Below are positions 1 to 64,000 of a stretch of 64,000 nucleotides of DNA, in pieces. Origin of the DNA: Kitasatospora sp. Root107 (GTDB lineage: Bacteria > Actinomycetota > Actinomycetes > Streptomycetales > Streptomycetaceae). The stretch covers positions 182,327 to 246,326 of the forward strand of contig NZ_LMCT01000004.1 in the NCBI RefSeq assembly GCF_001424875.1, given 5' to 3'. The notes below the pieces were generated by a model, which was given only the letters and a program-made list of their open reading frames with translations, searched no databases and had not been told where the DNA came from. Each line of letters starts with the position of its first letter. Within the stretch, counting starts at the first letter, position 1. The translations under genes and the position numbers were made by a program.

Positions 1-87
1 GACAAGGACACCCAGAAGCTGAAGCTGGTCGAGCACGAGGTCTACCCGAACGGTCTGCAGAAGAACGTCTTCGACGTCGTCCGCTGA
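1..87 (+). CDS. C-terminal tail of a gene entering from the left
   Basis: Only the last 28 codons are inside the window, ending at a TGA. The tail is charged and ends in NVFDVVR. All but one codon ends in G or C, which fits real coding DNA here. There is no recognisable motif in so short a piece, so no function is given. No gene follows for about 190 bases. Confidence 0.6.
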
Positions 88-274
88 CCACACCCCCCCG
101 CCGGTCACTCGGCGCGGCGCGGCGGCTGGAGTTGGGCGCCGTGATCAGGGAGGGTCGTCGGGACATCGTCCGGTCCGACGGGAATCGGGGACCACACTGC
201 CACCGAGCCGCATCGTCACGCGCGGGCTCCCGCTGTCCGCGATCCCGCGGCTCGGCGGGGCCGTCGCGGCCGGG

Positions 275-850
275 GTGGTGATCGGCGCGGTCGTCTCCGC
301 ACTGGTCGACACCCCGCTGGGCATCCTCTCCGGCGTCGCCGGCACCGAGACCGTCTTCGTGCTGGCCGGGTGGGCGGTGCTCTGGCCGCTGGATGCGGCG
401 GCCACCCACCGCAACGCCCGCCGGGAGGACTTCCGGCCGGTGGTCGAGGAACTCGTCGTGGTCGGCGCCGCCCTGTGCGGGCTGGTCGGGATCGTGGTGC
501 TGCTGCTGCTCGGGAAGTCCGACGCCGGACACGCCGCGGCGGCGACCGCGCTCGGCGGGGTCTTCATGTCCTGGGCCGGGCTGCACCTGATGTACGCCAC
601 CCACTACGCACACCTCTACTACCGGACGTCGACGCCGGGGATCGACTTCAACTCCGACGATCCGCCGGCGTACAGCGACTTCCTCTACTTCAGCTACAAC
701 CTGGGCATGACCTACCAGGTCTCCGACACCGACGTGTCGAGTTCGCTGATCCGCAGGGTCGTGCTGCGGCACTCACTGCTCTCCTACGTCTTCGGCGCCA
801 GCATCCTGGCCACCACGATCAACCTCGTCACCGGGATCGTGACCGGCTGA
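275..850 (+). CDS. DUF1345 family integral membrane protein
   Basis: The 191-residue product is hydrophobic with about five membrane segments: residues 1-17, 26-43, 58-80, 86-105 and 165-190. The block [13 protein letters not shown] followed by [16 protein letters not shown] is the conserved core of DUF1345 membrane proteins, whose function is unknown. Family members are usually 20-30 residues longer at the N terminus. The open frame continues upstream to about position 200 (including [16 protein letters not shown]), but it has no ATG or GTG there, only CTG codons. Translation may therefore start at a rare codon, or the GTG at 275 or 278 may be the start. The gene converges on the SpoIIE phosphatase with an 8-base gap. 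Confidence 0.8.
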
Positions 851-858
851 CGCACCGC

Positions 859-2823
859 TCAGTCGATCGCCAGGGTGAGCCAGACCGTCTTCCCGGTGGC
901 GGTCGGGCGGGCTCCCCAGCCGCAGGCGAGTGACTCCACCAGGGACAGGCCCCGGCCGTCCTCGCTGGCACTGTCGGCCGGGCGGGGGACCGGCAGCGAC
1001 GGGCTGGCGTCCGAGACCTCCATCGTCAGCTCACGGGCCGTGCGGTGCAGGCACAGCCCGATCGGTCCCTGGGCGTGTCTGACGGCGTTGGCGATCAGCT
1101 CGGAGCCGAGCAGGCAGACGGTGTCCTCGGGCTCGGGGCAGTCCCAGTCCTGGAGTGTGGCCCGCAGGAAACGGCGGCCCAGCGATGCCGAGGAGGGCAG
1201 CGCGGGCAGTTCGACGGCAGCGGTCGCCAGCGGCGCGGCAGGCAACTGGGCGAGCAGCAGTGTCACGTCGTCCGAATAGCGGTCCGTCCCTGGCAGCATC
1301 GCCCGGAGCACCCGGTCGGCGACCACCTCCAGGTCGGGCGTCCGGATGAATGCCCGCTCCAACTCGTCTGCCAGTGAAGCGATCTGGACATCCAGATCGC
1401 TCGCGGGGGTCTCCACCAGACCGTCCGTGTACAGGACCAGGGTGGAGCCGGGCGGGACGGTCAGCGTCGCCTGCTGGTGCGGGACGTCGCCCACTCCGAG
1501 CGGGACGCTGACCGGCGCGAGGAGTTCGCGCACCGTGTTGTCGGGCGAGACCAGCAGGGTCGGCAGGTGGCCGGCCGAGCAGATCGACACCTGGCCGACG
1601 TGGGGGTCGATCACCAGGTAGCAGCAGGTGACCAGTTGGTCCGGCAGATCGGCGACCACCGAGTCCAGCGCCTGCATCAGCTGCCGCGGCGGCATCCCGG
1701 TCTTGGCCAACGCGTGGGCAGCAGAGCGCAGTTGTCCCATCACGGCGGCGGCCTCCAGCCCCCGGCCCATGACATCCCCGACGATGACGCCGATCCGCCC
1801 AGCGCCGAGCGGCACCAGGTCGAACCAGTCGCCGCCGACCCCCGCCCCCTCGGTCGAGGCCAGGTACCGGCTCGCGGTACGCATCCCGGGGATGTCCGGC
1901 GGCGAACCCATCAGACTGCGCTGCAGAGTGAGCGCGATGTGTCGCTGCTGCTGGTAGAGCCGGGTCAGCTCCAGCTCGGCCCGCTTGCGGTCGGCGACGT
2001 CGCGGACGATCGCGGACGCTCCGCAGATCGCGCCGTACTGGTCCCGGGTCGGCCACAGGGTGACGTCCACGTCCAGCAGCTGTCCGGCGGCCGCCACCCG
2101 GAGCGACTCGTGGTTCTCCACCCGCTCGCCCCGCGCGAGCCGTTCCAGCAGTGCGGTCACCTCGTCCTTGCGGTCGGGCGGGGCGAGCGTCCCGATGTGG
2201 CGCCCGAGCGCCTCCTCCGGGCCGTAGCCGTACAGGCGGTGGGCCGCGGCGTTCCAGTACGTGATCCGGCCGTCGAGGGTGTGGGTGATGATCGCGTCCT
2301 GCGAGGACTCGACCAACGCCGCCAGTTCGCTGATCCTGACCTCGGCCGCCTTGCGGTCGCTGACGTCCCGGATGGCAGCCGAGACCAGCAGGCCCTCAGC
2401 GGTCTCCAGCGGGCTGAGGCTGATCTCGACCGGGAACTCGGTGCCGTCCCGGCGCAGCCCGTACAGGTCGAGCCCGGAACCCATCGGCCGGGTCCGCCGG
2501 GTGACGGTGTATCCGCTGCGGTGCTGCGGGTGGTGAGCGCGGAAGCGTTCGGGCAGCAGAGCCTCCACCGGCCTGCCGAGCAGCTCCTCCCTGCGGTACC
2601 CGAACAACGCCTCGGTCTGCGCGTTGACCAACCTGATCACCCCGCAGTCGTCCACGATCACCATCGCGTCCGGCGCGGACTCCAGCAGGCCCCTGAACCG
2701 CTGCTCGGCGGCGCGCAGTTCGTCCATGTCCCGGTCGGAGGCGCTCTGGTGAGGGAGCGCCGCCGCGTCCGCCCCACCTCGATCCATGGAACCGTCGGAC
2801 TGGTGATGTTGAGGGGTGACCAT
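859..2823 (-). CDS. PAS-PAS-SpoIIE phosphatase with C-terminal HATPase_c domain
   Basis: This 654-residue cytoplasmic signalling protein has two PAS domains, at about residues 40-160 ([17 protein letters not shown]) and 165-280 ([16 protein letters not shown]). A PP2C-type SpoIIE phosphatase domain follows at 300-520, with [23 protein letters not shown] and [11 protein letters not shown]. The last 120 residues form an RsbW-like ATPase domain ([22 protein letters not shown]). This layout is common in Streptomyces partner-switching proteins acting on anti-sigma and anti-anti-sigma factors. No anti-sigma gene is adjacent, so the partner is unknown. Start choice is uncertain because the ATG at 2823 lacks a clear ribosome binding site and in-frame ATGs follow at residues 13 and 33. 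Confidence 0.9.
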
Positions 2824-3016
2824 GGCATATGACCGTACTGAGAGCGTGGGACGGGGGACGAGGATCCGGGAATTCTTGCAAAGTAGAACGAAATCGCCCG
2901 TCTCTGACCATTCCTGATCGTGTGAATGTCGGACTGTGCAAAGGTCGGTCCCGGCGCCGTTCGTTCTCAGTTGTGCGGGATCGAACTCGACGCGCTGCGT
3001 ACCAGGGTTCTCCTTC

Positions 3017-3457
3017 TCAGCTCAGTTGCTGGGCCAGTCCGACGATGATGCCCTCCGGGCCGCGGACGTAGCAGAGCAGATAGCTGTCCTCGAACCGGGC
3101 GACCTCGCCGAGGAGTTCGGCGCCGTGCGGGCGCAGGCGGGCAACGGTGTCCTCGATGTCGTCGACGGCGAACATGACGCGGTGCGTGCCCAGAATGTTG
3201 TGCGGCCGGTTGCGCGGCTCGGCGCTGATCGCCGCGGGGCTGCGGTACTTCGCCAGCTCGAGCCGGCTGTGACCGTCCGGGGTCCGGAGCATCGCGATGT
3301 CACAGCGGACGCCGTCGAGTCCGGTGCACTGGTCGGCGACGAGGCCCTCGACCTCCGCCCTGCCCTCCAGCTCCATACCGAGTTCCACGAAGTATGCGAT
3401 GGCGGCATCCATGTCCTCGACGACGATGCCGACGTTGTCCATCCGCTGAATCGCCAT
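3017..3457 (-). CDS. VOC (glyoxalase/bleomycin resistance/dioxygenase) family protein
   Basis: The product is 146 residues with two beta-alpha-beta-beta-beta modules of the vicinal oxygen chelate fold. The first starts [18 protein letters not shown] and the second [17 protein letters not shown]. The ending [11 protein letters not shown] places the usual metal-ligand Glu as an isoleucine-flanked acidic position, so metal binding cannot be assumed. The substrate is unknown. The gene is divergent from the SOS cassette, with about 190 bases between its start and the LexA box. It is therefore unlikely to be under that box. Confidence 0.85.
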
Positions 3458-3647
3458 GCCGGTCTCTCCCTCTTCCTCGTGCGGCCGGTGGTGGGCCGGT
3501 GGTGGGCCGCTCCCATGATGACGATCAGCCGCAGCGTGCCGCGCCCGCTTGCAATTCTTCTTCGACGATTCGTCGCCTGCGCGTCGGACCAGCGTGGCGA
3601 GTCACGGTGAGTGAGCGGAAGGGGCGAGTATCCGGACTTGAATAAGT

Positions 3648-3663
3648 ACGAACGAATGTTCGA
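3648..3663 (+). promoter_or_regulatory. LexA-binding SOS box of the mutagenesis cassette
   Basis: The sequence is ACGAAC-GAAT-GTTCGA, an inverted repeat matching the actinobacterial LexA consensus TCGAAC-N4-GTTCGA at all but the first base. It ends 9 bases before the ATG of the first cassette gene. A bound repressor would therefore block transcription or a near-leaderless start. This is the only full GAAC-N4-GTTC box I found next to a gene start in the window. Confidence 0.88.
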
Positions 3664-3672
3664 TGCTGAGGT

Positions 3673-4359
3673 ATGTCGACTTTCGATCCCGCGCTGATCC
3701 GGCCGGCGGCGCTTGCGTCCGCCGGTGCGGAGAGCCTGCCGGTGCTGCCTGCGTTGGCGGGGTTGCTGCCCGGGGGTGGGTTGCGGGCCGGGACGGTGGT
3801 TTCGGTGGTGGGGGATGCCGGGCTGCTGGTGGCGTTGGCGGCCGGGGCGGCGGCGGAGGAGTCCGGGGTGTGGACGGCGGCGGTGGGGCTGCCGGATCTG
3901 GGGTTGGCGGCGGCGGCCGGGTACGGGGTGGAGCTGGAGCGGCTGCTGTTGGTGGACCGGCCGGGGGCGCAGTGGCCGGAGGTGGTCTCGGCGCTGGCCG
4001 GGGCGGTCGGGCTGGTGTTGCTGGGGACGGACGGGGCGGTGCCGCCGCAGCTGGCGGCCCGGCTGGCGGCGGTGCTGCGCCGGAGCGGCTGCGTGCTGCT
4101 GGTCGCGGGGCCGTGGCCAGGGGCGGTGGCGCGGTTGCGGGTGGCGGAGAGCCGCTGGTTCGGGGTGGGCGACGGCCACGGGCAGCTGACCGGTCGTCAG
4201 GCGCTGGTGGTGGCGGAGGGGCGCGGCGCGGGTGGCCGGGCGCGGACGGCGTGGCTGTGGCTGCCGGACGAGCACGGTGCGGTGCGGGCGGTCGAGGCGG
4301 GCGAGCAGGCCGGGAACGGCGAGGTCACGGGGGCCGTGGGCGGTCTGGCGGTGGTCTGA
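3673..4359 (+). CDS. imuA': ImuA'-like RecA-fold accessory protein of the SOS mutasome
   Basis: The product is 228 residues with a degenerate RecA core. Strand-loop-helix VVSVVGDAGLLVALAAG sits where a Walker A loop would be, but the GKT/GKS lysine is missing. Position in front of imuB and dnaE2 identifies it: actinobacterial ImuA' recruits and stabilises the ImuB-DnaE2 translesion complex. The ATG lies 9 bases after the LexA box with only a weak GAGG in front. A separate ATG at 3663 is in another frame. The stop is one base before the imuB start, so translation is probably coupled. Identification rests on context more than on sequence signature. Confidence 0.78.
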   Translation: MSTFDPALIRPAALASAGAESLPVLPALAGLLPGGGLRAGTVVSVVGDAGLLVALAAGAAAEESGVWTAAVGLPDLGLAAAAGYGVELERLLLVDRPGAQWPEVVSALAGAVGLVLLGTDGAVPPQLAARLAAVLRRSGCVLLVAGPWPGAVARLRVAESRWFGVGDGHGQLTGRQALVVAEGRGAGGRARTAWLWLPDEHGAVRAVEAGEQAGNGEVTGAVGGLAVV

Positions 4360-4360
4360 G

Positions 4361-5962
4361 ATGACGACGGAGATGACGACGGAGGAAGCGGGACGGACTC
4401 CCCGGGTGCTGGTGCTCTGGTGCCCGGAGTGGCCGGTACGGGCGGCGGCGCCGCACGCCGGGAGCGAGCAGCCGGTGGCGGTGCTGGAGGCCGGCCGGGT
4501 GCTGGCCTGTTCGCAGCTGGCGCGGGACGCCGGGGTGCGGCGCGGGCAGCAGCTCCGGCTGGCCCAGCGGCTCTGCCCGGAGTTGCGGCTGCGGGAACGG
4601 CAGCCCGCCCGGGAGGCCGAACTGTTCGAACCGGTGGTGGTGGCGGTGGAGGCGTTCACCCCACGGGTGGAGGTGCTGCGGCCGGGGGTGTGCGTGATCC
4701 CGGTCAAGGGCCCGGCCCGGTACTTCGGCGGCGAGCAGGCGCTGGCCGAGCAGGTGCAGCTGGCGGTGCTGGCCGCCCTCCCGTCCCCGGGCGAGGTCAG
4801 GATCGGGGTCGCGGACGGTCTGTTCGCGGCCACCCTCGCGGCCCGCAGCGCCGGGCGGGTGCCGGAAGGCCAGGATGTGGTGTGCTCGGCCCCGTACGGA
4901 CTGGTGGTGCAACCCGGCCGGACGGCCGAGTTCCTGGCCCCGTACCCGGTGGCGCTGCTCGGCGACGAGACCCTGGCGGACCTGCTGGTCCGGCTCGGGG
5001 TGCGGACGATCGGTGCGTTCGCCGCGCTCTCGGTGCGGTCGGTCGCCGACCGGTTCGGCCCGGCGGGGACGGCTGCGCACCGGCGGTCCCGAGGGCTGCA
5101 CGCCCGCCCACTGGTGCCCCGCAGGGCGGGCCCCGATCTGACGGTGGAACAGCTCTTCGACCCGCCGGAGCAGCTGGCCGAGCCGCTGGTCTTCGTGGCC
5201 AGGACGCTCGCCGACCTGCTCTACGAGCGGCTCGGCGCGGTCGGCCTGACCTGCCGGCGGGTCGCGGTCGAGGTGACCACCGCCGACGGCCGGACGCACT
5301 CCCGGCTCTGGCGGCACGAGCGGCGGCTCGGCGCGGCGGCGCTGGCCGAGCGGGTCCGCTGGCAGTTGCAGGCCTGGCAGGGCATGGCGGTGTTCGAGGA
5401 GCAGGCGGGCGGGTTCACCGCGCTGCGGCTGGTCCCGGACGCCCTGGTGCCGGACCAGGGGCGGCAGTTGGCGCTCTGGGGCGAGAGCGTGGCCGGTGAC
5501 GCGCTGGAGCGGGCGGTGGCCCGGGTGCAGGCGGTGGTCGGGCAGGGCGGCATCAGCCGGCCGCGTCCGGCCGGTGGCCGGGGGCCGGGCGAGTGGGTGA
5601 CCCGGGCGGTCTGGGGCGAGGAACCCCCGTGCCCCGAAGCCGAACCGTGGCCCGGCCGGGTGGCGGCCTGCCTGCCGTTCGTGGTTCCGGCGCAGCCCCC
5701 CGAGGTCGTCGTCCTGGATGCGGCGGGCCGTCCCGTCACGGTCAGCGGCCGGTCCGTTGCCTCCGCTCCACCGGACCGACTCCGGCTGGAGGGACGGGAG
5801 TTGGCGGTGAACGGCTGGACCGGTCCGTGGCCCGCCGTCGAGTACTGGTGGGACCCGGTGCGGGCCCGTCGCCGGGCCCGGCTCCAAGTGGTCGCCGAGG
5901 GGCGGGCGTTACTGCTCACGGTGGAGGACGGCCGATGGTGGCTGGAGGCGGAGTACGGATAG
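4361..5962 (+). CDS. imuB: ImuB-type Y-family polymerase-like protein
   Basis: The product is 533 residues with a Y-family polymerase fold (palm/fingers 10-180, thumb HhH near 200-250, little finger 280-390). The catalytic acidic residues are lost: the position of the DxDxFFA motif reads VLWCPEWPV, and the SxDE motif reads IPVKGPARYF. This is characteristic of ImuB, which does not polymerise but links the beta clamp, ImuA' and DnaE2. The start is the ATG one base after the imuA' stop. Codon 517 (5909-5911) is TTA, the rare codon read by the bldA tRNA in Streptomyces, and it is the only one I noticed in a gene of this window. The dnaE2 gene starts 61 bases downstream. Confidence 0.88.
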   Translation: MTTEMTTEEAGRTPRVLVLWCPEWPVRAAAPHAGSEQPVAVLEAGRVLACSQLARDAGVRRGQQLRLAQRLCPELRLRERQPAREAELFEPVVVAVEAFTPRVEVLRPGVCVIPVKGPARYFGGEQALAEQVQLAVLAALPSPGEVRIGVADGLFAATLAARSAGRVPEGQDVVCSAPYGLVVQPGRTAEFLAPYPVALLGDETLADLLVRLGVRTIGAFAALSVRSVADRFGPAGTAAHRRSRGLHARPLVPRRAGPDLTVEQLFDPPEQLAEPLVFVARTLADLLYERLGAVGLTCRRVAVEVTTADGRTHSRLWRHERRLGAAALAERVRWQLQAWQGMAVFEEQAGGFTALRLVPDALVPDQGRQLALWGESVAGDALERAVARVQAVVGQGGISRPRPAGGRGPGEWVTRAVWGEEPPCPEAEPWPGRVAACLPFVVPAQPPEVVVLDAAGRPVTVSGRSVASAPPDRLRLEGRELAVNGWTGPWPAVEYWWDPVRARRRARLQVVAEGRALLLTVEDGRWWLEAEYG

Positions 5963-6023
5963 CGGATGTGACAGCCATGGGGGGCTGACCAGAGCAAGCG
6001 AACCACCCGAGAGCAGGCCCCCG

Positions 6024-9000
6024 ATGGGATTCACCAGTCACTCCAAGCTCCCCTGGGACGAGCTGCGCCGCCGGATGACCGGAGCAGCGCCTCCCGCACC
6101 GGAGGCCGCCCCGGCCGAGGTCGTGCCGCTGCGTCGGCCGGAACAGGCCGTCCCCTGGGCCGAGTTGCACACCCACTCGGCATACAGCTTCCTGGACGGC
6201 GCCAGCGATCCGGCGGCCCTGGCCGAGGAGGCCGTCCGGCTCGGGGTGGAGACCGTCGGGCTGACCGACCACGACGGCCTGTACGGGGTGGTCCGGTTCG
6301 CCGAAGTGGCCGGGGAGATCGGGCTCCGGACCGTCTTCGGCGCCGAACTGACCCTCGGCCCGGACGAACACCTGCTGGTGCTGGCCCGCAGCGAGACGGG
6401 CTACCGCCGTCTCTCCGCCACGATCGCCGCCGCCCAGCTCGCGGGCGGCACCAAGGGCAGGCCCAGGTACGACTTCGCCGAGCTGGCGGCCGCGCACGGG
6501 GGTGAGTGGGCGGTGCTCACCGGCTGCCGGAAGGGCCGGGTCCCGGCCGCCCTGGCGGCTGGTGGCGAGCCGGCGGCCGAGCGTGAACTCCGGTCGCTGA
6601 CCGAGGCGTTCGGTCCGGAGAACGTCTTCGTCGAGCTGGTCCACCAGCGCCTGCCCGAGGACGACCTGCGCAACGACCGGCTGGCCGCGCTGGCGGCCCG
6701 TACGGGGCTGGGCGTGGTCGCCTCCAACAACGTCCACCACGCCTCGCCCGCCCAGGGCCGGCTGGCCCAGGGGCTGGCCGCGCTGCACGGACGGGACACC
6801 CTGCGGCAGGGCGGCCGGGCGCACGATCGCCTCCGGCGCCGCCCACCTGCACTCCGGCCGGGAGATGGCCGCCCGGCTGGCCCGGTATCCCGGAGTGCGG
6901 GAGGCCACCGTGGAGTTGGGGCGGTCCTGCGCCTTCGACTTCGCGGCGATGGAGCAGGCCCTGCCCGGCTTCCCGGTGCCCGAGGGGGAGACCGAGGCAG
7001 GTCTGCTGCGCACCCTGGTCGGGCGCGGACGCTACCGGACCGATGACGAAAAGGCGCACCGGCAGCTGGAGTTGGAGCTCTCGGTGATCGAAGGGCGGGG
7101 CCTGGCCGGGTACTTCCTGATCGTCCACGACCTGGTGGAGTTCTGCCGCCGGGAGGACATCTGGTGCCAGGGCCGGGGCTCCGCCGCCAACTCGGCGGTC
7201 TGCTACGCCCTGGGCATCACCTCCGTCGACCCGCTCAAGTACAAGCTGCTCTTCGAGCGCTTCCTGAGCACCGAGCGGGAGGGCCCGCCCGACATCGACC
7301 TGGACATCGAGCACCGCCGCCGCGAGGAGGTGATCCAGTACGTCTACCGCCGCTACGGGCGCGACCACGCCGCCCAGGTGGCCAACGTGATCACCTACCG
7401 CCCCCGGCTGGCGCTGCGGGACGCGGCCCGGGTGCTCGGCTACCCGGCCGGGCAGGTGGAGGCGTTCGCCCGGCAGGGCGACTTCCGGGGAATGCCGGGC
7501 GCGGACGCGGTGGTGCCGGGCGACGTCCTCGACCTGGCCGGTCAACTGCTCGGCCTGCCAAGGCACCTGGGCATCCACTCCGGCGGCATGGTGCTCACCG
7601 AGGCACCGATCGGCGAGGTCTGTCCGACCGAGTGGGCCCGGATGCCGGGGCGCTCGGTGCTCCAGTGGGACAAGGACTCGGTGGCCGGGGCGAAGCTGGT
7701 GAAGATCGACCTGCTCGGCCTCGGCATGCTCTCCGCACTGCACGACACCTGTCGGCTGGTCGAGCAACACCACGGCAAGCGCTACGCGTTGCACGAGCTG
7801 CCGAAGGAGGACCCGGCCGTCTACGCGATGCTCTGCCGGGCCGACACCGTCGGCGTCTTCCAGGTCGAGTCCCGGGCCCAGATGGCCACCCTGCCCCGGC
7901 TCAGGCCGACGGAGTTCTACGACCTGGTGGTCGAGGTCGCACTGATCCGGCCGGGGCCGATCCAGGGCGGCTCGGTGCATCCGTACCTGCGCCGCCGGGC
8001 GAAGCAGGAGTCCGCCGAGTGCCCGCACCCGTTGATGGAGAACGCGCTCGGCAAGACCCTCGGGGTGCCGCTGTTCCAGGAGCAGATGATGCAACTGGCC
8101 ATCGACTGTGCCGGGTTCACCCCGGCGGAGGCGGACCGGCTGCGGCAGGCGATGGGTTCGAAGCGTTCGCTGGAGCGGGTCGCCCGGCTGCGGGAGCGGC
8201 TGCTGGCCGGGATGACGGAGCGCGGTATCCCGGCGGAGGTGGCCGAGGACGTCTACACCAAGATCGAGGCGTTCTCCAGCTACGGCTTCCCGGAGTCGCA
8301 CGCGATCAGCTTCGCCTACCTGGTGTACGCCAGCGCCTGGTTCAAGTACCACCACCCGGCGGCCTTCACCTGTGCGCTGCTGGCCAACCAGCCGATGGGC
8401 TTCTACTCGCCGTTGAGTCTGGTCACGGACGCCCGGCGGCACGGCGTCGAGGTCCGGGGGGTGGACGTGAACGTCAGCGCGGCCGAGCCCACCCTGGAGC
8501 CGGGCCCCGAGCAGGACAGCCCCGCGATCCGGCTCGGTCTGACCACAGTCCGGGGGCTGGGCGCCCCGCAGGCGGCGGCCGTGGTGGCAGGCCGGCCGTA
8601 CGAGGGACTGGAGGACTTCGCCCGGCGGACCGGCCTGGCGGCTCCGGTGCTGGAGGCGCTGGCCACAGCGGGTGCCTTCGACTGCTTCGGACTGACCAGG
8701 CGTCAGGCGCTCTGGTCGGCCGGGGTGCTCGCGGGCACCGATCCCGACAGCATCCCGGGGACGGCGCCCGGCGGGCAGGCGCCGCCGCTGCCCGCGATGA
8801 CCCCGGTCGAGCAGACCATCGCCGACCTCTGGGCCACCGGGACCTCCGCCACCAGCCACCCGGTCCAGCACCTGCGCGGGGACCTGGACCACGCAGGGGC
8901 GGTCCCCGCGAACGAGCTGGGCAGCGTCCCGCACGGCACCCAGGTCCTGGTCGGCGGACTGGTGACGCACCGCCAGCGGCCGCCCACCGCGGGCGGGGTG

Positions 9001-9186
9001 CTGTTCCTCAGCCTGGAGGACGAGACCGGCCTGATCAACGTGGTCTGCAACCGGCACGTCTGGGAACCGCAGCGCCGCACCGCCCTGGACCGGGCCGGTC
9101 TGCTGGTGCACGGCACCGTCGAACGCCGGCACGGCGCCACCAACCTGGTCGCCACCAGGCTCGCCCCGCTGCGGGTCGCGGTCTGA
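6024..9186 (+). pseudogene. dnaE2: Error-prone DNA polymerase DnaE2, apparent +1 frameshift near 6808
   Basis: Two frames together encode about 1,050 residues of a C-family polymerase. The first frame (6024 to about 6810) carries the PHP domain with ELHTHSAYSFLDG. The second, from about 6812, carries the polymerase palm with catalytic acids in PDIDLDIEH and KIDLLGLG, the fingers, and an OB fold near VLVGGLVTHRQRP. Total length is 3n+1, and the 55 bases between the two conserved blocks fit an 18-codon linker plus one base. Removing one G of the GGG at 6809-6811 joins the frames. It may be a sequencing error or a true mutation. DnaE2 is the catalytic subunit of SOS mutagenesis and acts with ImuA' and ImuB. 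Confidence 0.85.
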
Positions 9187-9316
9187 GCCCTCGGCTGATG
9201 CCCCGCCAGCTGACCGGCCGTCACCCGTTCGGCAGCGTGGACGGGCCCCAGGTGCAGGGGGTGCGGTCTGATGCAGGAGACGATCATGATCGCCCGGGCG
9301 TACGGAGGTCCATGGA

Positions 9317-10978
9317 ATGAGTCTGCTGCGCGAGAACGCGGTACTGGCACTGTTCACCTGTCTGGCACTCGGCTACCTGGTCGGCAAGCTCAAGGTCGGT
9401 CCGATCCAGCTCGGCGGCATCTGCGGGACGCTGATCGTCTCGATGCTGATCGGTGCGCAGGACGTCAAGAACGTGGCGTTCGCGCTCTTCATCTTCTCGC
9501 TCGGCTACCTGGCCGGGCCGCAGTTCTTCGCCAACCTGAACGCCAAGGGCCTGCGCTTCGGGGTGCTCTCGGTGATGGAGGCCGTGGTCGTCATCCTGAT
9601 GGCGTACGGCATCGCCATGGCGGGCGGGCTCGACGTCGGTACGGCGTCCGGCATCCTGGCCGGTTCGGCCACCGAGTCGGCGGTGGTCGGTACCGCGCAG
9701 GAGGCGATCAGCAAGCTGCCGGGGATCACCGCGGACCAGTCCACCGAGCTGCAGGCGCACGTCGCCACCGCGTACTCGGTCTGCTATCTGTTCGGCCTGA
9801 TCAGCATCGTCCTGCTGACCAGTCAGTTCTTCCCGATGCTGATGCGGATCAACCTGGCCGACGCCTCCCGCGAGCTGTGGGAGAAGATGCGTGGCGCGGG
9901 CGTCGGCCTCGAGGCCGGGGAGACGGCTTCGCTGCCCGGTCTGGTGGGCCGGACCTACCTGGTGTCGCAGGGCGAGGGGTCCAGCCTCCAGCAGCTGGAG
10001 GACGCGGTCGGGCAGGACGCCTCGATCGAGGGGGTCAAGCGTGGGCAGCAGGTGCTCAAGGTCGAGCCCGGGCTGAAGCTCCGGCGGGGCGACCGGGTGC
10101 TGGTGGTCGGTCTGCGGGACGCGGTCCGGGAGACCGGGTACGAGCTCGGCCCGGAGACCTCCGGGGTGCCGGGGCTGGACAGCCCGCTGACGGTGCGCCA
10201 GGTGGTGATCACCGACAAGAAGGTGGCCGGACAGACCGTCACCCAGCTGCGCGAGCGGGAGACCACCGCCACCGAGGGCATCTACCTGACCGGCGTCCAG
10301 CGGGTCGACCAGGACATACCCGCGGTCGGCGAGACCGAGCTGCACCAGGGCGACACGCTGACCGTGGTCGGCACCCGCTCCAAGGTCGAGCGGTTCACCA
10401 AGGCGGTCGGTGCCAAGGTGCGCACCGACAGTGCCGACTGGATCTACATCGGCCTGGGCATCTGCCTCGGTGTGCTGCTCGGCATGATCACCATCCATGT
10501 CGGGGACGTCAACCTCGCGCTCGGCACCGGCGGCGGCTGCCTGATCGCCGGCCTGGTGTTCGGCTGGCTGCGCGCCCAGCGCCCGACCTTCGGCGCGTAC
10601 CCGCCGGTGGCCGCGCAGACCATGAAGGACCTCGGGCTCTCCATCTTCATCGCGGTCACCGGCATGGCGGCAGGACCGGACGCCGGGCCGCTGCTCAAGC
10701 AGTACCCGCTGCTGCTGCCGCTGTCGGGCATCGCGATGGTGGTGGTGCCGGCCTTCCTGGGGCTGTTCCTCGGGCGCAAACTGCTGAAGATCGAGAAGCC
10801 GATCCTGATCGGCGCCATCGCGGGCCAGCAGTGCTCGACCCCCGCCATCACCGCCGTCAGCAACGTCGCCCAGAGCAGCGTGCCGATGCTCGGCTACACG
10901 ATCACGTACACCATCTCCAACTTCCTGCTCCCGCTGACCGGTCCGGTCTTCGTCGGTCTGCTCGGGCTCAAGCTCTGA
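9317..10978 (+). CDS. AspT/YidE family transporter (aspartate:alanine exchanger type)
   Basis: The 553-residue membrane protein has two blocks of five to six membrane helices (residues 5-180 and 375-553). They flank a cytoplasmic central part with two TrkA-C-like domains (205-280 and 290-365). The repeated signatures LAGSATESAVVGTA and IAGQQCSTPAITAVS at the two inverted halves are those of the AAEx family. Aspartate-alanine exchange is known for AspT, but the substrate here cannot be read from sequence, and no aspartate decarboxylase gene is nearby. The ATG is preceded by GGAGG at the right distance. It appears to be a single-gene unit. Confidence 0.85.
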   Translation: MSLLRENAVLALFTCLALGYLVGKLKVGPIQLGGICGTLIVSMLIGAQDVKNVAFALFIFSLGYLAGPQFFANLNAKGLRFGVLSVMEAVVVILMAYGIAMAGGLDVGTASGILAGSATESAVVGTAQEAISKLPGITADQSTELQAHVATAYSVCYLFGLISIVLLTSQFFPMLMRINLADASRELWEKMRGAGVGLEAGETASLPGLVGRTYLVSQGEGSSLQQLEDAVGQDASIEGVKRGQQVLKVEPGLKLRRGDRVLVVGLRDAVRETGYELGPETSGVPGLDSPLTVRQVVITDKKVAGQTVTQLRERETTATEGIYLTGVQRVDQDIPAVGETELHQGDTLTVVGTRSKVERFTKAVGAKVRTDSADWIYIGLGICLGVLLGMITIHVGDVNLALGTGGGCLIAGLVFGWLRAQRPTFGAYPPVAAQTMKDLGLSIFIAVTGMAAGPDAGPLLKQYPLLLPLSGIAMVVVPAFLGLFLGRKLLKIEKPILIGAIAGQQCSTPAITAVSNVAQSSVPMLGYTITYTISNFLLPLTGPVFVGLLGLKL

Positions 10979-11080
10979 GCTACCGCAGCGGGTCGTGAGC
11001 TGACGGTCGCTCAGCCACCGGGGAGTGCGCCGCCGGGCGCCCCCTGGCGGTGGGGCGGCCGTCTGCGGTTGGATGGCCGG

Positions 11081-12418
11081 ATGGGTGGCGAAGCGGTCTC
11101 GGGGCAGGGCACAGCAGTGGTGATCGGGGGCGGGCTGGCCGGGACACTGGCGGCCTGGGCCCTGCGGGACGCGGCCGAGCGGGTGGTGGTGGTCGAACGG
11201 GACCGTTACCCCGAGCAGCCGGACTTCCGGGCCGGACTGCCGCAGGGGCGGCACGCCCACCTGCTGCTGGCGGCCGGGCACCAGGTGCTGGAGGAGCTGA
11301 TGCCGGGCTCCCGGGCCGAGCTGCTGGCGGCCGGGGCGGTCGGTGTCCCGCTGGCCAGCGACCTGCGCTGGCTCAGTTCGGCGGGCTGGATGGCGGAGCA
11401 CCACAGTGAGCTGGTCTTCCTCTCCTGCACCAGGCCGGTGCTGGACCACGTGGTGCTCGACCGGGTCCGCAAGGACTCCTCGGTGGAGTTCCTGGAGGGG
11501 ACCGAGGTGGTCGGGCTGCTCGGCAGCGCGGGCCGGGTGACGGGTGTTCGGATCCGTGAGCGCGGTACCGAGGGCGAGGTACGTGAGCTGCCCGCCGAGC
11601 TGGTGGTGGACGCCTCGGGCCGGTCCACCTCGGTCGCGGGGTGGCTGGCCGACCTCGGCGCGCCGGCCGTACCGGAGGAGCGGGTCGACGCCGGGGTCGC
11701 GTACTCCAGCCGGCTGTTCCACCGGCCGACGGGAGTGGACTTCCGCCACCAGGCGCTCTACATCCAGACCAAGGCACCCGATGACCCGTACCTCGCCGTG
11801 CTGCTCCCGGTCGAGGGCGACCGGTGGATCGTCAGCGTCGGCGGTATGCGCGGCGCCGAGCCCGAGCCCGGCGAGGCCGGCTTCCGCAAGCAGCTCGACC
11901 TGCTGCGCGACCCGACCCTGCGCGAGCTGCTCGCCGAGGCCGAACCGGTCGGTGAGGTCCGCGGCTTCCGGCCAGGACCCGGGGTCCGCCGCCGCTACGA
12001 ACGCCGTGCCCCGCAGGGCTTGATCGCCCTCGGCGACGCCGCCTGCACCTTCAATCCGGTGTACGGCCAGGGCATCACGGTCGCCGCGATGAGCGCCCGT
12101 GCGCTGGGCGTCGCGGTCACCCGGCACGGTGGCATCGGTCCGGCCGCGGCGGGTGCCGCCCGGCAGGCGATCGCCAAGGTCACCAAGGACCCGTGGGTGA
12201 TGTCCTCCACCGAGGACGTCCGGTTCGCCGCCACCGCCGGTGGCCCGTCGGGCGCCCTGATCCGCTTTCAGCACCGGTACCTGGACCGGGTGCTGGCCCG
12301 GGCCACCACGGACGCGCACGTCTGCGACCGGTTCCAGCACGTGATGTCGCTGGTCTCGCCGCCGACCGCGCTGTTCCACCCGTCGGTGCTCGGGCCGGTG
12401 CTGCGCGGGCCGCGCTGA
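11081..12418 (+). CDS. FAD-dependent monooxygenase (geranylgeranyl reductase/epoxidase-like)
   Basis: The 445-residue protein has an N-terminal Rossmann motif VVIGGGLAGTLAAWAL ending in VVVVERD. A central segment DASGRSTSVAGWLADLG follows, then the second FAD motif GLIALGDAACTFNPVYGQG near residue 325. These are group A flavoprotein monooxygenase/oxidase features, and the overall pattern resembles epoxidase-type enzymes of polyether pathways. Those cluster with polyketide synthases, which are absent here, so no substrate is proposed. I chose the ATG at 11081 over an in-frame TTG four codons earlier. The gene is convergent with an MFS gene, leaving a single base between stops. Confidence 0.82.
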   Translation: MGGEAVSGQGTAVVIGGGLAGTLAAWALRDAAERVVVVERDRYPEQPDFRAGLPQGRHAHLLLAAGHQVLEELMPGSRAELLAAGAVGVPLASDLRWLSSAGWMAEHHSELVFLSCTRPVLDHVVLDRVRKDSSVEFLEGTEVVGLLGSAGRVTGVRIRERGTEGEVRELPAELVVDASGRSTSVAGWLADLGAPAVPEERVDAGVAYSSRLFHRPTGVDFRHQALYIQTKAPDDPYLAVLLPVEGDRWIVSVGGMRGAEPEPGEAGFRKQLDLLRDPTLRELLAEAEPVGEVRGFRPGPGVRRRYERRAPQGLIALGDAACTFNPVYGQGITVAAMSARALGVAVTRHGGIGPAAAGAARQAIAKVTKDPWVMSSTEDVRFAATAGGPSGALIRFQHRYLDRVLARATTDAHVCDRFQHVMSLVSPPTALFHPSVLGPVLRGPR

Positions 12419-12419
12419 C

Positions 12420-13706
12420 TCAGACCAGGGCGGGTTCGGTCGGTTCGGCCGGTTCGGCGTGGTCGGGCAGCCGGCGGACAGCCGGGACGCAGAGCAGTAG
12501 GAGCGCGGCAGGGACGCCGATCGCGGTCATCGCGTACAGGGTCGGGCGCAGTCCGAACGCCGCCGCGACCGGACCGGCCACCAGCAGGCCGAGCGGCATC
12601 AGGCCGGAGGAGAGCAGGTTGTCGTAGGAACTGACCCGGGACAGGGCCTGCTCGGGGATGTGGGTCTGCAGGCTGGTCTCCCACAGGACGAAGAACAGCG
12701 AGACCGCCACGCCGGTGACGGCCTCCAGGAGGGCGACCACGGTGAGCGAGGGGGCGGCACCGATGATCAGCGCCTGGCAGGAGGCCACCGCGAGTGCGGC
12801 GGCGGCGAGCGCCAGCGGGCGGGCCGGGCGCAGCCGGTAGGCCCAGAGGTCTCCGACGACCGAGCCGATCCCGAACGCGGCCGTCACGGCCGACCAGCCC
12901 GCCGCGCCGCCCCACTCCTGCTCGGAGAGCACCGGCCCGAGCACGAAGATCGAGGGCAGCACCACCACGTGGTAGACGCTCATCGCCGCCATCCCGGACC
13001 AGACCCAGGTACGGGACCTGACGTGCCGCCAGCCCTCGCGCAGCTCGCTGAGGAAGCTGCCGCCCGGTGCATCGTCCTGGGCCTCGTCCTGGGCCTCGGC
13101 CTGGGCCGGGTTCTGGGCCGGGCGCGGCCGCAACCGGACCAGGAACGCGGCGCTCACCGCGAAGCTGACCGCGTCCAGGGCCAGTGCCCCGCCGGGCCCG
13201 GCCAGGAAGACCAGCGCTCCCGCCACCGCCGGGCCGACCACCATGCCGGAGGACAGCACAAGACCGCGCAGCGCGTTCGCCTCGCGCAGCCGCTCGGCCG
13301 GCACCACCAGGGGCAGTAGGCCGGTGGCGGCCGGCATGAAGAAGGCGCTCGCCGAGCCGAAGACCGCCATCAGCACCACCAGATGCGGCACTTCGGCCAC
13401 CCCGGCGATCAGCAGCACGGCCACCGCGCCCTGGGCGGCGAACCGCACCAGGTCGGAGATCAGCATGATCCGGTGCCGCGGGAAGCGGTCCGCCCACACC
13501 CCGCCGACCAGGGTGAACAGCAGCAGCGGCAGCAGCGCCGCTGCACCCACCAGGCCGACGTCGGCGGCCGATCCGCCCACCGACAGCACCGCGAAGGGCA
13601 GTGCCACCATCGACACCCGGTCGCCCAGCAGCGAGAGCGACTGCCCGGCGAACAGCTGGGCGAACTGCGGTTCCTCCCGGAGCACGGCGGGGATCAGCTG
13701 TTTCAC
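12420..13706 (-). CDS. MFS transporter (EntS/MFS_3 type exporter)
   Basis: The 428-residue protein has twelve predicted membrane segments in two six-helix halves. Around residues 195-215 is a charged loop rich in Ala, Gln, Asp and Glu (NPAQAEAQDEAQDD). The loop GGVWADRFPRHRIMLISD between helices 2 and 3 is the major-facilitator signature. Family resemblance is to drug and siderophore exporters. The open frame extends 80 codons upstream, but that part looks noncoding. The GTG at 13706 puts VKQLIPAVLREEPQFAQLF at the start, as usual for the family. No good ribosome binding site is seen. The cargo is unknown. Confidence 0.85.
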   Translation of the reverse strand: MKQLIPAVLREEPQFAQLFAGQSLSLLGDRVSMVALPFAVLSVGGSAADVGLVGAAALLPLLLFTLVGGVWADRFPRHRIMLISDLVRFAAQGAVAVLLIAGVAEVPHLVVLMAVFGSASAFFMPAATGLLPLVVPAERLREANALRGLVLSSGMVVGPAVAGALVFLAGPGGALALDAVSFAVSAAFLVRLRPRPAQNPAQAEAQDEAQDDAPGGSFLSELREGWRHVRSRTWVWSGMAAMSVYHVVVLPSIFVLGPVLSEQEWGGAAGWSAVTAAFGIGSVVGDLWAYRLRPARPLALAAAALAVASCQALIIGAAPSLTVVALLEAVTGVAVSLFFVLWETSLQTHIPEQALSRVSSYDNLLSSGLMPLGLLVAGPVAAAFGLRPTLYAMTAIGVPAALLLLCVPAVRRLPDHAEPAEPTEPALV

Positions 13707-13849
13707 GGGAAGGCCAATCGAGAGGGTGGGTGGGCAGGGGCAGCCCGATAGTAGGGAGCGCCGGGGTGCCCTGTCGCCGGAGTTTCGCTCAGCTGCCGTC
13801 GGCCGGGGCGAGCTCGACGTGCGGGCGGCGGCGAATTCATCGAGGCCGG

Positions 13850-14386
13850 TCAGCTGTAGTGCATCGGGCATCCCTCGCGGAGCGCGTGCTCGGCGGCGCG
13901 GAGGTAGAGCGCGGTGTAGAAGGCGGTGTCCAGGTCGTCCTGCCACGGGCCGGGATACCGGGAGACGGCCGGGCTGTCGAACCAGGCGCAGAGGTCGAGG
14001 TTGGCGCAGTCGGTCGGGAGGTGCTCGACGGGGAGCTCGATGGTGGCGGCCAGCGCCCGGGCTCCGTGCAGGACCGGGAGGGCGGCGCGCACGGTGGTGG
14101 TGTCGGAGTAGGAGGACGGCACCGGCAGGACCAGGGTGTCCGGGAGGTCCACCGGTAGCAGCAGGTCCCAGTCGAGCGGGGACTGATCGGGGGTCAGCGA
14201 TCGGCAGAGCCGGTCGAAGCCTGCCATCGGCCGGTAGAGCTTCTCCTCGAAGGTGCGGCCGGGGAAGAAGGTGAACGTCGGCAGCCCACGTCGTGTCAGC
14301 TCGGCGTCGAGCGCGAGTGCCGTCGGCCGGAAGACCTCGTCATCGGCCCAGTCGTCGTGGCTGGTGCTCACCAGATAGATGCCCAT
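13850..14386 (-). CDS. Conserved hypothetical protein
   Basis: This soluble 178-residue protein starts MGIYLVSTSHDDWAD and has no signal peptide or membrane segment. It shows strong G/C third-position bias and acidic, Asp-rich stretches (SPLDWDLLLPVDLPD). I do not recognise a family. It lies on the same strand as the AraC gene, 31 bases upstream of this gene's start, so they may be read together. Real coding status is likely from codon bias and the position of the ATG, but the role is unknown. Confidence 0.7.
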   Translation of the reverse strand: MGIYLVSTSHDDWADDEVFRPTALALDAELTRRGLPTFTFFPGRTFEEKLYRPMAGFDRLCRSLTPDQSPLDWDLLLPVDLPDTLVLPVPSSYSDTTTVRAALPVLHGARALAATIELPVEHLPTDCANLDLCAWFDSPAVSRYPGPWQDDLDTAFYTALYLRAAEHALREGCPMHYS

Positions 14387-14417
14387 GGCGCCGAAGGTAG
14401 GGCCGGGTACCGACAGG

Positions 14418-15347
14418 TCAGGCCGAGCGGTGCTGCTGCGGGCTGATGCCGTGGACGCGTTTGAAAGCGGTGGAGAGGGCGAACGGGCTGCTGTAGCCGA
14501 CCTGGTGGGCGACGCTGCCCAGGGTGGCGGCGGGGTCGTGCAGCAGGTCGGCGGCCAGCGCGAGCCGACGGCCGGTCAGATAGGACATCGGCGGTTCGCC
14601 GACCAGCTCGGCGAACCGGCGGGCCAGCGCGGCCCGGGAGACGCCGACTTCGGCGGCCAGGCCGGCCACCGTCCAGGGGTGGGCCAGATCGCCGTGCAGC
14701 AGGCGGAGCGCGTGGCCGACCAGGGGGTCGGTGTGGGCCCGGTACCAGGCCGGGGCGTCCGACTCGGGTCTGGCCAGCCAGGTGCGCAGGGTGGCGATCA
14801 GGAGCAGGTCCAACAGCCGGTCCAGCACGGCGTCCTGGCCCGGCCGGTCGCGGCCGATCTCCTCGCCGAGCAGGTCGATCAGCGGGGAGTGCCAGGAGTC
14901 GGCGGTCACCACCAGCAATGGGGGCAGCGCGTCCAGCAGGCCCCGGCTGACCTCGCCGCGGAGCTGGTACGTCCCGCTGATCAGCACGTCCGGGCCGTCC
15001 GGGGTGTCGCCCCAGGTGCGGGTACCCAGGGTCATCGTGTCGCAGAGCTCTTCGCCGTCCAGGGTGGTGGAGCTCTGGTCGGGGTGGATCACCACCCGGG
15101 GCGGGGTGTCGGGGGAGTCGGCCAGCACGTACGCCTCCGGGCCCCGGGCGATCGCCACGTCGCCGGTGGCGAGCCGGACCGGGGCGCCGTGGTCCGGTAG
15201 GACCCAGGCGGTGCCGCGGACCGGGGTGACCAGGGTGAGCGGTGCCCGGTCCTCGACCCGGATCGCCCACGGCGGGGCCAGGACCGAGCGGAGCAGAAAG
15301 GCACCTCGGGCCCTCGGCCCGGCGAGCAGTCCGGCCAGTGCGTCCAT
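14418..15347 (-). CDS. AraC family transcriptional regulator with cupin sensor domain
   Basis: The 309-residue protein has an N-terminal cupin (RGTAWVLPDHGAPVRLATGDVAI, residues 40-100). A linker follows, then two helix-turn-helix motifs in the last 100 residues (WTVAGLAAEVGVSRAALARRF and LGSVAHQVGYSSPFALSTAF). AraC-type proteins of this form often control oxidoreductase or membrane oxygenase genes next door. The divergent neighbour is a DUF1772 gene beginning at 15479, and the 131-base space between them is the likely control region. I chose the ATG at 15347. The frame continues upstream by 19 codons without a better start. Confidence 0.85.
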   Translation of the reverse strand: MDALAGLLAGPRARGAFLLRSVLAPPWAIRVEDRAPLTLVTPVRGTAWVLPDHGAPVRLATGDVAIARGPEAYVLADSPDTPPRVVIHPDQSSTTLDGEELCDTMTLGTRTWGDTPDGPDVLISGTYQLRGEVSRGLLDALPPLLVVTADSWHSPLIDLLGEEIGRDRPGQDAVLDRLLDLLLIATLRTWLARPESDAPAWYRAHTDPLVGHALRLLHGDLAHPWTVAGLAAEVGVSRAALARRFAELVGEPPMSYLTGRRLALAADLLHDPAATLGSVAHQVGYSSPFALSTAFKRVHGISPQQHRSA

Positions 15348-15478
15348 GGCGGTCGAGTCTAGACGCCCGCCGTGGACGCCCGCGTATGCGGTTGAGTCGA
15401 TCAACGATGGCCGGAGAGCGGTCGGAAGCGGTTGACTGGGTGTCAGACAGCGAGAGTTGACGACGGGGAGTGTGTGGG

Positions 15479-15979
15479 ATGACCGGGTTCAGAGGTGCGG
15501 TACTGCTGGGGGCGACGCTGACCATGGGGCTCAGCGCGGGTCTGTTCTTCGCCTACTCCTGCTCGGTGATGCCGGGGCTGGCCAAGGCCGACGACCGGAC
15601 CTTCGTGGAGACCATGCAGCGGATCAACGTGGCGATCCTGAACGGCTGGTTCATGCTGGTCTTCCTCGGGGCGATCGTGCTCACCCTGCTGGCGGTGGTG
15701 CTCCAGTTCCGGGGTGGTGACCGGAGTCTGCTGCCGTGGCTGATCGCGGCGGCGGTGCTGTACATGGTGGTGCTGGTGGTCACGGGAGCGGTGAACGTGC
15801 CGCTGAACGACCAGCTGGCGGCGGCCGGTTCACTGGACGGCATACCGGATCTGGCGGCCGTCCGGGAGACCTTCGAGACGACGTGGGTGCGGTGGAACAC
15901 CGTCCGGACGGTCTCCGCGACGGCGGGCTTCGGCTGCCTGGTGGCGGCGCTGGTGGTCGGTGGACGGAACGCGGGCTGA
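15479..15979 (+). CDS. DUF1772 (anthrone oxygenase-like) membrane protein
   Basis: The 166-residue protein has four membrane helices at about residues 5-30, 53-75, 83-105 and 140-162. The conserved patterns FFAYSCSVMPGL, NVPLNDQL and WVRWNTVRTVSATAG define DUF1772. Some members act as cofactor-free anthrone oxygenases in polyketide pathways. Others are of unknown role and are commonly controlled by a neighbouring regulator. GGGGAG sits eight bases before the ATG, which favours this start over the GTG nine bases upstream. The divergent AraC gene is its probable regulator. Confidence 0.85.
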   Translation: MTGFRGAVLLGATLTMGLSAGLFFAYSCSVMPGLAKADDRTFVETMQRINVAILNGWFMLVFLGAIVLTLLAVVLQFRGGDRSLLPWLIAAAVLYMVVLVVTGAVNVPLNDQLAAAGSLDGIPDLAAVRETFETTWVRWNTVRTVSATAGFGCLVAALVVGGRNAG

Positions 15980-16043
15980 CGCTCCGTCAAGCGAGGTCGG
16001 CGGGCGGGGTGGGGCGGGTCAGGGTCGGGGCCGGGGCCGGGGT

Positions 16044-16472
16044 TCAGAACACCGGGGTGGTGGCGGCCCGGAGTGCACAGGAGTTGCCGAAGGTCCTGGC
16101 CCACTTCACCGGGATCCCGTGCCAGCTGCCCTCGGCGGTGGCGGTGACCGGGTCGTAGAGGGCGGCGCAGGCGGTACCCGGGAGGCCGGCGAGGCGGTCG
16201 AGGTCGCCGTCGGCCTCGGTGAGTGCGGCGCAGGCGGGGTCGGGGTCGGGGTGCGAGCCGCTCGGCTGGAGGTCGCAGGTCAGGGTGGTCACCGCCGCCT
16301 CGGGCAGGGCCACCGGGCCCGGACTGACCGTCAGCAGCAGGGAGGAGTAGGCGGACTGGGGAGGGAAGACCCGCGCCGAGGCGGGGGCGGGCACGGCGAG
16401 ACAGCCGGCCAGGGCCAGGCCGAGACCCAGAGCGACGGGCAGACGGGGACAGTGCGGTGCGCTGGCGGTCAT
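16044..16472 (-). CDS. Subtilisin inhibitor-like (SSI family) exported protein
   Basis: The 142-residue precursor has a hydrophobic signal at residues 10-34. The mature part carries the four SSI cysteines (TLTC, PACAAL, GTACAAL, NSCAL) and the blocks YDPVTATAEG and ARTFGNSC. SSI proteins are secreted inhibitors of subtilisin-like proteases. By alignment with SSI, where Met73-Val74 is the scissile bond, the P1 residue here is Ala and P1' is Leu. That suggests an elastase- or subtilisin-directed inhibitor, not a trypsin-directed one. The signal contains LALAGC, which fits a lipobox, so the inhibitor might be membrane-anchored. An alternative cleavage after ASA is also possible. Confidence 0.88.
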   Translation of the reverse strand: MTASAPHCPRLPVALGLGLALAGCLAVPAPASARVFPPQSAYSSLLLTVSPGPVALPEAAVTTLTCDLQPSGSHPDPDPACAALTEADGDLDRLAGLPGTACAALYDPVTATAEGSWHGIPVKWARTFGNSCALRAATTPVF

Positions 16473-16576
16473 GGCGCCCAGCTTGGCCCGGGTCGGACCG
16501 GGTACCAAGCCACCGCCACCCACGGGAGCGAGGATTGACCCGATCGGGCGACCCGGGCCACCGTTCAGGGCCTGTC

Positions 16577-18247
16577 TCAGCCGCGCAGGGTCGGCATACC
16601 GAGCAGGACCGGGCCGCTGTCGGGGGACTTGGTGCAGGCGTCGTGGCAGTCCGCGTCCAGGCTGCAGCAGAGCGAGCAGATGGTGCCCTGGTGGAACGGG
16701 CAGTCGGCGGTGTCGGGGATCTCGTACGCGCCCTCGCAGACGGTGCAGGTGAGGGTCTCGGTGGAGGTCGAGTCGGCGTTCGGGTTGGGGCGGGCCAGGT
16801 AGTAGCGGCCCTTGGTGGCCCAGGCGATCAGCGGGCTGCAGACCATGGCGAGCGCGAGGGCGATGAACGGGCTGAACGCCTGGGCGTACTCGCCGAACCA
16901 GCCGAAGAAGGCGCAGATCGAGACGGCGGCGGCGATGCACATCGCGCCGAAGCCGGCCGGGTTGACCGGGTGCAGGTAGGCGCGCTTGAACTCGATGTAC
17001 TTCGGGCTGAGGCCGAGTGGCTTGTTGATCACCAGGTCGGCGGTGACCGCGCCGATCCAGGCGATCGCGACGTTGGAGTAGAAGCCCAGCAGCGAACCGA
17101 GCGCGCTGAACATGTCGAGCTCCATGAGCAGGAGCGCGACCCCGCAGTTGAGGAAGATGTACCAGACCCGGCCCGGGTGACGGTGGGTCAGCCGGGAGAA
17201 GAAGTTGGACCAGGACAGTGAACCGGAGTAGGCGTTGGTCGAGTTGATCTTCACCTGGGAGACCACCACGAAGAGCCCGGCCAACGGCAGCGCCGCCGCC
17301 CCGAACCACGGCCGCAGCGACTCGACGTACGGCGCGATCGGCTCCAGTGCCTTGGCGTTGCCCACTACGTCGAGTGCGGCGAAGGCGAGCAGCGCTCCGC
17401 CGAGCTGCTTGGCCGCGCCGATCACCACCCAGCCGGGGCCGGCGGCCAGCACGGCGAAGTCCCAGCGGCGGGCGTTGGCCGGGGTGCGCTGTGGCATGAA
17501 GCGGAGGTAGTCCGCCTGCTCGCCGATCTGCGCGATCAGTGAGAGCGCGATACCCGTGCCCAGGCCGAAGCCGAGCAGGGTGAAGCCGGAGCCGACGCCC
17601 TGGGTGCCGCCGAAGTGGGTGAACTCGGCGAAGGTGCCGGGGGAGTGGACGGCCAGGATGACGAACGGGCCGACCAGGCCGAGGATCCAGAGCGGCTGCG
17701 TCCAGGCCTGGAGCTTGGAGATCCAGGACATGCCCTTGAAGACGATCGGGATGACCACCAGGGTGGTCACCAAGTACCCGACCGTCAGCGGCAGATGCAG
17801 CACCTCGTGCAGCGCCTGGGCCATGATCGAGCCCTCGAGGGCGAAGAAGATGAACGTGAAGCTGGCGTAGACGAGCGAGGTCAGGGTGGAGCCGAAGTAG
17901 CCGAACCCGGCGCCCCGGGTGAGCAGATCCATGTCCACGCCGTTGGCCGCGCAGGCGCGGGAGATCGGGATGCCGGTGAGGAAGATCAGGGTGGCGGCGG
18001 TGAGGATGGCGGCGAGCGCATTGGTGAAGCCGTACGACATCACGATCCCGGCGCCGATCGCGTAGTCCGCGAGATAGGCGATCCCACCGAGTGCGGTGGA
18101 CGCCACGGACAGCGGCGACCAGCGCCGGAACGAGTGCGGCGCATAACGGAGTGAGTAGTCCTCCAGGCTCTCGTCGGCGGCGGACTTGGCGTACGAGCGG
18201 CGCGGGGCGCTCACCTGCTCGGGGGCCTGGGTGGAGGTGTCGGTCAT
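16577..18247 (-). CDS. NCS1 (purine/cytosine permease) family transporter with Cys-rich C-terminal tail
   Basis: The 556-residue protein has twelve membrane helices between residues 45 and 490. The NCS1 core shows GGIAYLADYAIGAGIVMSYG in helix 1 and SQVKINSTNAYSGSLSWSNF in helix 8. NCS1 carriers import nucleobases, hydantoins or thiamine precursors with protons or sodium. The unusual part is the last 60 residues. CTVCEG, DCPFHQG, CSLCC and DCHDAC give nine cysteines and two histidines in about 40 residues, spaced as in a metal-binding or redox module. AGGAG seven bases before the ATG supports the start. No nucleobase catabolic gene is adjacent. Confidence 0.87.
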   Translation of the reverse strand: MTDTSTQAPEQVSAPRRSYAKSAADESLEDYSLRYAPHSFRRWSPLSVASTALGGIAYLADYAIGAGIVMSYGFTNALAAILTAATLIFLTGIPISRACAANGVDMDLLTRGAGFGYFGSTLTSLVYASFTFIFFALEGSIMAQALHEVLHLPLTVGYLVTTLVVIPIVFKGMSWISKLQAWTQPLWILGLVGPFVILAVHSPGTFAEFTHFGGTQGVGSGFTLLGFGLGTGIALSLIAQIGEQADYLRFMPQRTPANARRWDFAVLAAGPGWVVIGAAKQLGGALLAFAALDVVGNAKALEPIAPYVESLRPWFGAAALPLAGLFVVVSQVKINSTNAYSGSLSWSNFFSRLTHRHPGRVWYIFLNCGVALLLMELDMFSALGSLLGFYSNVAIAWIGAVTADLVINKPLGLSPKYIEFKRAYLHPVNPAGFGAMCIAAAVSICAFFGWFGEYAQAFSPFIALALAMVCSPLIAWATKGRYYLARPNPNADSTSTETLTCTVCEGAYEIPDTADCPFHQGTICSLCCSLDADCHDACTKSPDSGPVLLGMPTLRG

Positions 18248-18348
18248 GCGCCGCTCCTGCTCGTCGAGGGTCTGTGAGCCGTGACGTTAGGGAGCGAGTG
18301 TGAAGCGCAGCGTGCCCACGCTGTTTCCGCGCGGTAACCGGCTGGTCG

Positions 18349-18771
18349 TCAGCTGCTGCCTCCCGGCGGGTCGTTGATGGCCGTGATGGTCAGGGCGGGC
18401 GGCCGGACGGTGAAGCGGACCTCCTGGGTGCCGCCCTCGTACCAGGTCTCCGTCACCGCGACCGTGGTGGTGGTGAGGGTGCGGATGGACCAGGTGCGCG
18501 GGATGTTCTTCGCGCGGAAGACCGGGTCGGCCCCGTGGTGGGTGGCGGACCAGCGGTCGAGTTGGGCATTCAGGGGAGGCGGGAGGGTCTTGGCGCGGAT
18601 CTCCTTCGGGTATTCGTCGATCTCGCCGAGGGCGGCCAGGCGGTACTCCTCGAAGAACGCGTTCACCTCGCCGGCGGGCGTGCGAGGCGTGGCCTGGGCC
18701 GCCGCCGGGGGCAGCGGAGCGGCGAGAGTGAGCAGGGCGGTGAGCGCGGAAATACCGATGCGTCGGTTCAT
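18349..18771 (-). CDS. Secreted hypothetical protein
   Basis: The 140-residue precursor has a clear signal peptide (MNRRIGISALTALLTLAAP with cleavage near AAAQA, residues 1-27). The mature protein is mixed alpha/beta. Residues 30-75 are helical and charged, and the remainder is Thr- and Val-rich beta strands such as WSIRTLTTTTVAVTETW. The overall form resembles small secreted NTF2-like proteins, but I cannot name a family. The frame opens at a TTG eight codons earlier. The ATG at 18771 gives a standard signal peptide and was chosen. It probably forms its own unit. Confidence 0.65.
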   Translation of the reverse strand: MNRRIGISALTALLTLAAPLPPAAAQATPRTPAGEVNAFFEEYRLAALGEIDEYPKEIRAKTLPPPLNAQLDRWSATHHGADPVFRAKNIPRTWSIRTLTTTTVAVTETWYEGGTQEVRFTVRPPALTITAINDPPGGSS

Positions 18772-18858
18772 GACGGAGAGTCCATCATTCGTCAACGAAT
18801 CTGTATATCGCTCGCAAGGGTGAATTGATTGAGTGTCAATTCATCTGGATAGGAAGGT

Positions 18859-19635
18859 TTATCGCCCCTTTCCGGGATTCCCGGCAAAAGCCTGGGCGAT
18901 CGGCAGCCAGGAGTCGGCAACCGGCCCGGTGGCGACCAGGGCCAGGTCGCTCCGGCTCCGGCGTTGGGTGACCAGCAGGCAGAAGTCGAGCGCCGGGCCG
19001 CGCACCGAATCGGCCGCCTCCGGTGGTCCCCAGGTCCACAACTCACCCGAGGGAGAGGTCAGTTCCACCCGGATCGGGGTCTCGGGCACCGGCAGCCCGT
19101 GCAGTGCGAAGGCGAACCCCACGGTGCGGACGCCGAGATGGGCCACGTGCCGGAGCCGGTCGGTCGGCGGCACGGTCGCGCCGAGCGCGTCGGCGACGTC
19201 CTGGCCGTGCGCCCAGGTCTCCATCAGTCGGGCGGTGGCCATCGAGGCGGCCTTCATCGGCGGGCCGAACCAGGGGAGTCGGCGATCGGTGGCGGCGGCC
19301 GTCGCCAGCTCCCCGGCCAGCTCCGCCCGCCCGGCCCGCCAGCGGGCCAGCAGCGCGGCCGGGTCCTCGCCTACCCCTTCGGCGGCCCCGGCGTCCACCG
19401 GCTCGGGGACGTTCGTGTAGTGGGTGAGCACCTCGGCCGTGAACCGCTCACCGTCCCGACAGGACAGCAGCGACCACTGGTCCGTCCAGGCCAGGTGGGC
19501 GATCTGGTGGGCGACGGTCCAGCCCTCGGCCGGGGTCGGGGTGGCGAACCCGGCCGGGCCCAGCCCCGCGACCAGTGCGTCGAGTGCGGCGCTCTCGTCC
19601 CGGAGGTCGTTCAGCAGGACGGTGACATCGACCAT
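18859..19635 (-). CDS. DinB/MDMPI-fold protein, TIGR03084-like
   Basis: The 258-residue soluble protein begins MVDVTVLLNDLRDESAALD and carries the mycothiol-dependent maleylpyruvate isomerase N-terminal fold. Putative metal-ligand histidines are in TVAHQIAHLAWTDQW and in METWAHGQDVADALG. These motifs fit the TIGR03084 group of DinB-like metal-binding proteins found in actinobacteria, which are of unknown substrate. The start ATG at 19635 has GGAG nearby. The acyl-CoA synthetase gene ends 44 bases upstream on the same strand, so the two may be co-transcribed. Confidence 0.85.
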   Translation of the reverse strand: MVDVTVLLNDLRDESAALDALVAGLGPAGFATPTPAEGWTVAHQIAHLAWTDQWSLLSCRDGERFTAEVLTHYTNVPEPVDAGAAEGVGEDPAALLARWRAGRAELAGELATAAATDRRLPWFGPPMKAASMATARLMETWAHGQDVADALGATVPPTDRLRHVAHLGVRTVGFAFALHGLPVPETPIRVELTSPSGELWTWGPPEAADSVRGPALDFCLLVTQRRSRSDLALVATGPVADSWLPIAQAFAGNPGKGR

Positions 19636-19679
19636 GGCGGGGTGCTCCTTCAGGGAGGGGACATGAGTTGGCGGACTGC

Positions 19680-21212
19680 TCAGTTGACGGACTTGGCCCG
19701 GCCGGCCCAGTACGGCTCGCGCAGCCGGAACTTCTGCAGCTTCCCGGTGGTGGTCCGGGGGAGTGACGAGCGGAACTCCACCGAGGTCGGCGCCTTGTAC
19801 CCGGCGAGGTGCTGCTTGCAGTGCGCGATCAACTCGGCCTCGTCGCCCGCAGATCCGTCCCGCAGCACCACCAGGGCCTTGACCGTCTCGCCCCACTTGG
19901 TGTCCGGCACCCCGATCACCGCGACCTCGGCCACCGCCGGGTGGGAGTACAGGCAGTCCTCCACCTCGATCGAGGAGACGTTCTCACCGCCGCTGATGAT
20001 GACGTCCTTCTTCCGGTCGGAGATGGTCAGGTAGCCGTCCCCCAGCACCCCGCCGTCACCGGTGTGGAACCAGCCGTCGCGCAGCGCGGCCGCGCTCTCC
20101 TCGGGCTGGTCCCAGTATCCCGCCAGCACGGTGTTGGACCGGACCAGCACCTCGCCCTGCCCGTCCACCCGCAGCTCGGTGCCGAGCGCGGGCGCGCCCT
20201 GCCGCACCAGCCGCTCGGCTCGCTCGGCGGGCGGCAGGTCGTCCCACTCGGCCCGGCCGCGGTTGACGGTGACGATCGGGGCGGTCTCGGTCAGGCCGTA
20301 CAACTGCATGAACTCCCAGCCGAGTTCCGCCTCGACACGCTCCACCACCGAGGTCGGCGGCGGCGCTCCGGCCACGATCATCCGGACCCGGTCGCGCCCC
20401 GGGACCGGCCCGTCCCAGTCGGCGGCGGCGTCCAGCACCGCGGTCACCACGGCCGGTGCCCCGCACAGATAGGTGACGCCGTGCCGGTCGATCCGGCGCA
20501 GGATCTCCGCGCCGTCCACCTTGCGCAGCACGATGTGCTTCGCGCCGAGGCCGGTGAGCGCGAACGGCAGGCCCCAGCCGTTGGCGTGGAACATCGGCAG
20601 GGTGTGCAGGTAGACGTCCCGGTCACTGGCGCCGAAGTGCAGGCCCATCAGCACCGCGTTCAACCAGAGGTTGCGATGGGTGAGCTGAACTCCCTTGGGG
20701 CGGGCGGTGGTTCCGCTGGTGTAGTTGATCGTCGCGGTGTCCGACTCGTCGACCGGATACTCGACCGGGGCGTGGTCGAAGTCGTACAGCAGGGCGTCGC
20801 TCTCCGCGCCGAGCACGAAGCGGTGCCGCACCGGCACCCCGGCCAGTGCCCGGTCCAGCTCGGGATCGACCAACAGGGCGGACGCACCGCTCTGTTCGAC
20901 GATGTACGCCACCTCCTCCGCCTTCAGCCGGAAGTTGACCGGCACCAGCACCCGGCCATGGCCGCTCACCCCGTACAGCGCGGTCATCAGCCGGGCCGAG
21001 TTGTGCGAGACGATCGCGACCCGCTCACCGGGGCCGATGCCCAGCCGGTCAAGACCGGCGGCCTGGGCCCGGGCCAGCTCGGCCATCCGCCGGTAGCTCA
21101 GATCGCCCCAGGAGCGGGCGGGTTGGTCCGGTTCGTCGACCAGGCCGATCCGGTCGCCGTAGACCGTCTCGGCCCGGCGAAGGAAGTCCAGCACGGTGAG
21201 TGGAGTCTGCAT
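19680..21212 (-). CDS. AMP-binding acyl-CoA synthetase
   Basis: The 510-residue ANL-superfamily enzyme activates a carboxylic acid with ATP and transfers it to CoA. The phosphate-binding loop is YTSGTTARPKGV (about residue 165), and HTGDGG and the hinge YLTISDRKKD lie at 375-395. The catalytic lysine is in the C-terminal PRTTTGKLQKF. Length and the pattern MFHANGWG fit fatty-acyl or medium-chain CoA ligases (FadD-like), but the chain length is not readable. It sits upstream of the DinB-like gene on the same strand and is divergent from the BBE-type oxidase gene. Confidence 0.88.
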   Translation of the reverse strand: MQTPLTVLDFLRRAETVYGDRIGLVDEPDQPARSWGDLSYRRMAELARAQAAGLDRLGIGPGERVAIVSHNSARLMTALYGVSGHGRVLVPVNFRLKAEEVAYIVEQSGASALLVDPELDRALAGVPVRHRFVLGAESDALLYDFDHAPVEYPVDESDTATINYTSGTTARPKGVQLTHRNLWLNAVLMGLHFGASDRDVYLHTLPMFHANGWGLPFALTGLGAKHIVLRKVDGAEILRRIDRHGVTYLCGAPAVVTAVLDAAADWDGPVPGRDRVRMIVAGAPPPTSVVERVEAELGWEFMQLYGLTETAPIVTVNRGRAEWDDLPPAERAERLVRQGAPALGTELRVDGQGEVLVRSNTVLAGYWDQPEESAAALRDGWFHTGDGGVLGDGYLTISDRKKDVIISGGENVSSIEVEDCLYSHPAVAEVAVIGVPDTKWGETVKALVVLRDGSAGDEAELIAHCKQHLAGYKAPTSVEFRSSLPRTTTGKLQKFRLREPYWAGRAKSVN

Positions 21213-21331
21213 ACGGTCACTCTGCCCGTCCGGCCCGGCCCGGGGACAGAGGGCGTGCCCGGACGGGTGACAAGGCGGGGGCTCGGACCCGATGCCAGAC
21301 TGGGGGAGGGGCCGTCGGTGAGGACACGGTG

Positions 21332-22729
21332 ATGAGCGGCAACCACGGCGTGATCGACGAGACGCTCCTCGGCGGGCTGCGGAGCTCTTTCCGGGGCCGG
21401 CTGGTCCGGCCCGGTGAGCCGGAGTACCAGGAGAGCCGGCGGATCTGGAACGGCTCGATCGACCGGCACCCCGCCCTGATCGCCTACTGCACCGGCGCCA
21501 CGGACGTGGCCGCCGCCGTCAGGTTCGCCCGGGAGAGTGGCCTGCCGGTCGCGGTGCGCAGCGGCGGGCACAGCTTCTCCGGGCAGTCGCTGTGCGACGA
21601 CGGGATCGTCATCGACCTGTCGGCGATGCGGCGGATCACGGTGGATGCCGAGGCCCGCACCGTCCGGGCGCAGGCCGGGGTGCTGCTCGGCGAGCTCGAC
21701 CAGCAGACCCAGCGGGCCGGTCTTGCGGTGCCGGCCGGGATCGTCACGCACACCGGGCTGGCCGGGCTGACGCTGGGCGGCGGCATCGGCTGGCTGATGC
21801 GCAAGTACGGGCTGACGGTGGATCAGCTGCTCTCGGTCACCCTGGTCACGGCCGACGGTGCGACGGTACGGGCGGACGCGACGGAGAACCCGGAGCTGTT
21901 CTGGGGCGTGCGCGGGGGTGGCGGGAACTTCGGTGTGGTGACGGAGTTCGAGTACCGCCTCCAGCCGGTGGGCCCGATCGTGCTGGCCGGGCCGCTGATC
22001 TGGCCGGTGGCCGACTCGGCCAGGCTGCTGCGGTTCTACCGGGACTGGATCACCGAGGTGCCGGACGAGCTGACCACGGCCGTGGTGCACCGCAAGGCAC
22101 CGCCGCTGCCCGGGATCCCGGCGGCGCTGCACGGCCGGCGGGTGGCGATGGTGATCTGCTGCTGGGTGGGTGACCTCGACCGGGGCGAGCAGGTGCTGCG
22201 GCCGCTGCGGAGGTTCGGTCCGCCGGCGGCGGACCTGTGCCGGGCCAAGCCGTTCACCGAGCACCAGGCGATGCTCGACCCGTCCTTCCCGCCCGGCCGC
22301 TGGTACTACTTCAAGTCCTGTGACGTGGCCGAACTGACCGATCAGGTCATCGACATCACCGCCGAGCACGCCGCGCGGATCACCTCCCCGCTCACCAGCT
22401 TCCCGATCTTCCAACTGGGCGGTGCGATCGCCCAGGTGGGGGAGGACGAGACGGCGGTCAGCGGCCGGCAGGCCGGTCACACCTTCAACATCAACGGCAC
22501 CTGCGCGGACGCCGAGGGCTTCGAGCAGGAGCGGGCCTGGGCCCGGGGCCTGTGGACGGCGCTGGCACCGCACCACTCCGGTGTCTACGTCAACTTCCTG
22601 ATGGAGGAGGGCGAGCAGCGGGTCCGGGAGGCGTACGGGGAGCGGAAGTACCGGCGGCTGAAGGCGCTCAAGCGGGAGTGGGACCCGGATAACCTGTTCC
22701 GGCTCAACCAGAACATCCGGCCCGACTGA
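21332..22729 (+). CDS. FAD-binding oxidase (PCMH domain, berberine-bridge type)
   Basis: The 465-residue protein has a PCMH FAD domain (residues 40-215) and a C-terminal BBE segment (LKREWDPDNLFRLNQNIRP). RSGGHSFSGQS supplies the His that normally forms the 8-alpha covalent bond to FAD. The second attachment Cys of bicovalent members is absent: the site reads GIVTHTGLAG, so a single covalent link is expected. The family oxidises sugars, alkaloids and polyketides. No signal peptide is seen. GTGAGGA precedes the ATG. The ADP-ribosylglycohydrolase gene follows after 13 bases, so the two are probably one transcript. Confidence 0.85.
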   Translation: MSGNHGVIDETLLGGLRSSFRGRLVRPGEPEYQESRRIWNGSIDRHPALIAYCTGATDVAAAVRFARESGLPVAVRSGGHSFSGQSLCDDGIVIDLSAMRRITVDAEARTVRAQAGVLLGELDQQTQRAGLAVPAGIVTHTGLAGLTLGGGIGWLMRKYGLTVDQLLSVTLVTADGATVRADATENPELFWGVRGGGGNFGVVTEFEYRLQPVGPIVLAGPLIWPVADSARLLRFYRDWITEVPDELTTAVVHRKAPPLPGIPAALHGRRVAMVICCWVGDLDRGEQVLRPLRRFGPPAADLCRAKPFTEHQAMLDPSFPPGRWYYFKSCDVAELTDQVIDITAEHAARITSPLTSFPIFQLGGAIAQVGEDETAVSGRQAGHTFNINGTCADAEGFEQERAWARGLWTALAPHHSGVYVNFLMEEGEQRVREAYGERKYRRLKALKREWDPDNLFRLNQNIRPD

Positions 22730-22742
22730 GGAGTCAACGCAG

Positions 22743-23903
22743 GTGCAGCAGCAGTCCTGGGGAGAACTGACCGCGTACCGTTCGAGAGTCCGGGGGTGCC
22801 TGCTGGGTGGCGCGATCGGCGACGCGCTCGGCAACCCGGTGGAGTTCCTGTCGCTGGACGCGATCCGGGCGAAGTACGGCGAGGCCGGGGTGACCGGGCT
22901 GGTGCCCGACTACGACGGTGTCGTCGGTCGGATCACCGACGACACCCAGATGACGCTGTTCACCGCCGAGGGACGGCTGGCGGGTTACGTCCGGTCCAGG
23001 GCGAAGGGCATCGGCGGCGCGGAGGCGGCACTCGTCCACGATGCCTACCTGCGCTGGCTGGACACCCAGGACCACCCGGGCCCGCCCCCCGCCGAGGGCC
23101 TGCGGCACCGCACCGGCCGACTGCGCGAGGAGCCCTGGCTGTACGCCCGCCGCGCGCCCGGCAACGCCTGCCTCTCCGGCCTGCGGGCGGACCACACCCC
23201 GCACCCGTACGCGCCGCTGACCGGCAGTCCAGGACCGGTGAACCCGGGCTCGAAGGGCTGCGGCACCGTGATGCGCTCCGCGCCGTTCGGCTTCACCGGC
23301 CTGGGCGAGCAGCACTCCTTCGAACTCGCCGCCAACTGCGCCCAGATCACCCACGGCCACCCGACCGGCTACTACGCCGCCGGCGCCTTCGCGGCGCTGG
23401 TCAGCCTGCTGGTCGAGGGTGAGTCGCCGGCCGGCGCGGTGCTGCGCACCCTGGACCTGCTCGGCCGCTACCCCGGCCACGAGGAGACGACCACCGCGCT
23501 GCGGGCCGCGTACGAGCTGGCGGCGGACGGCGAGGCGAGCGCGGCGAAGGTGGAGAGCCTGGGCGCGGGCTGGGTGGCGGAGGAGGCGCTGGCGATCGCG
23601 GTCTACGCGCTGCTGGCCCGGACCCGGCACCAGACCTTCCACGTCGGCAGCGGCGGGACGGTCTGCGAGCCGAAGCCGCCGCGCACCCCGATCGAGGCCG
23701 CCCTGCTGCTCTCGGTCAACCACTCCGGCGACAGCGACTCCACCGGCGCGATCTGCGGCAACCTGCTCGGCGCCCACCACGGCGACGTCCGGCTGCCGCA
23801 GCCCTGGCTGGCCCGGATCGAGGGCAGGGCGGTGATCGCCATGGCCGCGGACGACTTCGCCGCCGAGGTCCACCCCGGTGAGCAACGGCCCTGGAACTAC
23901 TGA
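22743..23903 (+). CDS. ADP-ribosylglycohydrolase family protein
   Basis: The 386-residue enzyme is all-helical. It has the di-magnesium site of ARH/DraG proteins: GCLLGGAIGDALGNPVEF near residue 20, ITDDTQM near residue 65, and HSGDSDSTGAICGNLLGA near residue 330. Such enzymes remove ADP-ribose from arginine or other acceptors, or hydrolyse ADP-ribosyl metabolites. No ADP-ribosyltransferase gene is adjacent, so the target is unknown. The GTG start at 22743 is preceded by GAGGAG. The short gap from the oxidase gene suggests coupling, though no shared pathway is evident. Confidence 0.88.
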   Translation: MQQQSWGELTAYRSRVRGCLLGGAIGDALGNPVEFLSLDAIRAKYGEAGVTGLVPDYDGVVGRITDDTQMTLFTAEGRLAGYVRSRAKGIGGAEAALVHDAYLRWLDTQDHPGPPPAEGLRHRTGRLREEPWLYARRAPGNACLSGLRADHTPHPYAPLTGSPGPVNPGSKGCGTVMRSAPFGFTGLGEQHSFELAANCAQITHGHPTGYYAAGAFAALVSLLVEGESPAGAVLRTLDLLGRYPGHEETTTALRAAYELAADGEASAAKVESLGAGWVAEEALAIAVYALLARTRHQTFHVGSGGTVCEPKPPRTPIEAALLLSVNHSGDSDSTGAICGNLLGAHHGDVRLPQPWLARIEGRAVIAMAADDFAAEVHPGEQRPWNY

Positions 23904-24047
23904 CCCCTCAGGCCGTTGCCCGGTTCGTGAACGGTGCTCCGGGCGGGGGGAAATGCTGAGCCGGACGGGTGATGGAGCAGAACCTGTCTCATGGTCAGGT
24001 CGTGCGGTGCCGATCCTTCAGGCGTCTCGTACCAACTTGGAGGATTC

Positions 24048-24395
24048 ATGCGTACGACCCTTGCCAAGATCACCGCTGCCGCCGCGATCTGTGGCTGCGC
24101 GCTGCTCATCGGCGCCGGCACGGCCTCGGCCCACTCCTGCCGCCACTCGCACGGCTCGCTGGCGGTCGGCGGCAACGCCGTCACGCACGGCGGCGGCGAC
24201 GCCCTGGCGGTCGGCGGTGACGTGGACGCCGCCGGTGCGGCCGGTGCGGTCGGCGGCGACGCGACCGGTGTCGACTTCGCGGGCGCGGTCGGTGGCGACG
24301 CCCTGGCGGTCGGCCCGGCGGCGGCCGTGGGCGGCGACGCCGAGTCGCTCTGCGAGGACGCGTTCGCGGTGGGCGGCGACGCGGTCGGTTACTGA
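24048..24395 (+). CDS. Small secreted AVGGDA-repeat protein
   Basis: The 115-residue precursor has a signal peptide (MRTTLAKITAAAAICGCALL, cleavage near TASA at 28). The mature part consists of about seven imperfect repeats of the form [LF]AVGGDA or GAVGGDA, spaced 9-14 residues apart. It has two Cys, one His cluster near the start (HSCRHSH), and high Gly, Ala, Val and Asp. I know no function. The repeats could form a beta-rich Asp-lined surface that binds cations. TTGGAGGA precedes the ATG, and a perfect hairpin follows the stop. The ATG at 24048 is chosen because it begins the signal peptide. Confidence 0.8.
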   Translation: MRTTLAKITAAAAICGCALLIGAGTASAHSCRHSHGSLAVGGNAVTHGGGDALAVGGDVDAAGAAGAVGGDATGVDFAGAVGGDALAVGPAAAVGGDAESLCEDAFAVGGDAVGY

Positions 24396-24404
24396 GTGAT
24401 CGTC

Positions 24405-24438
24405 AGCAGGGCCGGCCGTTCCGACGGCCGGCCCTGCT
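24405..24438 (+). terminator. Hairpin terminator after the AVGGDA-repeat gene
   Basis: A perfect 15-base-pair stem (arms 24405-24419 and 24424-24438, loop TCCG) begins 9 bases after the stop codon. It has no U tract, as is common for Streptomyces terminators. It separates this gene from the convergent VOC gene and could act in both directions. Confidence 0.8.
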
Positions 24439-24458
24439 CGCTGCCTGGGTGTCAGGGG

Positions 24459-24956
24459 TCAGGTGGCCGAGCCGGCCGCGGCGCCGGTCTTCAGTTCGGT
24501 GCCCCAGCGGTCGATCTCGGCCTGCAGGTCGAGCCGCCGCATCTCGGCCTTCTCGAGCGAGGCCCACTCCTCGCGGGGCACCCGCCACATCACCTCGAAC
24601 TCGATGCCGTCCGGGTCGTGGGCGTACAGCGACTTCGAGACGCCGTGGTCGGTGGCGCCGACCAGGGCGTCCCGCCGGGTGAGCTTCTCGGCGATCTCGG
24701 CCAGCTCGCCGAGCGTGCCGACCTCCCAGGCGAGGTGGTAGAGCCCGACGCTGCCGCGCGGCGGGGCCGGTGCGTCGGCGCCGACCGAGAACAGGCCGAG
24801 GTCATGGTCGTTCAGCGTCTCGGCGGCGCTCAGGAAGGCGGCGCGGCCGGGGATCTCGACGTCGACCTTGAAGCCGAAGGTGTCGGTGTAGAAGGCCACG
24901 GAACGGGCCACGTCACGGACGTACAGCACGGCGTGGTTCAGGCGGCGGACGGACAT
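24459..24956 (-). CDS. VOC family dioxygenase-like protein (CatE-type)
   Basis: The 165-residue protein has two VOC modules and a classic metal site: His in RRLNHAVLYVRD, His in VGLYHLAWEVG, and Glu in GIEFEVMWRVP. The pattern DHGVSKSLYAHDPDGIEFEV is that of catechol 2,3-dioxygenase-like enzymes such as Bacillus CatE. A role against quinones or catechols is an inference from that likeness and from its MarR neighbour. AGGAG precedes the ATG. It is divergent from the MarR gene, with two palindromes in the 94-base gap. Confidence 0.87.
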   Translation of the reverse strand: MSVRRLNHAVLYVRDVARSVAFYTDTFGFKVDVEIPGRAAFLSAAETLNDHDLGLFSVGADAPAPPRGSVGLYHLAWEVGTLGELAEIAEKLTRRDALVGATDHGVSKSLYAHDPDGIEFEVMWRVPREEWASLEKAEMRRLDLQAEIDRWGTELKTGAAAGSAT

Positions 24957-24978
24957 GGCTACTCCTGTGCTCCTGCTA

Positions 24979-24992
24979 GTTCAAATTTGAAC
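24979..24992. promoter_or_regulatory. MarR-type operator O1
   Basis: GTTCAAATTTGAAC is a perfect 14-base palindrome. It lies 22 bases before the VOC gene start and is A/T-rich in an otherwise GC-rich genome. Its twin is 39 bases away near the MarR gene. It probably binds the adjacent regulator and represses the VOC gene. Confidence 0.8.
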
Positions 24993-25017
24993 CCTCTGTT
25001 GACCACGGTACACCTTG

Positions 25018-25031
25018 GTTCGAATTTGAAC
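25018..25031. promoter_or_regulatory. MarR-type operator O2
   Basis: GTTCGAATTTGAAC differs from the first operator by one base. It ends 19 bases before the MarR ATG, a position suited to autorepression. The centre-to-centre distance of 39 bases is close to four helical turns, so both dimers would sit on the same DNA face. Confidence 0.8.
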
Positions 25032-25050
25032 AATTGGGTACGATAGGACC

Positions 25051-25515
25051 ATGGACGAGCCCCGGTGGTTGGACGAGCGCGAGATGGCGGCATGGCGGGG
25101 CTTCGTGGTCGCCAGCAATCTGATCGAGCGCCGTCTCGAACAGCAGCTGAAGGAGAGCGCCGGGCTCTCCCACACCCAGTACGAGATTCTGGTGCAGCTC
25201 TCCGCCGCGCCGGACGGCTCGCTCCGGATGACCGACCTGGCCGACCGGCTGGTGACCTCCAAGAGCGGCCTCACCTATCAGGTCACCCAGCTGGAGAAGT
25301 CCGGCCTGGTCGGCCGCCGCTCCTGTCCCAGCGACGTCCGCGGCGTCTTCGCCGAGATCACTGAGCAGGGCTGGCGGGTGCTGCGGGAGGCCGCCCCCGG
25401 CCACGTCGCCACCGTCCGCGAGGTGCTGATCGACGTGCTCACCCCCGAGCAGCTGACGGTGCTTGCCGAGAGCCTCGGCACGGTCGGCGAACGGCTCCGG
25501 GCCGCCGAGAAGTAG
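25051..25515 (+). CDS. MarR family transcriptional regulator
   Basis: The 154-residue dimeric winged-helix protein has its recognition region in LRMTDLADRLVTSKSGLTYQVTQLEKSGLV (residues 58-87). The wing is SCPSDVRGVFAEITEQG, with the usual D-x-R beta-hairpin. No cysteine sits near the N terminus, so an OhrR-type thiol switch is unlikely; ligand or phenolic sensing is more plausible. The gene is divergent from the VOC gene and shares two near-identical palindromes with it, which makes it the likely repressor of both. Confidence 0.88.
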   Translation: MDEPRWLDEREMAAWRGFVVASNLIERRLEQQLKESAGLSHTQYEILVQLSAAPDGSLRMTDLADRLVTSKSGLTYQVTQLEKSGLVGRRSCPSDVRGVFAEITEQGWRVLREAAPGHVATVREVLIDVLTPEQLTVLAESLGTVGERLRAAEK

Positions 25516-25690
25516 TCGGACCGCCAGCGGCCGGCCTGCGGTAACCTGCCGCGGTCGGGCTGGTCTGGCTGCGGGTGCTCGCGCTCTGGGGGCGGGACCG
25601 GACGTGGAGTTGGGAACGTCCCGTCCCGAAGGTGCCGTCGGGGATTCAGGACGCCAGGCCGGCCAGCGGCCGCCGCGTCGACGGCTTGCG

Positions 25691-26105
25691 GTGGCGCGAC
25701 GGTGTTGGCGGCAGCCGGACGAATACGGCACGGCCTGGTGGGTGATCTCGCGTCAGGTGGCGATCTGGCTGCTGCTCCCGTTGGTCGGGGTGGCCCTGGT
25801 GGTGGCCGGCACGGTCCAGGACGCGTCGATGCCGCCCGGGGCGGCTCGGGGCGGAGGCGGGCTCCTGCTGGGGGTGATGGGGTTGGCCCTGATCCCGGTG
25901 CTGATCTTCCTGGTGCCGCTCTCGCTGGACCCGGGCGACTGCACGACATCGCCTGGCGTCCGGTCGCGCACCGTGCACGCGCTGATCTGCACCGCGATCT
26001 ACCTGGCGACCCGGCCGGATCTGGTGGGCCACCGTGCTCAGCTGGTCCGGCGGCTTCGTCCTGTTCTGCACCTACATCGGGCTGGCCGTCCGGGCCCAGG
26101 ACTGA
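25691..26105 (+). pseudogene. Small membrane protein gene with a frameshift
   Basis: Starting from a GTG, the first frame encodes DEYGTAWWVISRQVAIWLLL, then two further membrane segments and HALICTAIYLAT, to about 26017. The coding sense then continues one base later as GRIWWATVLSWSGGFVLFC and ends AVRAQD at a TGA (26103-26105). The total is 3n+1. One extra C in the CCC near 26018 would explain it. The joined product is about 137 residues with four membrane helices, and I do not recognise the family. Loss of function or a sequencing error are both possible. Confidence 0.6.
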
Positions 26106-26112
26106 CGAGGGT

Positions 26113-27201
26113 TCAGGGCAGTGTGACGGCGCGGACGCAGAGCACGTCCGGCAGGTGGGAGCTGATCAGGCGCCAGCTGTCGCCCGCGTCGGCGGAGCCG
26201 TACACCTCGCCGTTGCGGTTGCCGAAGTAGACCCCGGCCGGTTCGCCGTCGTCGGTGCAGAGGGCGTCGCGGAGCACCACGCCGTAGTGGTCCTCGGTCG
26301 GCAGTCCGGTGCTCAGCGGCTGCCAGCTGGCACCGGCGTCGGTGGTGCGGAAGATCCGGCAGCGGCGGTCGACCGGGAGCCGGGCGTAGTCCGCGTCGAG
26401 CGGGAACAGGTACGCCGTCCCGGACTGCCGGGGGTGGGTGGCCAGGCCGAAGCCGAAGGTGGCGGGGAGGTCGGCGCCGATGTCGGTCCAGCGCTCGCCG
26501 CCGTCGTCGGTGCGGTAGACGCCACCGTGGTTCTGCAGGTAGAGCCGGTCGGGGTCGGCCGGGTCGGCGGCGATCTTGTGCACGCACTGGCCGAACTCCG
26601 GGTACTCGTCCGGCAGGAAGGAGACCCGGATGCCGGTGTTGGCCGGACGCCAGTTCTTGCCGCCGTCCTCGGTGCGGTAGACGCCGCCGGTGGAGACCGC
26701 GACGGTGACCACGGCCGGGTCACGCGGGTCGGCCACGATGCTGTGCAGGCCCTGGCCGCCGAAGCCGGCTGCCCACTCGGCCCGTTGCGGGTGCGACCAG
26801 AGCGCCTCGTCCAGGGCGAAGCTCTCGCCGCCGTCGGTGGAGCGGAACAGAGCGGCGGGTTGGGTGCCCGCGTACACCACGCCGGGCGCCTCGGGGCCGG
26901 CCGGCTGGAGCTGCCAGACCCGCTCCAGCGAGGTGTCGGTGTGCTCGGGGAAGCGGACCGCCGGGCTGCTCGGCTCCTGCCAGGAGGCGCCGAGGTCGTC
27001 GGACCACCAGACGGACGGGCCCCAGTGGCTGCTGTCGGCGCCGACCAGGATGCGGGGGCGCTCGCCGCGCCGGTCGACGGCGACCGAGTAGATCGCGTTC
27101 ATGGCGAAGTGCGGTCCGGTGAACTCCCAGGTCGTACGGTCCGGGCTGCGGCCCAGGAACAGGCCCTTCTGCGTGCCGACGGCCAACAGCGTCTCGGTCA
27201 T
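26113..27201 (-). CDS. BNR/sialidase-like beta-propeller protein
   Basis: The 362-residue protein has at least four copies of the BNR/Asp-box motif S-x-D-x-G-x-x-W (SDDLGASW, TEDGGKNW, TDDGGERW, TTDAGASW), separated by about 50-70 residues. This indicates a six- or seven-bladed beta-propeller. It has no signal peptide, so it is likely cytoplasmic. The sequence lacks the catalytic Arg triad and Tyr needed for sialidase activity as far as I can see, so an enzymatic role is not claimed. It is convergent with the frameshifted membrane gene (7 bases apart) and divergent from the pirin gene. Confidence 0.85.
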   Translation of the reverse strand: MTETLLAVGTQKGLFLGRSPDRTTWEFTGPHFAMNAIYSVAVDRRGERPRILVGADSSHWGPSVWWSDDLGASWQEPSSPAVRFPEHTDTSLERVWQLQPAGPEAPGVVYAGTQPAALFRSTDGGESFALDEALWSHPQRAEWAAGFGGQGLHSIVADPRDPAVVTVAVSTGGVYRTEDGGKNWRPANTGIRVSFLPDEYPEFGQCVHKIAADPADPDRLYLQNHGGVYRTDDGGERWTDIGADLPATFGFGLATHPRQSGTAYLFPLDADYARLPVDRRCRIFRTTDAGASWQPLSTGLPTEDHYGVVLRDALCTDDGEPAGVYFGNRNGEVYGSADAGDSWRLISSHLPDVLCVRAVTLP

Positions 27202-27353
27202 GGCGCACCACCTGTGAGTGTCGGGCAGGATCCGTCCGTCAGTCTGCTCCGGGCGGCCCGGCAGTGCACGGCAGCACGCCGGGCGCGGGCGGGAATGCGG
27301 ACGGCATCCATGGTGGTTTAGGATTCAACAAGACCGAGGGAAGGGTTGCACCG

Positions 27354-28115
27354 ATGGCCACCACGATCGACATCCGCCGAGCGGGCGAGCGGTTCCACAC
27401 CAGGGCGGGGTGGCTGGAGTCGCACCACTCCTTCTCCTTCTCCCGGCACTGGGACCCGGGCAACACCCACTTCGGCCTGCTGCTGGTCTCCAACGACGAC
27501 GTGATCGCGCCCGGCACCGGTTTCGACACGCACCCACACCGGGACATGGAGATCATCACCTGGGTTCTCGACGGCGGCCTGGTCCACCAGGACTCCGAGG
27601 GCAACAACGGCGTCATCTACCCCGGCCTGGCCCAGCGGATGAGCGCCGGCGCGGGCATCCTGCACAGCGAGAAGAACGACTCCTGGACGCTCACCGGCGA
27701 ACCCGAGCACCGCGACCCGGTCCGCCTGATCCAGATGTGGGTGATCCCCGACGCGGCCGGCATCGCCCCCGGATACGAGCAGCTCGACATCAACGACCAG
27801 CTCGGCCAAGGGGGTTGGACCACGCTCGCGTCCGGCATGGCCAAGCACGCCAACCAGCGCGCGATCGGCATCCGGCAGCAGCACGCCGCCCTGCACGTGG
27901 CCCGGCTCCGCCCGTCCGAGACGCTCGACACCGTCACCGCCCCGTTCGCCCACCTGTACGTGGCCCGCGGCGAACTAGCCCTGGAGGGAAGCGGGTTGTT
28001 CCACGAGGGCGACGCCGCGCGGATCGGCGCGGCCGAAGGCCAGCGGATCACGGCGGGGCCGGAGGGCGCCGAGGTGCTGCTCTGGGAGATGAACGCGGCC
28101 GTCGACCTCGCCTGA
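27354..28115 (+). CDS. Pirin family protein (bicupin)
   Basis: The 253-residue protein has two cupin domains. The N-terminal one carries the metal motif THPHRDMEIITWVLDGGLVH with three His and the downstream E in GILHSEKN, as in pirins such as YhhW with quercetinase activity. The second cupin (AFAHLYVARGELALEG, residues 195-245) lacks metal ligands, as usual. Real substrates of bacterial pirins are mostly unknown. GAGGGAAGGG precedes the ATG at 27354. The open frame extends 30 codons further up, but that part looks noncoding. It is divergent from the BNR gene. Confidence 0.88.
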   Translation: MATTIDIRRAGERFHTRAGWLESHHSFSFSRHWDPGNTHFGLLLVSNDDVIAPGTGFDTHPHRDMEIITWVLDGGLVHQDSEGNNGVIYPGLAQRMSAGAGILHSEKNDSWTLTGEPEHRDPVRLIQMWVIPDAAGIAPGYEQLDINDQLGQGGWTTLASGMAKHANQRAIGIRQQHAALHVARLRPSETLDTVTAPFAHLYVARGELALEGSGLFHEGDAARIGAAEGQRITAGPEGAEVLLWEMNAAVDLA

Positions 28116-28121
28116 CGGGCG

Positions 28122-28709
28122 CTATCCGGCCGCCGGTCCGACCTCCGGCGGCTGGGCCGCCCTGCGCTTGGCGGCCCCCGCCGAGGCCGAGACGAGGACG
28201 AGGAAGCTGCTGAGTGTGAAGAACAGGGCCGGCGCGGCACTGAAGACACGGAACTGGCTCCTCAGTGCCGCGTCGTACTCGGGCTCGGTGAGTTCGACCG
28301 TCCTGCTCTGTTGCGGCTGGGCGGACTTGTCCCAGTACGTGTAGTGATAGCCCGTTGCGTCTGCCTGCACGTCCCGGGCCGTTCCGGAAGCGGTGGCAAA
28401 GCCCAGCACGGCAGCCCCGAGGGCGAGCGCGTAGGCGAGTCTCACGGCGGGCGGCAACAGCAGGATGCACCTGCCGAGTTCACCGGCCCCGACTCGGCCC
28501 CTCCGCCGGGCAGCGCCTCGGCTGGTGACGACCCGGATCAACGCGGTGATGAAGACCGGGAACACCATCACGAACAGGACGCTGATCAGCCACTTCGGTG
28601 CGGTGTACCCGCTGGGCAGCCAGGTCGAGGCCATGCAGAGCAGGGCCGCACCGCCGAGCACCGCCGCCAGCGCGAAGTGCACCCGGAGGCCGCCGCGCAG
28701 CTCGCCCAT
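28122..28709 (-). CDS. Hypothetical membrane protein
   Basis: The 195-residue protein has four predicted membrane helices, at about residues 11-28, 38-58, 85-103 and 153-175. An extracytoplasmic stretch between helices 3 and 4 contains YHYTYWDKSAQPQQSRTVEL. The C terminus is Ala-, Arg- and Pro-rich. No family is recognised. A good GGAGGG lies in front of the ATG. The two tRNA genes are 80 bases upstream on the same strand, so read-through is possible. It converges with the pirin gene (6 bases apart). Confidence 0.7.
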   Translation of the reverse strand: MGELRGGLRVHFALAAVLGGAALLCMASTWLPSGYTAPKWLISVLFVMVFPVFITALIRVVTSRGAARRRGRVGAGELGRCILLLPPAVRLAYALALGAAVLGFATASGTARDVQADATGYHYTYWDKSAQPQQSRTVELTEPEYDAALRSQFRVFSAAPALFFTLSSFLVLVSASAGAAKRRAAQPPEVGPAAG

Positions 28710-28790
28710 GTCGTTCCCTCCATCGAACGTGTGATCGAGGCACGATAGCCTGCCGGTGGAGTCGAGACGTCAGTGGGACCTTGCCGATGG

Positions 28791-28871
28791 TGGGCGAGGG
28801 CGGATTCGAACCGCCACAGCCGAAGCGGGGGCTTTACAGGCCCTTGGGCTCAACCAGTGCCCAGCTCGCCC
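28791..28871 (-). tRNA. tRNA-Tyr (GTA), atypical
   Basis: The 81-base gene folds as a cloverleaf: acceptor GGGCGAG/CTCGCCC, D stem GGGC/GCCC with GG in the loop, and anticodon loop CTGTAAA (anticodon GTA). The variable region is 12 bases with a TTCG loop, and the T arm is GGCGG-TTCGAAT-CCGCC. The discriminator is A, and CCA is encoded next to it (28788-28790). Odd points are C at position 8 instead of the near-universal U, an A-C mismatch at 27-43, and a variable arm shorter than usual for tRNA-Tyr. It lies 13 bases after tRNA-Ser. Confidence 0.8.
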
Positions 28872-28884
28872 TTGGTGGGAAACG

Positions 28885-28969
28885 CGGAGAGTGCGCGGAT
28901 CGAACGCGCGCGGGCTCGCACCCGACTACGGCTTAGCAAGCCGCTGCCTTACCACTCGGCCAACTCTCC
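28885..28969 (-). tRNA. tRNA-Ser (GCT)
   Basis: The 85-base class II tRNA has acceptor GGAGAGT/ACTCTCC, D stem GCC/GGC, anticodon stem GCGGC/GCCGT and loop TTGCTAA (anticodon GCT, reading AGC and AGU). An 18-base variable arm forms CGGG/CCCG, and the T arm is GCGCG-TTCGATC-CGCGC. The discriminator G suits SerRS. CCA is not encoded. The 5' end is only 20 bases after a U-tract terminator, so no separate promoter of normal size fits between them. Confidence 0.9.
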
Positions 28970-28989
28970 CTGCATGGGGCGGCGTACAG

Positions 28990-29028
28990 AAAAAGAGCCG
29001 CCCTGGGGGTAACTCCCCTGGGCGGCTC
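28990..29028 (-). terminator. U-tract terminator or attenuator upstream of the tRNA genes
   Basis: Reading on the minus strand, a stem of nine perfect pairs (GAGCCGCCC with GGGCGGCTC), an inner G/C extension and a short loop is followed at once by TTTTT. True U tracts are rare in this genome. The hairpin sits 18 bases after the stop of an 18-codon open frame and 20 bases before tRNA-Ser. It is therefore placed to decide whether the tRNAs are transcribed. Confidence 0.82.
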
Positions 29029-29045
29029 GGCCGTTCGGCCGGGCG

Positions 29046-29102
29046 CTACGCCGCAGGGAGTCCACTACTGGAGGAGCGCTGATACGACTGCGTGCTGGTC
29101 AT
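29046..29102 (-). CDS. Putative 18-residue leader peptide
   Basis: An ATG preceded by GAGAGGA at seven bases opens the frame MTSTQSYQRSSSSGLPAA, ending in TAG. It has four consecutive serines, encoded TCC TCC AGT AGT, plus two earlier serines and a tyrosine encoded TAT. AGT and TAT are uncommon codons in high-GC actinobacteria. They are the codons read by the two tRNAs encoded just downstream (Ser GCT, Tyr GTA). The peptide looks like an attenuation leader; translation has not been shown. Confidence 0.55.
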   Translation of the reverse strand: MTSTQSYQRSSSSGLPAA

Positions 29103-29126
29103 GGTGCGTTCCTCTCTGCGTTGTCC

Positions 29127-29157
29127 GGTGCTGATGGGTTCACTCTTCATCAGCACC
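29127..29157 (-). other. Inverted repeat upstream of the leader frame
   Basis: GGTGCTGATG and CATCAGCACC form a perfect 10-base-pair stem with an 11-base loop. It ends 24 bases before the leader ATG. It may be an RNA hairpin in the 5' untranslated region or a protein-binding operator; the sequence alone cannot tell. Confidence 0.65.
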
Positions 29158-29194
29158 GCAGGGACCGGCAAGTGGATTAACGGCCGTCACGCTT

Positions 29195-29228
29195 CCGCCG
29201 TCCGGGACCGGGTCGGTACGGACGGCGG
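29195..29228 (-). terminator. Terminator of the amine oxidase gene
   Basis: A nine-base-pair GC stem (CCGCCGTCC with GGACGGCGG) starts 19 bases after the oxidase stop codon. It has no U tract. It would separate oxidase transcription from the leader/tRNA unit downstream. Confidence 0.6.
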
Positions 29229-29246
29229 AGCCGCTCTGCGGGAGGG

Positions 29247-30932
29247 TCAGCGCTCTCCGGTGGTCAGCGCCCGGGAGTTCGGGACCTGCTGGACCGGGGC
29301 CCGGACGGCGCGCTTGCCGTTGACGATCCACTCGTAGGCCCACTCGGCGGACATCAGGGCGCCCTCCTGCCAGCCGGGGAGGGCGGAGACCTGGTCGCCG
29401 ATCACGAAGAAGTTGTCCTGGCCCTGGGGGTAGATCAGCGTCGAGTAGAGCTTCTTGTGCTCCGGCCGCTCCGGGATCCAGTCGGCCCAGGCACCGAGCT
29501 GGTAGGGCACTTTGTGCCAGGCGACCGACATACCGAGCGCGTCGGGCACGATCGCGTTGCTCGCCAGCTCGTCGTGCAGCTTGGTGCCGCCCTTGCGGGC
29601 GACGCCGAGCCGCTCCTCGTGCGAGCGGTCACCCAGCGTCTCGGCCTTCACGTACGAGTTGTAGGCGCCGGTCAGGGTGCCCTTGTCGGTGGGGGAGAAG
29701 TAGTCGTTGGAGGGGTACCAGATCTGGGTGATCTCGTGGTCGATCCAGCTGATGCCACCGAAGATCTGGTACCGCTCGGACTCCCAGAAGCGCCGGTTGG
29801 CCTGCCAGCCGACCTTGCAGGCGGCGGCGAACGGTGTGTCCTGGACGGCCGAGCGGAAGTCGTCGGTGAAGCCGTGCAGGGCGACCTGCTTGCGCAGCAC
29901 CGGGATCGGGATGTTGCTCAGGCAGTAGTCGAACCGGTCGACCCGGTCGGCACCGTCCTCCGTCCAGCCGACCTGCACGCCGGTGCCGTCCAACTGGATG
30001 CCGTGGACCGGAGCGTTGTACCTGACCGTGCCGGCGGGCAGGGCGGCGGCCGCGTGGCGCCAGGTGCTGTCCATACCGCCGACCGGCTGGAACGACGTGG
30101 TGTGCCAGTGCAGTTCGGCGTCCTGGTAGAAGCTCTGCTGCCAGAACCCGCTGGCCAGCAGGTCGCCGAGGAGCAGCGGGTCGACCGGCTCCTCCATCTG
30201 CATCACGGTCGGGTTCTTCGCGAGGCCGGACCGGGTGGAGCCGAGGTACTCGTGGTCCTTCCCCGTGAGCGCGCCGAACTCGACCAGCAGGCTGGTGAGT
30301 TGCTCGCGCTGGGCCGGGGTCAGCGCGTCGATGCCGGGGGTGGCCTTCGGGATGGCCTGGGCCAGCAACTGCGCGAGGTAGCCCCGGGTGTCGTTGGCGA
30401 TCCGGCGGTTGGGCCTGGGCGCGCCTCGCCAGGCCTGGTCGGTCTGGAAGAGGTTGGCCGTGGTGGTGTGGATGTACGGCTCGAGCGGGACCTTGAGCCT
30501 GCGACAGAAGTCGATCATCCGCTGGTGGACGTACGGAATGCGGCCTGCACCGAGGTTGAGGTAGAGGTCCTGGTCGAACCGGCAGGTCTGGGTGCGGACC
30601 GAGCCGTCCGCCCAGACCTCGCTGACCTGGTCGCCGGGGCGGGCGGTGAGGGTGCGGCCGCCGACCCGGCCCTGCGCCTCCAGCACGGTCACCCGGTAGC
30701 CGGCCTCGGTGAACTTGAGCCAAGCCGCAAGACCGGCGGGGCCGGCCCCGAGGATCGCCACCGTCCGGCCGTTGCCGACCCTCGGGGCCGGTTTGGCCAG
30801 CCCGTCGGTGGCGGGTGCGGCGGTGGCCGGGGCGGCTCCGGTCATCACCTGCAGCAGGGTGGCCGAGGTGGCGGCGGCCCCGGCCAGGCTCAGGAAGGAA
30901 CGGCGGGAAGTGGCATCGTCCGGCTGGTGCAT
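29247..30932 (-). CDS. Tat-exported flavin amine oxidase / L-amino-acid oxidase
   Basis: The 561-residue precursor starts with a Tat signal (SRRSFLSLAGAAATSATLL, residues 9-40). The FAD motif VAILGAGPAGLAAWLKF ending in VTVLEAQGRVGGRT follows (55-95), and the C-terminal FAD contact FFVIGDQVSALPGWQEGA is near residue 515. The order matches secreted L-amino-acid oxidases of Streptomyces (glutamate, lysine or tryptophan oxidases), which make a keto acid, ammonia and hydrogen peroxide. Substrate is not readable. GGAGGAG precedes the ATG at 30932. A TTG- or GTG-type start further up would break the Tat signal position. Confidence 0.88.
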   Translation of the reverse strand: MHQPDDATSRRSFLSLAGAAATSATLLQVMTGAAPATAAPATDGLAKPAPRVGNGRTVAILGAGPAGLAAWLKFTEAGYRVTVLEAQGRVGGRTLTARPGDQVSEVWADGSVRTQTCRFDQDLYLNLGAGRIPYVHQRMIDFCRRLKVPLEPYIHTTTANLFQTDQAWRGAPRPNRRIANDTRGYLAQLLAQAIPKATPGIDALTPAQREQLTSLLVEFGALTGKDHEYLGSTRSGLAKNPTVMQMEEPVDPLLLGDLLASGFWQQSFYQDAELHWHTTSFQPVGGMDSTWRHAAAALPAGTVRYNAPVHGIQLDGTGVQVGWTEDGADRVDRFDYCLSNIPIPVLRKQVALHGFTDDFRSAVQDTPFAAACKVGWQANRRFWESERYQIFGGISWIDHEITQIWYPSNDYFSPTDKGTLTGAYNSYVKAETLGDRSHEERLGVARKGGTKLHDELASNAIVPDALGMSVAWHKVPYQLGAWADWIPERPEHKKLYSTLIYPQGQDNFFVIGDQVSALPGWQEGALMSAEWAYEWIVNGKRAVRAPVQQVPNSRALTTGER

Positions 30933-31049
30933 CGTGTGCTCCTCCAGGAATGTCAACTCGACGTCGAGCTCTGACAGTTCTATGAAGTAGCACACGAACC
31001 ATCAGGTGGTCCTGGGTATGCGCACCTTTTCCCGCCATCGAGCGAAGGG

Positions 31050-32468
31050 TCAGCCCCGCAGGCTCTCCAGTAGCCGGAGCCAGACCTCGCTGATGGTCGG
31101 ATAAGCGGGAACGGCGTGCCACAGCCGGGCGACCGGGACCTCGCCGACCACGGCGACGGTGGCGGAGTGCAGCAGTTCGGCGACGGCGGGGCCGACGAAG
31201 GTCGCGCCGACGATCACGTCCCGGTCCAGGTCGACCACCAGGCGGGCCGTCCCCCGGTAGTTGTCGCCGTACAGGGAGGCGCCCGCCACGTTGCCGATCT
31301 CCTGGTCGACGGCGCGGACCCGCAGCCCGGCCCGTTCGGCCTCGGCGAGACTCAGGCCGACGGCCGCCGCCTCCGGTTCGGTGAAGACCACCTGGGGTGC
31401 TCCGGCGGTGTCGGCGGAGGCGGCGTGCGGGCCCCAGCGCGAGGTGTCGACGGCCGAGCCGGCCGCCCGGGCGCCGATCGCGGCACCGGCGATCCGGGCC
31501 TGATACTTGCCTTGATGAGTCAGCAGCGCACGGTGGTTGACGTCCCCGGCGGCGTACAGCCAGTCGCCCTCGACGGCCCGCACCAGGCAGGACGCGTCGA
31601 CGTCCAGCCAGGACCCGGGTTCGAGACCGACGGACTCGAGACCGATGTCGTCGGTACGCGGCACCCGACCGGTCGCGTACAGCACCTCGTCGGCGACCAC
31701 CGTACTGCCGTCCCCGAGGGTGAGCGTCACCTCGCCGCCGTGCCGGGCCAGTTCGGTCACCGAGGTGTTGAGCCGGACGTCCACCCCGGCCTCGGTCAGC
31801 CCCGCCGCGACCAGCTCACCGGCGAACGGCTCCATCCGGTCCAGCAGCCCGCCGCCCCGTACCAGCAGGGTGACCTGCGAGCCCAACCCCTGCCAGGCGG
31901 TGGCCATTTCGACCGCGACCACGCCCCCGCCGACCACCGCCAGCCGTCCGGGCACCTTGGCGGCGCTGGTGGCGTCCCGACTGGTCCACGGCCGGGCCTC
32001 GGTCAGTCCCGGCACGTTGGGCAGCGCGGCCCGGGTGCCGGTGCAGACCGCCACCGCGTGACGGGCCGTCAGCAGCCGTTCGCCGTCCACCAGGACGGAC
32101 CGCTCGCCGGTCAGCCGACCGTGGCCGCGGACCAGGTCGATGCCGGTGGAGCTGAGCCACTCGACCTGGCTGTCGTCGTGCCAGTGCCAGGTGAACTCGT
32201 CCCGGCGGGCCAGCACGGCGGCGGCGTCCAACTTCCCGGTGACGGCCTCCCGGGTGCCCGGCAGCGCCCGAGCGTGCGCCAGCGCCAGCCAGGGGCGGAG
32301 CAGCGCCTTGCTCGGCATGCAGGCCCAGTACGAGCACTCGCCGCCGATCAGCTGACTCTCCACCAGAACGGTGCTCAGCCCGGCGGCCTTGGCCCGGTCG
32401 GCAAGGTTCTCGCCGGTCGGACCGCCGCCGAGGACCACCACGTCGTACTGCTCGGGCTTGGGGCTCAT
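31050..32468 (-). CDS. Pyridine nucleotide-disulfide oxidoreductase (dihydrolipoamide dehydrogenase/mercuric reductase-like)
   Basis: The 472-residue class I flavoprotein has the FAD motif VVVLGGGPTGENLADRA. The redox pair is in GGECSYWACMPSK (Cys-x4-Cys), and the NAD(P) motif is LAVVGGGVVAVEMATAW near residue 178. The C-terminal dimerisation domain ends HAVPAYPTISEVWLRLLE, which carries the usual catalytic His region. No lipoyl enzyme or mer genes are near, so the physiological partner is unknown. The ATG at 32468 is chosen; a GTG three codons earlier is an alternative. It is divergent from the M48 protease gene. Confidence 0.85.
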   Translation of the reverse strand: MSPKPEQYDVVVLGGGPTGENLADRAKAAGLSTVLVESQLIGGECSYWACMPSKALLRPWLALAHARALPGTREAVTGKLDAAAVLARRDEFTWHWHDDSQVEWLSSTGIDLVRGHGRLTGERSVLVDGERLLTARHAVAVCTGTRAALPNVPGLTEARPWTSRDATSAAKVPGRLAVVGGGVVAVEMATAWQGLGSQVTLLVRGGGLLDRMEPFAGELVAAGLTEAGVDVRLNTSVTELARHGGEVTLTLGDGSTVVADEVLYATGRVPRTDDIGLESVGLEPGSWLDVDASCLVRAVEGDWLYAAGDVNHRALLTHQGKYQARIAGAAIGARAAGSAVDTSRWGPHAASADTAGAPQVVFTEPEAAAVGLSLAEAERAGLRVRAVDQEIGNVAGASLYGDNYRGTARLVVDLDRDVIVGATFVGPAVAELLHSATVAVVGEVPVARLWHAVPAYPTISEVWLRLLESLRG

Positions 32469-32614
32469 CGCTTTCACGCTCTCGCTCGATCGGCCGATAC
32501 CGGGCCCATCCTGGGCCCGGCGCGGCAGGGCCCGCCAGTGCCGGACCCGGCGTGTCGCCGACGGCGCACACCCTCCCGGAGGCACCCGCTCGCGGTCTGG
32601 CATGATTCCGGCCC

Positions 32615-33907
32615 ATGCCCACCCCTGTCGACGCGCCCGGTGCGCGCCACCACGCGAGCCCGAGTGCCTGCCCGGACTGCGCCGCCGTACTGGAAGCCGA
32701 CGAGCGGTTCCCGGTCTGGTGTCCGGTCTGCGAATGGAACCTCCAGCCGGCCGAACCCGCCCGGGAGTCGGATCCGAAGAAGCGCCGCCGGGCCGAGCGC
32801 GAGAAGCGCCGGACGGAGGCCGGGAAGCGCAGGACCCAGGCCAGGGTGGAGGGACTGTTCGACGCCCTGCTCAGCGGTGACGGTGCCGCCGCCGACCGGG
32901 GTTGGCTCCTTGCGTCGGCCCTGGCCGGGCTGGTGCACCTGGTCACGTTTGCTGTGTGGGGCGGTACGACGGCGCTGTTGCTGTTCGGGACCTCGCCGCT
33001 GCGGGTGGTCGGGGTCTGCTGCCTGGGGCTTTGCTTCCTGCTGCGGCCCCGGCTCGGCCGGATCCGTCCGGACGAGACCTTCCTGACCCGGGCCGAGGCG
33101 CCCGCGCTGTACGCGCTGGCGGACCGGGTGGCGACGGAGGTGGGCGCCCGGCCGGTCGACCACATCCGGGCCGATGCGGAGTTCAACGCCTGGTTCACCA
33201 GGGCTGGGCTGCGCCGCCGAAGCGTGCTGTCGATCGGATTGCCGCTCTGGAGCACGCTCACCCCGCCGCAGCAGGTCGCGTTGCTCGGGCACGAGTTCGG
33301 GCATGACGTGAACGGCGACCACCGGCGCGGCGTCTGGCTGCGCTCGGCGGTGTCCGCATTGTTGGAGTGGCACCTGATCATCAATCCGACCCAGTTCCTC
33401 GCCCAACTGCTGCTGGCGGTGCCGAAGTGGTTGACGGGTCGGCTGCTGGAACTGATGAACCGGCTCACGGTGCGGTCCGGCCAGGCCGCCGAGTACCGGG
33501 CTGATGAGCTGTCGGCCCGGGTGACCTCGACCGAGACGGCCCGGCAGATGCTCGAGACGCTGCTGCTCAGCCCGAGCGCCGAGACGGTGCTGGTCCGCTA
33601 CCGCAGCCTGCCGAGACAGCGGAGCGGCCCGAACGCCGGTCGCCCCGAGGCGGACCTGTGGGCCCAACTCGGCGCACTGCCCGGCAGCCTGACCCCGCTC
33701 GAGCGGGAGCGCCGACTGCGGCTGTCCGTCCGGGAGGCAGGTGCGGTGGACTCCACGCACCCGCCGACCCACCTGCGGATCAAGCTGATCGGCCGTCGCC
33801 CGGTCGACTCGCACCCGGTGTTCTTCGGCCCGGCCGAGCAGGCTGCGGTGGAGGCCGAGCTGGCCCCCGCCCAGGGACGGGTGGCCGGAGAGCTGCTGGT
33901 GGGCTGA
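32615..33907 (+). CDS. M48 family metalloprotease with N-terminal zinc ribbon
   Basis: The 430-residue protein begins with a zinc ribbon (CPDC and CPVC, residues 19-39). A basic helix follows, then two membrane segments (95-135). The protease domain has LLGHEFGHDVNGDHRR (HExxH near residue 229) and the third ligand in EYRADELSAR. A second hydrophobic stretch is at 255-280. M48 proteases such as HtpX degrade misfolded membrane proteins. The N-terminal ribbon is an extra feature that may recruit a partner. The ABC exporter operon starts 58 bases downstream on the same strand. Confidence 0.87.
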   Translation: MPTPVDAPGARHHASPSACPDCAAVLEADERFPVWCPVCEWNLQPAEPARESDPKKRRRAEREKRRTEAGKRRTQARVEGLFDALLSGDGAAADRGWLLASALAGLVHLVTFAVWGGTTALLLFGTSPLRVVGVCCLGLCFLLRPRLGRIRPDETFLTRAEAPALYALADRVATEVGARPVDHIRADAEFNAWFTRAGLRRRSVLSIGLPLWSTLTPPQQVALLGHEFGHDVNGDHRRGVWLRSAVSALLEWHLIINPTQFLAQLLLAVPKWLTGRLLELMNRLTVRSGQAAEYRADELSARVTSTETARQMLETLLLSPSAETVLVRYRSLPRQRSGPNAGRPEADLWAQLGALPGSLTPLERERRLRLSVREAGAVDSTHPPTHLRIKLIGRRPVDSHPVFFGPAEQAAVEAELAPAQGRVAGELLVG

Positions 33908-33965
33908 CCTGCTGCGGCGGAAAAATCGGAGGCCCGGCGGCGGGCTGCGCGGCTAAGGTACGGCC

Positions 33966-35747
33966 GTGACCGAACCAAATCAGGATCCGGGCGAGCCGGA
34001 CGTGCGCAGCGCCGGGTGGTACCTCTGGTGGCTCGTGGCCAGTCAGCCCGGCCGGTCGGTGGCCGGGGCGGTGTTCGGCACACTCTGGATGCTGGGGCTG
34101 ATCCTCCCCTCCTACCTGCTGTCCCGGGCAGTCGACGACGGACTGAAGGCCGACCACCCCGGCGCGCTGGTCGGCTGGTCGCTGGCCCTGGTGGTGGCCG
34201 GAGGACTGAACGCGCTGGTGGGTGTCGCCCGGCACCGCACCATGACCAAGGTCCGGATGGACGCCACCTTCCGCACCGTCCGGGTGGTGGTCCGGCAGGC
34301 CGTCCGGCTCGGCTCGGCGCTGTCCCGGCAGGCGGCCGCCGGTGAGCTGGTGACCATCGGCGTCTCCGACGTACAGCGGATGAGCGCGGCCCTGACCTTC
34401 ACCGGCCCGGGGGTCGGTGCGGTGATCGCGTACCTGACGGTCGCGTACCTGCTGCTGGAGATCTCCCCGCTGCTGGCGGCGCTGGTGCTGCTCGGTGTCC
34501 CGGCGCTCGCGCTGCTGATCGGGCCGCTGCTCGGCCGGCTCCAGGAGACCGAGGCCCGCTACCGCGAGCGGCAGGGCAGGCTGGCCGGCCGGTTCGAGGA
34601 CCTGGTCGGCGGCCTTCGGGTGCTGCACGGGCTCGGCGGCAAGGAGATGTACGCCGCCAGGTACCGGCAGGACTCGCAGCTGCTGCTGGCGGACGGCTAC
34701 CGGGTCGGCGCGGTGACCAGCTGGATCCAGTCGATCGGGGCCGGGCTGCCGATCCTGTTCGTGGCCGTGGTCACCTGGGCCGCCGCCCGGCTGGCGGCCC
34801 AGGGCACCATCACCATCGGCGAGTTGGTCGCGGTGTTCGGGTACACGGCGGCGCTGAACATCCCGGTCTGGTTCCTGATGGAGGGCGGCCAGGACGTCAG
34901 CCGGGGGCTGGTCGCGGCCCGCCGTACGGTGCGGTTCCTCACCCTGACGCCCCGTCGGAGCAGCGCCGGAGCGGACGCCCCGGACGGCCCCGCGCCGCTC
35001 CTCGACCCGCAGTCCGGGGTCGAGGTGCTGCCTGGCCGGCTCACCGTGCTGGCTTGCGCCCGTCCCGCCGACGCCGTCGCGGTGGTGGACCGGCTGACCC
35101 GGTTCGCCGACACCGACTCATCGGCGGACAGCCCCAGTTGGGGAACCGTCCGGCTGGACCAGGTCGAGCTGCCGACGGTGCGCGAGCGGATCCTGATCGC
35201 CGACAACGAGGCGGCGCTGTTCGCCGGCCCGCTCCGGGAGCTGCTCGGCGGCCGACAGGACCGGGAGGACAAGGCGCTGCTGGAGGCACTCGAAGCGGCC
35301 GCCGCCCTGGACGTGCTGCGCGGGCTGCCCGCCGGGCTCGAGTCGCCGGTCGAGGCCGAGGGCCGCAACCTGTCCGGCGGGCAGCGGCAACGGCTCCGGC
35401 TGGCCCGGGCGCTGCTGGCCGACCCGGAGGTCCTGCTGGCCGTCGAGCCGACCTCGGCCGTCGACTCGCACACCGAGGCGGTGATGGCCGCCGGGCTCCG
35501 GACCTTCCGGGCGGGCCGTACCACCCTGGTCACCAGCACCTCGCCGCTGCTGCTGGACCGGGCCGACACCGTCGTGCACCTGGTCGACGGCCGAGTGGCG
35601 GCCACCGGCCCGCACCGCGAACTGCTCCGCGACCACCCCGGCTACCGGGCGCTGGTCACCCGGGAGGAAGCACCCACCGAAGCGCCCGCCGAGCCGTCCA
35701 CCGCCGACCTGCCCGCGCCGCGTTCTGCCGAGGAGTCCGTCCGATGA
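33966..35747 (+). CDS. ABC exporter half-transporter, degenerate nucleotide site (subunit A)
   Basis: The 593-residue protein has an N-terminal six-helix exporter domain (30-320) and an ATPase domain (350-575). The signature motif NLSGGQRQRLRLARALL is intact. The Walker A loop is gone: the strand VLPGRLTVLACARPADAVAV lacks GxxGxGKS. Walker B reads VLLAVEPTSAVD, with the Asp lost. The start is a GTG. The stop overlaps the start of the partner gene by four bases. It should work only as a heterodimer, donating its signature motif to the partner's ATP site. The cargo is unknown. Confidence 0.88.
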   Translation: MTEPNQDPGEPDVRSAGWYLWWLVASQPGRSVAGAVFGTLWMLGLILPSYLLSRAVDDGLKADHPGALVGWSLALVVAGGLNALVGVARHRTMTKVRMDATFRTVRVVVRQAVRLGSALSRQAAAGELVTIGVSDVQRMSAALTFTGPGVGAVIAYLTVAYLLLEISPLLAALVLLGVPALALLIGPLLGRLQETEARYRERQGRLAGRFEDLVGGLRVLHGLGGKEMYAARYRQDSQLLLADGYRVGAVTSWIQSIGAGLPILFVAVVTWAAARLAAQGTITIGELVAVFGYTAALNIPVWFLMEGGQDVSRGLVAARRTVRFLTLTPRRSSAGADAPDGPAPLLDPQSGVEVLPGRLTVLACARPADAVAVVDRLTRFADTDSSADSPSWGTVRLDQVELPTVRERILIADNEAALFAGPLRELLGGRQDREDKALLEALEAAAALDVLRGLPAGLESPVEAEGRNLSGGQRQRLRLARALLADPEVLLAVEPTSAVDSHTEAVMAAGLRTFRAGRTTLVTSTSPLLLDRADTVVHLVDGRVAATGPHRELLRDHPGYRALVTREEAPTEAPAEPSTADLPAPRSAEESVR

Positions 35748-37483
35748 GCACCGCCACCGACCACCAACTCCCGGTCGCCGGCGTGCGCGAGGTGCGCCGG
35801 GCCGCCCGTGGCCTGCTCCGGCAGGACCGCCGGTCGCTGGGCGGGGTGCTGACGCTCAACGTGCTGGCCGCCGCCACCGGGCTGGCCGGGCCCGCACTGC
35901 TCGGCCGGATCGTCGACCAGGTCGGCAACGGCGGCGGCGTGGCCGCGGTGGACCGGCTCGCGGCGGCCGTGGTGCTCTGCGCGCTGCTGCAACTGCTGTT
36001 CACCCGTCAGGCCCGCTACCTCGGGCACCGGATCGGCGAGCGGACCTCCGCCCGGGTCCGGGAACAGTTCGTCGACCGGGCCCTGGACCTGCCGCCGACC
36101 GTGGTCGAACAGGCGGGCACCGGCGATCTGACGGCCCGTGGCACCACCGATGTGGCGGCCGTCGGCACCACCCTGCGGGACTCCGTACCGAAGATCTTCA
36201 TCGCCGGTCTCGAGGTCGTGTTCATCTTCGGTGCGGTCTTCGTGATCAACCCGCTGCTCGGTGCCTGCGGCCTGCTCGGCCTGTCGGGCATCTGGTTCGG
36301 TACCCGTTGGTACCTGCGCCGCGCCCGGGCCGCCTACCTGGCGGAGGGATCGGCCAACTCGGTCGTCGCCGAGGTGCTGGCCGCCACCGCGGCCGGCGCC
36401 CGGACGGTGGACGCGCTCGGTCTCCAGCAGCGCCGGATCGCCGCCGCCGAACTGGCGATCGGCACCGCCCGCCGGGCCCGGTTCCGGACGCTGTTCCTGC
36501 GCAGCGTGTACTTCCCGGTGATCGACGCCTCCTATCTGGTCCCGGTGGCGATCGTCCTGCTGGTCGGCGGACCGCTGCACGCGCACGGCGTGCTCAGCCT
36601 GGGCAGCGTGGTGGCCACCGCGATGTACCTGCGCCGGCTGGCCGACCCGGTGGACGTCGTGCTGATGCAGATCGAGCAACTCCAGAGCAGCGGCGCCTCG
36701 TTCGCCCGGGTGGAGGGGATCGCCGGGGCGCCCAGGAGCCCGAGCGCCGCCGCGGGCACGCCGGTCGACGACCGGATCGAGGTCACCGGCGTCCGGTACG
36801 CCTACGACGGCGGCCCGGACGTGCTGCACGGGGTGGAACTGACGGTCCGTCCGGGGGAGCGGATCGCCGTGGTCGGCCCGTCCGGCTCGGGCAAGACCAC
36901 CCTGAGCCGGCTGCTGGCCGGCATGGACCGGCCGCGCACCGGCAGCGTGACGGTCGGCGGGGTGCCGATCGCGGACCTCGACCCGGAGGCGCTGCGCCGC
37001 CAGGTCGTCCTGGTCACCCAGGAGCACCACGTCTTCCTCGGCACCCTGCGGGACAACCTGCAGATCGCCGCCCCCGAGGCCGGGGACGGCGAGCTGCTGG
37101 CCGCGCTGGACGCGGTGGGCTGGGCACACCCGCTGCCGGACGGCCTGGACACCGAGCTGGGCCCGGCCGGTCACCGGCTCGGCGGCGCCCAGGCCCAGCA
37201 ACTCGCGTTGGCCCGAGTGGCGTTGGCCGACCCGCACACGCTGATCCTGGACGAGGCCACCGCGCTGCTCGACCCGACCGCCGCCCGGGCCACCGAACGC
37301 GCGCTGGCCGCCGTACTGGAGGGCCGGACGGTGATCGCGGTGGCCCACCGGCTGCACACCGCGCACGACGCCGACCGGGTGGCGGTGATGGAGGACGGCC
37401 GGCTCAGCGAGGTCGGCAGCCACCACGAACTGGTCGCCGCCGACGGTCCGTACGCGGCGCTCTGGCGGTCCTGGCAGCAGTGA
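35744..37483 (+). CDS. ABC exporter half-transporter, catalytic partner (subunit B)
   Basis: The 579-residue protein has six membrane helices (35-310) and an ATPase domain with perfect Walker A (VVGPSGSGKTTLSRLLAG) and Walker B (TLILDEATALLD). Its signature motif is degenerate: RLGGAQAQQLALARV replaces LSGGQ. Combined with subunit A, one composite ATP site (this Walker A plus the signature of A) is complete and the other is dead. That is the pattern of heterodimeric exporters such as BmrCD and TM287/288. The ATG overlaps the TGA of subunit A (ATGA), so translation is coupled. Confidence 0.9.
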   Translation: MSTATDHQLPVAGVREVRRAARGLLRQDRRSLGGVLTLNVLAAATGLAGPALLGRIVDQVGNGGGVAAVDRLAAAVVLCALLQLLFTRQARYLGHRIGERTSARVREQFVDRALDLPPTVVEQAGTGDLTARGTTDVAAVGTTLRDSVPKIFIAGLEVVFIFGAVFVINPLLGACGLLGLSGIWFGTRWYLRRARAAYLAEGSANSVVAEVLAATAAGARTVDALGLQQRRIAAAELAIGTARRARFRTLFLRSVYFPVIDASYLVPVAIVLLVGGPLHAHGVLSLGSVVATAMYLRRLADPVDVVLMQIEQLQSSGASFARVEGIAGAPRSPSAAAGTPVDDRIEVTGVRYAYDGGPDVLHGVELTVRPGERIAVVGPSGSGKTTLSRLLAGMDRPRTGSVTVGGVPIADLDPEALRRQVVLVTQEHHVFLGTLRDNLQIAAPEAGDGELLAALDAVGWAHPLPDGLDTELGPAGHRLGGAQAQQLALARVALADPHTLILDEATALLDPTAARATERALAAVLEGRTVIAVAHRLHTAHDADRVAVMEDGRLSEVGSHHELVAADGPYAALWRSWQQ

Positions 37484-37487
37484 GCGG

Positions 37488-38963
37488 TTACGCCATGGCG
37501 GGCTCGGGCTGAGCGGTCATCAGACGCTGCGGGCGGCGCAGCAGCAGGTAGCCGAAGCCGGTCAGGGTGACCAGTCCGACGCCGAGCAGGGCGGCCCAGA
37601 CCTGGTACCAGGGGGCGCCCGGCGGCACCAGGACGGCGCGTGGCCAGCAGATGTTGACCACCTCGAAGCCGGTCCACAGCACGGCGAGCAGGTTGACCGG
37701 GGTGCCCCAGCGGCCGAGCGAGACCGCACCGGCCGGGCGCCAGGTGCCGCGCAGCCTGGCGGTCAGCGCGGCCACGCTGAGCAGGAAGAACGGCAGGAAG
37801 GTGGCCGCGCTGCCGAAGGTGATCAGGCTGCCGATCGCGGTGGACTCCAGGCCGAGCGGCAGCGCGGCGGCACTGACCAGGGTGGCGGCGACCAGTCCGC
37901 CGATCGGCGCCTGACGGCGGTTCACCTTGCGGACCTGGCGGGAGAACGGGAAGACGCCGTCCCGGGCGAGCGAGTACAGACCCCGGGCGGCGCCGCCCTG
38001 GGAGGCCATCAGGCAGGCGGTGAAGCTGACCACGACCACCAGCACGAAGGGCTTGGCCGACCAGTCGCCGAAGCCGGTCACCACGGCGGTGGTCACCGGG
38101 TCGAGGTCCGTACCGGCGATCACGGCGGCCGGGTCGGGGTGGGCGAGCACCACCGAGACGGCGTTCAGGATCACCACCACGCCGACGCTGAGCAGCGCCC
38201 AGCGCATCGCGCGCGGCACCTGGCGGGCGGCGTCCTTGGTCTCCTCGGCGGTGGAGACGCAGGCGTCGAAGCCGATGAAGGCCCAGCCGCCGACCGCGAT
38301 CACGGCGAGCAGCGAGCCGAGCCCGCCGGTGCCGGTGACGGCGGAGGCGTCCAGGCTGTCGGTGAGCAACGCGAAGCCGTGCTGCCGGAAGAAGAGCAGC
38401 AGGGCCAGGCCGACCAGTACCGAGGCGATCAGTTCGGCGGCGATCCCGGCCGAGACGAACCAGCGCAGCAGGTTGATGCCGTACGCGTTGACCAGCGTGC
38501 AGCAGAGCATGAAGGCGGCGGCCACCAGGACCAGACCGACCGGTGTCGGGGTGGCCCCGACCAGCGCGAAGAGCCAGGGCGCGGCCAGGTAGGCGACCGT
38601 GGTGTTGGCGAACATCACCGCGAACTGCCAGAGCCAGCCGCTCATCCAGGCGAAGCCGGGCCCGACCAGCCGCCGCGCCCACTGGTACGCGCCGCCGGCC
38701 AGCGGCCACTGCGAGGCCAGCTCGGAGTAGACCGCGACCACCAGCAGCTGGCCGAGCAGGCAGACCGGCAGCGCCCAGATCCAGGCACCGCCCTGGATGC
38801 TCATGCCGACCTGGGCCACCGCGTAGAGGCCGACCACGGGGGAGACCACGGCGAAGCCCATCGAGATGTTGCCGAGCACGCCGAGGCTGCGGCGCAGCTC
38901 CTGGCGGTAGCCGAGGGCGGCCAGCGCCTCGGCGTCGGAGGAGGGGACGGTTCTCTCGGTCAT
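37488..38963 (-). CDS. APC superfamily amino acid permease
   Basis: The 491-residue protein has twelve membrane helices. The helix 1 motif NISMGFAVVSPVVGLYAVA and SELASQWPLAGGAYQWARRLVGPGFAW, spanning helix 2 and its following loop, are typical of the amino acid/choline transporter branch. GFDACVSTAEETKDAARQVPRAM marks the helix 6-7 region. It probably imports an amino acid, amine or GABA-like compound, but specificity is not readable. AAGGTGG is six bases before the ATG at 38963. A palindrome lies 25 bases upstream of the start. The gene converges on the ABC operon with four bases between stops. Confidence 0.87.
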   Translation of the reverse strand: MTERTVPSSDAEALAALGYRQELRRSLGVLGNISMGFAVVSPVVGLYAVAQVGMSIQGGAWIWALPVCLLGQLLVVAVYSELASQWPLAGGAYQWARRLVGPGFAWMSGWLWQFAVMFANTTVAYLAAPWLFALVGATPTPVGLVLVAAAFMLCCTLVNAYGINLLRWFVSAGIAAELIASVLVGLALLLFFRQHGFALLTDSLDASAVTGTGGLGSLLAVIAVGGWAFIGFDACVSTAEETKDAARQVPRAMRWALLSVGVVVILNAVSVVLAHPDPAAVIAGTDLDPVTTAVVTGFGDWSAKPFVLVVVVSFTACLMASQGGAARGLYSLARDGVFPFSRQVRKVNRRQAPIGGLVAATLVSAAALPLGLESTAIGSLITFGSAATFLPFFLLSVAALTARLRGTWRPAGAVSLGRWGTPVNLLAVLWTGFEVVNICWPRAVLVPPGAPWYQVWAALLGVGLVTLTGFGYLLLRRPQRLMTAQPEPAMA

Positions 38964-38987
38964 CCGGTGCCACCTTGCCGTCATAAA

Positions 38988-39002
38988 ACTAACTTTGTTA
39001 GT
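38988..39002. promoter_or_regulatory. Palindromic operator upstream of the permease gene
   Basis: ACTAAC-TTT-GTTAGT is a perfect 6-base inverted repeat with a 3-base spacer. It is A/T-rich against its surroundings and ends 25 bases before the permease ATG. It looks like a site for a TetR- or GntR-type repressor. No regulator gene is adjacent, so the cognate protein lies elsewhere. Confidence 0.65.
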
Positions 39003-39306
39003 CGGAGACGGTAGTCGCTGACCGGAGAGTAGGGAAGGGGCCGACATGCGATTGATATCTACCGGGGACGGCGAGGACGATCCCCGGGGCTGACCCCGTT
39101 CTCGCAGCGCAAACACTCCACCTGGCGCCGGGGCCTGGCGGCACCACCTTCACCGCATGCAAGGCGCCGCCGGTCCGCTTCCGAGGAACACCCCGGCCAC
39201 CCGATCGGCCCAGCAGCCGACAGCCCGTCAGGACAGCGCTCCGTCCTGACGGGAGGCTGGGAGTCTGATCCGCCCCTGGCAGAAGCCCGGCAGAAGCAGG
39301 AGCCCC
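39003..39306. other. Long intergenic stretch with a strong hairpin
   Basis: No convincing gene is seen between the permease promoter and the potassium channel gene. The stretch contains a perfect 11-base-pair hairpin (CCCGTCAGGAC with GTCCTGACGGG, 39224-39253) some 50 bases before the channel ATG. A CCGGGG/CCCCGG pair lies near 39062-39096. The hairpin could be an RNA element in the channel leader or a stray terminator. Confidence 0.5.
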
Positions 39307-39885
39307 ATGGACCCGAAGCAGCGCGGCCCCCGCCACGGTGTGCTCTTGGCGTGGCTGCTGGCGCCACTGAGCGCCGTGGTCCTGATGACGGGTTACTTCA
39401 CCGTCCCGCTGGGCCGCTTCGGCCCCGACCACCCGCTGCTCAGCTGGATCAGCTTCACCGTGGCGCTGGGCGTACTGGCGCTTCTGCTGCTGCGTCAGGT
39501 CCGCTACGTCCTGGTGCCCTCCGGGCGGGGGCGGCCCGCCGTCGGCATCGCACTGCTGATCTGCCTGTCGCTGGTCATCTTCGCCGCCGCCTACCTGGCG
39601 CTCTCCCGCCAGGACGGCGAGTTCACCAACCTGAGCACCCGGCTCGACGCCCTCTACTTCACCGTGATCACGACGTCGACCATCGGCTACGGCGACATCA
39701 CCCCATCCGGCCAGTCCGCCCGCCTGGTGGTCATGCTCCAGATCGCCTTCAACCTGGTCTTCCTCACCACCGCCGCCGGCGCACTCACCACCCAGCTGCG
39801 CACCCGCTTCACCACCCGGGCAAACGCTCGTACCCACGCCGACGAGACGTCACCCCAGCCGGGGGAGCAGGCCGACGACACCTGA
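39307..39885 (+). CDS. Voltage-independent potassium channel family protein
   Basis: The 192-residue membrane protein has two leading helices (14-35, 45-65), then a third (78-98). A pore helix with selectivity filter TTSTIGYGDITPSG is at about 118-135, followed by the inner helix (136-160). The cytoplasmic tail is short and lacks an RCK domain. The pattern fits Ion_trans_2 channels that conduct potassium as tetramers. GGAG precedes the ATG. The gene is alone and converges on the NTF2-like gene. Confidence 0.9.
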   Translation: MDPKQRGPRHGVLLAWLLAPLSAVVLMTGYFTVPLGRFGPDHPLLSWISFTVALGVLALLLLRQVRYVLVPSGRGRPAVGIALLICLSLVIFAAAYLALSRQDGEFTNLSTRLDALYFTVITTSTIGYGDITPSGQSARLVVMLQIAFNLVFLTTAAGALTTQLRTRFTTRANARTHADETSPQPGEQADDT

Positions 39886-39921
39886 ACAGCGTCCGGGCCG
39901 GCCGACCGGTACCAGGGCGGA

Positions 39922-40344
39922 TCAGCGGGCGGGCATCGCCTCCCGGACCTTGGCGGTGTCGACGAACTGCTCGAAGCGGACGATCCGGCCGCCGCGTACG
40001 ACGAAGTGGTGCGCGACGCGTACGTCGATGTCCTTGCCGGTGGCCTTGTTGGTGGCGGTGTAGCGGGCCAGTACGACGACGTTCTCGCCGTCCACGACGT
40101 AGGTGTCGTCGTGGGCGGCCCAGCCGTCCCACTCCTTGCCCAGCTGCTCCATGACGGCGGAGGTGACCCCGGTCGGGGTGCGGTAGGTGCCGGCCAGTGG
40201 GAAGCCCGCCATCTCGGTCCACTCCACGTCGTCGGCGAGGGTGGCCCGCAGGGCCTCCAGGTCACCGCCGGCGGAGGCGAGGTACTGGCGGCGTACGACG
40301 TCGGCGGGTGCGGTGGAGGTCTGGAAGTCGGTCGTCTCGCACAT
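39922..40344 (-). CDS. SnoaL/NTF2-like family protein
   Basis: The 140-residue protein has the cone-shaped NTF2 fold: helical start VVRRQYLASAGGDLEALRATLADDVEW, then beta strands ending HHFVVRGGRIVRFEQFVDTAKV. The family includes polyketide cyclases, ketosteroid isomerases and many small-molecule binding proteins. No catalytic pattern is clear. AGGAGG precedes the ATG. It lies 46 bases downstream of the aldo/keto reductase gene and is probably in the same transcript. Confidence 0.85.
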   Translation of the reverse strand: MCETTDFQTSTAPADVVRRQYLASAGGDLEALRATLADDVEWTEMAGFPLAGTYRTPTGVTSAVMEQLGKEWDGWAAHDDTYVVDGENVVVLARYTATNKATGKDIDVRVAHHFVVRGGRIVRFEQFVDTAKVREAMPAR

Positions 40345-40390
40345 GGCTGGGGTCCTCCTGGAACGAGGGGCGGGGTGGATGTCTGCCGGG

Positions 40391-41242
40391 TCAGCTGTCC
40401 AGGCGCAGGTTGCCCATCCGGGCGGCGATCTGGGGGTCCCGGTGGTCGAAGAAGAGCGAGGCGCCGGTGTCGAGGGTGGCGATGGCCGCCATCTGGTCGT
40501 CGGTGAGGTGGAAGTCGAAGATGTCGAAGTTCTCCGCCATCCGCTCGGCGCGGATTGACTTGGGGATCGCCACGACGCCGCGCTGGGTCAGCCAGCGGAG
40601 CACGACCTGCGCCACGGACTTGCCGTGCTTCGCGCCGATCCCGCTCAGCAGCGGGTGCGTGAACAGGTCGTTCCTGCCCTCGGCGAACCCGCCCCAGGAC
40701 TGGATCTGGACCCCGTGCTCACGCATCAGCTCCTGGTCGGCGGTGCGCTGGAAGAACGGGTGGGTCTCGATCTGGTTGACCGCCGGTGTGATCTCGTTGT
40801 TGACGACCAGGTCGACGAGCCGGTCGGGGTAGAAGTTGGCGACGCCGATCGCCCTGGCCAGGCCCTCGCGGTTGAGCTCCTCCAAGCCGCGCCACTGGCC
40901 GTACACGTCGCCGAAGGGCTGGTGCATCAGGTACAGGTCGAGGTGGTCCAGGCCGAGCTTGGCCAGCGAGGTCTCGAAGGCACGCCGGGTGTTCTGCTGC
41001 GCGGGTGCGTCCTGGATCCACAGCTTGGTGGTGACGAACAGCTCCTCGCGCGGGATGCCACTGCTCTTGATGGCGCGGCCGACGGCCTCCTCGTTCTGGT
41101 AGGCGGCGGCCGTGTCGAGTAGGCGGTAGCCGACCGCGAGGGCGTCGGTGACGGCCTTCTCGGTCTGCTCCGGCGGGATCTGGTAGACGCCGAAGCCGAG
41201 GACCGGCATCTCGACGCCGTTGTTCAGCGTGACGTTCTGCAT
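40391..41242 (-). CDS. Aldo/keto reductase (2,5-diketo-gluconate reductase-like)
   Basis: The 283-residue TIM-barrel NADPH-dependent reductase has the catalytic tetrad visible: Asp and Tyr in [11 protein letters not shown], Lys in FVTTKLWI and His in [10 protein letters not shown]. The cofactor-binding end reads [20 protein letters not shown]. Such enzymes reduce aldehydes and ketones including methylglyoxal. It sits between an NTF2-like and a metallo-beta-lactamase gene on the same strand. With the divergent TetR gene beyond, the group suggests detoxification, but that is inference. GGAAG precedes the ATG. Confidence 0.88.
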
Positions 41243-41521
41243 GGGACTTCCTTCGGTCGGAGAGAGTGCGAAGCTCGTGACAGTCCACCTTCGCTCGCTC
41301 TCGCCTCCCGTGGCAGGTCGAGCCGTGCCAGGGGGTGACGGACGGGGGTAGTGACAGGGCCCTCACCGGCGCCCAGGACGACGACGAGTCCCAGACAGAC
41401 CATCCCGACCGCTCCTGCTGCCGACCGCCTCCGCCGAGCACCGTGGTCGGCGCAGCGCGTACGGACCGCATCCCCGCGCTGCGCGGGCGGTGAGGCATCC
41501 GCGACCCCGGACCCGTCGTCG
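41243..41521. other. Intergenic stretch between reductase and MBL genes
   Basis: These 279 bases hold no gene that I can support. Frames are open because of base composition, but they show no consistent third-position bias or start signal. The part next to 41243 should contain a promoter for the reductase/NTF2 pair. No clear palindrome is seen. Confidence 0.4.
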
Positions 41522-42328
41522 TCAGCCCCAGGGCATCTCGCCCTTGACCACCTTGGGGCTGAGCTGTGCGGCGATACCGAAGCTCAACTCCGGGTAGTGC
41601 TTGAACAGTTCAGCCGTAGCCGTGTCACCGTCGGGTGTGGCGGCGACGATGTCGGCGAAGGTCTTCAGGTAGTCGCGAGTGTGCCGGATCGCCGAGATGT
41701 CGGCGGGTGCGCCCGGGGCACGGTGGCCGGGTACGACGAGACGGGGAGCATGGGCCTCCATCTCGTCCAACAGGCTGATCCAGGCGGCCTGTTGGGCATC
41801 GGTGGCGGTGTCGGCCACCCACACGTGCTGGCCGGAGAAGACCAGGACGCCGCCCAGCAGCCACCGGGTCTCGGGCTGGAACAGGTAGCCGTGCATCGGG
41901 AGTTCGGCGGGCTGTCCCTTGAGCTGGAAGACGTGACCCTCCAGTGAGATGTCCTGGGTCTGCGGCTGGAGGTCGACCAAACGGGTGGGCAGGTTGACGC
42001 CGGTGTCGGCCCAGGCCTTGAGCTTCCCCTCGTAGCTGTGCCTGATGTGGTCGAGCACGGTGGGGGTGGCGGTGAAGACGGCGTCGGGGAAGGCGTCGGC
42101 GATGACCTCGGCACCGAAGTAGAAGTCCGGGTCGCCGTGGCTGACGAACACCTGCTTCAGCGTCTTGCCGGAGTCCAGCACCGCGGCGGCGATCCGGTGT
42201 CCGTCGGCGCGGGTGAAGGCGGCGTCCACCAGCAGTGCGTCGGTCTCTCCCGTCACGAGCGTGGCGGTCTTGGCCTTCGCGCCGGCCGGGAAGTCGAGGT
42301 CGAGGATCGTGTGGTCGAGCGTGCTCAT
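41522..42328 (-). CDS. Metallo-beta-lactamase fold protein with altered metal motif
   Basis: The 268-residue protein has an MBL fold: start DHTILDLDFPAGAKAKTATLV, core motif VFVSHGDPDFYFGAEVI, and later motifs ELPMHGYLF and RLVVPGHRAPG. The canonical HxHxDH is replaced by SHGDPDFYFG, leaving one His and two Asp. It may bind metal differently or be non-hydrolytic. AAGGAG precedes the ATG at 42328; the frame upstream looks noncoding. It is divergent from the TetR gene across 232 bases, which should hold the control region. Confidence 0.8.
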   Translation of the reverse strand: MSTLDHTILDLDFPAGAKAKTATLVTGETDALLVDAAFTRADGHRIAAAVLDSGKTLKQVFVSHGDPDFYFGAEVIADAFPDAVFTATPTVLDHIRHSYEGKLKAWADTGVNLPTRLVDLQPQTQDISLEGHVFQLKGQPAELPMHGYLFQPETRWLLGGVLVFSGQHVWVADTATDAQQAAWISLLDEMEAHAPRLVVPGHRAPGAPADISAIRHTRDYLKTFADIVAATPDGDTATAELFKHYPELSFGIAAQLSPKVVKGEMPWG

Positions 42329-42560
42329 GCGGAGCTCCTTACGTTCACGAAGGATCGGGCCGGTGCATCGCGCCCGTGCGGCCAGTCTCATGGCCGGGCC
42401 CGGACCCGGCCAGCCGACCGGGAGGCCCTGCCACCGCCCGGAACGGCACTGCCGCGCAGGTGACGGCTGCCGCTGGGAGCCGCAGGACATCAGGCTGTAA
42501 CGTGACCGGGTCGGCGGACAGCCGCCGGAGTGGTAGCGGGGCAGGCGGAGGGCGGGGACG

Positions 42561-43178
42561 GTGGGGCGACCCAGCAGGGCACTGCTGAGCAGGGAGATCA
42601 TCGCCAGGGCGGCGCTCGCCGTGGTGGACGAGAGCGGCCCGGACGGCCTCACCATGCGGGCGCTGGCCGACCGGCTCGGGGTCAAGGCCGCCTCGCTCTA
42701 CAACCACGTGGCCGGGAAGGACGAGCTGCTCGACTCGCTCGCCGAACTGGTCAACGCCGAGATCGACCTGACCCCGCTGGCGGACCCGCAGTGGCGGGCG
42801 GGCATCGCCGGGTACGCCCGGGGCTACCGCGCGGTCTTCCGTCGGCACCCGAACACGATCGCCCTGCTGGCCCGCCGTCGGGTCGAGGCAGACCGCCAAC
42901 TGCTCGGGTACGAGGCGCTGTTGGCCGCACTCGGGCGGGCCGGTCTGGGACCGGCCGACGCGGCGGAGGCGGCGGCCGCGCTGGACTACCTGGTGCTCGG
43001 CTCCGCGCTGGAGACCTTCGTCGCCGGGTTCGCCCGTCCCGCCGAGGAGTACCGGCCTGACTACCCGTCACTGGCCGAGGCGCTGACGCAGTCGGCCGCG
43101 CGGGGCGGCGGGCTGGACGAGCGCGGTTTCGAACTGGCCCTCGGGCTGCTGCTGGACGGGCTTGCCGCCCGGGTCTGA
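42561..43178 (+). CDS. TetR/AcrR family transcriptional regulator
   Basis: The 205-residue protein has an N-terminal helix-turn-helix (GLTMRALADRLGVKAASLYNH, residues 29-49). The C-terminal ligand domain resembles TetR class C-terminal regions (RRVEADRQLLGYEALLAALG). The start is a GTG preceded by GGGGACG. It faces away from the MBL gene and may regulate the MBL/reductase/NTF2 set, a guess based only on the divergent layout. No palindrome that I would call an operator is seen in the intergenic region. A strong terminator follows. Confidence 0.87.
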   Translation: MGRPSRALLSREIIARAALAVVDESGPDGLTMRALADRLGVKAASLYNHVAGKDELLDSLAELVNAEIDLTPLADPQWRAGIAGYARGYRAVFRRHPNTIALLARRRVEADRQLLGYEALLAALGRAGLGPADAAEAAAALDYLVLGSALETFVAGFARPAEEYRPDYPSLAEALTQSAARGGGLDERGFELALGLLLDGLAARV

Positions 43179-43198
43179 GCAGGGTGTAGGCATGCGGA

Positions 43199-43230
43199 GG
43201 GCGGGCCCGGTCTCGTCCCCGGGCCCGCCC
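43199..43230. terminator. Bidirectional terminator between TetR and thioredoxin genes
   Basis: A perfect 12-base-pair GC stem (GGGCGGGCCCGG with CCGGGCCCGCCC, loop of 8) sits between two convergent genes, 20 bases from one stop and 17 from the other. No U tract is present on either side. Confidence 0.8.
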
Positions 43231-43247
43231 ACGTCCCTTGCCGCCGC

Positions 43248-43628
43248 CTACTGCTGCTCGGCCTTCTCCGCCGCCACCTTGGCCCTGACCTCGTCCATGT
43301 CCAGCTCACGGGCCTTGCCGATCAGGTCCTCCAGCACCGGCGCGGGCAGCGCACCGGCCTGGGAGAAGACCAGCGTGCCGTCCCGGATGATCGCCAGGGT
43401 CGGGATCGACTGGATGTCGAAGGCCGCCGCCAGCTCCCGCTGCGCCTCGGTGTCGACCTTGGCGAAGACGATGTCGGAGTGGCGCTCGGCGGCCTTCTCG
43501 TAGACCGGCGCGAAGCGCACGCAGGGCCCGCACCAGCCGGCCCAGAAGTCGATGAAGACGAAGTTCTGGTCGTCCGCGCCTCCGATCACCTCGTCGAAGT
43601 TCTCGGCGGTCAGTTCGACGGTGCTCAT
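43248..43628 (-). CDS. Thioredoxin
   Basis: The 126-residue protein has the active site FWAGWCGPCVRFAPVYE (residues 28-44) and the cis-proline loop QSIPTLAII. The length is a little over the usual 105-110 because of a charged C-terminal helix (ELDMDEVRAKVAAEKAEQQ). It is a cytoplasmic disulfide reductant. It stands alone: upstream is a secreted-protein operon on the same strand, and no thioredoxin reductase is adjacent. It is one of probably several thioredoxins in the genome. Confidence 0.92.
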   Translation of the reverse strand: MSTVELTAENFDEVIGGADDQNFVFIDFWAGWCGPCVRFAPVYEKAAERHSDIVFAKVDTEAQRELAAAFDIQSIPTLAIIRDGTLVFSQAGALPAPVLEDLIGKARELDMDEVRAKVAAEKAEQQ

Positions 43629-43707
43629 ATCGGCTTGCCTGCCCTTCTCGTCCGGCTGCGATCTGCGTCGGCGTCAACCAACCGGTCCGCCGAGCTATTC
43701 CAGCTGC

Positions 43708-44355
43708 CTAGTTGGTGGGTACGTAGTCGAAGCGGGGGGTGAGGGTGCCGAACATCGAGTCCGCCTTGAGGCCGTCGCCGAAGTACGCCTTGGTCAGTGC
43801 AGCGGAGTCCGAGGTGACGTGGAACGGCACCCGGTCCAGGGTGAAGCCGGTCAGGGTGGGCCGGCCGTTGGCGATCACCTCGGCCGGGGTGGTGTAGGCG
43901 ATCAGCGTCTCCTCGCTGAGCGGCTGCCCGTTCACCTTGATGCCGGCCGAGTAGCCGGGCTGGGGCATGATCCGGATCCAGGTCGGCACCAGCTCCATGA
44001 AGGTCTGGCTGCTCTCCTGGTTCAGGGTGATCCCGCCGGGGTAGAAGATCCGGCCCTGCTCGTCCAGGTGGTCACCTGCGGTGGAGCCGATCGGCATGTC
44101 GAAGCCGTAGCCGTCCGGGTCCAGCGTGAACGGCGGGATCGCGCCGAGCTTGACGTCGTTGGCGATCAGCCACGCCTTGGTGCTGTCGCTGACCCGGACC
44201 TTGGCGCTGCCCCAGGGGGAGATGTAGATCCGGGAGGCGCGCTGCTCGGCGTCCTGAGCCACCGGAGCGGCGGCCTGCGCGGTCGGGGCCAGGGCGACCG
44301 GTGTGGCCAGGGCGAGGGCGGTGACGGCGATGGCGAGCTTGCGGAGAATGCGCAC
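43708..44355 (-). CDS. Secreted hypothetical protein, paralogue of the upstream gene
   Basis: The 215-residue precursor has a standard signal peptide (MRILRKLAIAVTALALATPV, cleavage near AQAAA at 29). The mature part shares a block with the upstream neighbour: YISPWGSAKVRVSDS here and YVSPWGTAQVEWAPS there, then IGSTAGDH-x-GRIFYPGGITL and IGSTSGDY-x-GRVYYPGGVTL. The two are therefore tandem duplicates that have diverged. Beta-rich composition suggests an immunoglobulin- or HtaA-like fold, but I cannot assign a family. The start is a GTG with AGGAG seven bases in front. It is second in a two-gene operon (25-base gap). Confidence 0.78.
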   Translation of the reverse strand: MRILRKLAIAVTALALATPVALAPTAQAAAPVAQDAEQRASRIYISPWGSAKVRVSDSTKAWLIANDVKLGAIPPFTLDPDGYGFDMPIGSTAGDHLDEQGRIFYPGGITLNQESSQTFMELVPTWIRIMPQPGYSAGIKVNGQPLSEETLIAYTTPAEVIANGRPTLTGFTLDRVPFHVTSDSAALTKAYFGDGLKADSMFGTLTPRFDYVPTN

Positions 44356-44380
44356 GTACGTGCTCCTGAAAGGTGAGTGG

Positions 44381-45001
44381 TCAGGGGAGGTAGCGGAAGG
44401 TGCCGGAGAGGACGCCGAACGGCTCCCCGGCCCGGAACGCGGTGCCGAGGGCCTCGTTGAGCGTGGCGGCGCCGACCTCGGTCAGCGTCAGCGGGACCTT
44501 CGCGGTCCGGACGCCGCCGAAGGTGAGGCCCCAGCCGGAGCCGAACGCGTCGCCCAGCGTGTACGAGCAGAACAGCTGCTCGGTCGGCGACTTGACGCCG
44601 TTCACCGCCAGGTACGAGGAGAGGCCGCGGTCCGGCCAGAACCGCAGCCAGAACTCGTCCATGGTCCAACTGCCGCTGGTCTGCGGGTTGGTGAGGGTCA
44701 CCCCGCCCGGGTAGTAGACCCGGCCGAAGTTCTCCAGGTCGATGTAGTCGCCGGAGGTCGAGCCGATGTCGCTGATGATGCCCCGGTCGTCCGGCAGCGC
44801 GGTGACGGGAGCGATCGGCGTGACGGCCACCGCGTGCTCGACCAGCTGGGCCCGGAAGCTCGGGGCCCACTCGACCTGAGCGGTGCCCCACGGGGAGACG
44901 TACGGGCCGGGCGGGATACCTGCGGCCTGGGCGGAACCGGGGGTGACCACGGTCATCAGCAGGGCCGCGAAGAGCAGCGAGAAGAGCTGACGTAGTTTCA
45001 T
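44381..45001 (-). CDS. Secreted hypothetical protein, first of a tandem pair
   Basis: The 206-residue precursor has a signal peptide (MKLRQLFSLLFAALLMTVVT, cleavage near AQAAG at 27). The mature part contains YVSPWGTAQVEWAP and DIGSTSGDYIDLENFGRVYYPGG, shared with the downstream gene. It ends with VLSGTFRYLP, matching MFGTLTPRFDYVP in the paralogue. The function is unknown. AAGGAG precedes the ATG by five bases. The 350-base upstream space separates it from the divergent DUF4331 operon and contains the promoter. Confidence 0.78.
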   Translation of the reverse strand: MKLRQLFSLLFAALLMTVVTPGSAQAAGIPPGPYVSPWGTAQVEWAPSFRAQLVEHAVAVTPIAPVTALPDDRGIISDIGSTSGDYIDLENFGRVYYPGGVTLTNPQTSGSWTMDEFWLRFWPDRGLSSYLAVNGVKSPTEQLFCSYTLGDAFGSGWGLTFGGVRTAKVPLTLTEVGAATLNEALGTAFRAGEPFGVLSGTFRYLP

Positions 45002-45300
45002 ATGACTCCTTGGCTGGAGAGCAACTCGCCGACCGCAGCAGGTGGATGGGCATGCGGGCGCGCCGAACCAGGGGCCGATCGGCCCCGGTCGGAGGATGCG
45101 CTCGAAGGCTAGCGGTGATCGGGGGCGATCTGTGTACGCATGACGCTTGAGAGGTACGGCCTGCGGCCGAAGTTGGGCCACTCGGGGGAAATGCGCGACA
45201 CGTCCGTGGGAGTCGGCGGGTGTGGAGTGCGTGAAGATCCACTCGGCCCTAGGTTTGCCCTGGCCGTCCGGGCACCGGGCTGCCTCATGCTGCCCAAAGT

Positions 45301-45315
45301 CCGTTCGTTGAACGG
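45301..45315. promoter_or_regulatory. Palindrome upstream of the DUF4331 gene
   Basis: CCGTTC-GTT-GAACGG is a perfect inverted repeat with a 3-base spacer, 36 bases before the DUF4331 ATG. It resembles an SOS half-site pair but the spacing is wrong for LexA (3, not 4). The rest of the 350-base gap (45002-45351) shows no gene that I can support. A short minus-strand frame at 45109-45318 lacks coding character. Confidence 0.55.
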
Positions 45316-45351
45316 CACTTCGGCATGCCCACCGCGATCCCTGGAGCCGCC

Positions 45352-46809
45352 ATGTCCGAATCCGCTGGTACCCGCCGCCCGAGTCGTCGACTGTTCCTCG
45401 GCGGCGCCGTCGCGACTCTGGCCGCCGCCTCACTGGGCGGCCCGCTGCTCGGCCGCGGCGAGGCGGGCGGGCACTTCGACTCGCCCGCCGTGCTGGCCGA
45501 CGGGCAGGCGAACATCACCGACGTGTACGCCTTCACCAGCCCGGACGACCACGACCAGGTGACCATCGTGGTCGATGTCCAGCCCGGCCAACTCCCGGGC
45601 TCCGGACCGCTGAACTATCCCTTCGCCACCCGGGCCCGGTACGAGCTGCACCTCGACGGCCGGGGCACCGGGCAGCCGGACACCACCTACCGGTGGACCT
45701 TCCGGAACGAGGACCGGCGACTGTTCGGCGCCGGGCCGATCGCGGTCGGCCCGGTGCGCTCGCTCAGGGACAACTCACTGCTGTTCAAGCAGCGTTACAC
45801 CCTGGAGCGGATCAGGGGCGGCCGGGTCGAGACGCTGATCTCGGACGGCACCGCCGCGCCCACCCACACCGGCCTGGCCCTGATGCCCGACTACGGCGCG
45901 CTGCGCAGCGAGGCCACCCGCAGCCTGCCCGGCGGCGGCCGGACGCTGGCGGGCCAGATCGCCGAGCCGTTCGTCGCCGACACCCGGGTGTTCGGCCTCT
46001 TCACGATCGGCACCATCGGTCCGGTGCCCGGCGCACTCCCCGCCGCCGGGCCGCTCTCCGCACTGAACGTCGGTGCGCTGGTGCTCCAGCTCCCCAAGCG
46101 CGAACTCGCTCTGAACGGTGACCCGGAGCGCAATCCGGTGGTGGGCATCTGGGCCACCGTCTCCCGCGAGGGCGCCGACCTCGCCCGTGACCTGCGGACC
46201 CAGGCCGCGACGTACCGGCAGATCGGCCGGCTGGGCAACCCGCACATCATGTTCGCACTCTGGGGCACCTTCGCCGGGCTCTCCCAGCCGGGCGGCCCGG
46301 AGGACCGGTTCAACACCAGGGCGGCCGAACTCGACGCGCAGGACCAGGAGTTCCTGGCCGCCGCGCTCGACCCGGCCCCGCCCCGCCGGATCGAGGCGGC
46401 TCAGGGATTCGCCGCACCGGCCGGGCCGCGCACCGACATCCGGGCGCTGTTCCTCGGCGGCATCGGCAAGGACAACGGATCCCGCTTCGGCCTCGACCTG
46501 AACACCCAGAGCATGAACGCCGACGCCGACCCGGCGGCTCTGCGCTGGGCCGACCAGCTGCGGCTCAACCTGACCACCCCGGTCAGCGCCGACCCGCACC
46601 CGTACGGTGTGCTCGACGGCGACCTCCAGGGCTACCCCAACGGCCGCCGCCTGAACGACGAGATCGACGTGCCGCTGCTGCGGATGCTGGAGGGCGAACC
46701 CTCCGACCGCTCGGCCGCGCACCTGCTGCCGCCGTCCTCCTTCAACTGGCAGCCCAAGCCCGCCTCGAACGTCTTCCCGTACGTCAACCTGCCGCACGCG
46801 GGCCCGTGA
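45352..46809 (+). CDS. DUF4331 family Tat-exported protein
   Basis: The 485-residue precursor has a twin-arginine signal (RRPSRRLFLGGAVATLAAAS, residues 8-30). The mature part starts with the DUF4331 hallmark GGHFDSPAVLADGQANITDVYAF and contains YELHLDGRGTGQPDTTYRWTF. It ends with the block YPNGRRLNDEIDVPLLRMLEG, also typical. DUF4331 proteins are secreted, beta-rich and of unknown function. They are often found beside TPR proteins in actinobacteria, as here. GGAG precedes the ATG at 45352. The stop overlaps the next gene's GTG by four bases, so translation is coupled. Confidence 0.88.
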   Translation: MSESAGTRRPSRRLFLGGAVATLAAASLGGPLLGRGEAGGHFDSPAVLADGQANITDVYAFTSPDDHDQVTIVVDVQPGQLPGSGPLNYPFATRARYELHLDGRGTGQPDTTYRWTFRNEDRRLFGAGPIAVGPVRSLRDNSLLFKQRYTLERIRGGRVETLISDGTAAPTHTGLALMPDYGALRSEATRSLPGGGRTLAGQIAEPFVADTRVFGLFTIGTIGPVPGALPAAGPLSALNVGALVLQLPKRELALNGDPERNPVVGIWATVSREGADLARDLRTQAATYRQIGRLGNPHIMFALWGTFAGLSQPGGPEDRFNTRAAELDAQDQEFLAAALDPAPPRRIEAAQGFAAPAGPRTDIRALFLGGIGKDNGSRFGLDLNTQSMNADADPAALRWADQLRLNLTTPVSADPHPYGVLDGDLQGYPNGRRLNDEIDVPLLRMLEGEPSDRSAAHLLPPSSFNWQPKPASNVFPYVNLPHAGP

Positions 46810-48074
46810 CCCGTCGGCGCGCCGTCGCGGGCGCGGTCGGCGGCGGAGTGCTGGTGCTGGCCTGCGCGGCCGGACTGCTGGCGCTCGGGCCCGCCGGTCC
46901 GGCCACGCAGCCGGGCGCGGTCTCGGCGCCGCCACCGGCCGACCGGCTGGCGGCGGCCCGGCAGGCCGCCGGGCGGCGGCCGGGGGACGCCACCGCCTGG
47001 GCCGAGTTGGCCCTCGCGGCGGTGGACCGGGCCAGGACCACCCTGGACGGCGGTCAGCTGGCGGAGGCCGACCGGGCGCTGGCCCGCTCGCTCGGCCTGC
47101 GTCCGGAGCGCAACTACGAGGCCCAGGTCGGCTCAGGCCAGCTCGCCAACGCCCGCCACGAGTTCGCCACCGCAAGGGAGTTCGGCCTGCGGGCGACCAC
47201 CATGGCCCCCGACCGGGCCGCCGGGTACGCGGTGCTGGCGGACGCCGAGCTCCAGCTCGGCCACCTCTCCGCCGCCACCGCCGCCACCCAGCGTCTGCTG
47301 GACCTGGCTCCCACCACGGCGGCGTACACCCGCGCCTCGTACGACCTGGAGACGCACGGGCGGACGGCGGAGGCGGTGCTCGCGCTGGAACGGGCCCTGG
47401 AGCTGGCGGTCACGCCGGGCGAACAGGCGTTCAGCGCACACCGGTTGGGCGATCTGGCGTGGGATCAGGGCCACCCCGAGCAGGCCGAGCAGCACTACCG
47501 GCACGCGCTGGCCGTGCAGCCGGACGACCACTTCGCCGCCTTCGGGCTGGCCCGCAGCGCCGCCGCGCTCGGCCGCACCGAGGAGGCACTGGGCCGGTAC
47601 GGGGAGCTGGTGGCCCGGGTGCCGCAGCCGCAGTTCCTGCTGGAGTACGCCGAGTTGCAGCTGAACAGCGGACAGCAGGCCGAGGCTGCCGCCCAGTTGA
47701 CTGCCCTGGCCGCCGAAGTCCGGCTGGCCACCGGCCCGCTCGACCTGCAACTGGCCCGCTACCTGGCCGACCACGGCGACCCGGCGGAGGCCGTCCGGCT
47801 GCTGACCGAGGAGTGGCAGCGGCGGCACAGCCCGCTGGTGGCCGAGGAGCTGGCCTGGGCCCTGCACCAGGCCGGGCGGGACCAGGAGGCGCTGCCGCAC
47901 GCCAGGTTCGCCGCCGAGGCGGGCGGCGCCGGAGCGCTGGGCGCGTACCGCAGTGGTGTGATCGAGCACGCGCTCGGTCTGCCCGGTGCCGCCGAGCTGC
48001 TCCGTACTGCGCTGCGGCGCAACCCGTACTTCTCGGCCCGGTATGCCGCCCGCGCGCGGGAGTTGCTCGGCTGA
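46806..48074 (+). CDS. TPR-repeat protein with N-terminal membrane anchor
   Basis: The 422-residue protein has one membrane segment near the start (GAVGGGVLVLACAAGLLALG, residues 9-28). About eight tetratricopeptide-like helical pairs follow between residues 45 and 415 (for example HRLGDLAWDQGHPEQAEQHYRHALAVQP). The repeats would face outside the cell. GTGA overlap with the DUF4331 gene implies that both products are made together and may interact. No enzyme domain is present. Confidence 0.87.
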   Translation: MTRRRAVAGAVGGGVLVLACAAGLLALGPAGPATQPGAVSAPPPADRLAAARQAAGRRPGDATAWAELALAAVDRARTTLDGGQLAEADRALARSLGLRPERNYEAQVGSGQLANARHEFATAREFGLRATTMAPDRAAGYAVLADAELQLGHLSAATAATQRLLDLAPTTAAYTRASYDLETHGRTAEAVLALERALELAVTPGEQAFSAHRLGDLAWDQGHPEQAEQHYRHALAVQPDDHFAAFGLARSAAALGRTEEALGRYGELVARVPQPQFLLEYAELQLNSGQQAEAAAQLTALAAEVRLATGPLDLQLARYLADHGDPAEAVRLLTEEWQRRHSPLVAEELAWALHQAGRDQEALPHARFAAEAGGAGALGAYRSGVIEHALGLPGAAELLRTALRRNPYFSARYAARARELLG

Positions 48075-48087
48075 GGCCGACGGCAGG

Positions 48088-48651
48088 TCAGCCCGGCAGG
48101 GTGACCGCCCGGCGCAGCACCAGGCCGAGCTGCCGGGCGTACAGCCGCTGCAGCAATGGCACGATCGGACCGGCCAGACGGGTGTACCAGCAGGCGGGGC
48201 GGCTGAACGCGGTGACGGTGAACCAGACCGCCTTGTCGGCGCCCATCGTCACGATGAACGACTCCTCGCCGCGCTCCGGGTGGGCCGCCAGGGTGCCGTA
48301 GGCGAAGCCGATCCGGTCCGGCTCCGCCACAGTCCAGACCACCTCGGCGGGTGCCTGGAACCGGAGCCGCCCGAGGCCGAGGCCGACCACCAGCCGGACG
48401 CCCGGCGCGGCGGTCTCGGCGTCGGCCTCGACGGTGGCCCCGGTACCCCGGTGCATCCGCCAGCCGGTCACCATCGCGCCCGCGGCCTCCAGCGCCTCGC
48501 GGCCGTGGCCGATCAGCACGTGGTGGCGGAGGTAGTGGTAGCCCTCGGGCAGCCGGTCGGGTTCGCGGGTGGCGCCGACCTCGGGGTAGTTGAAGGTGCT
48601 CATGGGGTCGGCTCCAGTCGTGGGTACGGCGGTGGCGGCGGCAGTGGTCAT
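48088..48651 (-). CDS. DUF1990 family protein
   Basis: The 187-residue protein carries the DUF1990 core: NYPEVGATREPDRLPEGYHYL, VTGWRMHRGTG and ESFIVTMGADKAVWFTVTAFS. The domain has a START/Bet v 1-like form and unknown function. The ATG at 48651 overlaps the stop of the YndJ gene (ATGA), so the two are coupled. A second ATG 16 codons later begins MSTFNYPEVG and is a possible alternative start. DUF1990 and YndJ are a recurring pair; in some genomes they occur as one protein. Confidence 0.87.
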   Translation of the reverse strand: MTTAAATAVPTTGADPMSTFNYPEVGATREPDRLPEGYHYLRHHVLIGHGREALEAAGAMVTGWRMHRGTGATVEADAETAAPGVRLVVGLGLGRLRFQAPAEVVWTVAEPDRIGFAYGTLAAHPERGEESFIVTMGADKAVWFTVTAFSRPACWYTRLAGPIVPLLQRLYARQLGLVLRRAVTLPG

Positions 48652-49472
48652 CGGGGCAGTTCCTTGAGCCGACGCCAGGCGAGCAGCGCGCAGAGGGCGA
48701 AGCCGAGCGCGTTGCCGAGGCCGTGGGTGGCGGCCATCCAGGTGAGGGTGGGGTGGGCCAGGCCGGTGGCCTCGCCCAGCGCCCACCAGAGGGCGAGCAG
48801 CATGGTGACCACCAGGACGGCGGCCGAGCAGCGCAGCAGCCGTCCGGTCAGCCGGTCGGCTGCTCGGCGGCTGAGATCCTGCCAGCTGAGCAACCCGACC
48901 AGCCACATCCCCGCGGTCAGGACGACGGCTCCGGCCAGTTCGGCCCAGTCGTCGACGAAGTACCCGGCCAGCACCAGCAGGGTGCCGACCGGGACGCTGA
49001 GCGCCGCGGCCCGGGCCAGTCCTGGCCGGCTCCGGACGGTGCGGCAGACCAGTCCGGCGACCAGGGCGGCGGTGAAGCCGGCGAAGTGGAAGTGCGGGAC
49101 GGTGAGCGCCAGGATGTCGAGGTCGAAGCCGAACAGCCGGGTGCCCGAGCGTTCGGCGACCAGGGCGAGCCCGGCCACCGAGGGCGCGAGCAGCGCGGTG
49201 AGGGCCGCGAGCTCGGCGGGGGCGAGCGAGCGGGACCGGGCCAGCCGGACCGGCGCGAGTGCGGCCAGCGCGACGGTGGCGGCCGCGTAGACCGAGGCCA
49301 GTGCGGTGGCGGTGGCCCCGCGTGGCAGCCAGAGCGCCACCGCTCCCGGCAGTGCGGCCAGCGGCCAGAGCCGGGCCAGCGCGGCGCTGCCGGGGCCACC
49401 GAGTAGTCCGAGTCCGAGGGGCACCACGGCCAGCATGCCGAGCATCACGATCAGGTTGACCAGCGCGGTCAC
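48648..49472 (-). CDS. YndJ-like membrane protein
   Basis: The 274-residue protein is very hydrophobic, with eight or nine membrane helices. The conserved motif LTVPHFHFAGFTAALVAGL (residues 123-141) contains two His that could bind metal or lipid head groups. MAATHGLGNALGFALCALLAW ends the protein. This is the YndJ membrane family with unknown function, paired with DUF1990 downstream. The upstream region has two near-identical palindromes that also face the small zinc-ribbon gene. Confidence 0.85.
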   Translation of the reverse strand: MTALVNLIVMLGMLAVVPLGLGLLGGPGSAALARLWPLAALPGAVALWLPRGATATALASVYAAATVALAALAPVRLARSRSLAPAELAALTALLAPSVAGLALVAERSGTRLFGFDLDILALTVPHFHFAGFTAALVAGLVCRTVRSRPGLARAAALSVPVGTLLVLAGYFVDDWAELAGAVVLTAGMWLVGLLSWQDLSRRAADRLTGRLLRCSAAVLVVTMLLALWWALGEATGLAHPTLTWMAATHGLGNALGFALCALLAWRRLKELPR

Positions 49473-49489
49473 GGCGGCCGCCCCCTCTG

Positions 49490-49503
49490 TTGAACGCGTT
49501 CAA
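49490..49503. promoter_or_regulatory. Palindromic operator P1 (YndJ side)
   Basis: TTGAACGCGTTCAA is a perfect 14-base palindrome, 17 bases before the YndJ start. The spacer inside GAAC/GTTC is two bases, so it is not a LexA box. It probably binds a TetR- or MarR-type regulator encoded elsewhere. Confidence 0.75.
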
Positions 49504-49533
49504 AGCTCTTCCGTCGCAGACTCTACGGCATCT

Positions 49534-49547
49534 CTGAACGCGTTCAA
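49534..49547. promoter_or_regulatory. Palindromic operator P2 (zinc-ribbon side)
   Basis: CTGAACGCGTTCAA repeats the first operator with one base changed; its inner 12 bases are a perfect palindrome. The centres are 44 bases apart. The site lies 47 bases before the ATG of the small gene and fits joint control of both divergent units. Confidence 0.75.
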
Positions 49548-49594
49548 TACCGGGTGGGAGTGGTCCGGAGCACACTGAGAGGAAGGAGGACGCC

Positions 49595-49726
49595 ATGCCC
49601 AAGATCCCGCTCATCTGCCCCCGCTGCGGACGTCCTCAGCAGGTCGTTCCCGGCGGCTCCGACCGCCCGGTGAAGGTGGTGCACCGGGAGACCGGCCGGG
49701 AGGAGTGCGAACCCCGGCCGCACTGA
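49595..49726 (+). CDS. 43-residue putative zinc-ribbon protein
   Basis: The small frame starts MPKIPLICPRCGRPQQVVPG and ends with a stretch holding one further Cys near the C terminus (EECEPRPH). The CxxC knuckle followed by Cys/His suggests a single zinc site. GGAAGGAGG lies five bases before the ATG, one of the strongest ribosome binding sites in the window. It is the first gene after the divergent palindromes. The DUF1876 gene begins 77 bases later on the same strand. Confidence 0.7.
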   Translation: MPKIPLICPRCGRPQQVVPGGSDRPVKVVHRETGREECEPRPH

Positions 49727-49803
49727 CGCTGGCTTACACCCCGCCGCCGGGCGCAGGCTGGAGGGACAGGATCTCGCAGGATCTCCCGGAGGCGGTGGTG
49801 ACG

Positions 49804-50076
49804 ATGACCCGGACACTCGTCGGCTGGCACGTCGAGCTGGAGTTCGCGGAGGAGGGCGACCGGACCAAGGCGGCCGCGCTGGTCCGACTGGCCGACGGCA
49901 CCGAACTCAGGGCGCACGGCTTCAGCACCCGGCACCACGACGACCGCCCGCAGCTGCGGGTCGGCGAGGAGGTGGCGGGAGCCCGCGCGCTGAACGAGCT
50001 GGCGATGCTGCTGCTCACCAAGGCCCACGACGAACTGCGCGAGGGCTCCCGGCCCACCGACTACGCGATCAGCTGA
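49804..50076 (+). CDS. DUF1876 domain protein
   Basis: The 90-residue protein starts TRTLVGWHVELEFAEEGDRTKA and ends VAGARALNELAMLLLTKAHDEL. It fits the DUF1876 family, a dsRBD-like alpha/beta fold that is abundant in Streptomyces and of unknown role. The frame is open further upstream, but conserved sequence begins at the ATG at 49804. GTG codons two and one before it are alternatives, with GGAGG close by. It may be co-transcribed with the zinc-ribbon gene. Confidence 0.82.
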   Translation: MTRTLVGWHVELEFAEEGDRTKAAALVRLADGTELRAHGFSTRHHDDRPQLRVGEEVAGARALNELAMLLLTKAHDELREGSRPTDYAIS

Positions 50077-50088
50077 CGGACCACCCGG

Positions 50089-51303
50089 TCAGCCGAGGCC
50101 GACCCGGTCCAGCGGTACGGCCGGGTCGGCCAGCGCGTCCGGGTCCACCTGACGCCCGGAGCGGACCAGCTCGCGGATCGGGTCGGTCACGTCCCAGACG
50201 TTGACGTTCATCCCGGCCAGCACCCGCCCGCCGTCCAGCCAGAACGCGATGAACTCGCGGCCCGCCCGGTCGCCCCGGAAGACCACCCGGTCGAAGCCGT
50301 CCGGCTGCACGTAGCCGGTGTACTCCATGCCGAGCTCGTACTGGTCCGTGAAGAAGTACGGCACCCGGTCGTGCACCGCCTCCTGGCCGAGCATCGACCG
50401 GGCGGCGGTCCTCGGCTGGTGCAGGGCGTTGGCCCAGTGCTCGACCCGGATCGGGCGGCCGTACAGCGGGTGCAGGGCGTTGGCCACGTCCCCCGCCGCG
50501 TAGATGTCCGGCGCCGAGGTGGCCAGGTACTGGTCGGTGCGGATGCCGTTGTCGACGGTCAGCCCGGCCGCCTCGGCCAGCTCGGTGTTCGGGGTGATGC
50601 CGATGCCGACCACCACCGCGTCGGCCGGCACCAGCTCGCCGTCGGCCAGCCGGACGCCGTCCCCGGTCAGTTCGGTGACCTGCACGCCGAACCGCAGCTC
50701 GACGCCGTGTGCCCGGTGCAGCTCGGCGAACACCTGCGCCGCCTCCCGGCCCAGCACCCGCAGCAGCGGCAGCTCGGCCGCCTCCAGCACGGTCACCTCC
50801 GCCCCCGCCTCGCGGGCGGCGGCCGCCGTCTCCAGGCCGATCCAGCCCGCGCCGATCACCACGATCCGGGCGCCGGGGCGGATCGCCGCCTTGATCCGTT
50901 CGCTGTCCTGGACGGTCCGCAGGTACAGCACCTGCTCGCCGTCCGCGCCGGGCACGGTCAGGCGGCGCGGCGAGGAGCCGGTGGTGAGCAGCAGTTTGGC
51001 GTACCCGAGCCGGCTGCCGTCCGCCAGGCTGACGGTGTGTCCGGCCGGGTCGATCGCGGTGGCGACGGCGCCGAGCACCAGGTCCACGCGATGCTCGGCG
51101 TACCACTCGGCCGGATGGACGTAGATCTTCTCCCGCGCGGTCTTCCCCATCAGATAGCCCTTGGAGAGCGGCGGCCGCTCGTACGGTCGCTCGGTCTCCG
51201 CCCCGATCAGCGTGATCGACCCCTCGAAACCCTCCGCCCGCAGTGTCTCGACGGCCTTCGCCCCCGCCAGGCTCGCTCCCACGACGACGTACCCGGTCTT
51301 CAT
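50089..51303 (-). CDS. Ferredoxin/rubredoxin reductase-type FAD oxidoreductase
   Basis: The 404-residue protein has FAD motif YVVVGASLAGAKAVETLR and NAD motif IVVIGAGWIGLETAAAAREAG near residue 148. IYAAGDVANALHPLYGR closes the second FAD contact near residue 280. These match reductases of the putidaredoxin-reductase group that pass electrons from NADH to a [2Fe-2S] ferredoxin, usually for a P450 or ring dioxygenase. Neither partner is in the window. GAGAGGAG precedes the ATG at 51303; a frame extension of nine codons upstream was rejected. Confidence 0.88.
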   Translation of the reverse strand: MKTGYVVVGASLAGAKAVETLRAEGFEGSITLIGAETERPYERPPLSKGYLMGKTAREKIYVHPAEWYAEHRVDLVLGAVATAIDPAGHTVSLADGSRLGYAKLLLTTGSSPRRLTVPGADGEQVLYLRTVQDSERIKAAIRPGARIVVIGAGWIGLETAAAAREAGAEVTVLEAAELPLLRVLGREAAQVFAELHRAHGVELRFGVQVTELTGDGVRLADGELVPADAVVVGIGITPNTELAEAAGLTVDNGIRTDQYLATSAPDIYAAGDVANALHPLYGRPIRVEHWANALHQPRTAARSMLGQEAVHDRVPYFFTDQYELGMEYTGYVQPDGFDRVVFRGDRAGREFIAFWLDGGRVLAGMNVNVWDVTDPIRELVRSGRQVDPDALADPAVPLDRVGLG

Positions 51304-51423
51304 CGCGGCTCCTCTCGTCGGCCCCATCACACCCCGGAGATCTGCCCGCCGCGAGCCGAACCACCCCTGTCACGGCAGGTCGTCCTAGGCTGAGAGACGC
51401 CACGACCGGAAGGAAGGGCTCCG

Positions 51424-52191
51424 ATGAGCGAGCAGACCGTGACCGTCCGATGTGTGCCGGCCGCACCGTGCTGGGTCAGTCTGATGGCCCGTGACCTGAC
51501 GGTGGCCCAGGCGTTCTACGGGCCGTTGCTGGGGTGGTCGTTCCAGGCCGGCCAGCACGGGTTCGGGCCGTACGTCCGGGCGGTGCTGGACGGGGTGGAG
51601 GTGGCGGGGATCGGGGCCACCGAGGGGGAGTGGCAGCCGCCGGTCGCCTGGACCACCTACTTCGGTAGCGAGAGCGCGGACGACACCGCGGCCCGGATCA
51701 GGGAGCGCGGCGGCACGGTGGCGATCGGCCCGCTGACCTTCGACGCGGGGCGGATGGCGTTGGCCTCGGACCTGACCGGCGCGGCCTTCGGCGTCTGGGA
51801 GGGCGACCTCGGCTGCAACACCTGGGTCCGCTCGCCGGGAGCGCCGGTCTGGATCGAGCTGCGCACCGGTGACCCGTTCGAGGCAGCGCTGTTCTACGGC
51901 GAGGTGTTCCGCTGGGACGAGCGCGATCCGGACCGGTTCGAGGTGCGGTACGAGAACGAGCGGGTGGTGCTGCGGGCGGAGCACCGCAGCGTGGCCGCCC
52001 TGCGCCGGGCCGAGGACATCGGGGCGCACTGGGAGGTCTTCTTCTCGGTGACCGACACCGACCTGGCCGTCCGTCGGGCGGTGGAGCTCGGCGGCTCGGC
52101 AGAGGGCCCCGCCGTCGACACGCCGTACGGCAGGGTGGCCCGGCTGCGGGACGCCGAGGGCGGGCTGTTCTCGGTGATCACCCCGGTCTGA
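51424..52191 (+). CDS. Double VOC domain protein
   Basis: The 255-residue protein has two tandem glyoxalase-type halves, at about residues 12-125 (CWVSLMARDLTVAQAFYGPLLGW) and 135-255 (VWIELRTGDPFEAALFYGEVF). Such proteins form a pseudo-dimer within one chain. Metal ligands are not conserved clearly: first positions read V-S and I-E. Binding of a small molecule may be the function. A weak GGAAGGAAGGG precedes the ATG. It is divergent from the ferredoxin reductase and convergent with the DUF2470 gene. Confidence 0.85.
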   Translation: MSEQTVTVRCVPAAPCWVSLMARDLTVAQAFYGPLLGWSFQAGQHGFGPYVRAVLDGVEVAGIGATEGEWQPPVAWTTYFGSESADDTAARIRERGGTVAIGPLTFDAGRMALASDLTGAAFGVWEGDLGCNTWVRSPGAPVWIELRTGDPFEAALFYGEVFRWDERDPDRFEVRYENERVVLRAEHRSVAALRRAEDIGAHWEVFFSVTDTDLAVRRAVELGGSAEGPAVDTPYGRVARLRDAEGGLFSVITPV

Positions 52192-52204
52192 GTCCCGGTC
52201 CGAG

Positions 52205-52996
52205 TCAGTGGGTGCGGACCTGGGAGAACAACCGGTGCATCGCCTCGGCCAGCTCCTCCGGGCCGGTGACCGGGCGGTGGAACTCGAAGCGGGCGTCCAA
52301 CACCCGGTCCTCGGCCAGCAGCCTGACGCGCAGTCCGAACCGGTCGAGTGACACCGGCCTGACCTCGTACCGGCCCGGGTCCGGCCAGGACCGCAGACCT
52401 GACGGGTGGTCAAGAGCCTGGGCGCCGAGCAGCGCGAGCTGGTCGGCGTGCGCCGAGGCAAGGTGCTGGAGGACGGTCGCCTCCTCGGCGGCCAGCGGGT
52501 CGGTCGCGGCGCGGCCGAAGCCGGTGAGGTCGACGCAGCAGTCGGCGCCCCAGAGGTCCTCGACCGAGAGGTGGTCCGGGTCGAAGCGGAGCAGTGCGTA
52601 CTGCCCGGCGGGGCGGTACGGGAAGAGTCCGTCCAGCACCTCCGGTGCGGCCGGCCGCAGCGCGGTGAGGCGGCCGTGCACGGTGGCCCGGCCCCGGATC
52701 CGGTGCGGCATCGCGACCGGGGCGACGTCCACCGCCTCCAGCAGGCCGGCCACCTCCTCCTGGCGGGAGACCGAGGCGATCCGGCAGAGCGGGGAGTCGT
52801 GCTCGGCGAGCACGGCCAGGGCTCCGTCGGGGAGGACGGCGCAGCGCACCAGCGGCGGGATGCCGGGCCGGTTGGCCAGGTCGATCCCCGGTACGTCGAG
52901 GATCACCGAGGAGCCGAACTCCAGCAGGGTGCGGGCCCGTTCGGCGGGGGTGGGCACTGGTCCGGCCGGGCTGGGCAGGGCAGGGCTGTCGGACAT
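52205..52996 (-). CDS. DUF2470 domain protein, probably iron-regulated
   Basis: The 263-residue protein has an N-terminal split-barrel-like part (residues 15-135; RARTLLEFGSSVILDVPG). A C-terminal DUF2470 domain (170-255) contains VLQHLASAHADQLALLGAQAL. This combination occurs in HugZ-type heme oxygenase relatives. Heme or iron use is therefore likely but not proven, and the heme-ligand His of HugZ cannot be placed with confidence. A 19-base iron box sits just upstream, which supports an iron-starvation role. GAGGAGG precedes the ATG. Confidence 0.83.
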   Translation of the reverse strand: MSDSPALPSPAGPVPTPAERARTLLEFGSSVILDVPGIDLANRPGIPPLVRCAVLPDGALAVLAEHDSPLCRIASVSRQEEVAGLLEAVDVAPVAMPHRIRGRATVHGRLTALRPAAPEVLDGLFPYRPAGQYALLRFDPDHLSVEDLWGADCCVDLTGFGRAATDPLAAEEATVLQHLASAHADQLALLGAQALDHPSGLRSWPDPGRYEVRPVSLDRFGLRVRLLAEDRVLDARFEFHRPVTGPEELAEAMHRLFSQVRTH

Positions 52997-53013
52997 CCGT
53001 CCTCCTCGGTAGG

Positions 53014-53032
53014 TAAGGTGAGCCTAACCTAA
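53014..53032 (-). promoter_or_regulatory. Iron box (DmdR1/IdeR/DtxR-type operator)
   Basis: On the minus strand the site reads TTAGGTTAGGCTCACCTTA, differing at two positions from the consensus TTAGGTTAGGCTAACCTAA. It ends 17 bases before the DUF2470 start. Iron-loaded DmdR1/IdeR would bind and repress there. Confidence 0.88.
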
Positions 53033-53061
53033 GGAGATGGAGGGTGGAAGCCCTTCCGGGG

Positions 53062-53685
53062 TCAGCCGGCCGCCCCCAGCATCCGCAGCACCAGGACGCC
53101 GTAGCGCCGGCCGAGCTCCTCGGGCGTCTCGCTGCTGCGCTCGGTGTACCAGCGCGAGACGTCGATGCCGAGCGAGGTGACCGCGCGGGCGGCGGTCCGG
53201 ACGTCCTGGACCTCGAACGCGCCGGTCGCCACCCCGGCCTCGATGATCCGGCGGACGGTCTCCTCGATCCGCCGCCGCAGCTCGGCGACCACCGCGAAGT
53301 CGTCCTCCGGCAGGGCGTGCAGCTCGTGGTTCACGATCCGTCCGACCGTGTGGCCCCGGGCGTGCCAGCAGGTGAACTCCTCGACCAGTCGGCGCATCTG
53401 CTCCACCGGTGGCAGGTCGGCGGCGGCCGCCCGTTCGACCAGGTCCAGGGTGGCCTGGTGGCCGGTGCGGCTGATCTCCGAGAGCAGCGCCGACTTCGAG
53501 GAGTAGTGGATGTAGAGCGCGGCCGGGCTCATCCCGGCCGCGGTCGCGATGTCCCGGGTGGTGGTCGCGTGGTAGCCGCGCCGGGCGAAGGACTCGACCG
53601 CCGCGAGCAACAGCCGCCGGGCGGCCTCGGTGCGCTCGCCCATGCCGCCTGCGGGCCAGAGGTCGGCGGATGTTCGGTCGGTCAT
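53062..53685 (-). CDS. TetR family regulator of the acyl-CoA regulon
   Basis: The 207-residue protein has its helix-turn-helix in TTTRDIATAAGMSPAALYIHYSSKS (residues 41-65). A helical ligand domain contains VNHELHALPEDDFAVV, similar to KstR2-like and other acyl-CoA-sensing TetR proteins. GGGAGG fits the ATG at 53685 better than the ATG three codons upstream. It is divergent from the SDR operon. The identical operators near this gene and in front of the dehydrogenase operon make it the obvious regulator, probably released by an acyl-CoA intermediate. Confidence 0.87.
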   Translation of the reverse strand: MTDRTSADLWPAGGMGERTEAARRLLLAAVESFARRGYHATTTRDIATAAGMSPAALYIHYSSKSALLSEISRTGHQATLDLVERAAAADLPPVEQMRRLVEEFTCWHARGHTVGRIVNHELHALPEDDFAVVAELRRRIEETVRRIIEAGVATGAFEVQDVRTAARAVTSLGIDVSRWYTERSSETPEELGRRYGVLVLRMLGAAG

Positions 53686-53742
53686 GCGGGCCATCCTCCC
53701 AGACGGTGCCGTAGGTCCCGGTGGGCGGTCGACGGCAAGTGG

Positions 53743-53790
53743 TTGACAGTGTGCGCGGCCGCTTGGATGCTAAGCAAGCGCTTAGTCAGC
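53743..53790 (+). promoter_or_regulatory. Promoter and operator of the SDR operon
   Basis: A consensus -35 TTGACA (53743-53748) is followed after 18 bases by a 24-base element (53767-53790). Its core CTAAGCAAGCGCTTAG is a near-perfect palindrome occupying the -10 region. The same 24 bases with the same 18-base spacing occur at the other end of the cluster. Repressor binding here would block the SDR operon and could also autoregulate the divergent TetR gene. Confidence 0.87.
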
Positions 53791-53845
53791 CCGGACTCCT
53801 GGGAACGCCCCGGACTGCTGGGTACTCCGTCGAGAGGGACTCGTG

Positions 53846-54601
53846 ATGGCACCGTCGTTGAAGGGCCGGGTGGCCGTGGTCACCGGAGCCAGCCGGGGCA
53901 TCGGCCTCGAAATCGCCCGGGAGCTGGTGGAGCGGGGCGCCAAGGTCTGCGTCACCGCGCGCAACGCCGAGCCGCTGGCCGACGCGGTCCGCGAACTCGG
54001 CGGCCCCGACCACGCGATCGCCGTGGCGGGCCGGGCCGACGACCCAGAGCACCAGGCCGAGACGGTGGCCCGGACGCTGGAGACCTTCGGTCGGCTTGAC
54101 CACCTGGTCAACAACACCGGCATCAACCCGGTGTACGGCCAGATCCTGGACGTCAGCCCCGACCAGGCCGCCAAGATCCTCGGGGTCAACCTGCTGGCCC
54201 CGATGGCCTGGACGAAGCTCGCGTACGACGGGTGGATGCGCGAGAACGGCGGCGCGGTGGTCAACGTCGCCTCGCTGGCGGGCCTGCGGGCCGCGCCGGG
54301 GCTCGGCATGTACGCCGTCTCCAAGGCCGCGCTGATTCACCTGACGACCCAGCTCGCGTTCGAACTCGCCCCCGGCATCCGGGTCAACGCGGTCGCGCCC
54401 GCCATCGTCAAGACCAAGTTCGCCGAGGCCCTGTACGACGGCCGGGAGGAGCGGGTCGCGGCCGGCTACCCGCTCGGGCGGCTCGGCGTGCCGCAGGACA
54501 TCGCCGGAGCGGTCGCCTTCCTGCTCTCCGAGGAGGCGGGCTGGATCACCGGCCAGACCCTGACGCTGGACGGCGGCGTCTCGCTGGCCGGCGGGCTGTG
54601 A
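53846..54601 (+). CDS. SDR family oxidoreductase (FabG-like)
   Basis: The 251-residue classical short-chain dehydrogenase has the cofactor motif VVTGASRGIGLEIARE. NNTG replaces the usual NNAG, and catalytic Tyr/Lys are in GLGMYAVSKAAL with Ser in NVASLAGL. The C terminus GWITGQTLTLDGGVSLAGG is standard. FabG-like SDRs in such clusters oxidise 3-hydroxyacyl-CoA. GAGAGGG suits the ATG at 53846 more than the GTG just before it. It is first in a three-gene operon controlled by the 24-base operator. Confidence 0.88.
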   Translation: MAPSLKGRVAVVTGASRGIGLEIARELVERGAKVCVTARNAEPLADAVRELGGPDHAIAVAGRADDPEHQAETVARTLETFGRLDHLVNNTGINPVYGQILDVSPDQAAKILGVNLLAPMAWTKLAYDGWMRENGGAVVNVASLAGLRAAPGLGMYAVSKAALIHLTTQLAFELAPGIRVNAVAPAIVKTKFAEALYDGREERVAAGYPLGRLGVPQDIAGAVAFLLSEEAGWITGQTLTLDGGVSLAGGL

Positions 54602-55374
54602 GCCCCGCCGTCGCGAGCCTGGCCGGGCGTGGCGTGCTGGTGACCGGCGCCGGGCACGGCATCGGCGCCGCGCTGGCCACCGCCTTCGCCTCCGCCGGGG
54701 CCAGGGTGGTGGTCAACGACCTGGACGCCGGGGCCGCCCAGGCCGTCGCCGACTCGATCGGGGCGTACGCCCTGCCGGGTGACGCCGCCGACCCGACGGA
54801 GCTGATCGCCGCGGCCCGGGCGGAGCTCGGCGCGATCGACGTCTACTGCGCCAACGTGGGCGTCGGCACGGCGGGCGGCGCGGACGCGGGCCCGGCGGCC
54901 TGGGCCACGGCCTGGGACGTCAACGTGATGGCCCACGTCCGGGCGGCCGAACTGCTGCTCCCTGACTGGCTGGAGCGCGGCGAGGGCCGGTTCGTGGCGA
55001 CCGTCTCGGCGGCCGGGCTGCTCACCATGCTCGGCTCCGCGCCGTACGCGGTCAGCAAGCACGGTGCGCTGGCCTTCGCCGAGTGGCTGGCCGCCAGCTA
55101 CCGGCATCGGGGTGTCCGGGTGCACGCGGTCTGCCCGCAGGGCGTCCGGACCCGGATGCTCGAGGATTCCGGCCCGGCCGGTCAACTGCTACTGGCCGAG
55201 GGTGCGTTGGAGCCGTCGGCGGTGGCGGACGCGGTGCTGCGGGGAATCGCCGAGGAGCGCTTCCTGATCCTGCCGCACCCCGAGGTGGCCGACTACTACG
55301 CGACCCGGGCGACCGATCCCGACCGCTGGCTGGACGGCATGAACCGGCTCCAGCAGGCCCTTGAGAAGGAGTGA
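54598..55374 (+). CDS. SDR family oxidoreductase
   Basis: The 258-residue enzyme has the cofactor motif VLVTGAGHGIGAALATAF and an NAD-preferring Asp in VVVNDLDAG. The catalytic residues are Ser in VSAAGLL and Tyr/Lys in APYAVSKHGAL. The start GTG overlaps the TGA of the first SDR (GTGA), showing tight coupling. Its C-terminal part (RFLILPHPEVADYYATRATDP) is of the type seen in SDRs acting on bulky or steroid-like acyl substrates, a weak hint. The quinone reductase gene follows after six bases. Confidence 0.87.
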   Translation: MSPAVASLAGRGVLVTGAGHGIGAALATAFASAGARVVVNDLDAGAAQAVADSIGAYALPGDAADPTELIAAARAELGAIDVYCANVGVGTAGGADAGPAAWATAWDVNVMAHVRAAELLLPDWLERGEGRFVATVSAAGLLTMLGSAPYAVSKHGALAFAEWLAASYRHRGVRVHAVCPQGVRTRMLEDSGPAGQLLLAEGALEPSAVADAVLRGIAEERFLILPHPEVADYYATRATDPDRWLDGMNRLQQALEKE

Positions 55375-55380
55375 TTCCCC

Positions 55381-56349
55381 ATGATGCGGGCATGGCAGGT
55401 CGGTGAACTGGGCGAGCCCGGTGCAGTGATGCGGTTGGCGGAGGTGGAGCAACCATCGCCCGGGGCAGGGCAGTTGCTGGTCCGGGTACGGGCCGCCGCA
55501 GTGAACTTCCCGGACGCGCTGATGTGCCGTGGGCACTACCAGGTGCGGCCGCCGCTGCCGTTCACGCCCGGCGTGGAGCTGTGCGGCGAGGTGGTCGGCG
55601 GCGAGCGGTCCGGGGAGCGGGTGATCGGGACTCCGCTGCTGCCGGCCGGGGCGTTCGCCGAGTACGCGCTGATGGACGCGCGGACGGCGTTCGCGGCCCC
55701 GGCGGCGCTGGACGACGCGGAGGCGGCGGCGATGCACATCGCCTACCAGACCGCCTGGTTCGCCCTGCACCGCCGGGCCGCCCTGCGGGCCGGGGAGACC
55801 CTGCTGGTGCACGCGGCGGCCGGCGGGGTCGGCAGCGCGGCGGTCCAGCTCGGCAAGGCGGCCGGGGCGACGGTGATCGGTGTCGTGGGCGGGCCGGAGA
55901 AGGCGGTGGCGGCAAGGGAGTTGGGCGCCGATGTGGTGATCGACCGGCGCTCCGAGGATTTCGTGACGGTGGTCAAGGAGGTCACCGGCGGGCGCGGTGC
56001 CGACGTGGTCTTCGACCCGGTCGGCGGCGACGCGTACACCGGATCGGCGCGCTGCGTCGCCTTCGAGGGCCGGATCGTGGTGGTCGGCTTCGCCAGCGGC
56101 ACCATCCCGACGCCCGGGTTGAACCACGCCCTGGTGAAGAACTACTCGGTGCTCGGCCTGCACTGGGGGCTCTACGGAGTACGCGAGCCGGCGGCCGTCC
56201 TGGCCGCCCACGCGGAGCTGACCGCGCTGGCCGGGAAGGGCGTGGTCCGGCCGCTGGTGAGCGAGCGGCTACCGCTCGAGGGCGCGGCGGACGGTGTCCA
56301 GCGGGTGGCGGACGGCACCACCACGGGGCGAGTGGTGGTCTTGCCGTGA
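55381..56349 (+). CDS. NADPH:quinone oxidoreductase-like MDR protein
   Basis: The 322-residue zinc-free medium-chain dehydrogenase has GroES-like N terminus (AAAVNFPDALMCRGHYQ). The Rossmann part reads LLVHAAAGGVGSAAVQLGKAAGATVIG, and VVFDPVGGDAYTGSARC is typical of the QOR branch. Members reduce quinones or enoyl thioesters with NADPH; an enoyl-CoA reductase role would fit the operon. AAGGAG precedes two adjacent ATGs. It is the last gene of the plus-strand operon, followed by a strong terminator shared with the converging operon. Confidence 0.88.
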   Translation: MMRAWQVGELGEPGAVMRLAEVEQPSPGAGQLLVRVRAAAVNFPDALMCRGHYQVRPPLPFTPGVELCGEVVGGERSGERVIGTPLLPAGAFAEYALMDARTAFAAPAALDDAEAAAMHIAYQTAWFALHRRAALRAGETLLVHAAAGGVGSAAVQLGKAAGATVIGVVGGPEKAVAARELGADVVIDRRSEDFVTVVKEVTGGRGADVVFDPVGGDAYTGSARCVAFEGRIVVVGFASGTIPTPGLNHALVKNYSVLGLHWGLYGVREPAAVLAAHAELTALAGKGVVRPLVSERLPLEGAADGVQRVADGTTTGRVVVLP

Positions 56350-56352
56350 CCC

Positions 56353-56402
56353 CCGGGTCCGTGGCGGCGCACCGGGTTCACGGTGAGCCGCCACGGACCC
56401 GG
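56353..56402. terminator. Bidirectional terminator between the two convergent operons
   Basis: A perfect 16-base-pair stem (arms 56353-56368 and 56387-56402) has an inner ACCG/CGGT hairpin in its loop. It starts three bases after the quinone reductase stop and ends 13 bases before the dehydrogenase stop. It is the longest perfect hairpin noticed in the window. Confidence 0.85.
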
Positions 56403-56415
56403 CGCAGCGCTCCGG

Positions 56416-57492
56416 TCAGGGCGACGGGACCGGCAGGTCCGCCAGGTCGGCCAGCGTGTTGCGGTGGTGGCCCGGGGTGCCGAGGGCGAGTTGGTCGGCC
56501 TTGGCGCGCTTGAGGTAGAGGTGGGCCGGGTGTTCCCAGGTCATGCCGATGCCGCCGTGCAGTTGGATGCACTCCTCGGCGGCCCGGACGGCGAGTGCGC
56601 CGCAGTGGGCCTGGGCGACGGCCACCGCGATGGCGGTGTCGGGGCTGTCGGTGGCGAGTGCGTCGGCGGCGTAGCGGGCCACCGCCCGTCCGCCGACGGT
56701 CTCCAACCAGAGGTCGGCCAGGCGGTGCTTGAGAGCCTGGAAGGAGCCGACCTGGCGGCCGAACTGCCGACGCTCCTTCAGATAGCCGACGGTGGTGCTC
56801 AGGCACCACTCGGCGAGGCCGAGCTGTTCGGAGGCGAGCAACCCGGCTCCGGTCAGCAGCGCCTGCCGGACCGGTCCGTCGTGGGAGGCCAACTGCCGGG
56901 CGGGGGTGCCGTCGAGGGTCACGTCGGCGAGCTGCCGGGTGAGGTCGAGCGAGGTGCGCCGGGTGACCGTGGCGGTCTCGACCGCGTACAGGCCGCCGTC
57001 GGCGGGGACCAGTAGGACGTCGGCCGGAAGGGCGTCCGCCACCGAGGTGATCCGGCCGGTGAGGGTGCCGCTGGGGCCGACCGAGACGCTGGGGAGTGCC
57101 GCGTCCGGGGCGGTGGAGAACGGCACCGCCAGCGTGGCGGTCAGAGCGCCGGAGGCGACGCCGGGCAGCAGCTCGCGGTCCTCGCAGGCGAGCAGTGCGG
57201 TGAGGCCGAGCACCGAGCTGCCGAAGTACGGCACCGGTGCCACCGAGCGCCCCAACTCCTCCAGTACCACTGCGACTTCGCGCAGCGAGGCACCGGCGCC
57301 GCCCAGCGACTCCGGCACCTGGAGCCCGGCCACGCCGAGCCCGGTGGCCAGGCTGCGCCAGAGCGGCAGGTCGTACGGCTCGGGGCCCTCGCAGCGGGCC
57401 AGGATCGCCGAGGGCGGGCAGTGGTCGGTGAGCAGGGCCCGGACGCTGGAGCGGAGTTCCTCCTCGATCTCCGAGTAGAGCAGATCACTCAT
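56416..57492 (-). CDS. Acyl-CoA dehydrogenase, small-subunit type
   Basis: The 358-residue protein has an acyl-CoA dehydrogenase fold that is shorter and more divergent than classical members. The N-terminal domain reads VAGLQVPESLGGAGASLREVAVVLEELGR. The C-terminal helical domain has VGYLKERRQFGRQVGSFQALKHRLADLW and the ending ECIQLHGGIGMTWEHPAHLYLKRA. In actinobacteria such forms pair with a full subunit to make alpha2beta2 enzymes, for example FadE28-FadE29 in steroid side-chain degradation. The ATG overlaps the next gene's stop (ATGA), favouring a complex between the two products. Confidence 0.88.
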   Translation of the reverse strand: MSDLLYSEIEEELRSSVRALLTDHCPPSAILARCEGPEPYDLPLWRSLATGLGVAGLQVPESLGGAGASLREVAVVLEELGRSVAPVPYFGSSVLGLTALLACEDRELLPGVASGALTATLAVPFSTAPDAALPSVSVGPSGTLTGRITSVADALPADVLLVPADGGLYAVETATVTRRTSLDLTRQLADVTLDGTPARQLASHDGPVRQALLTGAGLLASEQLGLAEWCLSTTVGYLKERRQFGRQVGSFQALKHRLADLWLETVGGRAVARYAADALATDSPDTAIAVAVAQAHCGALAVRAAEECIQLHGGIGMTWEHPAHLYLKRAKADQLALGTPGHHRNTLADLADLPVPSP

Positions 57493-58658
57493 CGGGGCAG
57501 ATCCTTCCACGGCAGGTCCTTGTCGGTGCGGGGTTCGGCGGGCAGGCCGAGCACCCGTTCGGCGATCACGTTGCGGAGGATCTCCGAGCTGCCGCCCTCG
57601 ATCGAGTTGCCCTTGGCGCGCAGGTAGCGGTACCCGGCCTCTCGGCCGGTGAAGTCGACCACCTCGGGGCGGGTCATCGTCCAGTCGTCGTAGCCGAGAC
57701 CCTGTTCGCCGAGCAACTCGACTTCCAGGCCGCTGAGTTCCTGGGCCAGCCGGGCGAAGGCGAGCTTCATCGCCGCACCCTCGGGCCCCGGCTGACCGGA
57801 GGTCAGCTGTTGCCGAAGCCGCTCGCCGGTCAGCCGGATCACCTCGGCGTCCAGCCAGCCCTTGAGCAGGCGTTGGTGCAGCTCGTGGCTTCGAAGTTCG
57901 GGCCGGGCCCGCCAGGTGTCGGCGACCACGCCGATCAGGCCGCCCTCGCGCGGGATCGCCTGGCCGCCGATCGCCACCCGCTCGTTGTTCAGGGTGGTCT
58001 GGGCGACCTGCCAGCCCTCGCCGACCGCGCCGATCCGGTGCGCGTCGGGGATCCGGACGCCGGTCAGGAACACCTCGTTGAACTCGGCCTCGCCGGTGAG
58101 TTGGCGCAGTGGCCTGACCTCCACGCCGGGGTCGGTCATGTCACAGACGAAGTAGCTGATGCCCCGGTGCTTGGGCAGGTCCGGGTCGGTACGGGCGAGC
58201 AGGATGGCCCAGCGGGCGGCGTGCGCGATCGAGGTCCACACCTTCTGGCCGTCCACCACCCAGTGGTCGCCGTCCCGGACCGCCCGGGTGCCGAGCGCGG
58301 CCAGGTCGGAGCCCGCGCCGGGCTCGCTGAACAGCTGGCACCAGACCTCCTCGCCGGTCCAGAGCGGGCGGAGGAAGCGTTGCTTCTGCTCCTCGGTGCC
58401 GTACCGCAGGATGGTCGGGGCGGCCATCCCGAGGCCGATGCCGATCCGGCGCGGATCGTTGTCGGGTGCCCCGGCAGCTGCCAACTCAGCGTCCACCACG
58501 GCCTGTTCGGAACGCGGGGCGCCGAGCCCGCCGAGGCCGGGCGGGAAGTGCACCCAGGCCAGCCCGGCGTCGAACCGGGCCCGCAGGAAGTCGAGCCGGT
58601 CGGTGCCGGCCGGGTCGTGCTCGGCGAGCAGTTCGCGGGTCAGTTCCCGGACGTCCAT
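57489..58658 (-). CDS. Acyl-CoA dehydrogenase, large-subunit type
   Basis: The 389-residue flavoprotein contains FSEPGAGSDLAALGTRAV and DGQKVWTSIAHAARW. The C-terminal FAD region is KGNSIEGGSSEILRNVIAERVL, typical of FadE-type subunits that pair with a smaller partner. It probably desaturates a bulky or branched acyl-CoA together with the downstream gene product. GGGAGG precedes the ATG, located within the end of the upstream gene. Its start is one base from the previous stop, so the four genes of this operon are tightly packed. Confidence 0.88.
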   Translation of the reverse strand: MDVRELTRELLAEHDPAGTDRLDFLRARFDAGLAWVHFPPGLGGLGAPRSEQAVVDAELAAAGAPDNDPRRIGIGLGMAAPTILRYGTEEQKQRFLRPLWTGEEVWCQLFSEPGAGSDLAALGTRAVRDGDHWVVDGQKVWTSIAHAARWAILLARTDPDLPKHRGISYFVCDMTDPGVEVRPLRQLTGEAEFNEVFLTGVRIPDAHRIGAVGEGWQVAQTTLNNERVAIGGQAIPREGGLIGVVADTWRARPELRSHELHQRLLKGWLDAEVIRLTGERLRQQLTSGQPGPEGAAMKLAFARLAQELSGLEVELLGEQGLGYDDWTMTRPEVVDFTGREAGYRYLRAKGNSIEGGSSEILRNVIAERVLGLPAEPRTDKDLPWKDLPR

Positions 58659-58659
58659 C

Positions 58660-59877
58660 TCATGCCTCCCGGTAGCGCTTGAGCTCGCGGCGGGCCAGCG
58701 ACCGCCGGTGTACCTCGTCCGGGCCGTCCGCCAGCCGCAAGGTCCGGTTGCCCGCCCAGAGTTGGGCCAGCGGGGTGTCCTGGCTGACCCCGGCGGCGCC
58801 GTGCGCCTGGACGGCCTTGTCGAGTACCCACTCGGTCATCGCGGGCACCGCGATCTTGATGGCCTGGATCTCGGTGTGCGCGCCCCGGTTGCCGACGGTG
58901 TCCATCAGCCAGGCGGTCTTCAGCACCAGCAGCCTGGCCTGCTCGATCCGTACCCGGGACTCGGCGATCCACTCCTGGACCACCCCCTGCTCGGCCAACG
59001 GCTTTCCGAACGCGACCCGTTCGGTGACCCGACGGCACATCAGCTCAAGTGCCCGTTCGGCGATGCCGATCGCGCGCATGCAGTGGTGGATGCGTCCCGG
59101 GCCCAGCCGGGCCTGGGCGATCGCGAAGCCGGCGCCCTCCGGGCCGATCAGGTTGGCGGCCGGCACCCGGACGTTCTCGAACAGGATCTCGGCGTGCCCG
59201 CCGTGGTCCGCATCGCCGTACCCGAACACGGTCATCCCGCGCCGGACGGTCACCCCGGGGGTGTCGCGCGGCACCAGGATCATGCTCTGCTGGTGGCGCG
59301 GTTCGGCGGTTGGGTCGGTCTTGCCCATCACGATCAGGATCCTGCAGTCGGGGTTCATCGCCCCGGTGATGTACCACTTGCGGCCGGTGACCAGGTAGTC
59401 GTCGCCGTCCCGCTCGATCCGGGTGGTGATGTTGGTGGCGTCCGAGGAGGCCACCTCCGGCTCGGTCATCGCGAAGGCGGAGCGGATCTCGGCGTTCAGC
59501 AGCGGCTCCAGCCACTGCTTGCGCTGGGCCTCGTCTCCGAACTGGGCCAGCAGCTCCATGTTCCCGGTGTCCGGCGCAGCGCAGTTCAGCGCGGCCGGGG
59601 CCAACAGCACGGAACGGCCGGTGAGTTCGGCCAGCGGTGCGTACTGCAGGTTGGTCAGGCCGGCACCCAGCTCGCCGGGCAGGAAGAGATTCCACAGCCC
59701 GCGCGAGCGCGCCTGCGCCTGGAGCTCGCGGACCACCGGGGGGATCGACCACTCGGGCCGTGCGGGGTCGGCGAGTTGGGCCGCCAGCACCGGCTCGGCG
59801 GGGTACACGGCCTCGTCCAGGAAGGCCAGCAGCTGCTCGCGCAGCTCCTCGGTCCGGGCGTCGTAGGAGAAGTCCAC
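58660..59877 (-). CDS. ACAD10/11-type acyl-CoA dehydrogenase
   Basis: The 405-residue protein shows the ACAD11-group marks TGRKWYITGAMNPDCRILI, MGKTDPTAEPRHQQSMILVP and VFGYGDADHGGHAEILFENV. In mammalian ACAD10/11 the dehydrogenase is fused to a phosphotransferase. In Pseudomonas putida the LvaC/LvaA pair is encoded separately and converts 4-hydroxyacyl-CoA through a 4-phospho intermediate. Here too a phosphotransferase gene lies immediately upstream (two-base gap). The start is a GTG. I infer the same chemistry by analogy; it has not been shown for this organism. Confidence 0.87.
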   Translation of the reverse strand: MDFSYDARTEELREQLLAFLDEAVYPAEPVLAAQLADPARPEWSIPPVVRELQAQARSRGLWNLFLPGELGAGLTNLQYAPLAELTGRSVLLAPAALNCAAPDTGNMELLAQFGDEAQRKQWLEPLLNAEIRSAFAMTEPEVASSDATNITTRIERDGDDYLVTGRKWYITGAMNPDCRILIVMGKTDPTAEPRHQQSMILVPRDTPGVTVRRGMTVFGYGDADHGGHAEILFENVRVPAANLIGPEGAGFAIAQARLGPGRIHHCMRAIGIAERALELMCRRVTERVAFGKPLAEQGVVQEWIAESRVRIEQARLLVLKTAWLMDTVGNRGAHTEIQAIKIAVPAMTEWVLDKAVQAHGAAGVSQDTPLAQLWAGNRTLRLADGPDEVHRRSLARRELKRYREA

Positions 59878-59879
59878 GG

Positions 59880-60908
59880 TCAGCGCTCCTTCAGCGAGGT
59901 GAGGCCGAACTGCACGAATAGCGGCACGAGTTCACCCACCCGGTCGAAACCCTGGCCGACCGTTCGGCCCTGGCTGTACCGGTAGTGGATTCCCTCCAGT
60001 ACCACGGCGAGCTTGAACGAGGCGAAGCCGACGTACCAGCCGAGCGCCGAGACGTCCCGCCCCGAGCTCGCGGCGTACCGGCCGACCAGTTCGGCGGTGC
60101 AGGGGAAGCCCGGGGCGAGGGCGGCGCCGGGCAGTATCCCGTCGTACTGGCGGGCCAGTTCGGTGTACATCACCAGCAGGCCGAGGTCGGTGAGCGGGTC
60201 GCCGAGGGTGGACATCTCCCAGTCCAGCACGGCGGTGATCTCGTCGTCCGGGCCGATCAGCACGTTGTCCAGGCGGTAGTCGCCGTGCACCAGGGCCGGG
60301 GCGGGGGAGACCGGCAGAGTCTCGGTGAGCGTCTGCCGCAGCTCGGCGATGCCGGGCACCTCGCGGCTCCGGGACGCCTCCAACTGCCGTTCCCAGCGCC
60401 GGAGCTGACGCTCCAGGAAGCCTTCGGGGCGGCCGAAGTCCGCCAGTCCGACGGCCGCCGGGTCCACCGCGTGCAGCGTCACCAGGGTCTCCACCAGGCG
60501 CAGGCCGAGCCCGTACACCCGGTGCTCGCCGAGCGCGGCCAGCACCGCCGGGTCGCGGTGCGGGGTGCCCGCCACGTGCTCCATCAGGTACCAGGGCGCG
60601 CCGAGCACCTCGGGGTCCTCGACCAGCAGCAGCACCTCCGGCACCGGCACGGCGGTCGGGCCGAGCGCGGCCAGCACCCGGTACTCGCGGGCCATGTCGT
60701 GCGCGGTGGCCAGTACGTGCCCGAGCGGCGGCCGCCGGAGCACCCAGCTGCCGGTGCCGTCGGTCACCTGGTAGGTCAGGTTGGACCGCCCGCCCTCGAA
60801 GAGTTCGGCGCGCAGCGGTCCGCGCACCAGACCGGGCAGTGCGGCGTCCAGGTGGGCCCGCAGCCGGTCGAGGTCGAGGCCGGGCGGGTCGGCGTGGTCA
60901 TCGCTCAA
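59880..60908 (-). CDS. Phosphotransferase, ACAD10/11 N-terminal-like (putative 4-hydroxyacyl-CoA kinase)
   Basis: The 342-residue protein has an aminoglycoside-phosphotransferase fold: LFEGGRSNLTYQVTDG as nucleotide loop, VLRRPP with the ATP-site region, and catalytic LVHGDYRLDNVLIG. The metal-binding VLDWEMSTLGDP follows. These blocks match the kinase domain of ACAD10/11 and LvaA. It starts at a TTG, with GAGG seven bases before; no in-frame ATG is nearby. It is the first gene of the operon, 31 bases from the shared operator. An antibiotic-resistance role is unlikely from this context. Confidence 0.87.
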   Translation of the reverse strand: MSDDHADPPGLDLDRLRAHLDAALPGLVRGPLRAELFEGGRSNLTYQVTDGTGSWVLRRPPLGHVLATAHDMAREYRVLAALGPTAVPVPEVLLLVEDPEVLGAPWYLMEHVAGTPHRDPAVLAALGEHRVYGLGLRLVETLVTLHAVDPAAVGLADFGRPEGFLERQLRRWERQLEASRSREVPGIAELRQTLTETLPVSPAPALVHGDYRLDNVLIGPDDEITAVLDWEMSTLGDPLTDLGLLVMYTELARQYDGILPGAALAPGFPCTAELVGRYAASSGRDVSALGWYVGFASFKLAVVLEGIHYRYSQGRTVGQGFDRVGELVPLFVQFGLTSLKER

Positions 60909-60935
60909 GGGAGGTCCTCACGGGAGAGCCGGGCA

Positions 60936-60983
60936 GCTGACTAAGCGCTTGCTTAGCATTGCCCGCCGCCCCGCCGGTGTCAA
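60936..60983 (-). promoter_or_regulatory. Promoter and operator of the dehydrogenase operon
   Basis: On the minus strand, TTGACA (60983-60978) is followed by an 18-base spacer and then the same 24-base element (60959-60936) that precedes the SDR operon. The spacers themselves are unrelated, so the match is a selected signal and not a duplicated segment. The core is CTAAGCAAGCGCTTAG. Confidence 0.87.
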
Positions 60984-60998
60984 CGCTCCCCGCGCAGC

Positions 60999-61036
60999 GC
61001 GACGGCCGCCCCCGGAACTCCCGGAGCGGCCGTCGC
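60999..61036 (-). terminator. Terminator after the catalase remnant
   Basis: A perfect 11-base-pair stem (GCGACGGCCGC with GCGGCCGTCGC) begins eight bases past the remnant's stop codon on the minus strand. It would stop read-through into the dehydrogenase operon promoter. Confidence 0.75.
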
Positions 61037-61043
61037 CCTGCTG

Positions 61044-61625
61044 CTACTGCCCGTTGACCTTGGTGGCGATCCGGTCGCCGAGGCCCTTGTCGACCTTGCG
61101 CCAGTACTCCAGCGCCCGGGCCAGCACCGGCGCCGAGACGCCGTTCTTCAGGTGCCCGCTGATGTTGGAGACCAGCCGCTCGCGCGCCGAGTCGTCCAGC
61201 ACCTGACGCACCATCGTCCCGGCCTGTCCCCAGTCGTCATCCTCGCGGTGCAGCGGGTACGCCTCGCGCACCATCCGCCCCGCCACGTCCCAGCCGAGCG
61301 GCGAGCCCCACAGCTCCGGCTGCGCGGCCGGGCCGCCGTACGAGTTGGGCGCGTACGGCGTCTCGTTGCGGGCGGCGTCGAACCGCATCGGCCCGTCCTT
61401 GGCGTACGAGTGCACCGGGACGTGCGGCCGGTTGGGCGGCAGCTGCGCGTAGTTGGGACCGATCCGGTACCGGTGGGTGTCCGGATAGGAGAAGATCCGG
61501 CCGAGCAGCATCTTGTCCGGCGAGACGCCGATCCCGGGCACCAGGTTGGACGGCTCGAAGGCGGCCTGCTCGATGTGCACGTGGTAGGACGAACAGCGTC
61601 CAGGACGGACGCTTGCTTCGGACAT
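61044..61625 (-). pseudogene. N-terminally truncated catalase remnant
   Basis: The 193 codons match only the C-terminal 40 percent of a heme catalase, from HIEQAAFEPSNLVPGIGVSP to the end, whereas intact catalases have about 480 residues. The heme-ligand Tyr is present in RIFSYPDTHRYRIGPNYAQL. The part with catalytic His and Asn and the core barrel is gone, so it cannot be an active catalase. The first 16 codons (MSEASVRPGRCSSYHV) are unrelated. The frame is still open with normal codon bias, so the loss is recent or the fragment is expressed. Upstream DNA shows no remains of the missing part. Confidence 0.85.
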
Positions 61626-61720
61626 GGGGAAGGGCCTCTTTGAGGTACTCGCGTACCGGCCGGCCGGCGGTCCGCCCCGCTACGGCCGTCTCCTACTCGA
61701 ACACCGACCGGGCCCGCTTG

Positions 61721-61942
61721 CTACTCGGCCGTCCACACCGTCCGGTCGCCGCCGACCCAGGCCACCAGGTCGGGGTCGTCCAGGTCGGGGTCGGCCACGC
61801 CCGCGCGGCGGATGAACTCGGCCACGTCCTGCTCGCTGGTGGCCTTGCCGACCGGATTGCCGTAGATCTCCACCCGGCGGTACGGCCGGGCGCCGCCGGC
61901 GGGGGCCCGGACCACGACCGGCGGGTGGAAGATGTCGCTCAT
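61721..61942 (-). CDS. Small conserved hypothetical protein
   Basis: The 73-residue acidic protein starts MSDIFHPPVVVRAPAGGARPY. It contains RRVEIYGNPVGKATSEQDVAEF, then an Asp-rich end with DPDLDDPDLVAWVGGD. The single-domain look is that of small actinobacterial proteins of unknown role. The ATG lacks a strong ribosome binding site. It lies between the catalase remnant and the DNA ligase gene on the same strand. The 95 bases between it and the remnant hold no further gene. Confidence 0.65.
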   Translation of the reverse strand: MSDIFHPPVVVRAPAGGARPYRRVEIYGNPVGKATSEQDVAEFIRRAGVADPDLDDPDLVAWVGGDRTVWTAE

Positions 61943-61986
61943 GCCTCAAGTGTCGCGCGGTCGGCCCCCGGGGTCTCGGCGGTGGT

Positions 61987-62934
61987 TCAGCCGGCGCTGT
62001 GCTCGCGGATCACCTCGCGGGCGGGCTTGTCCTCGCGCAGGCCCAGGAAGCGCGGGTGGCGCAGCCGCCCGTCCCTGGTCCAGCCGGTGAAGGCGAGCTG
62101 GGCGACCAGCTCGGGGGCGACCCAGTGCGGGTGCCGTTCGGGGACCGGGTCGGCGAACGGGGAGGCCGGGCGGGCCAGCTCGTCCAGCCGGGCCCGCAGG
62201 CGCACCAGGGTGGCGGTGTCGAAGCCGGTGCCGACCTTGCCCGCGTAGCGCAGCAACGGGCCCTCGTAGTGCCCGAGCAGCAGGGCGCCGAAGCCGGCCC
62301 GGGTGCCCGCCGGGTCGGTGAAGCCGCCGACCACCAGCTCCTGGGCGGCCGAGCACTTGAGCTTGAGCCAGTCGGGGGAGCGGCGCTGCAGGTACTTCCC
62401 CTCCGCGCGCTTGGCGATCAGCCCCTCCCAGCCCCGGGCGCAGGCGTCGGCGAGCGGCACCGGGCCCTCGACCTCCCGGTGCAGGGTGTACCGCAGCGGC
62501 CCGCCGTAGTGCACCGCCCGGCGGAGCACCTCCTTGCGCTCGCGCAGCGGCAGCCCGGTGGTGTCGTAGTTCTCCAGCTGGAGCAGGTCGAACAGGTAGT
62601 ACGTGACGGTCACCCCGCTGGCCCTGGCCCGGATCGGGTCGTGCAGCTGCATCCGGCGCTGGAGCAGCTCGAAGCTGGTTCGGCCGTGGTCCAGCGCAAC
62701 GATCTCGCCGTCGAGCACGAACCGGCGGACCGGCTGGGCGGCGAGCGCCTCGACCAGCTCGGGGTAGCCCGCCTCCAGCGACTTCCCGTTCCGGGAGAGC
62801 AGCCGGATGTCGTCGCCGTCGCGGTAGGCGATCGCCCGGATGCCGTCGAGCTTGCGCTCCAGCAGCCAGCCGGGACCGAACGTCCGGCGTTCGCTCGGGG
62901 TGGCCAACATGGGGCTGAACCGTTGGAGTGTCAC
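61987..62934 (-). CDS. ATP-dependent DNA ligase (LigC/LigD ligase-domain type)
   Basis: The 315-residue enzyme has nucleotidyl-transfer Lys in LLERKLDGIRAIAY (motif I). Further motifs are RFVLDGEIVALD (III), WEGLIAKRAEGKY (IV) and DWLKLKCSAAQELVVGGF (V). A C-terminal OB fold reads RAGFGALLLGHYEGPLLRYAGKVGTGF. It has no polymerase, nuclease or Ku-binding domain. Stand-alone ligases of this kind serve end joining or base-excision repair in actinobacteria. No ku gene is in the window. The GTG at 62934 is favoured; an ATG nine codons later is an alternative. The upstream frame overlaps the SDR gene. Confidence 0.88.
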   Translation of the reverse strand: MTLQRFSPMLATPSERRTFGPGWLLERKLDGIRAIAYRDGDDIRLLSRNGKSLEAGYPELVEALAAQPVRRFVLDGEIVALDHGRTSFELLQRRMQLHDPIRARASGVTVTYYLFDLLQLENYDTTGLPLRERKEVLRRAVHYGGPLRYTLHREVEGPVPLADACARGWEGLIAKRAEGKYLQRRSPDWLKLKCSAAQELVVGGFTDPAGTRAGFGALLLGHYEGPLLRYAGKVGTGFDTATLVRLRARLDELARPASPFADPVPERHPHWVAPELVAQLAFTGWTRDGRLRHPRFLGLREDKPAREVIREHSAG

Positions 62935-62971
62935 CCCACAAGAGTGCCCCCGGAGCGCGTCCGACGGCAGG

Positions 62972-63694
62972 TCAGACCAGGCGGTGACCACCGTCGACGT
63001 GCAGCACGGTGCCGGTCACGAACGGATTGCCGATCGCGTACAGCACGGCCTGGACCAGGTCGTCCGGGCTGCCCACCCGGCGGGCGGGGTTGCGCTCGGC
63101 GACGCTGCGCAGGAAGGGATCCTTGCGCTCGGCCAGCCCGTCCCAGGCGCCCGAGTCGACGATGCCGGGGGAGACCGCGTTGACCCGGACGGGTGCCAGC
63201 TCGACCGCCAGCGCCTCGACCAGGAAGGCCAGTGCGCCGTTGGTGGTGGCCATCACCACGCGCTCCGGCGCGGGGCGCCAGGCGGCCACGCCGGAGAAGA
63301 AGGTGAACGAGCCGCCCTCGTTCACCCGTCCCGCCAGGTGCTTGGCGAGCAGCAGCGGGCCGATCACCTTGGCCGCGAACGCCCGCTGCACGGCGGCCAG
63401 TTCGAGGGTGCTGACCGGTCCGTTGGCGGGCATCGCGGCGGTGGACACCAGGTGGTCGAACGGGCCGACCCGCTCGGCCAGTGCCGCGATCGAGTCCTCG
63501 TCGGCCAGGTCGACCGGCTGGACCAGGGCGGGCCCGGCCAGCTCGGCGGCGGTGGCCCGCAGTCGCTCGGCGTCCGGTCCGGCCAGCACCAGGTCGGCAC
63601 CTGCGGCCGAGGCGGTCCGGGCTATCGCGCGCCCGATGTTCGAGCCCGCGCCGACCACGACCAGGCGGCGTCCGTCGAGGGAGTCCTTGCTCAT
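62972..63694 (-). CDS. SDR family oxidoreductase
   Basis: The 240-residue enzyme has cofactor loop LVVVGAGSNIGRAIART. STAAMPA sits in place of the NNAG segment, and the C-terminal end is NPFVTGTVLHVDGGH. The usual catalytic Tyr-x-x-x-Lys is not visible: the site reads VVMATTNGALAFLVEAL, so the Tyr and Lys seem to be replaced (T and A). Catalysis by the standard route is doubtful. This resembles the SDR set that pairs with divergent LysR genes in Streptomyces. AAGGAA precedes the ATG at 63694. Confidence 0.83.
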   Translation of the reverse strand: MSKDSLDGRRLVVVGAGSNIGRAIARTASAAGADLVLAGPDAERLRATAAELAGPALVQPVDLADEDSIAALAERVGPFDHLVSTAAMPANGPVSTLELAAVQRAFAAKVIGPLLLAKHLAGRVNEGGSFTFFSGVAAWRPAPERVVMATTNGALAFLVEALAVELAPVRVNAVSPGIVDSGAWDGLAERKDPFLRSVAERNPARRVGSPDDLVQAVLYAIGNPFVTGTVLHVDGGHRLV

Positions 63695-63752
63695 GAGTGG
63701 TGTTCCTTGTCCGTTCGGGTGAGATCTCCGAGCCTGGTCGTCCGCTCGCCAT

Positions 63753-63765
63753 ATGTCCAAGACAT
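63753..63765. promoter_or_regulatory. Probable LysR-type binding site
   Basis: ATGTC-CAA-GACAT is a perfect inverted repeat between the SDR gene and the LysR gene, 29 bases before the LysR ATG and 58 before the SDR ATG. It has the T-N11-A outline expected for LysR-type regulators. Confidence 0.6.
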
Positions 63766-63794
63766 GATTTCTTCGTCAGCCATAAACTGCCTGC

Positions 63795-64000
63795 ATGGCA
63801 ACGCTCCGTCAGCTCGAATACCTGGTCACCGTCGTGGACACCGGCTCGTTCACCCGCGCCGCCGAGCTGTTGCACGTCTCGCAGCCCGCGCTCTCGCACC
63901 AGGTCCAGGCACTGGAGCGGGACGCCGGCGGGCGGCTGCTGGAGCGGCTGCCGCGGGCCGTCCGGCTCACCCCGATGGGGCGGGCGATGCTGCCGCACGC
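63795..64000 (+). CDS. LysR family transcriptional regulator (truncated by window end)
   Basis: The first 68 codons are visible and carry the LysR winged helix: LRQLEYLVTVVDTGSFTRAA, LHVSQPALSHQVQALERD and LLERLPRAVRLTPMG. The ligand domain lies beyond the window. It is divergent from the SDR gene and shares a palindrome with it, so it most likely controls that gene. Confidence 0.9.
   Translation, partial: MATLRQLEYLVTVVDTGSFTRAAELLHVSQPALSHQVQALERDAGGRLLERLPRAVRLTPMGRAMLPH

Follow-up and report, generated by a model that had tools for sequence, protein, structure and literature searches.

On the minus strand of the window (the whole stretch of 64,000 nucleotides from Kitasatospora sp. Root107 analysed here), two tRNA genes follow a short open reading frame and a predicted hairpin, with an amine oxidase gene upstream and a gene for a 195-aa protein downstream. 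The layout proposed in an initial annotation (ribosome binding site, 18-codon frame, hairpin with TTTTT, tRNA-Ser, tRNA-Tyr) was recovered in every part at its minus-strand position, and comprises the following features:

29142 to 29171, minus strand: probable promoter, TTGCCG (29171-29166), an 18-nt spacer and AAGAGT (29147-29142), predicted from alignment with relatives
29111 to 29116, minus strand: Shine-Dalgarno sequence GAGAGG, from the sequence
29046 to 29102, minus strand: leader ORF of 18 codons plus TAG, ATG at 29102, product MTSTQSYQRSSSSGLPAA, from the sequence and comparison
29090 to 29064, minus strand: leader core CAG TCG TAT CAG CGC TCC TCC AGT AGT (QSYQRSSSS), common to relatives and tracking tRNA sets
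29050 to 29061, minus strand: leader-side strand of the predicted antiterminator, ACTCCCTGCGGC, codons GGA CTC CCT GCG GCG, predicted to pair with 29026-29012
29026 to 29012, minus strand: terminator-side partner of that strand, GCCGCCCAGGGGAGT, from the predicted pairing
28990 to 29028, minus strand: predicted intrinsic terminator, arms GAGCCGCCC (29028-29020) and GGGCGGCTC (29003-28995) followed by TTTTT (28994-28990), from folding
28884 to 28969, minus strand: accessory tRNA-Ser(GCU), divergent from the housekeeping copy (ARAGORN; Rfam tRNA, 58.9 bits)
28788 to 28871, minus strand: accessory tRNA-Tyr(GUA), CCA encoded, divergent from the housekeeping copy (ARAGORN; Rfam tRNA, 44.2 bits)

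The U-run lies 20 nt from tRNA-Ser. The leader codons TAT and AGT, earlier described as rare, are uncommon in the host, since they make up 5% of Tyr codons and 4.3% of Ser codons, respectively, in CDS-like frames of the window. Among the elements of an attenuator, the window holds a leader ORF with its ribosome binding site, cognate codons, a terminator and, by prediction only, an antiterminator. A strict consensus scan of the window for sigma-70 promoters and terminators listed neither element of the cassette, because its -10 box lacks the leading T, and because the inner stem and internal loops of the hairpin break the scan's 3-8 nt loop rule. In alignments TTGCC and a CAGAGT-like box are shared with relatives of the window cassette, and GAGAGGAAC at the Shine-Dalgarno sequence is invariant in ten aligned relatives. 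At three loci with tRNA-Tyr only (L021, L023, L024), TTGTCC-N18-GAGAGT stands directly before the tRNA, with no leader and no terminator. Two further features concern such promoter regions: a perfect 11-bp inverted repeat (CGGTGCTGATG/CATCAGCACCG) overlaps the -10 region at window positions 29158-29126, with no full copy in aligned relatives; and elsewhere in the same genome (L057, C11:6284-6438) odd Asn(ATT)-Arg(TCT) tRNAs, with one low Rfam score, follow immediately on a stretch that resembles the cassette promoter and have no leader.

Searching 70 genomes of the window's genus, we found many loci with this layout. Often they contain additional tRNAs, in the order Gln(CTG)-Ser(GCT)-Ser(NGA)-Tyr(GTA), and their leaders have the core QSYQRSSSS in common, for which the usual codons are CAG TCG TAT CAG CGY TCY TCG AGT TCC. 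Leader-bearing relatives hold one to four tRNAs and the window two, its copy having neither tRNA-Gln nor the second tRNA-Ser, and its leader, by alignment, being without the CAG CAG AGC CAG stretch of its sisters. On this comparison the window cassette is a reduced version of the fuller cassettes in relatives, and the Gln codons in its leader are explained by the tRNA-Gln and second tRNA-Ser that those cassettes include. Flanking genes differ among the Kitasatospora loci, with few neighbours in common; the cassette therefore appears self-contained, and a role for the neighbouring genes was rejected on the same ground.

The arrangement extends beyond the genus. Streptomyces genomes carry, at a syntenic chromosomal locus, one additional tRNA-Ser(GCT) preceded by a leader rich in Ser; across 106 unique leaders Ser makes up 29% of residues, AGT and AGC supply 189 and 120 of 583 Ser codons, and Tyr is represented by three TAC only. 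In the genus of Streptomyces fildesensis and its relatives the set is Gln-Ser-Ser-Tyr or a reduced form of it, and MNVQAGLSQAYQRSSSTPSQQGSPGQAT is an example of the leaders. A class-wide search with tRNA-Ser as query uncovered a second actinomycete family, with the sets Ser-Met-His, Ser-Met-Arg(GCG)-His, Met-Arg-His, Met-Arg and Met, whose leaders are made up of codons for His, Met, Arg and Ser, with Gln almost absent and Tyr entirely so (for example VRHHHHRMHLRRSMPGRGSRPRT before Ser-Met-Arg-His, MDMRNMRHRHMPRPGPFLAT before Met-Arg-His and MRLRRRMNMPGWARM before Met-Arg); the promoter element GGCACAGTGG of the Streptomyces units occurs also in several of its cassettes. By these sequence comparisons the cassette is more than a chance arrangement, recurring in dozens of genomes with promoter, Shine-Dalgarno sequence, frame, core codons and terminator kept. 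The initial annotation had proposed such a comparison, in which leader, hairpin and tRNA order do recur and leader codons co-vary with operon tRNA content. It had also named, as evidence against itself, relatives that keep the tRNAs and lack leader and terminator: these exist at some loci with related tRNAs, either Tyr-only (L021, L023, L024, L028) or long mixed arrays (L030, L034-L037, L074, L075), so that the leader is not obligatory for such tRNAs, and elsewhere leader and hairpin recur.

The cassette tRNAs are extra, since the window genome has housekeeping genes for Ser(GCT), Ser(CGA), Ser(GGA), Ser(TGA), Tyr and Gln elsewhere (that for Tyr on contig C12), quite different in sequence; a housekeeping tRNA-Ser(GCT) was found in 14/14 genomes tested. 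The same genome holds an apparently accessory set without a leader, Gly(GCC)-Ala(CGC)-Trp(CCA), in which two genes score weakly as tRNAs (L053, C4:120686-120949). An origin of the whole cassette from a plasmid or phage was considered and rejected, no record in the plasmid or phage collections containing it; single tRNAs alone match and, in the plasmid cases inspected, do so within arrays. A Nonomuraea plasmid (NZ_CP107854.1; L196:13-2761) carries 26 tRNA genes in ~2.8 kb with no annotated features, an accessory Ser(GCT) type among them.

The leader codons follow the tRNAs of their own operon. Among Kitasatospora-type loci, TAT occurs in 29/29 leaders with tRNA-Tyr vs 1/4 without (p 7e-4) and AGT in 18/21 leaders with tRNA-Ser(GCT) vs 3/12 without (p 9e-4), p-values that, here and in the tests that follow, come from leaders that are kin and are not those of independent cases. 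The match first remarked for Ser and Tyr extends to sets with Gln, Met, Arg and His, although Arg codons in the second family show no significant tracking of tRNA-Arg (p 0.25). There, AGY codons number 2.8 per leader with tRNA-Ser vs 0.36 without (p 1e-5), ATG 1.9 with tRNA-Met vs 0 without (p 0.009), and CAY 3.4 with tRNA-His vs 1.4 without (p 0.006); non-cognate pairs of codon and tRNA are mostly not significant. When tRNA sets were permuted among leaders within each group, the observed fit was reached in 0/20,000 permutations in both.

Individual loci illustrate the pattern. L199 lacks tRNA-Tyr and any intact copy of tRNA-Ser; its leader reads TAC and GGT in place of its relatives' TAT and AGT, and four CAG are kept along with tRNA-Gln; L027 has no tRNA-Tyr, and TGT replaces TAT; L025, L076 and L203 have neither tRNA-Ser(GCT) nor an AGY codon. 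In the second family, L280 has lost both tRNA-Met and its ATG, and L273 bears tRNA-Ile(GAT) in place of its sisters' tRNA-Met(CAU) and ATC in place of their ATG. Five counter-cases (L007, L010, L073, L077, L288) retain codons for a tRNA that is gone; these may reflect recent tRNA loss, as the leader peptides of L073 and L288, which equal or nearly equal that of a sister with a fuller set, would be expected to look. Anticodons also vary: in L020 (1501-1814) a Gln-like tRNA has anticodon CCG and a Ser-like tRNA GCC, and CGG in the leader takes the place of the relatives' CAG, possibly a co-change of codon and anticodon or a decaying cassette. L076 (1095-1318) has tRNA-Gln with anticodon TTG and the sole CAA among Kitasatospora-type leaders; its sister L203 also has anticodon TTG but CAG in the leader.

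The region between leader and tRNAs is predicted to form competing structures. In the window the terminator folds at -31 kcal/mol, vs -17.9 for shuffled sequences (z -4.3); each of the 25 Kitasatospora-type leaders folded, like many second-family cassettes, has a hairpin that ends in a U-rich tail. A pairing of GCGGC at the leader end with GCCGC in the terminator arm, suggested beforehand, is possible and extends, by folding, to ACTCCCTGCGGC (29061-29050) with GCCGCCCAGGGGAGT (29026-29012). We modelled a stalled ribosome by folding the RNA downstream of it alone, at a stage when the 3' terminator arm has yet to emerge. For the window this predicts capture of the 5' arm with probability 0.88 if the ribosome halts on the Ser codons, and 0.13 if it has come close to the end of the leader, a drop reached by 0/60 shuffles. 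Over 25 related leaders, mean capture was 0.74 with the ribosome stalled in the core vs 0.16 at the leader end (dinucleotide shuffles, 0.61 vs 0.23); the drop exceeds that of shuffles as a group trend (Wilcoxon p 3e-6), most leaders taken singly not beating their own shuffles and a few, the window included, doing so. The second family showed the same trend (p 0.007) with a simple stem finder that mispicked some terminators; in one of its members (L290) the leader end GGCTCGCATG and the terminator-arm segment CATGCGAGCC are exact complements.

The Streptomyces units are built differently. In L058-L069 about 4-6 nt separate mature tRNA-Ser from the end of a long GC-rich hairpin, which is followed by no U-run; intrinsic termination is therefore doubtful there, and the mechanism may differ. 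As the RNAalifold consensus fold of this set was poor because of alignment gaps, we compared pairing within each sequence to pairing between swapped sequences. A stem joining the leader (GGGCAGC or variants) to the segment before the hairpin co-varies, with -16.1 kcal/mol for own partners vs -13.3 for swapped ones, a difference reached in 0/10,000 permutations.

Comparison of genomes thus shows a conserved cassette whose leader codons track its tRNA set, and folding predicts competing pairings at the leader end and terminator arm. From these properties we think it probable that the window cassette is a ribosome-mediated transcription attenuator in which the regulated genes are tRNAs and the sensor codons are those read by the same tRNAs. 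The control of tRNA-Ser and tRNA-Tyr by the leader, posited at the outset, draws support from the co-variation of codons with tRNAs and from the predicted alternative pairing; we infer translation of the leader, termination, stalling and the natural trigger. Transcription would start upstream of the leader. Prompt decoding of its Gln, Ser and Tyr codons would bring the ribosome to the leader end, where it would cover the antiterminator strand, allowing the terminator to form and little tRNA to be made. Shortage of charged or intact tRNA for any leader codon would instead stall the ribosome within QSYQRSSSS, leaving the leader end to pair with the 5' arm of the terminator and polymerase to continue into the spare tRNAs, which would then restore decoding, so that tRNA supply would be under negative feedback. 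Where a leader has codons for more than one tRNA it would act as an OR gate, any one shortage inducing the whole set. Loss or damage of tRNA, or translation stress, would be the likelier trigger, because extra tRNA is of little use without its amino acid.

Other readings share parts of this evidence. The Streptomyces units, with a hairpin about 4-6 nt from mature tRNA-Ser, no U-run, and a co-varying leader stem that is not itself a terminator, would be accommodated if a translated leader sensed decoding but acted through RNA stability, Rho or 5'-end processing of the precursor tRNA; for the cassette under study we regard this as unlikely, given the U-tailed hairpins in the window, in 25/25 Kitasatospora-type leaders folded and in many second-family cassettes. 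It is far less plausible that leader and hairpin form an unrelated small transcript and that the tRNAs are expressed from a promoter of their own or by read-through from upstream, a reading we consider nearly negligible: related tRNAs do occur without a leader at the Tyr-only loci and arrays listed above, but those Tyr loci place the same type of promoter directly before the tRNA, the gaps in leader-bearing units are tight (20 nt from U-run to tRNA in the window, 4-6 nt from hairpin to tRNA in Streptomyces), and the leader codons match the downstream set.

The conserved ORF and core, with codons matching the tRNAs, would also be expected if the ORF made a functional peptide rich in Ser, Gln and Tyr or in His, Met and Arg, for whose synthesis the tRNAs served. 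We judge this very improbable, because it is codons rather than residues that are kept. TAT supplies 34/38 Tyr codons in non-Streptomyces leaders vs 5% in CDS-like frames of the window, and AGT supplies 32% of Ser codons in Streptomyces leaders vs 4.3%; codon 6 of the Streptomyces ORFs of 20 codons plus stop is AGT in 74/79 and AGC in one; and L199 has TAC for TAT. The peptides diverge freely outside the core, and in Streptomyces leaders the synonymous share of substitutions is 0.28 vs 0.26 for random change, leaving a conserved functional peptide unsupported. These properties fit a leader that would be read for decoding speed and not for its product.

For the attenuator reading, the tracking of codons and tRNAs suggests a means by which bacteria can induce replacement tRNAs in response to a shortage of precisely those tRNAs. 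We extend this, tentatively and with slightly less than even confidence, to a class of self-sensing tRNA operons widespread among actinomycetes, in which the leader would serve as a test strip of the spare tRNAs' codons, shortage of or damage to any one tRNA would call up the replacement set, and leaders and anticodons would co-evolve; tRNA-cleaving toxins, defence nucleases and synthetase inhibitors, for example, might be inducers. If correct, this would constitute a direct feedback loop on tRNA supply, would give a reason why some actinomycetes keep divergent spare tRNAs, and would let the leader sequence alone predict which tRNA shortage induces the operon. Co-variation of leader codons with the operon's own tRNAs is, moreover, an unusually direct computational signature of a regulator's sensed input.

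Ribosome-mediated attenuation is known for genes of amino-acid synthesis and for synthetase genes; attenuation itself is therefore not new, and it is the self-referential use on tRNA operons that looks new. The open-access literature searched, which leaves most subscription journals outside, held no description of an attenuator governing tRNA genes. T-box riboswitches bind uncharged tRNA directly and have no leader ORF; like the cassette they couple tRNA status to transcription termination. A T-box was rejected here, Rfam giving no match other than tRNA at the gathering threshold for the window and ten loci, with sub-threshold matches weak and chance-like.

Leader peptides known from Streptomyces stand before genes for biosynthesis, transport and aminoacyl-tRNA synthetases, with trpL, leuL, ilvL, alaL and thrL as attenuators of amino-acid and synthetase genes in Streptomyces lividans (PMC8079986). 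The cassette resembles such trpL-type attenuators (PMC8079986) in its short leader ORF with diagnostic codons, its terminator before the regulated genes and a competing hairpin predicted to depend on where the ribosome stands. It differs in that it would regulate tRNAs, that is, the decoder itself and not an amino acid or synthetase, and in that its sensor codons span several amino acids, matching its tRNAs. With the tRNA arrays of mycobacteria, phages and plasmids (PMC5966550, PMC12803027) it shares extra, divergent tRNAs, accessory Ser, Tyr and Gln types occurring in the arrays L196, L030 and L075; arrays, however, are long and of many isotypes, with no leader found in those examined here, and the window cassette has two tRNAs. 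The trn operon of Anabaena, 26 tRNAs on a megaplasmid, is controlled by the repressor TrcR, a DNA-binding protein, and induced by antibiotics that target translation (PMC10272220). It is unlike the cassette in this DNA-binding repressor, and the words "leader" and "attenuation" are absent from PMC10272220. It is like the cassette as an accessory tRNA operon beside a housekeeping set, is normally silent and induced by translational stress, as the cassette may be, and is the nearest functional parallel that we found.
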